Origin: a virus
Length of the DNA: 20,626 nt
IMG/VR virus record: IMGVR_UViG_3300037558_001465
Coordinates: 1 to 20,626 of that record
Strand: one strand, 5' to 3'
The position numbers and the translations under genes were made by a program. The notes under the pieces were generated by a model. The model made no database searches. It was not told the DNA's origin and saw nothing but the letters and a program-made list of their open reading frames with translations. How positions within the stretch are numbered: the first letter of the stretch is position 1; each line of letters starts with the position of its first letter. Below are positions 1 to 20,626 of this stretch, in pieces.

Positions 1-552
1 TGTGAATGGGCACAAGATATGGATATAGTCAACAGACCTAACGGAGAGACAACGAAACTGCAAGCGGATCTATTGTTAAGTCCAGAGTTGATGAAGTTAG
101 AGAATACTATTAATAATGAAATTTATAGGTTCGCTAAGTCTTTACAACTTGATTTGGATAGACATGGGTTGAAAAGAATTAATTCTTGGGGTAACCTACA
201 AAAGAAAGGGAATTATATTGCAGAACATCGTCACAACAATACTCAGTTTGCTGGAGTGTTTTATCTACAGGTTCCTGAGAATAGTGGTGATATTATGTTT
301 ACTACAAGAAATGCCACTTGGATCAATAGTTATTGGGAACCATCTGTGACTGGATATGATGATCTCAATAGTTTTGAGAAAAGATTCCAACCAGAAGAGT
401 GTGGTCTATTTCTTTTCCCTGCACATCTAGATCACTCTGTGACTCCATCATTTTCTAATGAGGACAGATATAGTATCTCATTCAATTACAATCTAGACGG
501 CAAGTTCTTTGGGGATTGTAATAATCATCTCACATTTGAAGTTAAAAAATGA
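1..552 (+). CDS. Putative 2OG-Fe(II) oxygenase, 5'-truncated by window edge
   Basis: The reading frame is open from base 1, six codons before the first ATG (19). That ATG has no ribosome binding site, and the protein lacks the N-terminal part usual for the family, so the true start probably lies upstream. Counting from the ATG at 19, I see the double-stranded beta-helix signature of small phage/bacterial Fe(II)/2-oxoglutarate oxygenases (TIGR02466-like). This consists of an H-x-H pair (H70, H72) before a GVFYL strand, a LFPAHLDH block with H139 as the distal iron ligand, and R150 in RYSISFN, the expected 2-oxoglutarate-binding Arg. Such enzymes hydroxylate proteins, nucleic acids or small molecules; the substrate here is unknown. 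The stop overlaps the next ATG (ATGA), so the two are translationally coupled. Two more oxygenase-fold genes occur at 12141 and 14100. Confidence 0.72.
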   Translation, partial: CEWAQDMDIVNRPNGETTKLQADLLLSPELMKLENTINNEIYRFAKSLQLDLDRHGLKRINSWGNLQKKGNYIAEHRHNNTQFAGVFYLQVPENSGDIMFTTRNATWINSYWEPSVTGYDDLNSFEKRFQPEECGLFLFPAHLDHSVTPSFSNEDRYSISFNYNLDGKFFGDCNNHLTFEVKK

Positions 553-758
553 TGACTCCAGAAGAGAAGGAACTCAAATCAACTTATAATTTTTATGAGG
601 ATACTAAGATGGGTTTCTTTACTAAAGATGGATACGCAGCAGTTCCTTGCGGTAAATCCAAAAGAGTGATAGTATATAAAGGAGAGATCCTACACACATC
701 TCTTAATGATGCCACTGCACGGAATTGGATTGCAAGGCATAGAAAGAAAAGAAAATGA
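549..758 (+). CDS. Small hypothetical protein, basic C-terminus
   Basis: This is a 69-aa protein I do not recognise. It starts inside the stop of the oxygenase gene (ATGA overlap), and its own stop overlaps the next ATG (755) in the same way, so it sits in a coupled chain and is probably real. A second in-frame ATG follows immediately at 552. The N-terminal third is acidic and aromatic (EEKELKSTYNFYED). The C-terminus is strongly basic and ends in RHRKKRK, which could contact nucleic acid or simply be a charged tail. There is no signal peptide, membrane segment or catalytic motif. No function is proposed. Confidence 0.65.
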   Translation: MMTPEEKELKSTYNFYEDTKMGFFTKDGYAAVPCGKSKRVIVYKGEILHTSLNDATARNWIARHRKKRK

Positions 759-1492
759 AAGTATTAGTAACAGGTCACAAAGGTTTCATTGGCAGTCATG
801 TCTTTGATTTTCTCAGTGACATCTTTGATGTTGATGGACTGGACAGACCAGATGACATAGGAGACTTTGCAGACGTTGGATGTGCAGACTATGATCTCAT
901 AGTTCATCTTGCTGCCTATGCTGCACTCAGAGATAGTGTAGATAATCCTGATAAATTCTGGGAGAACAACGTTGAAAAATCTAAACCCATATTTGATTAT
1001 TGTAGAAAGTATGGTACTCGCTTGTTGTATGCAAGTTCTGCTGGTGCATACGGTTGGTGGCAAAATCCTTATGCAATAACAAAGAAAGTAAATGAACTCA
1101 TGGCTCCACCTAATAGTGTGGGTATGAGGTTTTTTAATGTCTGGGCAGAGGAAGGTAGTAGAGATGATATGTTATATGAAATGTTGAAACAAGGAACTGC
1201 AAAGTATATCACAAGACATGAGAGAGATTGGGTTCATGTATTGGATGTTGTCAGAGCGATTGCGACTTTGATTCCTAGTTCATTTACAGGTACGATTGAT
1301 GTTGGAACAGGACATAAAACTTCTGTAATAGAATTGGCCAGTGCCATGGGTATGGGACATCTTCCTATCAAGGAAGACACACCTAATGAACCTGATTCAT
1401 TATGTGCAGATATCATGCCTCTCATGGAGCTCGGTTGGTTTCCAACTGTGAACATTTTGGATACGGTTATTGCGAAAACGGTCAGTGCGTGA
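755..1492 (+). CDS. Short NAD-dependent sugar epimerase/dehydratase (extended SDR)
   Basis: This 245-aa Rossmann-fold protein belongs to the extended short-chain dehydrogenase family acting on nucleotide sugars. The dinucleotide-binding motif G-x-x-G-x-x-G is at residues 7-13 (GHKGFIG). The catalytic Ser is in YASSAGAYG (about 92-100), and Y106-x3-K110 is present in NPYAITKK. It is clearly shorter than the usual 300-350 residues; the loss falls mainly in the C-terminal substrate domain, although GMRFFNVW, an N-V-[WY]-type motif, remains. The substrate cannot be fixed: UDP-hexose 4-epimerase, 4,6-dehydratase and 4-reductase chemistry are all possible. It overlaps the upstream ORF by ATGA and opens the sugar-nucleotide part of the cassette. 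Confidence 0.8.
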   Translation: MKVLVTGHKGFIGSHVFDFLSDIFDVDGLDRPDDIGDFADVGCADYDLIVHLAAYAALRDSVDNPDKFWENNVEKSKPIFDYCRKYGTRLLYASSAGAYGWWQNPYAITKKVNELMAPPNSVGMRFFNVWAEEGSRDDMLYEMLKQGTAKYITRHERDWVHVLDVVRAIATLIPSSFTGTIDVGTGHKTSVIELASAMGMGHLPIKEDTPNEPDSLCADIMPLMELGWFPTVNILDTVIAKTVSA

Positions 1493-1495
1493 TAC

Positions 1496-1503
1496 AATAA
1501 ATA
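1496..1503 (+). promoter_or_regulatory. Candidate T4-type late promoter
   Basis: AATAAATA lies in the 45-nt gap before the GDP-mannose 3,5-epimerase gene, about 35 nt before its ATG. It matches the NATAAATA-type element described for late promoters of T4-like cyanophages (T4 itself: TATAAATA). This is the only clear gap in the first 6.6 kb of otherwise overlapping genes, which supports a promoter here. The call rests on motif and position only. Confidence 0.4.
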
Positions 1504-1537
1504 AGATGAAGTTTATTTCTCAAACTTGTATACAACT

Positions 1538-2593
1538 ATGGATAAGAAGACAGCACTAGTATTGGGTGCAGGTGGCTTCATTGGAAGTCACATGGTAAAA
1601 CGACTACGATCAGAAGGGTATTGGGTTCGTGGCGTTGATATTAAGTACCCCGATTTTTCTATGAGTGCTGCCGATGATTTTGTTCGAGGTGATCTTAGAG
1701 AAGTAGGACTTGTAGCACGAGTCTTAGATGTAGAAGGAGATGCTTTCGATGAGATCTACCAGTTCGCTGCCGATATGGGTGGTGCTGGATATATCTTTAC
1801 AGATGAACACTCCGCTGACATCATGCACAACTCAGCTTCGATCAATCTTAATGTATTGAACGAACAAGTTGCATTGAATAGATTGTTAGATGTAAACAAA
1901 ACTAAAATCTTCTATTCTAGTTCTGCTTGTATGTACCCAGAACATAATCAATTAGATCCAGACAATCCTGATTGTCGTGAAAACTCTGCCTACCCAGCCA
2001 ATCCAGACTCTGAGTATGGATGGGAGAAACTATTTTCAGAGAGATTGTACTTTGCATATGCTCGCAACTACAACCTTGACGTTTCTGTGGCTCGTTATCA
2101 TAACATTTTTGGACCAGAAGGAACATGGGATGGAGGAAAGGAAAAGGCTCCCGCCGCAATCTGTCGTAAGGTCTCACTACTCCCAGAGGTGGGAGGAACG
2201 ATCGAGGTATGGGGTGATGGATTGCAGACGAGATCCTTCCTCTTCATTGATGAGTGTATTGAAGCAACTCGTAGGCTGATTGATTCTGATTTTGCAGGAC
2301 CTGTTAACATTGGTTCTGAAGAAATGGTTACTATCAATCAGTTAGTAGAAACTGCTGCTAAGGTATCAGGTAAGGTTGTTAGAAAGGCACACAAACTCGA
2401 TGCACCTTTGGGTGTCCGTGGACGTAATTCAAACAATGATCTCATTCGTGAGAAACTTGGATGGGATTATTCACAGACTCTTGAAGAAGGTATCTCCAAG
2501 ACTTATGCTTGGATCACTGAACAAATTAAATCTCGTCAACATGGCGTAGTTGAAATTACACCAAAGGTATTGGAACATGCGAAAAGTAACTAA
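1538..2593 (+). CDS. gme: GDP-mannose 3,5-epimerase (GDP-L-galactose forming)
   Basis: An extended SDR enzyme that interconverts GDP-D-mannose with GDP-L-galactose (and GDP-L-gulose). The ATG at 1538 (351 aa) is preferred to an in-frame TTG at 1526, because the protein then begins MDKKTALVLGAGGFIG. Visible are the NAD motif GAGGFIG (10-16), QFAADMGG, SSSACMYP with C131, Y160-x3-K164, and EKAPAAICRK with K203. Compared from memory with Arabidopsis GME (C145, Y174, K178, K217), all four catalytic residues fall at a constant offset of 14. WGDGLQTRSFLFIDEC and the C-terminal GVRGRNSNN block also match the plant/bacterial family. It is full length. It supplies an L-hexose donor that the GT10 and GT11 enzymes downstream could use, since their families use GDP-L-fucose and close analogues. 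Confidence 0.92.
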   Translation: MDKKTALVLGAGGFIGSHMVKRLRSEGYWVRGVDIKYPDFSMSAADDFVRGDLREVGLVARVLDVEGDAFDEIYQFAADMGGAGYIFTDEHSADIMHNSASINLNVLNEQVALNRLLDVNKTKIFYSSSACMYPEHNQLDPDNPDCRENSAYPANPDSEYGWEKLFSERLYFAYARNYNLDVSVARYHNIFGPEGTWDGGKEKAPAAICRKVSLLPEVGGTIEVWGDGLQTRSFLFIDECIEATRRLIDSDFAGPVNIGSEEMVTINQLVETAAKVSGKVVRKAHKLDAPLGVRGRNSNNDLIREKLGWDYSQTLEEGISKTYAWITEQIKSRQHGVVEITPKVLEHAKSN

Positions 2594-3164
2594 GAAAACA
2601 ATTCAACTTGATAAGGATGCAATCAGTAGTCTAGATGTTTCGCATCTTGCAGAACAATCACTCAACCCAAATGACTGGCTCTCTGCTGGTCAGAGTGAAT
2701 ACCGATTGTATTCTTGGTTATCTACACAATTCAATGATTCTATTATCTTAGATGTTGGTACAAGGACAGGTGGTTCTGCCCTTGCACTATCATACAATGA
2801 CAAAAATAGAGTTATTAGTTATGACTTAGTTGAGCAAGGTGCATCAGAAGGAATCAAGAAAGATAATGTCGAGTTTAAGATTCAAGACTTTAGATCGGAT
2901 GACTTGAATTGGGATCATATTTCTATTATAATGATTGATGTTGATCCTCATGATGGAACGGCAGAGGAAGAGATGTTTGAATTTTTAGAAGAGAAAGGTT
3001 GGAAAGGTATTGTTCTCCTAGATGATATTGGACCTCAATGGCCTGAGATCGAGGACTTCTGGAATAGAATTACATATCCTAAGATTAATGTCACTGAGAT
3101 TGGCCACATGAGTGGTACAGGTCTTGTCAATTTTGATGAGAAGCATTCTGTTGATTGGATTTGA
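2577..3164 (+). CDS. Class I SAM-dependent methyltransferase-like protein
   Basis: Starting at the ATG at 2577, 17 nt inside the end of gme, this is a 195-aa protein; an upstream TTG at 2550 would add nine residues with no support. The AdoMet-binding loop is visible as ILDVGTRTGGSALAL (about 57-71), followed by an acidic residue after the second strand (ISYDL), then IIMIDVDPHDG and a GIVLLDDIG strand. This order resembles the Methyltransf_24-type Rossmann methyltransferases often found with glycosyltransferases. The acceptor is unknown; a sugar hydroxyl or phosphorylated sugar intermediate would fit the neighbours. Its stop shares bases with the next start (TGATG), so translation is coupled to the following epimerase. 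Confidence is good for the fold and low for the substrate. Confidence 0.68.
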   Translation: MRKVTKKTIQLDKDAISSLDVSHLAEQSLNPNDWLSAGQSEYRLYSWLSTQFNDSIILDVGTRTGGSALALSYNDKNRVISYDLVEQGASEGIKKDNVEFKIQDFRSDDLNWDHISIIMIDVDPHDGTAEEEMFEFLEEKGWKGIVLLDDIGPQWPEIEDFWNRITYPKINVTEIGHMSGTGLVNFDEKHSVDWI

Positions 3165-4072
3165 TGGAGGTTATTATTTCAAATATGGATTATGAAGACA
3201 TGTATTACGAGACTTTAAAACCTCGTAAGATTTTAGTATTGGGATCGGGTGGTCAAGTTGGAGCATATCTGACTGATTATCTTAATCGTATGGGGAATGA
3301 AGTCCTTGAGTTTGATATCACTAATGGTAGTGAACAGGACATGACAGTCATTCCTAATGGTGAACTTGAAGCCAAAATTTATATGGCAGATTTTGTGTAC
3401 TTCCTCGCCTTTGATGTAGGAGGATCACACTATCTTAAAAAGTATCAACATACTTTTCAGTTCATAGATAATAATACAAGACTGATGGCAAATGCCTTTG
3501 GTCTACTTGAGAAACACAAGAAACCATTTGTCTTTGCATCATCTCAGATGAGTAACATGTCTTACTCTCCTTATGGTGTATTGAAGAGAGTTGGTGAACT
3601 TTATACTAAGTCTCTTGGTGGATTGATTGTCAAGTTCTGGAATGTATATGGTATTGAGAAAGACATGAACAAGGCACATGTCATTACAGATTTCATCCGT
3701 AAAGGGTTTGAGTCTGGTGATATAGATATGATGACAGACGGAACTGAAGCGAGGGAATTTCTTTATGCGGAGGACTGTTGTGAGGCGTTGGAGACTGTTA
3801 TGGAGACATACCACGATCTCTGTTCTGACGATGAACTTCATATTACTACTGGTGTTTATACAACTGTGTTGGAGATTGCGTCTGAAATTAAGTTATTATT
3901 TTCGGGTATTGGCAAGGAGATCACGGTTACTCCAGCACAGTCGAAGGATGAAGTGCAAAAGGATGCTAGGAACGTTCCCGACCCATTCATCCAGAAGTTT
4001 TGGAACCCCAAAACATCGGTTCCAGAAGGTTTGAAAAAAGTATTTGAGGAGATGAGGAAAGACTATGAATAA
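3164..4072 (+). CDS. NAD-dependent sugar epimerase/dehydratase (third SDR)
   Basis: A 302-aa extended SDR when started at the ATG at 3164, which shares the A of the preceding TGA. A TTG at 3155 is possible but unnecessary, and an ATG at 3185 lies 14 nt after a GGAGG, so the exact start is uncertain. The Rossmann motif GSGGQVG is at 27-33, the SS pair at about 126-127 (FASSQMS), and Y137-x3-K141 in YGVLK. VKFWNVYG and AREFLYAEDC are typical of nucleotide-sugar epimerase/dehydratases. It diverges from gme and from the short SDR at 755, so it probably does a different step in the same sugar pathway. The product sugar cannot be assigned. Confidence 0.8.
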   Translation: MEVIISNMDYEDMYYETLKPRKILVLGSGGQVGAYLTDYLNRMGNEVLEFDITNGSEQDMTVIPNGELEAKIYMADFVYFLAFDVGGSHYLKKYQHTFQFIDNNTRLMANAFGLLEKHKKPFVFASSQMSNMSYSPYGVLKRVGELYTKSLGGLIVKFWNVYGIEKDMNKAHVITDFIRKGFESGDIDMMTDGTEAREFLYAEDCCEALETVMETYHDLCSDDELHITTGVYTTVLEIASEIKLLFSGIGKEITVTPAQSKDEVQKDARNVPDPFIQKFWNPKTSVPEGLKKVFEEMRKDYE

Positions 4073-5042
4073 GTATGATGCTGAGGCAGCAGCACTGAGA
4101 GAGGCAGTTGATAAAGCCAAGAAGAGTCCTACAGGAATGGACTTTCCTGTTCTAGGACCTGACTCAAAATTTCCTATCAATCTTTATTGTAATGATTCAT
4201 TAGAACCATCTACTTCGGCAAACAATAGGTCGGTTTACACTAGATGGATTCGTAACGGAACTGGTCTAGTAAATCTCTATGTGAATGGGGAGGCACTAAA
4301 AGTCTTGGAGGACACCAGCGATAACCCAAAGTTTATCTGGTTGTTAGAGTCAAGGGAAATTATTCCAGAACAGTATAAATTCATAGAAGAGAATTATGAT
4401 TTTGTTGCTAGTCGGGTTGATGGGATCTTTACTGCTGATCAGAGACTAACGAATGAGAGTGGCGCAGATGGCAAATTTCTCTATTGTTTATCTAATGCTG
4501 CTCCTTGGGTCATGGATAGGGCAGTCTATAAGAAGTCAAAACTTGTCTCAATGGTCGCATCTAACAAAGGATATACTCTAGGACATCAACGTCGCCTTAA
4601 AGTTGTAGAATCTTACTTCAAAAAACAAGGTGGTGATGATTTATTTGGTTGGGGATTACCCCAAGAGTTACCACTGACAGAAAAGTCAAGAGCATTGAGA
4701 GATTATATGTTCTCTTTTGCAGTAGAAAATGCAAACTATCCAACTTACTTTACGGAGAAGTTGACAGATTGTTTTGCGTGTGGAACTATTCCAGTCTATT
4801 ATGGAACTGTTGGAGTAGCACAATACTTCAATCCAGAAGGTATCATCTTCCTAGATGAGAAAACACCTTGGGAGAATATTCCTTGGGATAAACTCACACC
4901 AGAGTATTATGAATCCAAGAAAGATGTAATACAAGAAAACTTTGAGACTGCTCAGTGCATGAGAGTCGCAGAGGATTACATGTATGGAAACTACTTTGCA
5001 CAACTAGACCCACTTAGAAATCAGAAACCACAATTAACATGA
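4065..5042 (+). CDS. GT10-family (fucosyltransferase-like) glycosyltransferase
   Basis: A 325-aa GT-B glycosyltransferase. The GT10 hallmark lies at 218-247, FAVENANYPTYFTEKLTD followed by CGTIPVYYG: the E-N pair, Y-x-TEK and the G-x-x-P-V-Y-x-G loop that binds the GDP-sugar. An upstream block, SMVASNKGYTLGHQRR (about 162-177), matches the S-N-K...R region of the same family. GT10 enzymes transfer L-fucose from GDP-L-fucose in alpha-1,3/1,4 linkage. No GDP-fucose synthase is visible in this window, but a GDP-L-galactose-forming epimerase lies just upstream, so the donor could be GDP-L-galactose or host-made GDP-fucose. The start overlaps the upstream gene by 8 nt and the stop overlaps the next ATG (ATGA). 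There is no signal peptide or membrane segment, so it should act in the cytosol. Confidence 0.82.
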   Translation: MNKYDAEAAALREAVDKAKKSPTGMDFPVLGPDSKFPINLYCNDSLEPSTSANNRSVYTRWIRNGTGLVNLYVNGEALKVLEDTSDNPKFIWLLESREIIPEQYKFIEENYDFVASRVDGIFTADQRLTNESGADGKFLYCLSNAAPWVMDRAVYKKSKLVSMVASNKGYTLGHQRRLKVVESYFKKQGGDDLFGWGLPQELPLTEKSRALRDYMFSFAVENANYPTYFTEKLTDCFACGTIPVYYGTVGVAQYFNPEGIIFLDEKTPWENIPWDKLTPEYYESKKDVIQENFETAQCMRVAEDYMYGNYFAQLDPLRNQKPQLT

Positions 5043-5851
5043 GTGAAATCATTGACGTATCTGCCACTGCTGTTCAAGATGATCGCAGCGGATGGCAAGC
5101 AGAAGATCAAATCGCTGTAGAATATCTTGAAGCATGTAAGGAAGCAGTTGCATCTGATGATGCCTTTGCAAACTTCAAATCCAATCCAAAGTACAAAACT
5201 ATTCTAGAACATGTACTCAAGGATCAAGGACAGGCATATCTAAACATCTGTAAGGATATGAATGAGGATGCCGTATGGGATAACCTTGAGTCATTCAAGG
5301 AGAATGACAAGATTGGTAATCCAGAACTGTATCCGTATCCAGGCATGACTGGTACAATATCTCCTACAACTCTTAGGTATATGAAGAATACTTTTGAGAT
5401 GGGATTCTTACTTGATGGTGCTGAAGTTGGTAAGGTTGTTGAAGTAGGTGGTGGATATGGTGGACTCTGTAGAGTCTTGAGTAAAGTGTGTGAGTTTGAT
5501 CAATATATTTTGATCGACTTACCAGAAGTATCTGCCTTGCAGAGAAAATATCTAGATCAGTTTGAAGATCTGAAAGATAAGGTAACATGTATTCCATGTA
5601 CAGAGTACGAAGAGATTAAAGATGTAGATTTATTCATCAGTAACTACGCTCTATCCGAGTGTGATCTTCCTACACAGATGGCATATTACGATAAGGTTAT
5701 TACTAATTCAAAATATGTTTATATGATATACAACCTTGTCAACTTTAATGAATTCTATTATAATGATTTCATTGAGAAGATCAAAAAAGATTACACCTTT
5801 GATACAGGTCGTGATTATGAAAACACTGTCATTCTAGCCACTAGAAAATGA
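5039..5851 (+). CDS. Putative sugar O-methyltransferase
   Basis: A 270-aa protein with the features of the bacterial putative sugar O-methyltransferase family. The glycine-rich AdoMet loop VEVGGGYGGLCRVLSK spans about 134-149, followed by YILIDLPEVSALQRKYL (156-172), in which the D-L-P-E motif is diagnostic. ISNYALSEC (about 200-208) and MIYNLVNF further on also fit. Family members are found in O-antigen and capsule loci, where they methylate sugar hydroxyls. The N-terminal 110 residues are mostly helical and include PGMTGTISPTTLRYM, also typical. Start and stop both overlap neighbours by ATGA, linking it to the GT10 and NAD synthetase genes. It would cap or modify the glycan built by this cassette. 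Confidence 0.78.
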   Translation: MSEIIDVSATAVQDDRSGWQAEDQIAVEYLEACKEAVASDDAFANFKSNPKYKTILEHVLKDQGQAYLNICKDMNEDAVWDNLESFKENDKIGNPELYPYPGMTGTISPTTLRYMKNTFEMGFLLDGAEVGKVVEVGGGYGGLCRVLSKVCEFDQYILIDLPEVSALQRKYLDQFEDLKDKVTCIPCTEYEEIKDVDLFISNYALSECDLPTQMAYYDKVITNSKYVYMIYNLVNFNEFYYNDFIEKIKKDYTFDTGRDYENTVILATRK

Positions 5852-6609
5852 ATCGAATCAAAGATTATAAATCACTCACCATTGATATGGTTGGGTGGTT
5901 GTGCAAATATACACACACAAATAATATTAATAGTTTTGTAGTAGGAGTGTCTGGTGGAATTGATTCTGCTGTTGCTTCTACTCTTGCAGTAAAAACAGGT
6001 AAACCGACTTACCTTGTAGGTATGCCATTGAATCAAAACAAAGAACAAGAAACTCTATCCGATGCACACATGTATTGGTTAAGTTCAATGTATCCTAATG
6101 TGAAAATTCTAAAAGCAGATCTATCAGAATCCTATGCTAAACTTATGTCTGATTTGACAAGTGAGGTAGGTGTGGAGTATACTGGTAATCCAATGGCGAA
6201 AGCCAATACTAAATCCAGACTACGGATGGTGACACTATATCATGTCGCTGCCAATGTGGGTGGTATAGTGGTTGGAACAGGAAACAAAGTGGAGGACTAT
6301 GGAGTCGGTTTTTATACTAAGTATGGTGATGGTGGGGTTGACATTGCTCCGATTGCGGACCTTTATAAATCAGAAGTCAGAGAGCTCGGAAGAGAACTCG
6401 GAGTGATTACTGAGATCATCAATGCAACTCCTACAGATGGACTGTGGGAGGATGGTAGAAACGATGAAGACCAGATTGGTGCTTCATACGAACAACTAGA
6501 AGAGGCAATGGAAACTGGTGCAGGTCCTGCCTTAGAAATCTTGAACAGATTTAATGCCCAAAACAAACATAAAATGGATCCTATCCCAACGTACAAATTA
6601 GAGGTTTAA
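5848..6609 (+). CDS. nadE: Ammonia-dependent NAD synthetase (NadE-like), synthetase domain only
   Basis: A 253-aa N-type ATP pyrophosphatase. The P-loop is SGGIDS (35-40). MPLNQNKEQ (59-67), KANTKSRLRM (118-127) and VVGTGNKVEDYGVGF (141-155) follow, then TKYGDGG (157-163), the segment that shapes the deamido-NAD site in NAD synthetases. The reaction is ATP-dependent adenylation of the nicotinate carboxylate of deamido-NAD and amidation with ammonia. The length matches NH3-dependent enzymes; there is no fused glutaminase domain, but a separate nitrilase-fold protein lies at 8621. The products could replenish NAD+ for the sugar dehydrogenase and SDR enzymes around it. Alternatively, the same chemistry could amidate a uronic acid. 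Conservation of the TKYGDGG block favours true NAD synthesis. The start overlaps the upstream stop (ATGA). Confidence 0.88.
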   Translation: MNRIKDYKSLTIDMVGWLCKYTHTNNINSFVVGVSGGIDSAVASTLAVKTGKPTYLVGMPLNQNKEQETLSDAHMYWLSSMYPNVKILKADLSESYAKLMSDLTSEVGVEYTGNPMAKANTKSRLRMVTLYHVAANVGGIVVGTGNKVEDYGVGFYTKYGDGGVDIAPIADLYKSEVRELGRELGVITEIINATPTDGLWEDGRNDEDQIGASYEQLEEAMETGAGPALEILNRFNAQNKHKMDPIPTYKLEV

Positions 6610-6616
6610 TTTCACA

Positions 6617-7768
6617 ATGAAAATCGGTGTTATCGGTGCTGGAAGACTTGGCATTTGTTTTGCCCTGCTTGCAGAGTCCGCTGGTCATGATGTATATGTT
6701 TCTGACATAAACCCAAGTTATGTCAATAAACTTACCGCTAAAGAACTTTATAGTAATGAACCAGAGGTAGAAGATCTTTTACTTCGATCAACAAAACTTA
6801 GAGCAACTACTAGTAATATTGATGTTATAAAATCTTCTGATGTTATCTTTACCTTTGTTCCTACGCCATCTCTAGAAGATGGTAGTTACGATTGTAGTTT
6901 AGTTGATGAAGTGGTGTCTGATCTAATTAGATCTCCTAATTTAGAGGGTAAGAAATTTATTGTTGGATGCACAACCAATCCAGGCTTTGTTGATAAGGTA
7001 GACAAAACATTGGAGGATAGAGGTATAAGTGTATTCTATAGTCCTGAGTTTGTTGCACAGGGAACAATTATCAGAGACATGAGAAATGCAGATATGATTC
7101 TGTGTGGTGGCAATGATGAGGAAGGATTTGAACTTATCAAATCAATCTACTGTGGAATCATGGATAGAGATGTAGACTTCTACCCCATGTCTAATACTGC
7201 TGCAGAGATTACTAAGATTGGTATTAATTGTTTCCTTACATATAAGATCAGTTATGCTAACATGATGGGTCAGATTCTATACAATTCTGGGTGTGGTGAT
7301 GAGATCAAAAACGTTCTATCATCTATCGGACAGGACAGTAGGATTGGGTCTAAATATTTGAACTATGGTTTAGGTTTCGGAGGTCCTTGTCTGCCCCGTG
7401 ACAACCGTGCTTTAGGACACTATGCTGATAAGGTTGGTCTTAAGTATAGTCTTCCTCAAGTAACTGATGATTTCAATGAAGCACATGCAGAGTTCATTAA
7501 GAACTACTGTGTAGAAAGAAATGTAGACGGACTACCTTTCTTTATTGATAGTATTGGTTACAAGATAGGATGTGATCTTATAGTTGAAAGTCCACGACTT
7601 AGACTAGTAGAAGATCTTTTAAAGGATGGTCACACGGTATATGTTCAAGAGATTGATGCTGTTGTTGATGAATATAGCGAGGAACTAGAAGAAGATTATG
7701 GCGATAGTCTTATCTTCGTCAAGAACTATAATGAAATACATGAGAAGACATGGAGGATTGACCTTTGA
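6617..7768 (+). CDS. UDP-glucose/GDP-mannose 6-dehydrogenase family protein
   Basis: A 383-aa nucleotide-sugar dehydrogenase that oxidises C6 of a UDP- or GDP-hexose twice, giving a uronic acid with 2 NAD+ consumed. The N-terminal Rossmann motif is GAGRLG (7-12), with acidic D30 following. FTFVPTPS (78-85), SPEFVAQGTIIRDM (142-155) and AAEITKIGIN (195-204, with E197, K200 and N204) are standard. GFGGPCLPRD (253-262) contains the catalytic C258. The C-terminal domain (from about 305) is present but short, ending soon after the SPRLRLVEDLLKDG helix. Sequence does not separate UDP-glucose from GDP-mannose as substrate; the nearby GDP-mannose epimerase makes a GDP sugar plausible. There are only 7 nt to nadE upstream, and the stop overlaps the TTG start of the next gene. 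Confidence 0.88.
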   Translation: MKIGVIGAGRLGICFALLAESAGHDVYVSDINPSYVNKLTAKELYSNEPEVEDLLLRSTKLRATTSNIDVIKSSDVIFTFVPTPSLEDGSYDCSLVDEVVSDLIRSPNLEGKKFIVGCTTNPGFVDKVDKTLEDRGISVFYSPEFVAQGTIIRDMRNADMILCGGNDEEGFELIKSIYCGIMDRDVDFYPMSNTAAEITKIGINCFLTYKISYANMMGQILYNSGCGDEIKNVLSSIGQDSRIGSKYLNYGLGFGGPCLPRDNRALGHYADKVGLKYSLPQVTDDFNEAHAEFIKNYCVERNVDGLPFFIDSIGYKIGCDLIVESPRLRLVEDLLKDGHTVYVQEIDAVVDEYSEELEEDYGDSLIFVKNYNEIHEKTWRIDL

Positions 7769-8619
7769 CGATTAGTTATAATCGCCTCGGTAGTAATGGT
7801 AGACTTGGAAACCAAATGTTCCAGTATGCCTCACTCAGAGGAATCGCAAATTATAATCAGTATCAGTGGATGATTCCACCACCTGACTGCAATCATAAAG
7901 ATAATTATGGATTGTTTGATACCTTTGAAATGAAGCATGTAAAACCTGAGAATCTTGGGTTCAATGATGCCATGACAGTAAAAGAATCTACACATGCTTT
8001 TGATGAAGGATTATTTTATTGTACAGATGGTGTCAATATAGATGCCTATCTACAGACAGAAGATTACTTTGTACACATTGCAGATCAGATCCTTGAAGAT
8101 TTCACTTTTAAGAAAGATGTTCTCGAACCTTGTACTGCTTACATCAATAGTTTGGATAGCCCTCCTATTTTTCTTCACATTAGACAGTCTGACAACATCG
8201 GAAGAGAAGAATTCCATCCCATCCTCCCGCTATCATATTTTGAGACTGCGTTAGAATTTTGGAGTCCTGATACTCCATGCTTTGTATTCACAGATGATAT
8301 TGATTGGTGTAAGAAACAATCATTCTTTGAGAACGATAGGTTTATCTTCAATGATAATCCTGAGAGATATGAATATCAAACTATTGATGGCACAGGACAG
8401 ATGCAGAATACTCTTCTGCCTCAGGTTGATCTATGTTTGATGAGTCTTTGTTCTGGTGCAATCATTGCTAACAGTTCATTCAGTTGGTGGGGTGCATGGT
8501 TGCAAAGGGATAGGGGTAAAGTCATCGCCCCTGATCCAGAGAAGTGGTATGGTTCTGCCATGTCACACTTAGATACAAGTATGATGGTTCCTGCCCGTTG
8601 GCAGACACACTATTGGTAA
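7765..8619 (+). CDS. GT11-family glycosyltransferase, copy 1 (TTG start)
   Basis: A 284-aa member of GT11 (alpha-1,2-fucosyltransferase type). LGNQMFQYASLRG (14-26) is the N-terminal signature and NSSFSWWGAWL (236-246) the C-terminal one. The donor-binding loop, normally H-x-R-R-G-D, reads H138-I-R140-Q-S-D143, so the second Arg and Gly are replaced. The start is TTG at 7765, four bases overlapping the upstream TGA, with a GGAGGA at 7752-7757 at good spacing. The next ATG lies inside the LGNQMFQY signature and would destroy it, so TTG is well supported. The first of three paralogues, placed at 7765, 9466 and 11215. The donor is presumably GDP-L-fucose or a related L-sugar; the acceptor is unknown. 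Confidence 0.85.
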   Translation: MTISYNRLGSNGRLGNQMFQYASLRGIANYNQYQWMIPPPDCNHKDNYGLFDTFEMKHVKPENLGFNDAMTVKESTHAFDEGLFYCTDGVNIDAYLQTEDYFVHIADQILEDFTFKKDVLEPCTAYINSLDSPPIFLHIRQSDNIGREEFHPILPLSYFETALEFWSPDTPCFVFTDDIDWCKKQSFFENDRFIFNDNPERYEYQTIDGTGQMQNTLLPQVDLCLMSLCSGAIIANSSFSWWGAWLQRDRGKVIAPDPEKWYGSAMSHLDTSMMVPARWQTHYW

Positions 8620-8620
8620 C

Positions 8621-9466
8621 ATGAGAATTGCAGGGGCTCAGATTCCTGTTGGTTCTAATATTCAATCTAATAAGATAGAGATATTAAAATCATTAGATTG
8701 GGCTAAACAAAATGCAGTTGATCACCTCCTAACACCAGAGGGTGCTTTATCTGGATACTGTAATGGTTGGCAAGATAAAGATGAAGAATTGAAAGATGCT
8801 CTTAAAGAAATAGAACAACACAATACTGGAGTTGGACTACACTTAGGAACATTATTCAAAGAAAAAGAACACATTGGTTTGATTCATAGAAATCAAATCA
8901 GACATTATGATAAGTCTGGAAAATTGAATACAATAACTCATAAGACTTATTGTATTCCCTCAGACTACTGCTTGGGTAGATTAGAAACTGATCCCATAAG
9001 ATATTTTTACTTAGATTCTCTTCCTGTTGTTGGGATGGTATGTAATGATATGTGGGGCAGTTCAGAAGAGATGGGTATTGCTTTTTGTGAGAGACATCTT
9101 GTGGATAGAAATTTATCTATTATATTTCACGCTACTAATGGTATGAAATGGAATAGAAATGATAAAAGGAATGATGCTTTTAGTGGTTATAGTGAGGGGT
9201 TCCTCAGAATGACTGCTTTCAAAAGTAAATCAACTATCATTACTGTTGACTCTTGTGTTCCTTGGAGTTGGAATGGTAATGAAGATCTTATAGATCAATC
9301 AATTACTTCCACTCCAAGTGGTGTTATAAATTTTCTAGGATGGCAGAAAACTGTACCTAGATATGGTAGACAATTCTTCTATTATGACTTAGAATCAAAT
9401 GATGAGTTTAAGAATTATGATGGTCGAATGTCTGATGAGTATCCCTACATTAAATTGATTAAATAA
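8621..9466 (+). CDS. Carbon-nitrogen hydrolase (nitrilase superfamily), possible glutaminase partner of NadE
   Basis: A 281-aa nitrilase-fold protein with the Glu-Lys-Cys triad: E40 in LLTPEGALSGY, K108 in HKTYCIPSD, C141 in VGMVCNDMWG. These enzymes hydrolyse amides or nitriles; in glutamine-dependent NAD synthetases the same fold is the N-terminal glutaminase that feeds ammonia to the synthetase domain. Here it is a separate gene three genes after nadE, so together they could form a split glutamine-dependent enzyme. Other options are a stand-alone amidase acting on a sugar amide, a nitrilase, or an N-carbamoyl hydrolase. It starts 1 nt after the previous stop, and its TAATG end couples it to the second GT11 gene. 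There is no signal peptide. Confidence 0.8.
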   Translation: MRIAGAQIPVGSNIQSNKIEILKSLDWAKQNAVDHLLTPEGALSGYCNGWQDKDEELKDALKEIEQHNTGVGLHLGTLFKEKEHIGLIHRNQIRHYDKSGKLNTITHKTYCIPSDYCLGRLETDPIRYFYLDSLPVVGMVCNDMWGSSEEMGIAFCERHLVDRNLSIIFHATNGMKWNRNDKRNDAFSGYSEGFLRMTAFKSKSTIITVDSCVPWSWNGNEDLIDQSITSTPSGVINFLGWQKTVPRYGRQFFYYDLESNDEFKNYDGRMSDEYPYIKLIK

Positions 9467-10392
9467 TGGCTATTTCATTTCAAGGATTAGGTAACGAAGG
9501 TAGACTTGGGAATCAAATGTTCCAGTATGCTTTTGTAAGAGGTGTTGCTGCACACCGTGGGTTTAATTGGGTAGTACCAGGCCCAAATGCAGATAGGTTA
9601 GACAACTATGGTTTGTTTGATGCCTTTGAATTGAGTGGTTGTCTCCCAGAGAATCAGGGAGAACCATTCTTTGCTAAACAGGAAGTCTATAGAGACATGG
9701 CTTTCAATGAGAAGATCTATAATGAGTGTGAAGACAACACTAACTTCTCTGGTAATTTTCAGACAGAATATTATTTTGAAAGTATCTCTGCCGACATTAG
9801 ACATGACTTTACATTCAAGAAAGAATATCTAGAACCATGTCAAGAATTTATTGATGGGAATGGTGGACAAGATAATAATATCTTCCTACATGTTCGCAGA
9901 GGTAATCCTAATGTGACAGGCAGAAGAGGAGAGAAATGGTCTTATCAAATGGTGCAAGAGTATCATCCTATTTGTAAGAAAGAATATTACATTCAGGCAC
10001 TATCAAAGTTTCCAGAAGATAAGAATGTTGTAGTTGTTTCTGATACTATTGATTGGTGTAAGGAACAAGAATGGTTACAGGGGGATAGATTCCTGTTCTC
10101 TGATGCCTCGTATGAGGAGTTTGGAGATGGTGCATCTGTACCATACATTGATCTCTGTCTTATGACACTATGCGGTGGTGGTATCATTGCTAACTCATCA
10201 TTATCATGGTGGGGTGCATGGTTGCAGAAAGGTGGAGATAAGATGGGTAAAAACTCTATCCAAAGACACTGGCAAGTTGTTGCCCCCGATCCTTGGTTTG
10301 GAATTAAGTATGACATGTATGACATGAGCGATTTGATTCCTCCACGTTGGGTTAAATTACATAATGATCCATCATATATTGAACCAGAATAA
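9466..10392 (+). CDS. GT11-family glycosyltransferase, copy 2
   Basis: A 308-aa paralogue of the GT11 enzymes at 7765 and 11215, the longest of the three. LGNQMFQYAFVRG (14-26) and NSSLSWWGAWLQKGG carry the family signatures. The donor loop reads H142-V-R144-R-G-N147, so the Asp of H-x-R-R-G-D is Asn. After the WWGAW motif there is an insert (DKMGKNSIQRHWQ) absent from copy 3. It starts in a TAATG junction with the nitrilase gene and ends in a TAATG junction with the next glycosyltransferase, giving tight coupling. The role is presumed addition of an L-fucose-type sugar from a GDP donor. Divergence among the three copies suggests different acceptors or donors rather than a recent duplication. 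Confidence 0.86.
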   Translation: MAISFQGLGNEGRLGNQMFQYAFVRGVAAHRGFNWVVPGPNADRLDNYGLFDAFELSGCLPENQGEPFFAKQEVYRDMAFNEKIYNECEDNTNFSGNFQTEYYFESISADIRHDFTFKKEYLEPCQEFIDGNGGQDNNIFLHVRRGNPNVTGRRGEKWSYQMVQEYHPICKKEYYIQALSKFPEDKNVVVVSDTIDWCKEQEWLQGDRFLFSDASYEEFGDGASVPYIDLCLMTLCGGGIIANSSLSWWGAWLQKGGDKMGKNSIQRHWQVVAPDPWFGIKYDMYDMSDLIPPRWVKLHNDPSYIEPE

Positions 10393-11228
10393 TGAAAGAC
10401 CTCACCTACCTACTTCCATGTAGGATTGAGACAGAAGATAGACTTCGTAATGTTATTACTTCTGTTACCTATATCTTAAAATGTTTCCCCGAAGCAAAGA
10501 TTATTGTTAAAGAAGTTGACACTCAATCACACTTTAGTGAGAGTGCTTTACCTCGTATTAAAAATTATGTAAAGGACACATCACAACTCAAACATGTTTT
10601 TGAACAGAGTACCGAGACGTTCTTTCATAAAACTAGAATCCTTAATGACCTATGTGTTCTCGCTGACACTCCCATCATTTATAATCATGATGTGGACGTT
10701 GTTGTTCCGAAGAACTCACATGAACTTGCTCACCGTGCCATCACGAGGGAAGGATCTGATGCTGTCTATCCTTTCGGATGTGGTATCTATCAGTGGGCAG
10801 TAACTTATTCTGATCAACTATTGGATAATTTTCTATCATCACATGATGGATCTGATGCTGACTTTGAAGTTCTGAAAGATGCTAAAGTTAGGATTCCGTC
10901 GTCTATTGGATGGGGTCAGATGATAACTAAAACCGCAGAAGTATCTGCTGGACTATGGAATGAAGAATTTATCTCATGGGGTGCAGAAGATTGTGAGTTT
11001 TATTACAGACTAAATCTTTTTGGATTTAAAGTTGGCAGAGTTATTGATGACATCTACCACTTTGAACACGGTAGAACATTCAATTCACACTACCACAATC
11101 CTAAGTTTCAAGACAACGATAGATTGTGGAACTGGATTAGGACTCAAGATAAAGAGTCCGTTACACAATATTATTCAAAACTAGACTACATCAAACGTAG
11201 GGGGGAAGAACTAAATGCTGGCCTTTAA
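10392..11228 (+). CDS. GT-A glycosyltransferase with GT7-like C-terminal motif
   Basis: A 278-aa protein with the layout of a GT-A fold nucleotide-sugar transferase. It begins with TYLLPCRIETEDRLRNV, like the N-terminal strand of GT2-type enzymes. A D-x-D-type metal motif is seen in YNHDVDVVVP (D100, D102), and SWGAEDCEFYYRL (195-207) matches the G-W-G-x-E-D block of galactosyltransferase (GT7 C-terminal) and chondroitin-polymerase-type enzymes, where the E-D pair is catalytic. FEHGRT near residue 222 would bind metal through His. The sugar specificity is not readable. It sits between GT11 copies 2 and 3; the next gene starts 14 nt before its end behind a strong GGGGG-rich ribosome binding site. 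It probably extends the same glycan. Confidence 0.75.
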   Translation: MKDLTYLLPCRIETEDRLRNVITSVTYILKCFPEAKIIVKEVDTQSHFSESALPRIKNYVKDTSQLKHVFEQSTETFFHKTRILNDLCVLADTPIIYNHDVDVVVPKNSHELAHRAITREGSDAVYPFGCGIYQWAVTYSDQLLDNFLSSHDGSDADFEVLKDAKVRIPSSIGWGQMITKTAEVSAGLWNEEFISWGAEDCEFYYRLNLFGFKVGRVIDDIYHFEHGRTFNSHYHNPKFQDNDRLWNWIRTQDKESVTQYYSKLDYIKRRGEELNAGL

Positions 11229-12072
11229 TCAAATGGGAAACCTAGGCAGACTAGGTAATCAGATGTTTCAATATGCTGCCGTTAGGGGTATCTCTGCGAT
11301 GCGTGGATACGAGTTTGGTATTCCACCTTTTGAATCCAAGAGAGTAGATAATTATAGTTTACACAGAGCATTTACATTAGAGAGTGTGGGAAGAAGTAAT
11401 CTTGCAGTTCTTGATAGAGGTCATGCTCCTGTTGTAATCGAAAAACATTTTGAGTTTGATGAAGAACTCCATAGGATGTGTCCTAATGATGTAAGTTTAT
11501 TTGGATTCTTTCAGACAGAAAAATATTTTAAAAATATAGAACAAGATATCAGGAGAGATTTTACTTTTCATGATTCTATTCTAGGACCTTGTAAGGAGAT
11601 GGTAGATTCATTAGATCAGGCTCCATTGTTTCTGCATGTTAGGAGAGGAGATCCCAACCTAGTCGATGCCAGAGGATTCAAATGGTCTTACACCGAATGT
11701 TCTGGTCAACACCCTCCACAACCCGTAGAATACTATGAGAAGGCACTCAAGGAGTTCCCAGAGGATCAACCTGTGGTTGTATGTTCGGACTCTCCTGAGT
11801 GGGTAAAAGAACAAGAGTTCTTTGCTGATGATAGGTTCCTCATATCAGAACCAACAGACAAATATCCTGATGGATCTTATGAACCATTTGTTGATATTTG
11901 CATCATGAGTTTATGCTCTGGTGCAATCATCGCCAACTCCTCCTTATCATGGTGGGGTGCATGGTTACAAAATGGTAGAGGTAAAGTTGTTGCACCTAAG
12001 CAATGGTTCGGGCCAGATTACAAAGATAAAAATCTAAAGGATTTATATTGTGATGGTTGGATCGTTACCTAA
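11215..12072 (+). CDS. GT11-family glycosyltransferase, copy 3 (canonical motif)
   Basis: A 285-aa GT11 enzyme. It has LGNQMFQYAAVRG (13-25), the intact donor loop H141-V-R143-R144-G-D146, and NSSLSWWGAWL near the C-terminus. Of the three paralogues this is the only one with the canonical H-x-R-R-G-D, so it is the best candidate for ordinary GDP-L-fucose-type donor use. The ATG at 11215 overlaps the upstream gene by 14 nt and follows a purine-rich site (AGGGGGGAAG, from 11199). It is the last member of the tightly overlapped run; 68 nt separate it from the next gene. Confidence 0.87.
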   Translation: MLAFNQMGNLGRLGNQMFQYAAVRGISAMRGYEFGIPPFESKRVDNYSLHRAFTLESVGRSNLAVLDRGHAPVVIEKHFEFDEELHRMCPNDVSLFGFFQTEKYFKNIEQDIRRDFTFHDSILGPCKEMVDSLDQAPLFLHVRRGDPNLVDARGFKWSYTECSGQHPPQPVEYYEKALKEFPEDQPVVVCSDSPEWVKEQEFFADDRFLISEPTDKYPDGSYEPFVDICIMSLCSGAIIANSSLSWWGAWLQNGRGKVVAPKQWFGPDYKDKNLKDLYCDGWIVT

Positions 12073-12094
12073 TTTCACTTTTAGTTTCAAAAAT

Positions 12095-12125
12095 ACCGTA
12101 AAAAAATCTCTGGCTATTTTTTGGT
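12095..12125 (+). other. AT-rich hairpin in the gap after GT11 copy 3
   Basis: The 68-nt gap between 12072 and 12141 holds AAAAAAT (12101-12107) facing ATTTTTT (12116-12122), with ACC/GGT outside. The stem is all A-T and is not followed by a T-run beyond itself, so it is a poor intrinsic terminator. It may be a weak attenuator or nothing. No promoter was seen in the gap. Confidence 0.25.
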
Positions 12126-12140
12126 CTGTCAGGTTGAGCA

Positions 12141-12650
12141 ATGGAACGTAATCTAATTGTAATAGATAATTTTTTAGATGACCCAGACAGGATAAGGTTT
12201 CATGCCTTATCCTTAGATTATGATAGGATTCAAAAATCTGTGCCAGGTGTCAGATCAAATACTGCTTTGGGTGGTGATCTACAGACAGAGGTAGAGACCA
12301 AACTAAAGACTACTCTCGGAGGAGAGATAGTATGGGATTGGACACAGGATAGTTTTTGTTTTCAATCATGCCAAGAAGGAACAGAAACTTGGGTTCATGT
12401 TGATAGTCAGGGAGAAGATCAAGGAGAGTGGGCAGCAGTATTATATCTGACTCCCAATCCTATTCTTGATTCTGGAACTGCTATCTATCAGTCTCCCGAT
12501 AGTGATATGAATATCGGTGTAGGAAATATTTACAATAGACTGGTTGCGTATCGCGGCAAAGTGTTGTATCATAGAAGTATAGTTCCTGGCTTCGGGAACA
12601 CATTAGAAACAAGTAGACTCACACAAACATTCTTTTTCGATGTCAAATAA
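12141..12650 (+). CDS. Putative 2OG-Fe(II) oxygenase-fold protein
   Basis: A 169-aa protein with a probable double-stranded beta-helix. WVHVDSQ supplies H86-x-D88, followed by WAAVLYLTPNP and SGTAIY. Then NRLVAYRGKVLYHRSI supplies H144 as the distal iron ligand, and SRLTQTFFF supplies R159, the expected 2-oxoglutarate contact. The order H-x-D ... H ... R and the spacing fit Fe(II)/2-oxoglutarate dioxygenases, of the group that modifies small molecules or amino-acid residues. The protein starts with VIDNFLDDPDRIRFHAL, a typical opening of this group. The substrate is unknown; sugar or lipid hydroxylation would suit the neighbours. A weak AGG precedes the ATG. The stop overlaps the GT25 start by 11 nt. 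Confidence 0.66.
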   Translation: MERNLIVIDNFLDDPDRIRFHALSLDYDRIQKSVPGVRSNTALGGDLQTEVETKLKTTLGGEIVWDWTQDSFCFQSCQEGTETWVHVDSQGEDQGEWAAVLYLTPNPILDSGTAIYQSPDSDMNIGVGNIYNRLVAYRGKVLYHRSIVPGFGNTLETSRLTQTFFFDVK

Positions 12651-13446
12651 AGCCGCATACAAACTTAAAGGATTCGGTCCTCTTTACATTATTAATCTGG
12701 ATGAACAGCCAGAGAGAATGGAGTGGATGTCAAATCAACTTAAGGAATGGGAGATAGAAAACTATACTCGTATCTCTGCATACGATGGTAGACCCTCTAC
12801 AGGGGATGATCTAAGTGATATATTAACTGGTAAGTATCCAGATAGTATTACTGCTGGAGAGATAGGATGTGTAACATCACACCTCAAAGCACTCAAACAT
12901 TTTGTTGAAGAGACTGATGAACCCTATGCAATCATCATGGAAGATGATTGTGATATTAGTATCGCACAGTTCTGGACATTTACATGGAGACAATTCATCT
13001 CTAGGATGCCATACGACTGGGATACAGTCCAAGTTGCAGTAATTTGCCCTGGCGAATTACATGTACAGGTTCATCGTAGATTTATTAATGACTTTTCTAC
13101 TGCATGTTATGTAATAACTAGACATCATGCTCAGAAACTATTGAAACTTCATGTCAGAGGAGAGAAATACAAACTCGACAATGGCGTGAAACCCAGACCT
13201 GTCGCTGATGACCTGATCTACAACTCAGGTGCAGCTTATGCCTGTCCTGTCTTCCTATACAAGATCGAACTAGGTTCCTCAATCCATGAGGAACACATTG
13301 AGGTCTTCCATAGGGGTAGTCACGATGGTCTCAGAGAACTCTGGAATACAAGAGGTGGGGATATCACCATTGATATGTTATCCGATTTTGATCCTTATCT
13401 AGGTAGGATCGCTGGTGGTGATCCCAGAAATCAAGGTCAGGGATAA
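12640..13446 (+). CDS. GT25-family glycosyltransferase
   Basis: A 268-aa protein of the LPS glycosyltransferase family GT25. LYIINLDEQPERMEWM (15-30) is the family's opening motif. AGEIGCVTSHLKAL (72-85) and AIIMEDDCDIS (98-107), with the acidic E-D-D, follow in the right order and spacing. Bacterial GT25 members add galactose or other sugars to lipooligosaccharide. The protein ends soon after DPYLGRIAGGD. It overlaps the oxygenase gene by 11 nt and closes the glycan block; the promoter for the next transcript starts 8 nt after its stop. Confidence 0.85.
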   Translation: MSNKAAYKLKGFGPLYIINLDEQPERMEWMSNQLKEWEIENYTRISAYDGRPSTGDDLSDILTGKYPDSITAGEIGCVTSHLKALKHFVEETDEPYAIIMEDDCDISIAQFWTFTWRQFISRMPYDWDTVQVAVICPGELHVQVHRRFINDFSTACYVITRHHAQKLLKLHVRGEKYKLDNGVKPRPVADDLIYNSGAAYACPVFLYKIELGSSIHEEHIEVFHRGSHDGLRELWNTRGGDITIDMLSDFDPYLGRIAGGDPRNQGQG

Positions 13447-13453
13447 GTAACAC

Positions 13454-13482
13454 TTGACGCGATATCGATCATGTGGTATACT
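13454..13482 (+). promoter_or_regulatory. Strong sigma70-type promoter (TTGACG-17-TATACT, extended -10)
   Basis: TTGACG (13454-13459) and TATACT (13477-13482) are separated by exactly 17 bp, with TGG just before the -10 (extended -10). The expected transcription start is near 13489. It should drive the leader and the beta-barrel gene at 13673 using host RNA polymerase. Confidence 0.7.
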
Positions 13483-13490
13483 AAATAAAT
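13481..13490 (+). promoter_or_regulatory. Candidate late-promoter motif overlapping the -10 region
   Basis: CTAAATAAAT directly follows and partly overlaps the TATACT box. It resembles the TATAAATA/NATAAATA late element of T4-like phages. A second CTAAATAAA occurs at 15494. If both are functional, this gene would have overlapping early and late promoters. Confidence 0.35.
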
Positions 13491-13659
13491 GGAACTGGCG
13501 ATTCCGCCAGGGTCACCATTCCATAACAGACGTGTTGTGGGAGAACAAGTATTCCGAATGCCTCAATTACTCGCGCTAGGTCTGTTAAGTTCAAAACCTA
13601 ACACGAAGTCATGTCGAGACTTCCATCATCTGCTGGTAACAAATCAGCAAGTAAATTAG
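13489..13659 (+). other. Structured leader / possible 56-codon ORF upstream of the beta-barrel gene
   Basis: The predicted transcript begins here. CTGGCG (13495-13500) and CGCCAG (13505-13510) form a perfect 6-bp hairpin with an ATTC loop close to the 5' end. Further on, TAGGT can pair with ACCTA, and TGTTA with TAACA, as competing stems. The same stretch is open from an ATG at 13489 to a TAG at 13657-13659 (protein beginning MELAIPPGSPFHNRR), and that ATG sits at the predicted transcription start. Codons are less AT-biased than in the neighbours. I cannot decide between a 5' leader RNA, a small RNA and a leaderless small gene; the peptide is not recognised. Confidence 0.4.
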
Positions 13660-13672
13660 AGAGAAATTTTAA

Positions 13673-14023
13673 ATGTTCAAAAATGTAATCGCAGCTTTAG
13701 CTGCTGCACCCCTTTTCGCTGGTGCCGCGTTCGCAGGTCCTTATGTAAATGTAGAAGCCAATTCTTCATTCACTGGTGGGGACTACACTGGAAATACAAC
13801 TGAGTTCGCACTTGGTTACGAAGGTTCCAACTGGTTCGTTCAAGGCGGTCCTATCGTAAACTCACCTGACGGTACTGATGGCGACACAGAATTCCTTGCT
13901 AAGGCAGGTGGATCTGTTGATTTGTCAGAGACAGTTCTTGGTTATGGTGAAGTAACTTTCCAAACTGCTGATGGTGCAGACAATGGATACGGTGTTAAAG
14001 TCGGTGCTAAGTACGTTTTCTAA
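13673..14023 (+). CDS. Small secreted outer-membrane-like beta-barrel protein
   Basis: A 116-aa protein with a clear signal peptide: MFKN, a hydrophobic Ala-rich core, and an AFA cleavage site after residue 21. The mature part (about 95 aa) is Gly-rich with alternating hydrophobic and polar residues (YVNVEANSSF, EFALGYEGSNWFVQGG, LGYGEVTFQ), and it ends GVKVGAKYVF. A C-terminal Phe on a final amphipathic strand is the assembly signal of outer-membrane beta-barrels. It should be exported by the host Sec system and placed in the outer membrane, though it is very small for a barrel (perhaps 6-8 short strands, or an oligomer). A purine-rich GAGAGA lies about 8 nt before the ATG. The gene has its own promoter (13454) and terminator (14051). 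Confidence 0.75.
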   Translation: MFKNVIAALAAAPLFAGAAFAGPYVNVEANSSFTGGDYTGNTTEFALGYEGSNWFVQGGPIVNSPDGTDGDTEFLAKAGGSVDLSETVLGYGEVTFQTADGADNGYGVKVGAKYVF

Positions 14024-14050
14024 ACATAGATACGTTAGTATATAAAAACA

Positions 14051-14083
14051 AAAAGACCCCTGTGATTGCAGTGGGTCTTTTTT
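14051..14083 (+). terminator. Rho-independent terminator after the beta-barrel gene
   Basis: AAAAGACCC (14051-14059) pairs with GGGTCTTTT (from 14073), with CTG/CAG (14060-14062 and 14069-14071) extending the stem inward past one bulged T. A run of six T follows (14078-14083). It is a textbook intrinsic terminator. Confidence 0.85.
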
Positions 14084-14093
14084 CTGTTATAAT
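14066..14093 (+). promoter_or_regulatory. Promoter inside the terminator, with perfect extended -10
   Basis: TTGCAG (14066-14071) lies 16 bp before TATAAT (14088-14093), with TGT immediately before the -10 (TGn extended -10). The predicted start (about 14100) coincides with the ATG of the next gene, so the transcript may be leaderless. The -35 is weak (3 of 6). Confidence 0.5.
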
Positions 14094-14099
14094 TACAAC

Positions 14100-14639
14100 A
14101 TGAGAAATCCACACGCAATATTCTCGGCACCATTTTTTGTTGAATCCATCGATCTAGATGAGGTCAATTTGGTATCTGAGGATTTTCAACCTACATTCCT
14201 TAGTGATTGTCCTACAACACTGGGACATGATAAGTTCACTGATGAATCATATGAATATGTTAAAGGACTCATTGCAGAGTGCGTACAACAGTTCATACCA
14301 GATGATTTTGTGATTGGTCAGGTGTGGCGTAACAAATATGAGAAACACGACTGGCAAGATCCACACATCCACTCAGGGGCTCAATGGAGTTTCATTATTG
14401 TGGAGTCTGTGGATCATTCCAGAACTGTTTTTATGAATCCTTCTCGTAAATTAATAATGAATCAGTGGGCAATGTATGGTACTGCAATCTCTATGGATTT
14501 CATTCCCAACGTTCCCGCTGGTAATATTATTATCTTCCCCTCATGGATAGAACACTTTGTAACGAGTGGCGGAGAGGGAACTACGATATCAGGTAACATT
14601 TACCTTACAGAACCCCCTAGAGGACCAAATCAATCATGA
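14100..14639 (+). CDS. Putative 2OG-Fe(II) oxygenase-like protein with altered C-terminal motif
   Basis: A 179-aa protein related in layout to the small TIGR02466-type oxygenases. It has the opening HAIFSAPFFVESIDLDE, then VWRNKYEKHDWQDPHIHSGAQWSFIIV with H89-x-H91. A VFMNPSRKL strand and VPAGNIIIFPSWIEHFVTSGG with H152 follow. Where the family normally has R-[IY]-S-[IL]-S-F-N, binding 2-oxoglutarate, this protein reads GTTISGNIY, so the usual Arg is not visible. The enzyme may use another residue or may have lost activity. There is no Shine-Dalgarno site; the ATG lies at the predicted transcription start. The stop overlaps the next ATG (ATGA). Confidence 0.65.
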   Translation: MRNPHAIFSAPFFVESIDLDEVNLVSEDFQPTFLSDCPTTLGHDKFTDESYEYVKGLIAECVQQFIPDDFVIGQVWRNKYEKHDWQDPHIHSGAQWSFIIVESVDHSRTVFMNPSRKLIMNQWAMYGTAISMDFIPNVPAGNIIIFPSWIEHFVTSGGEGTTISGNIYLTEPPRGPNQS

Positions 14640-14803
14640 GCACTGGTAGACTATCAAAGGTTGACATGACCGCCAGACTATTAAAGATGAAGAATGGATT
14701 GTATGACAAGACATGGTATTCAGAATGGGATGATCGACAGAGAGCAGCAGCACAGCAGGCTCTAAACTGCGTCCTAGAAGTCTTAAAAGAGTACGAATAT
14801 TAG
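14636..14803 (+). CDS. Small hypothetical protein (55 aa)
   Basis: An ORF from ATG 14636 (inside the ATGA stop/start overlap with the oxygenase gene) to TAG at 14801-14803. The protein begins MSTGRLSKVDMTARLLKMK and ends LEVLKEYEY. It is mostly predicted helix, highly charged, with a WYSEWDDRQRAAAQQAL segment in the middle. There is no signal peptide or membrane segment. The coupling and helix-like composition support a real gene. I do not recognise the family. Confidence 0.6.
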   Translation: MSTGRLSKVDMTARLLKMKNGLYDKTWYSEWDDRQRAAAQQALNCVLEVLKEYEY

Positions 14804-14832
14804 AACTTGGAAATATTTAATTGTTAAGTTTC

Positions 14833-14861
14833 TTGACAAAATTTAAACTTTACTATATAAT
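14833..14861 (+). promoter_or_regulatory. Consensus sigma70 promoter of the hli cluster (TTGACA-17-TATAAT)
   Basis: TTGACA (14833-14838) and TATAAT (14856-14861) match the sigma70 consensus at all twelve positions with 17-bp spacing. The expected start is near 14868, 18 nt before the hli ATG. It is the best promoter in the window and implies strong expression by the unmodified host polymerase, that is, early in infection. Confidence 0.85.
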
Positions 14862-14885
14862 TATGTTACGTTTCTTAATAATTCA

Positions 14886-15077
14886 ATGACAACTGTTACA
14901 GAACAAGGCGGAAGACAGAATATCTATTCTATCGAACCTCAGATGACTCTTGACGAATCCTATGAAGGGTATGGCAAGAACGCTGAAAAAATGAATGGAC
15001 GTTGGGCTATGCTCGGTTTCGTATCATTACTTGTTGCATACACAACAACAGGTCAAATCATCCCAGGCATCTTCTAA
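14886..15077 (+). CDS. hli: High-light-inducible protein (Hli), copy 1
   Basis: A 63-aa single-helix member of the light-harvesting/ELIP superfamily. The chlorophyll-binding motif AEKMNGRWAMLGF is at 33-45 (E34, N37, R39), the membrane helix runs to about 55, and it ends TTGQIIPGIF, the tail typical of marine cyanobacterial and cyanophage Hli proteins. The N-terminal 30 residues are polar. Hli proteins bind chlorophyll and carotenoids near photosystem II and protect it from excess light, sitting in the thylakoid membrane. It is first of three hli genes in tandem behind a consensus promoter. No Shine-Dalgarno site is seen before the ATG. Confidence 0.93.
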   Translation: MTTVTEQGGRQNIYSIEPQMTLDESYEGYGKNAEKMNGRWAMLGFVSLLVAYTTTGQIIPGIF

Positions 15078-15126
15078 AGGAAGATTCCAATCATACACAT
15101 TTTAAACACATAAAAGGTACACTATC

Positions 15127-15234
15127 ATGACACCAGAAGCAGAAAGATTTAACGGTTGGGCAGCTATGCTCGGTTTCGTTGCAGCAGTAGGCGCATATGC
15201 TTTAACAGGACAAATTATTCCAGGCATCTTTTAA
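15127..15234 (+). CDS. hli: High-light-inducible protein (Hli), copy 2, minimal
   Basis: A 35-aa Hli protein that is almost only the membrane helix. It runs AERFNGWAAMLGF (5-17) and on to TGQIIPGIF. E6 and N9 of the chlorophyll motif are kept, but the Arg of N-G-R is Trp11 (N-G-W-A-A-M), a variant seen in some marine Hli proteins. An AAAGG ribosome binding site lies 8-12 nt before the ATG. The stop TAA shares its last A with the ATG of copy 3 (TAATG), coupling the two. It is presumed to act in the thylakoid, possibly as a heterodimer with another Hli. Confidence 0.9.
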   Translation: MTPEAERFNGWAAMLGFVAAVGAYALTGQIIPGIF

Positions 15235-15356
15235 TGACAGATAAGGAATCAAAATCAGTTGCTGAGAAACTTAATGGCAGACTTGCCATGCTTGGCATCA
15301 TCGCAGGGTTAGGTGCATATCTAACAACAGGTCAAATAATTCCTGGCTTTGTGTAA
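15234..15356 (+). CDS. hli: High-light-inducible protein (Hli), copy 3
   Basis: A 40-aa Hli protein starting at the TAATG junction with copy 2. The motif AEKLNGRLAMLGI is at 10-22 with E11, N14 and R16 intact, followed by a hydrophobic helix and the TTGQIIPGFV tail. A longer open frame reaches back to 15156 but runs through copy 2 in another frame and is not coding. It probably pairs with other Hli helices to bind pigment near photosystem II. The stop again overlaps the next ATG (TAATG), carrying the coupling into the small membrane-protein series. Confidence 0.9.
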   Translation: MTDKESKSVAEKLNGRLAMLGIIAGLGAYLTTGQIIPGFV

Positions 15357-15460
15357 TGAACTCAGTAAAGAGACAACCAGTACCATTTAAGGTTGTACCA
15401 TACATCTTTATGATTTCAGTGATCGTAAGCACGACCACTAACGCAGTTGGTATGTTCTAG
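15356..15460 (+). CDS. Small single-helix membrane protein (34 aa)
   Basis: An ORF from the TAATG junction with hli copy 3 to TAG at 15458-15460. The protein begins MNSVKRQPVPFKVVPYIF and continues as a hydrophobic helix to the end. A basic N-terminus followed by one membrane span suggests cytosol-in insertion. It does not carry the chlorophyll motif of the hli genes. I compared it from memory with PsbI, PsbJ, PsbX and PetM and see no match. Coupling to the hli genes suggests a thylakoid role. The stop codon lies inside a perfect 10-bp inverted repeat. Confidence 0.55.
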   Translation: MNSVKRQPVPFKVVPYIFMISVIVSTTTNAVGMF

Positions 15461-15484
15461 GGTCAAATTTTTTTACCCTAGAAC
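15454..15484 (+). repeat. Perfect 10-bp inverted repeat with T-rich loop
   Basis: GTTCTAGGGT (15454-15463) and ACCCTAGAAC (15475-15484) are exact reverse complements separated by an 11-nt loop, CAAATTTTTTT. The T-run lies in the loop rather than after the stem, so it is not a standard intrinsic terminator. It covers the stop codon of the 34-aa gene. It may protect the 3' end of the hli transcript, be a processing site, or bind a protein. Confidence 0.7.
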
Positions 15485-15493
15485 TTTACAAAA

Positions 15494-15502
15494 CTAAATA
15501 AA
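15494..15502 (+). promoter_or_regulatory. Candidate late promoter before the small-membrane-protein genes
   Basis: CTAAATAAA lies in the 83-nt gap after the inverted repeat, 42 nt before the next ATG. It resembles the T4 late TATAAATA element and repeats the motif at 13481. No sigma70 -10/-35 pair was seen in this gap. Confidence 0.4.
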
Positions 15503-15543
15503 AACATAGGATAAATTTACAATTCAACACAAAGGGATAATAA

Positions 15544-15717
15544 ATGAATGAATATCAGTTTATTGCCGAATCATTTCCGTATTGGAAAGCATTAGTCTGG
15601 TGTTTATATCCCATGACTGTTCTCGTATTGTTTGAGTTGTTTTTAAGAGCATCGGGTGACGATGACGATGATGACCCCGAAGGTGGGATAATGACACCAG
15701 TATACCAAGGAACATAA
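15544..15717 (+). CDS. Small membrane protein with acidic run (57 aa)
   Basis: ATG at 15544 behind a good AAGGGA ribosome binding site; stop TAA 15715-15717. The N-terminus MNEYQFIAESFPYWKALVW leads into a membrane helix (about 15-34), then LRASG and six consecutive Asp (39-44), and a short tail ending MTPVYQGT. The acidic run directly after the helix suggests an interaction surface or a topology signal. The family is not recognised, though the layout (YWKALVW helix plus Asp run) looks like a conserved cyanophage protein. The stop overlaps the next ATG (TAATG). Confidence 0.65.
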   Translation: MNEYQFIAESFPYWKALVWCLYPMTVLVLFELFLRASGDDDDDDPEGGIMTPVYQGT

Positions 15718-15791
15718 TGATTTACACATTAACATTTGCATGTGCAGTAGCATTTACTGCAATCAACGGACTACCGTTCGTATTTTCATAA
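15717..15791 (+). CDS. Very small membrane peptide (24 aa)
   Basis: A 24-codon frame starting in the TAATG junction with the previous gene and ending at TAA 15789-15791. The whole peptide (begins MIYTLTFACAVAFTAINGL) is hydrophobic and could be one short membrane span. The stop/start overlap and position in a series of such genes are the only evidence. It is very short, so the confidence is modest. Confidence 0.42.
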   Translation: MIYTLTFACAVAFTAINGLPFVFS

Positions 15792-15818
15792 ACTAATAGC
15801 TGAGGAGTACAAGCTTAA

Positions 15819-15923
15819 ATGACCAAACAATTTTTAAACATCCCACCTGCATGGTTGGGACTTGCAGAGTTCGCGTTCTTTGTTGCAGTAGGAACTGTAG
15901 CAGGATCAGTAGGATTAATATAA
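15819..15923 (+). CDS. Small single-helix membrane protein (34 aa)
   Basis: ATG at 15819, preceded by GAGGAG (15802-15807); stop TAA 15921-15923. The protein begins MTKQFLNIPPAWLGLAEF and continues with a Gly/Ala-rich hydrophobic helix (FFVAVGTVAGSVGLI). The GxxxG-like spacing of small residues could favour helix packing with another membrane protein. There is no chlorophyll-binding motif. The family is not recognised. The stop shares bases with the next ATG (TAATG). Confidence 0.58.
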   Translation: MTKQFLNIPPAWLGLAEFAFFVAVGTVAGSVGLI

Positions 15924-16255
15924 TGAACTACCATGATGTAATGGAAGTATATAAACGCCCAATGGCACTAGAGTTTATTCCTAGACTGTTTGGTTGGATA
16001 ACAGTATTTGTATTGTTATTCGGTGCAAGTCAAACAGCTTACGCAGAGACATTGTGGGTACAAGTTCCTCAATGGTCTGATGATTGGTCTAAATGCGCCG
16101 TAGATGTACCAGATTCATCATGTCATTGGTATGTTGCCAATGCAGACAACACATTTGGAGAAGGTTTCAGCTGGGAGAATGCTCCTTGGTTTAGTGCAGA
16201 AGGACTTTTAGATGTGAAGTCGAATGTGGTACAGGGGTTGCAGAAAGTTGGATAA
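15923..16255 (+). CDS. Hypothetical exported or membrane-anchored protein (110 aa)
   Basis: Started at the ATG of the TAATG junction (15923), not at the upstream frame extension, which overlaps the previous gene. Residues 18-36 (EFIPRLFGWITVFVLLFGA) form a hydrophobic segment followed by SQTAYA|E, a good signal-peptidase site after A41. The n-region is 17 residues long with a KRP turn. The mature part is about 69 aa, Trp-rich (LWVQVPQWSDDW, WENAPWF), acidic, with two Cys (C58, C67) that could form a disulfide. It therefore probably lies in the periplasm or thylakoid lumen. Function unknown; it may be processed or stay anchored. Confidence 0.68.
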   Translation: MNYHDVMEVYKRPMALEFIPRLFGWITVFVLLFGASQTAYAETLWVQVPQWSDDWSKCAVDVPDSSCHWYVANADNTFGEGFSWENAPWFSAEGLLDVKSNVVQGLQKVG

Positions 16256-16266
16256 ATCATTATAAT
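16238..16266 (+). promoter_or_regulatory. Possible promoter (TTGCAG-17-TATAAT)
   Basis: A perfect TATAAT (16261-16266) lies 17 bp after TTGCAG (16238-16243), which matches the -35 consensus at only three positions. The same TTGCAG/TATAAT pair occurs at 14066. Predicted start near 16273, about 9 nt before the next gene's GTG. A second TATAAT-like box (16272-16277) and GATAAATC (16251) overlap. Confidence 0.4.
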
Positions 16267-16281
16267 AGAACTATAATTTGA

Positions 16282-16491
16282 GTGAAAAAAATCTGGAGAG
16301 TATGGGCAAAAGCACTTGGAGACAAGTCTGGTAGGTCTGATAAAGAGGCCGATAAGATTGCTTTAATAAGAACTTTTATCTTTGTCCAACTAGTAGTAAC
16401 TAATTGTTTTATCATTGCAGGCAACATTCGCCATTGGAATGATCACTACACACCACCACAATACGAAAGAAATGCCAGCACTAATTTGTAA
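16282..16491 (+). CDS. Small membrane protein (69 aa), GTG start
   Basis: Start GTG at 16282; the protein begins MKKIWRVWAKALGDKSG. A basic, amphipathic N-terminus (1-25) is followed by one membrane span (about 27-48, ALIRTFIFVQLVVTNCFIIA) and a polar tail (NIRHWNDHYTPPQYER). This arrangement (helical Lys-rich start, IRTFIFV span, GNIRHW exit) looks like a conserved protein of T4-like cyanophages near psbA. Its function is unknown. The next gene starts 20 nt before this one ends. No clear Shine-Dalgarno site is seen. Confidence 0.65.
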   Translation: MKKIWRVWAKALGDKSGRSDKEADKIALIRTFIFVQLVVTNCFIIAGNIRHWNDHYTPPQYERNASTNL

Positions 16492-17131
16492 TTTACCCTC
16501 CTATCATGTGTGGGTGCGAAAAGAATACCTAACAGATCATAAGAGTGGCCACGGAGAATTTGTAGAGGGATACTGGGTGTCTGCAAAGTCTATCCCAGGC
16601 CGTGCCTTTTACTTTGAGACATACCTACCAGAGTATGCAGCGATGTATGATAAGTTACCCATCAGTGCTTTCGTAGCATCACCAGAGTTACCAACACCAG
16701 ACCTGACACTTCACAACTTACAGTTCTGGAACTGTATGGACTATGGTGTAGTAGCAGTGCAGAAACAGTTCATTGGATCAATGCACTACGAGATCATGAC
16801 TAGAGATTTCGGCAATCAAACAGGAACATACATCTGTACTCTTGACAACTATCATCAGGACATAGACGCAATAGATTATTCTACGAGTGAACAACCACCA
16901 GAACATAAAAGTTTTAATCTTTTAGAGCTTGACAATGGACAATTCGCTTTGTACCCTAACAATAGGATGAGAATTTATGATAACAGTCTGACTCCTGAGA
17001 AACCAACAGACCCCGACTTCAAGGTGTCTACTGTCTACTATCAAGTAGAGAACGGTCATGATCGGGATGGACTGGGATCAGAAGAAAATTATTTTTGGAA
17101 AACTAGCAAAGAACGACATGAATCAGAATGA
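16472..17131 (+). CDS. Conserved-looking hypothetical protein upstream of psbA (219 aa)
   Basis: The ATG at 16472 is chosen; a TTG at 16415 in the same frame would overlap the previous gene by 77 nt. The protein begins MPALICNLPSYHVWVRKEYL. It is soluble, rich in aromatic residues and His, with blocks such as EGYWVSAKSIPGRAFYFETY, FWNCMDYGVVAVQKQF and LLELDNGQFALYPNNRM. The alternating hydrophobic pattern suggests a beta-rich fold. There is no signal peptide, membrane span or motif I can assign. It lies directly before psbA, a place often held by conserved cyanophage genes of unknown role. The next ORF starts 14 nt before its stop. Confidence 0.7.
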   Translation: MPALICNLPSYHVWVRKEYLTDHKSGHGEFVEGYWVSAKSIPGRAFYFETYLPEYAAMYDKLPISAFVASPELPTPDLTLHNLQFWNCMDYGVVAVQKQFIGSMHYEIMTRDFGNQTGTYICTLDNYHQDIDAIDYSTSEQPPEHKSFNLLELDNGQFALYPNNRMRIYDNSLTPEKPTDPDFKVSTVYYQVENGHDRDGLGSEENYFWKTSKERHESE

Positions 17132-17252
17132 AAAGGATCCACTGCTCGATGAGTTGGAGGAAAGAATCTCCGAAGGACCTATAGTATTCACGCCTGACGA
17201 GGAGTTTCTGGAAAGGTTAAGAAAAAAGAAAGAAATCCAAGAAGACACTTGA
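17118..17252 (+). CDS. Small acidic/basic hypothetical protein (44 aa)
   Basis: The ATG at 17118 overlaps the end of the preceding gene by 14 nt; an in-frame ATG at 17058 lies deeper in that gene and is less likely. The protein begins MNQNEKDPLLDELEERI, with an acidic helix, then GPIVFTPDEEFLERLRKKK and a basic-acidic tail. It has the look of a small soluble helical protein. Its stop TGA lies inside the -35 box (TTGACA) of the psbA promoter. Function unknown. Confidence 0.55.
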   Translation: MNQNEKDPLLDELEERISEGPIVFTPDEEFLERLRKKKEIQEDT

Positions 17253-17277
17253 CAGAAGTGTAAAGTTCTGTTAACAT
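17249..17277 (+). promoter_or_regulatory. psbA promoter (TTGACA-17-TAACAT), with late-like motif
   Basis: TTGACA (17249-17254) is a perfect -35 box; TAACAT (17272-17277), 17 bp on, is a 4-of-6 -10 box. TATAAATG (17279-17286), just after it, resembles the T4 late element. Transcription from either would start near 17284-17295, giving a leader of about 140 nt before the psbA ATG. Confidence 0.6.
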
Positions 17278-17285
17278 ATATAAAT

Positions 17286-17429
17286 GTAGGGGTGTTGATT
17301 CCAACATCTTTCTGACCCGCTAACCGAGACCTATGGGTCATTAAATTACGTCTCTTATACCTCCGCCTGAGGGTGGCGAAGGAATATTTTATCGGTGTAT
17401 CCCTGCACTATTACCTAACCCTTTTTCAA
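17286..17429 (+). ncRNA. Structured psbA 5' leader, candidate PhotoRC-type RNA element
   Basis: Three hairpins can be drawn. GTGTTG (17292-17297) pairs with CAACAT (17302-17307). TGACCC (17313-17318) pairs with GGGTCA (17335-17340). CCGCC, loop TGAG, GGTGG lies around 17363-17376. The last 15 nt before the ATG are C/T-rich and hold no Shine-Dalgarno site. Conserved RNA motifs called PhotoRC-I and PhotoRC-II are known upstream of photosystem genes such as psbA in marine cyanobacteria and cyanophages; this leader is in the right place, but I cannot confirm a match to either covariance model. Confidence 0.4.
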
Positions 17430-18518
17430 ATGACAACTCTTTCACGTTCAAAACAACGCGGTGGTCTCCTCTCAGGATGGGACGAATTCTGCAGCTGGGT
17501 AACCTCAGTTGACAACCGCATCTATGTCGGCTGGTTCGGCGTACTGATGATCCCATGCTTGTTGGCAGCAGCAACATGTTTCATCATTGCTTTCATCGCA
17601 GCACCTCCAGTAGACATCGACGGAATCAGAGAACCAGTAGCAGGTTCTTTAATGTACGGTAACAACATCATCTCTGGTGCAGTTGTTCCTAGTTCAAATG
17701 CTATCGGACTTCACTTCTACCCAATCTGGGAAGCAGCATCACTCGATGAGTGGTTGTATAACGGTGGTCCATTCCAACTTGTAGTCTTCCATTTCCTAAT
17801 CGGCATCACAGCATACTGTGGTCGTCAGTGGGAACTTTCATACCGTTTAGGTATGCGTCCTTGGATCTGTGTTGCTTATTCAGCACCAGTGTCTGCAGCA
17901 TTCGCTGTATTCTTAGTGTATCCTTTCGGTCAAGGTTCTTTCTCTGATGCAATGCCACTTGGTATCTCAGGTACTTTTAACTACATGTTCGTGTTCCAGG
18001 CAGAGCACAATATCCTAATGCACCCCTTCCATATGCTTGGAGTGGCTGGTGTCTTCGGTGGTTCATTATTCAGTGCAATGCACGGTTCACTCGTAACATC
18101 TTCTCTAATCAGAGAAACAACTGAGCAAGAGTCTCAGAACTATGGTTACAAGTTCGGACAAGAAGAAGAAACATATAACATCGTTGCAGCTCATGGCTAC
18201 TTCGGTCGTTTGATCTTCCAATACGCATCTTTCAACAACTCACGTTCACTTCACTTCTTCCTAGCAGCATTCCCAGTGGTTTGCATCTGGTTTACTGCAA
18301 TGGGTGTGTCAACTATGGCATTCAACCTTAACGGATTCAACTTCAACCAGTCGGTTGTAGACGCAAGTGGTAAAGTGATTCCAACATGGGCAGACGTGCT
18401 TAACCGCGCTGGTCTGGGTATGGAAGTCATGCACGAGCGTAACGCTCACAACTTCCCCTTGGATCTCGCTGCTGCTGAGTCAACTCCTGTTGCTCTTACT
18501 GCACCTTCCATCGGTTAA
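17430..18518 (+). CDS. psbA: Photosystem II D1 protein
   Basis: A 362-aa reaction-centre protein that, with D2, binds P680, pheophytin, QB and most ligands of the Mn4Ca cluster. The start at 17430 gives the standard [12 protein letters not shown] opening; an in-frame GTG at 17373 would add 19 unrelated residues. Residues are offset by +3 from host numbering. Present are Tyr-Z Y164, D173, H193 and H201 (P680 ligand), QB-site H218, cluster ligands H335, E336 and H340, and D345/A347 at the processing site, with a 15-residue C-terminal extension to be removed. Position 130 in host numbering is Gln ([11 protein letters not shown]), as in the low-light D1 form. There is no intron or homing endonuclease. 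It replaces rapidly turned-over host D1 during infection. Confidence 0.98.
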
Positions 18519-18544
18519 TAACTTAACCACATCGCAAAAAAAAC

Positions 18545-18573
18545 AAAGGGGTCTTCACGACCCCTTTTCTTTT
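18545..18573 (+). terminator. Rho-independent terminator after psbA
   Basis: AAAGGGGTC (18545-18553), loop TTCAC, GACCCCTTT (18559-18567), then TTTTCTTTT. The stem is a perfect 9 bp with a T-rich tail. It lies 27 nt after the psbA stop and separates psbA from psbD, so psbD needs its own promoter or read-through. No convincing sigma70 promoter was seen between 18574 and 18614. Confidence 0.9.
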
Positions 18574-18614
18574 GCTTACACAAATAATTTAGATGTTTTT
18601 AAAGGTAAAATTAA

Positions 18615-19670
18615 ATGGTTGCGTCTACATTACAACAACAACGGAGGGGATGGTTTGATATCCTTGATGACTGGTTAAAAAGAGATCGGTTTGTATTCAT
18701 CGGATGGTCTGGTCTTCTTCTTCTACCCACTGCTTATCTGGCAATTGGCGGATGGATGACTGGAACAACATTTGTTACCAGTTGGTATACACACGGTCTT
18801 GCATCTTCATATCTTGAAGGGGCAAATTTCTTAACAGCAGCAGTCTCTACTCCTGCTGATGCTATGGGTCATAGTCTTCTACTTTTATGGGGACCAGAAG
18901 CACAGGGTGATTTCATTCGCTGGTGTCAACTCGGTGGTCTCTGGGCATTTGTTGCACTGCACGGTGCTTTCGCTCTCATTGGTTTCATGCTTAGACAGTT
19001 TGAAATCAGTCGTCTCGTAGGAATTAGACCATACAATGCTATTGCGTTCTCTGGGCCTATCGCTGTCTTTGTCAGCGTATTCCTCATCTATCCACTCGGA
19101 CAGTCCAGTTGGTTCTTTGCACCGTCGTTTGGTGTTGCTGCGATATTTAGATTCCTACTCTTCCTACAGGGTTTCCACAACTGGACGCTGAACCCCTTCC
19201 ACATGATGGGCGTTGCAGGTATCCTTGGTGGTGCATTGCTTTGTGCCATTCATGGTGCCACTGTAGAAAACACGCTGTTTGAAGATGGAGAACAATCAAA
19301 TACTTTCAAGGCTTTTGAACCTACGCAAGAGGAGGAGACTTACTCGATGGTTACTGCGAACCGTTTCTGGTCACAGATCTTCGGTGTTGCTTTTAGTAAC
19401 AAGCGTTGGTTGCATTTCTTTATGCTATTCGTGCCCGTCATGGGTCTCTGGACTGCTTCTATCGGTATTGTTGGACTCGCTCTTAATCTACGTGCTTACG
19501 ACTTTGTATCTCAGGAGATTCGTGCAGCGGAGGATCCAGAATTTGAGACCTTCTACACTAAGAACATTCTTCTGAATGAAGGACTCCGTGCTTGGTTGGC
19601 ACCTGCTGATCAACCACATGAAAACTTCATCTTCCCAGAAGAAGTATTACCTCGTGGTAATGCGTTGTAA
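18615..19670 (+). CDS. psbD: Photosystem II D2 protein
   Basis: A 351-aa partner of D1, of normal length. It opens [20 protein letters not shown] and continues [12 protein letters not shown], a near-invariant D2 segment. Further on are [33 protein letters not shown] and the P680-ligand region [60 protein letters not shown] (split across the QA and non-haem-iron region) is complete. It ends [10 protein letters not shown] as in cyanobacteria. An AAAGG ribosome binding site precedes the ATG. Cyanophages carrying psbD as well as psbA tend to have broad host range; here both genes appear intact and should form a functional phage-encoded D1/D2 pair. Confidence 0.98.
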
Positions 19671-19691
19671 ATCTCAAATCTTAAATCTTTC

Positions 19692-19720
19692 AAAACCTTC
19701 TCTCTGAGGGGGTTTTTTTT
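19692..19720 (+). terminator. Rho-independent terminator after psbD
   Basis: AAAACCTTC (19692-19700) can pair with GGGGGTTTT (from 19708; two T-G pairs) around the loop TCTCTGA, followed by a run of T ending at 19720. It lies 21 nt after the psbD stop and before the tRNA cluster. Confidence 0.75.
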
Positions 19721-19730
19721 ATGTCAACTG

Positions 19731-19739
19731 TGGTATAAT
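19731..19739 (+). promoter_or_regulatory. Extended -10 promoter of the tRNA cluster
   Basis: TGG-TATAAT (19731-19739) is a perfect extended -10 element; no -35 box is visible at the right distance, because that region is the terminator's T-run. Predicted start near 19746, about 9 nt before the first tRNA. Confidence 0.5.
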
Positions 19740-19754
19740 AACAGAGTGAGGCAA

Positions 19755-19826
19755 GGGACTATCGCATATTGGTTAATGCCCACTGCTTATAACGGTGTGA
19801 ACCGAGTTCAATTCTCGGTAGTCCTA
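19755..19826 (+). tRNA. tRNA-Ile (anticodon UAU)
   Basis: A full cloverleaf: acceptor GGGACTA/TAGTCCT (one G-T pair), D stem GCAT/ATGC with loop ATTGGTTA, anticodon stem CACTG/CGGTG with loop CTTATAA, T stem CCGAG/CTCGG with loop TTCAATT, discriminator A. Anticodon UAU reads AUA. CCA is not encoded. AUA is common in AT-rich phage genes and rarer in hosts, so it probably aids phage translation. Confidence 0.9.
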
Positions 19827-19829
19827 TTC

Positions 19830-19906
19830 GCCACTTTAGCTCAGCTGGATAGAGCAACGCATTTGTAATGCGTAGGTCGTCGGTTCAAGTCCGACAAGTG
19901 GCTCCA
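19830..19906 (+). tRNA. tRNA-Thr (anticodon UGU), CCA encoded
   Basis: A perfect cloverleaf: acceptor GCCACTT/AAGTGGC, D arm GCTCAGCTGGATAGAGC, anticodon stem ACGCA/TGCGT with loop TTTGTAA, T stem GTCGG/CCGAC with loop TTCAAGT, discriminator T, then CCA at 19904-19906. It reads ACA. It is the only one of the four with an encoded CCA end, and the next tRNA begins at the very next base. Confidence 0.94.
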
Positions 19907-19980
19907 GACTCAATAGCTCAGATGGATAGAGCAACTGCCTTCTAAGCAGTCGGTCGTAGGTTCGAGTCCTACTTGAGTCG
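19907..19980 (+). tRNA. tRNA-Arg (anticodon UCU)
   Basis: A perfect cloverleaf: acceptor GACTCAA/TTGAGTC, D arm GCTCAGATGGATAGAGC, anticodon stem ACTGC/GCAGT with loop CTTCTAA, T stem GTAGG/CCTAC with loop TTCGAGT, discriminator G. It reads AGA, much used by this phage (many Arg codons here are AGA). CCA is not encoded. No spacer to the tRNA-Thr gene. Confidence 0.94.
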
Positions 19981-19983
19981 TTC

Positions 19984-20067
19984 GGGAGTGTGGTGGAATC
20001 GGTAGACACACCAGACTTAAAATCTGTTGGCAGAAATGTCGTGAGGGTTCGAGTCCCTCTTCTCCCA
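19984..20067 (+). tRNA. tRNA-Leu (anticodon UAA)
   Basis: A class II tRNA with a long variable arm: acceptor GGGAGTG/TTCTCCC (one T-T mismatch and one G-T pair at the inner end), D region GTGGAATCGGTAGACAC, anticodon stem CCAGA/TCTG(T) with loop CTTAAAA, variable arm TGGCAGAAATGTCGTG, T stem GAGGG/CCCTC with loop TTCGAGT, discriminator A. It reads UUA. CCA is not encoded. Confidence 0.9.
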
Positions 20068-20096
20068 TAGACAAAAGATCATTTGATTGATATACT
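20068..20096 (+). promoter_or_regulatory. Promoter of the Mom-like gene (TAGACA-17-TATACT, extended -10)
   Basis: TAGACA (20068-20073) and TATACT (20091-20096) each match the consensus at five of six positions with 17-bp spacing, and TGA precedes the -10. It begins directly after the tRNA-Leu discriminator base. The predicted start, about 20103, coincides with the ATG of the next gene, suggesting a leaderless message. Confidence 0.55.
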
Positions 20097-20102
20097 TATT
20101 GT

Positions 20103-20626
20103 ATGTTGAAGTCACTTCTTTACGACGATTATTCAGTGCCCTTGGGTAAAAGGGTAAAGGATTTTGATGTCAAGGTAACTAACATACAGTGTGTGAGAGA
20201 TTTTATAGAGTCATGGCACTACTCTAAGAGTGTCAATGGACTCAGAATATCTCATGTGTTTGGACTTTACTGTGACTCTACCTTGATAGGTGCAATGATA
20301 TATGGTCCTCTAGGTATGGCAAATGCGTGGAGGAAGTATGGAGAGAGTGAGAGTGATGTCATTGAACTCAGGAGACTATGTTGTATTGATGCCACTCCCA
20401 AATGCACTGAGAGTTACTTCATAGGAAAGACTCAGAGGTGGTTGAAAAAGAACACCGACCACAAGATCATCGTGTCCTATGCAGACGCATTTCACGGTCA
20501 CAGAGGGGTCATATACAAGGCAACTAACTTCAAACATGAGGGGTTAACTTCGCCAGGCAGACTCATACAGTACGGTGATAAAACTTATCATGATAAGGCA
20601 ATCAGAACAAAGTATAAGAATAAATT
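20103..20626 (+). CDS. Mom-like DNA-modification acyltransferase (3'-truncated by window edge)
   Basis: The frame is open from ATG 20103 to the window end (174 codons plus two bases). The translated part begins MLKSLLYDDYSVPLGKRV and contains ESWHYSKSV (36-44), FGLYCDSTLIGAMIYGP (53-69), IELRRLCCID (87-96), TESYFIGKTQRWLKK (102-116) and SYADAFHGHRGVIYKA (125-140). This order, with H-Y-S near the start, E-L-R-R-L, E-S-x-F-I-G and SYAD-x-x-x-GHxGxIYxA-x-NF, is what I know from phage Mom-related proteins, GNAT-fold enzymes that modify adenine in phage DNA (phage Mu Mom adds a carbamoylmethyl group). Such modification blocks restriction enzymes. It could instead be another GNAT-like phage protein of unknown target. 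There is no Shine-Dalgarno site; the ATG lies at the predicted transcription start. Confidence 0.55.
   Translation, partial: MLKSLLYDDYSVPLGKRVKDFDVKVTNIQCVRDFIESWHYSKSVNGLRISHVFGLYCDSTLIGAMIYGPLGMANAWRKYGESESDVIELRRLCCIDATPKCTESYFIGKTQRWLKKNTDHKIIVSYADAFHGHRGVIYKATNFKHEGLTSPGRLIQYGDKTYHDKAIRTKYKNK

Follow-up and report, generated by a model that had tools for sequence, protein, structure and literature searches.

A NAD synthetase-family gene kept beside a nucleotide-sugar dehydrogenase in ocean viruses may have been borrowed for glycan building

The window, which is the whole 20,626-nucleotide stretch of DNA analysed here (IMG/VR virus record IMGVR_UViG_3300037558_001465, positions 1 to 20,626), carries a gene for a NAD synthetase, nadE, in the middle of a glycan cassette. 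Why would a virus keep this gene among sugar genes? The original prediction noted that a nucleotide-sugar 6-dehydrogenase and a nitrilase-fold protein are encoded close by, and proposed that NadE and the nitrilase form either a split NAD synthetase or a repurposed pair that amidates a uronic acid. The tie between nadE and the sugar dehydrogenase and the motifs of NadE have held up in our analysis, while the nitrilase as partner has not.

Genes of the cassette

The three open reading frames on which that proposal was built are present in the window where they had been placed (Table 1). NadE scores 156.8 bits against PF02540 in a Pfam profile search (cut-off 21) and 165 bits against TIGR00552 in an NCBIfam search (cut-off 63.65), and by sequence family is thus predicted to be a NAD synthetase. 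The adjoining protein matches PF03721 and PF00984, scores 210 bits against TIGR03026 (cut-off 189.8) and has the active-site cysteine motif GGPCLPRD, which places it among the predicted NDP-sugar 6-dehydrogenases.

Table 1. Genes of the window discussed in the text
Position	Strand	Predicted product	Length	Basis or remark
755..1492	+	NAD-dependent epimerase/dehydratase of the cassette		
1526..2593	+	GDP-mannose 3,5-epimerase homologue		best PDB match 2c59, 282.5 bits; co-occurs with the window's dehydrogenase type
3155..4072	+	NAD-dependent epimerase/dehydratase of the cassette		
4065..5042	+	GT10-type glycosyltransferase		PF00852
5039..5851	+	probable methyltransferase		weak, below cut-off; S-SSM7 and Sf-FS3 have a gene annotated methyltransferase at this position
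5848..6609	+	NadE, single-domain NAD-synthetase family protein; proposed uronate-amidating enzyme	253 aa	sequence, profiles, structure model
6617..7768	+	nucleotide-sugar 6-dehydrogenase, GGPC[LF]PRD type	383 aa	starts 7 bp after nadE
7765..8619	+	GT11-type glycosyltransferase		PF01531
8621..9466	+	nitrilase-superfamily protein; optional passenger outside the conserved pair		triad E40-K108-C141
10392..11228	+	galactosyltransferase-like glycosyltransferase of the cassette		PF02709, 24.1 bits (cut-off 23)
12640..13446	+	GT25 glycosyltransferase of the cassette		PF01755

For the nitrilase-like protein, Pfam and NCBIfam searches gave nothing at 1e-3, and the one PHROG it hits is of unknown function. 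Structures of the nitrilase superfamily are recovered with its AlphaFold2 model (mean pLDDT 89.1) at E 1e-14, and the predicted triad is intact, with all three residues invariant in 9/9 and 20/20 aligned relatives. The modelled fold and the Glu-Lys-Cys triad therefore argue for membership of the nitrilase superfamily.

The nitrilase is not the conserved partner of NadE

If the two proteins were a split glutamine-dependent NAD synthetase, corresponding to type C of De Ingeniis et al., the nitrilase would feed ammonia to NadE. Consistent with this arrangement, phage Sf-FS3 has a nitrilase in the same cassette and in the same order as the window, and the nitrilase model also matches the glutaminase domains of NadE proteins. 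However, its matches to amidases and carbamoylases are no weaker. Sf-FS3 is also the only one of 15 phage records with window-type nadE to have a nitrilase match. A nitrilase lies within the examined stretch of 5 of 80 close nadE loci, nadE is present in 8 of 80 viral nitrilase loci, and S-SSM7, whose NadE is 91% identical to that of the window, has no nitrilase anywhere in its whole genome. An extended C-terminal loop of the synthetase is given as a mark of two-subunit NAD synthetases in the accessible part of PMC3376133. In our own alignment, which is not the method of those authors, phage NadE ends some ten residues past HKM, without such a loop. A type C enzyme thus fails both on a conserved, clustered glutaminase subunit and on the loop, and we consider it most improbable. 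The same low co-occurrence (1/15 and 8/80) gives no support to the nitrilase as half of an amidating pair, and we propose that it is an optional extra amidase rather than a required subunit.

The nadE gene is paired with the dehydrogenase

The suggested survey of other phages gave a divided answer: the nitrilase does not travel with nadE, and the dehydrogenase does. The dehydrogenase adjoins nadE in all of the 80 close IMG/VR loci (the best 80 of the viral scan, which leans to close kin), in 9/9 named phage records and in the window. No more than 50 bp separate the two genes in 63 of these 80 loci. The pair is found in 80/80 close viral loci versus 0/80 cellular loci (Fisher p 2e-47, the loci being related to one another). 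Nearness of nadE and the dehydrogenase is conserved far beyond chance, and nearness of the nitrilase is not. The actual unit is nadE plus the nucleotide-sugar 6-dehydrogenase, and its recurrence in other phages bears out the predicted tie within a glycan cassette.

The association follows NadE relatedness. In the phage collection, a dehydrogenase match is present in 15/15 records whose NadE has an identity of at least 44.8% and in 0/30 records at or below 40.5%. Among more distant viral NadE proteins, 33 of 69 loci are linked to a dehydrogenase. Scans anchored on the dehydrogenase find nadE in 58 of 80 loci of the window's type and in 16 of 80 loci of the other-type scan. All genes were sought within locus stretches, some of which are ended by a contig edge. 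One locus counted as unlinked (L347) is on a contig that stops 333 bp after nadE, and its NadE scores like the linked clade. The 159 viral NadE rows represent about 154 records because four IMG/VR contigs are shared by both viral sets (L026/L348, L028/L346, L030/L345 and L031/L343) and HTVC008M is repeated as L290; in addition, L018 and the window probably come from one and the same virus.

Annotation names for these genes vary between records. A table in a cyanophage review gives NAD synthetase in 24/153 and UDP-glucose 6-dehydrogenase in 1/153 (PMC10452541), and these tabulated counts do not fit the pairing. The S-SSM7 dehydrogenase is named 'hypothetical protein' in one record, and in P-TIM68 a SegE-type gene carries the name NAD synthetase.

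One explanation for the pairing is hitch-hiking within cassettes, with no functional meaning. Phage glycan cassettes are shuffled and the best 80 viral loci are interrelated, as this explanation would have it. However, nadE and a dehydrogenase have become linked on several occasions, in either gene order and with dehydrogenases of two types. On the NadE tree, made by a quick method from 118 rows after thinning plus E. coli and with a very long outgroup branch, the link needs six changes, of which at least three are forced by starred branches, and the type of the partner dehydrogenase switches seven times. NadE comes first in 21 and the dehydrogenase in 37 of 58 loci from the dehydrogenase-anchored scan. 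Together with the tight spacing, this repeated origin makes hitch-hiking very unlikely.

In two contigs NadE is fused in frame to another protein. The N-terminal partner in L310 is known elsewhere as a separate cassette gene, and L311 has an extra C-terminal domain. Neither fused domain has a Pfam match, a PHROG search gave a chance-level match for L310 only, and the L310 domain has no profile similarity to the window GT10.

Does NadE supply NAD+?

The main rival reading is that NadE keeps its ordinary job of converting deamido-NAD (NaAD) to NAD+ and so supplies the cassette dehydrogenase. Members of the nucleotide-sugar 6-dehydrogenase family use NAD+, which counts in favour of this reading. 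However, their reaction turns NAD+ into its reduced form without using up the cofactor, and a synthetase for the last step therefore does not restore it.

Neighbouring genes bear on the same point. A match to PncB, PncA or NadD lies near 0/123 linked versus 6/36 unlinked viral loci (p 1e-4), with search models built from three loci (L335, L340 and L351) that are themselves among the six. Two others (L336 and L341) share their coordinates with L335 and L340, and thus there are about four independent salvage loci. Were phage nadE to occur mostly with nicotinamide salvage genes and no sugar genes, the original prediction would lose its footing, and the opposite is seen in this clade. In addition, whole-record searches of 8 linked phages found no NAPRTase in 7; the other, LR756502, carries it away from nadE.

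None of 80 cellular relatives has a dehydrogenase beside nadE, and no cellular glycan cluster with the pair was found in the neighbourhoods searched. These 80 are the best of a genome scan with the patterns PTDGLW[DE]D and GTGNKVED, which leans to close kin and outside which cyanobacterial hosts lie; 69 of them have at least 2 kb on both sides. The cellular relatives look like the housekeeping NadE of their genomes, which favours an ordinary role. Of 15 genomes with a cellular relative, 14 have a single strong match to PF02540 over its full length, and 142/148 genomes in the order of a Muriicola genome have a NadE match. Two matches occur in four of these 148 genomes, three being fragments or partial and one a distinct gene (G005). 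In the order of a Pelagibacteraceae genome, the single-domain form is found in 81/147 genomes and second copies in 0/147.

NadE itself also supports NAD+ synthesis. The motif TKYGDGG, whose conservation had been put forward as a sign of real NAD chemistry, is unchanged in 10 aligned phage NadE proteins. In the structure model, residues 159-162 within the KYGDGG loop have pLDDT below 50. Residues S35-G37, D39, S40, R124, T144, E149, K158, D165, K174, T196, H241 and K242 are invariant in 24 aligned viral rows. They cover the SGGxDS ATP motif and the Mg and NaAD positions, and we take R124, K158, D165 and H241-K242 to be the curated deamido-NAD contacts. The contact alignment proposed at the outset therefore finds every one of them kept. 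In human NAD synthetase, Tyr525 is the nicotinate-stacking residue (PMC6946656). In our alignment it corresponds to F155 of phage NadE, which is likewise invariant in the 24 rows. Invariance of F155 and of these contacts is what true NaAD binding would require.

A residue switch was sought at positions at least 97% invariant among 70 unlinked NadE proteins, and nearly all of these positions are also kept in linked NadE. All rows of the cyanophage clade (35/35) have F151Y and S167A, the two rows of the HTVC008M clade both differ at P60, and six other such positions vary in some rows. No active-site switch is visible in the sequences, and each fixed change is confined to a single linked clade. 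For these reasons NAD+ synthesis stands as a possible, if rather doubtful, explanation. It leaves unexplained why one NAD enzyme tracks one sugar enzyme.

Another reading within NAD metabolism is that NadE converts NaMN to NMN, as in Francisella, and acts with a phage NMNAT-like protein. The solved structure that comes closest to the window NadE, in sequence as well as in fold, is that of the F. tularensis NMN synthetase (3fiu). Cyanophages carry cytidylyltransferase-like proteins, one of which is reported as an NMNAT from S-SCSM1 virions (PMC9602691). However, the candidate genes lie far from nadE, some 16 kb away in P-TIM68 (43 bits against PF01467, above cut-off) and 43 kb away in S-SSM7 (18.3 bits, below it). 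This reading also leaves the dehydrogenase link unexplained, and 3fiu may be merely the nearest solved sequence. We regard it as unlikely.

Which sugar acid might be made?

The cassette gene at 1526..2593 encodes a predicted GDP-mannose 3,5-epimerase homologue, with full-length similarity to the characterised enzyme (residues 11-337 against 2c59). Its motif, AADMGG, by which alone relatives were recognised, is present in 68/93 nadE loci with a GGPCxPRD dehydrogenase versus 0/22 with the GGxCHPRD type (p 7e-11). It also appears in two GGxCHPRD loci of the dehydrogenase scan, and Bellamy and AG-345-E15 have the homologue away from nadE. The nearest PDB relative of the window dehydrogenase is a UDP-glucose enzyme, and the best solved relative of the GGxCHPRD type is a GDP-mannose 6-dehydrogenase.

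Cellular relatives of the window dehydrogenase are 30-33% identical and occur in 6/289 and 3/246 genomes at E 1e-40. Five of the nine carry GGPCFPRD, so this motif is not specific to nadE partners. Dehydrogenases in four control phage records have GGSCFPKD, GGYCFPKD or GGHCIPLD. In one cellular neighbourhood (L409), an epimerase gene and one resembling mannose-1-phosphate guanylyltransferase were identified by eye; no epimerase was recognised in a second (L408), and open reading frame calls in a third (L406) are unreliable.

A proposed two-gene module for a glycan building block

The reading we prefer, with a probability of roughly 45%, is that NadE converts the product of the dehydrogenase, a hexuronic acid that is probably GDP-linked, to its amide. 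The two genes would then be a phage module that makes a single building block of a glycan. A nucleotide hexose, probably a GDP-hexose supplied via the cassette's epimerase homologue, would be oxidised at C6 by the dehydrogenase to a hexuronic acid. NadE would use ATP to adenylate the carboxylate and ammonia to form a uronamide, which the glycosyltransferases of the cassette may transfer to the target glycan.

A wider and more tentative proposal is that phages have repeatedly recast a housekeeping NAD synthetase as a carboxylate-amidating sugar-nucleotide enzyme. The route would run from GDP-mannose through 3,5-epimerisation, C6 oxidation and amidation with ATP and ammonia to a GDP-hexuronamide. 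A GDP-hexuronate resembles NaAD in having a purine nucleoside, a diphosphate and a carboxylate on a ring, and the old NaAD contacts could therefore be kept.

Several observations count against amidation: the retained NaAD contacts without a change shared by linked clades, the absence of a glycan cluster with this pair from the cellular neighbourhoods searched, the LR756502 NAPRTase, the cyanophage NMNAT-like proteins, the UDP-glucose enzyme nearest to the dehydrogenase, and fused domains without a convincing family match.

Relation to known systems

In sequence, fold and motifs the phage protein resembles ammonia-dependent NadE (PF02540, TIGR00552; type N of De Ingeniis et al. 2012, as described in the accessible part of PMC3376133), and both are single-domain enzymes without a conserved glutaminase partner. 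Unlike type N genes, phage nadE adjoins a sugar dehydrogenase in a glycan cassette, has no salvage gene near it and is fused in two contigs. The F. tularensis NMN synthetase demonstrates that NadE can change substrate. However, it acts in NAD synthesis, and its P2 loop differs (PSAGLWQGQ versus PTDGLWEDG in the window). Phages of the salvage set (L335, L340 and L351) also carry viral NadE homologues, but these lie near PncB and in some cases PncA- or NadD-like genes, with no dehydrogenase in the stretch examined.

Uronamides derived from oxidised sugars, the kind of product proposed here, are formed by WbpS-type amidotransferases such as P. gingivalis PGN_1234 (PMC7468200). These belong to an asparagine-synthase-like family, whereas the phage protein is of the NadE family. 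By its N-terminal motif, no such open reading frame was found in 160 dehydrogenase loci. The C-terminal domain of C. jejuni Cj1438 likewise forms an amide on glucuronic acid in an ATP-dependent manner during capsule synthesis, but what it attaches is serinol or ethanolamine phosphate, and it acts once the sugar has been built into the chain, and no link to NadE appears in the accessible part of that article (PMC11800379).

The position of this ocean-virus NadE beside a gene for making a sugar acid suggests that the enzyme may have been borrowed to amidate that acid in glycan building. If so, it would be a new enzyme class for uronamides, and an enzyme listed with cyanophage photosynthesis and carbon-metabolism genes in the review table cited above (24/153, PMC10452541) would belong to glycan synthesis. 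If NadE instead makes NAD+, a cofactor enzyme tracks one NAD-using enzyme across distant phages, which would also call for an explanation.

The nadE-dehydrogenase pair

As originally noted, the window carries genes for NadE, a nucleotide-sugar 6-dehydrogenase and a nitrilase-fold protein on the plus strand within a glycan cassette. The fragment is cyanophage-like and also carries frames whose sequence was recognised by eye as psbA- and psbD-like; its NadE matches PF02540 (156.8 bits) and TIGR00552 (165 bits), both above the cut-off. The PF03720 C-terminal nucleotide-binding domain was undetected by Pfam at 1e-3 in the short dehydrogenase (383 aa). A frame that runs off the window end matches the Mom family PF25680 (E 7.8e-31), to which the DNA-modification protein Mom of phage Mu belongs. 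A much longer contig (IMGVR_UViG_3300020438_000007, 230,739 bp; loci L018 and L210) encodes NadE, nitrilase and epimerase proteins 100% identical to those of the window, and is probably the same virus.

Positions of the features discussed
Sequence	Positions	Strand	Feature
Window	1526-2593		GDP-mannose 3,5-epimerase homologue
Window	5848-6609	+	nadE
Window	6617-7768	+	nucleotide-sugar 6-dehydrogenase
Window	8621-9466	+	nitrilase-fold protein
Window	20103-20624		Mom family match
L005 (P-TIM68)	3650-4084		gp170
L301 (viral)	6755-7078		ferredoxin-like gene
L352 (viral)	6747-7067		ferredoxin-like gene
L409 (cellular)	4172-8065		dehydrogenase and its neighbours
S-SSM7 (NC_015287.1)	160865-162247		'Cytidyltransferase'

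The dehydrogenase is a true partner of nadE. In close viral loci it follows nadE on the same strand at a distance of no more than 1746 bp (80/80), with 63 of the 80 within 50 bp. The same downstream placement is found in 9/9 named phage records (S-SSM7, Sf-FS3, Bellamy, P-TIM68, S-SCSM2R, HTVC008M, LR756502, AG-341-P01 and AG-345-E15). NadE matches occur in 45 phage records, and a dehydrogenase match accompanies 15/15 of those at an identity of at least 44.8% and 0/30 of those at 40.5% or below. Of 69 loci with a more distant viral NadE, 33 show the link to a dehydrogenase. Around the 80 cellular relatives (45-55% identical), the dehydrogenase was absent from every available stretch. When loci were anchored on dehydrogenases of the window's type, defined by the active-site cysteine motif GGPC[LF]PRD, nadE was present in 58 of 80 (dehydrogenase first in 37, nadE first in 21), and the scan for the other type, GG[AG]CHPRD, had nadE in 16 of its 80 loci. 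Thus, nadE of the close clade occurs with the dehydrogenase but the dehydrogenase often occurs without nadE, which is the pattern expected of a later step in one pathway. P-TIM68 gp170 is labelled 'NAD synthetase', yet it matches the SegE GIY-YIG endonuclease (PF19835, E 6.6e-55), and tallies of cyanophage NAD synthetases may include mislabels of this kind.

The pairing has more than one origin. On a NadE tree built by a quick method from 118 sequences (48 linked to the dehydrogenase, 50 cellular and 20 other viral; E. coli as outgroup), the link requires six changes, at least three of them forced by starred branches. The partner type changes seven times, among the two motifs and one further variant. 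Two viral loci have nadE fusions: in L310 it follows, in frame, a protein that has stand-alone homologues in other viral loci, and in L311 it precedes a domain without an assigned family. Each fusion comes from one contig and may reflect faulty assembly.

The sugar of this pathway is probably GDP-linked. Most of one window protein aligns with plant GDP-mannose 3,5-epimerase (2c59, 282.5 bits), and an ORF with the AADMGG motif is present in 68/93 nadE loci with the GGPCxPRD dehydrogenase versus 0/22 with the other type (p 7e-11). Whole-record searches found an epimerase homologue in 10/15 records, and none in HTVC008M, LR756502 and three records whose nadE is unlinked. Bellamy and AG-345-E15, which have the other dehydrogenase type, carry the homologue away from nadE. 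The closest solved relative of that other type is GDP-mannose 6-dehydrogenase; however, the window dehydrogenase is closest in the PDB to a UDP-glucose enzyme. For S-SCSM1, a cyanophage paper (PMC9602691) names genes for GDP-mannose-3,5-epimerase and for mannose-6-phosphate isomerase. In a cellular locus (L409, same class as a Pelagibacteraceae genome), a GGPCFPRD dehydrogenase has as flanking genes an AADMGG-motif epimerase and a mannose-1-phosphate guanylyltransferase-like gene, named by eye.

The nitrilase-fold protein

Neither Pfam nor NCBIfam gave a match for this protein at 1e-3, but its predicted structure (mean pLDDT 89.1) has a nitrilase fold (best Foldseek E 1e-14). The proposed catalytic triad is indeed intact, with E40, K108 and C141 invariant in 20/20 aligned relatives. 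The suggestion that it partners NadE fared less well, as a co-occurrence survey found nadE in 8 of 80 viral nitrilase loci. Nine phage records have the nitrilase, and one of these, Sf-FS3, also has nadE (order nadE, dehydrogenase, GT11, nitrilase). The whole genome of S-SSM7, whose NadE is 91% identical to that of the window, lacks the nitrilase, and P-SSM2 has two nitrilases and is absent from the list of nadE records. In many of the nadE-free loci among the 80, two or three nitrilase genes stand in tandem. Arrays of three related genes are found on 11 viral contigs (L226, L229, L230, L233, L237, L239, L240, L242, L243, L251 and L253), and nadE was not found in their available stretches. True two-subunit NAD synthetases are marked by an extended C-terminal loop, according to De Ingeniis et al. 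2012 (PMC3376133), whereas phage NadE lacks this loop in our alignment. The nitrilase is therefore outside any conserved unit with nadE.

Possible roles of NadE

The sequence speaks for an intact NadE. Linked proteins keep nearly all positions invariant in 70 unlinked NadE proteins, and in this comparison no two linked clades share a fixed residue change. The cyanophage clade is uniform for F151Y and S167A (35/35), and P60 is altered in both HTVC008M-clade rows. F155 aligns in our hands with human Tyr525, the nicotinate-stacking aromatic (PMC6946656), and this aromatic is retained. Cellular kin are apparently housekeeping enzymes, being the sole strong full-length PF02540 match in 14/15 genomes. 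Of 148 genomes from the order to which a Muriicola genome belongs, 142 have a match, including genomes of ~0.6 Mb. Among 147 genomes from the order that includes a Pelagibacteraceae genome, 81 have the single-domain form, 10 have a match in a 553-565 aa frame and 56 have no match at E 1e-20.

A conserved NadE active site is accounted for if NadE still makes NAD+ and serves NAD supply, which we consider possible but somewhat less likely than the amidation proposed below. The dehydrogenase does not consume NAD+, and NAD supply leaves unexplained why a last-step enzyme should track it. The top structural match of the NadE model is F. tularensis NMN synthetase, a NadE homologue reported to act on a changed substrate (PMC3376133). 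Conserved motifs alone therefore do not fix the substrate of NadE. The S-SSM7 'Cytidyltransferase' (PF01467, score below cut-off) is possibly akin to the NMNAT-like virion protein of S-SCSM1 (PMC9602691).

The possibility that phage nadE mostly accompanies salvage rather than sugar genes is contradicted by the survey for this clade. Using search models built from the loci found (nicotinate phosphoribosyltransferase, nicotinamidase-like and NadD-like), salvage matches lie near 0/123 dehydrogenase-linked versus 6/36 unlinked loci. Five viral loci (L335, L336, L340, L341 and L351) have nadE near nicotinate phosphoribosyltransferase, some with a nicotinamidase-like or NadD-like gene, and are apparent phage NAD-salvage sets. 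In two others, a 4Fe-4S ferredoxin-like gene directly follows nadE (L301 by Pfam, L352 by eye).

Our literature search, in the text it could reach, found no paper joining NAD synthetase to such a dehydrogenase in phages or to uronic acid amidation; amide or uronamide formation is ascribed there to an asparagine-synthase-like protein (PMC7468200) and to Cj1438 (PMC11800379). We propose, with a probability of roughly 45%, that NadE amidates a hexuronic acid. Such a reaction would account for the pairing, its repeated origin, the missing salvage genes and the one-way dependence of nadE on the dehydrogenase.
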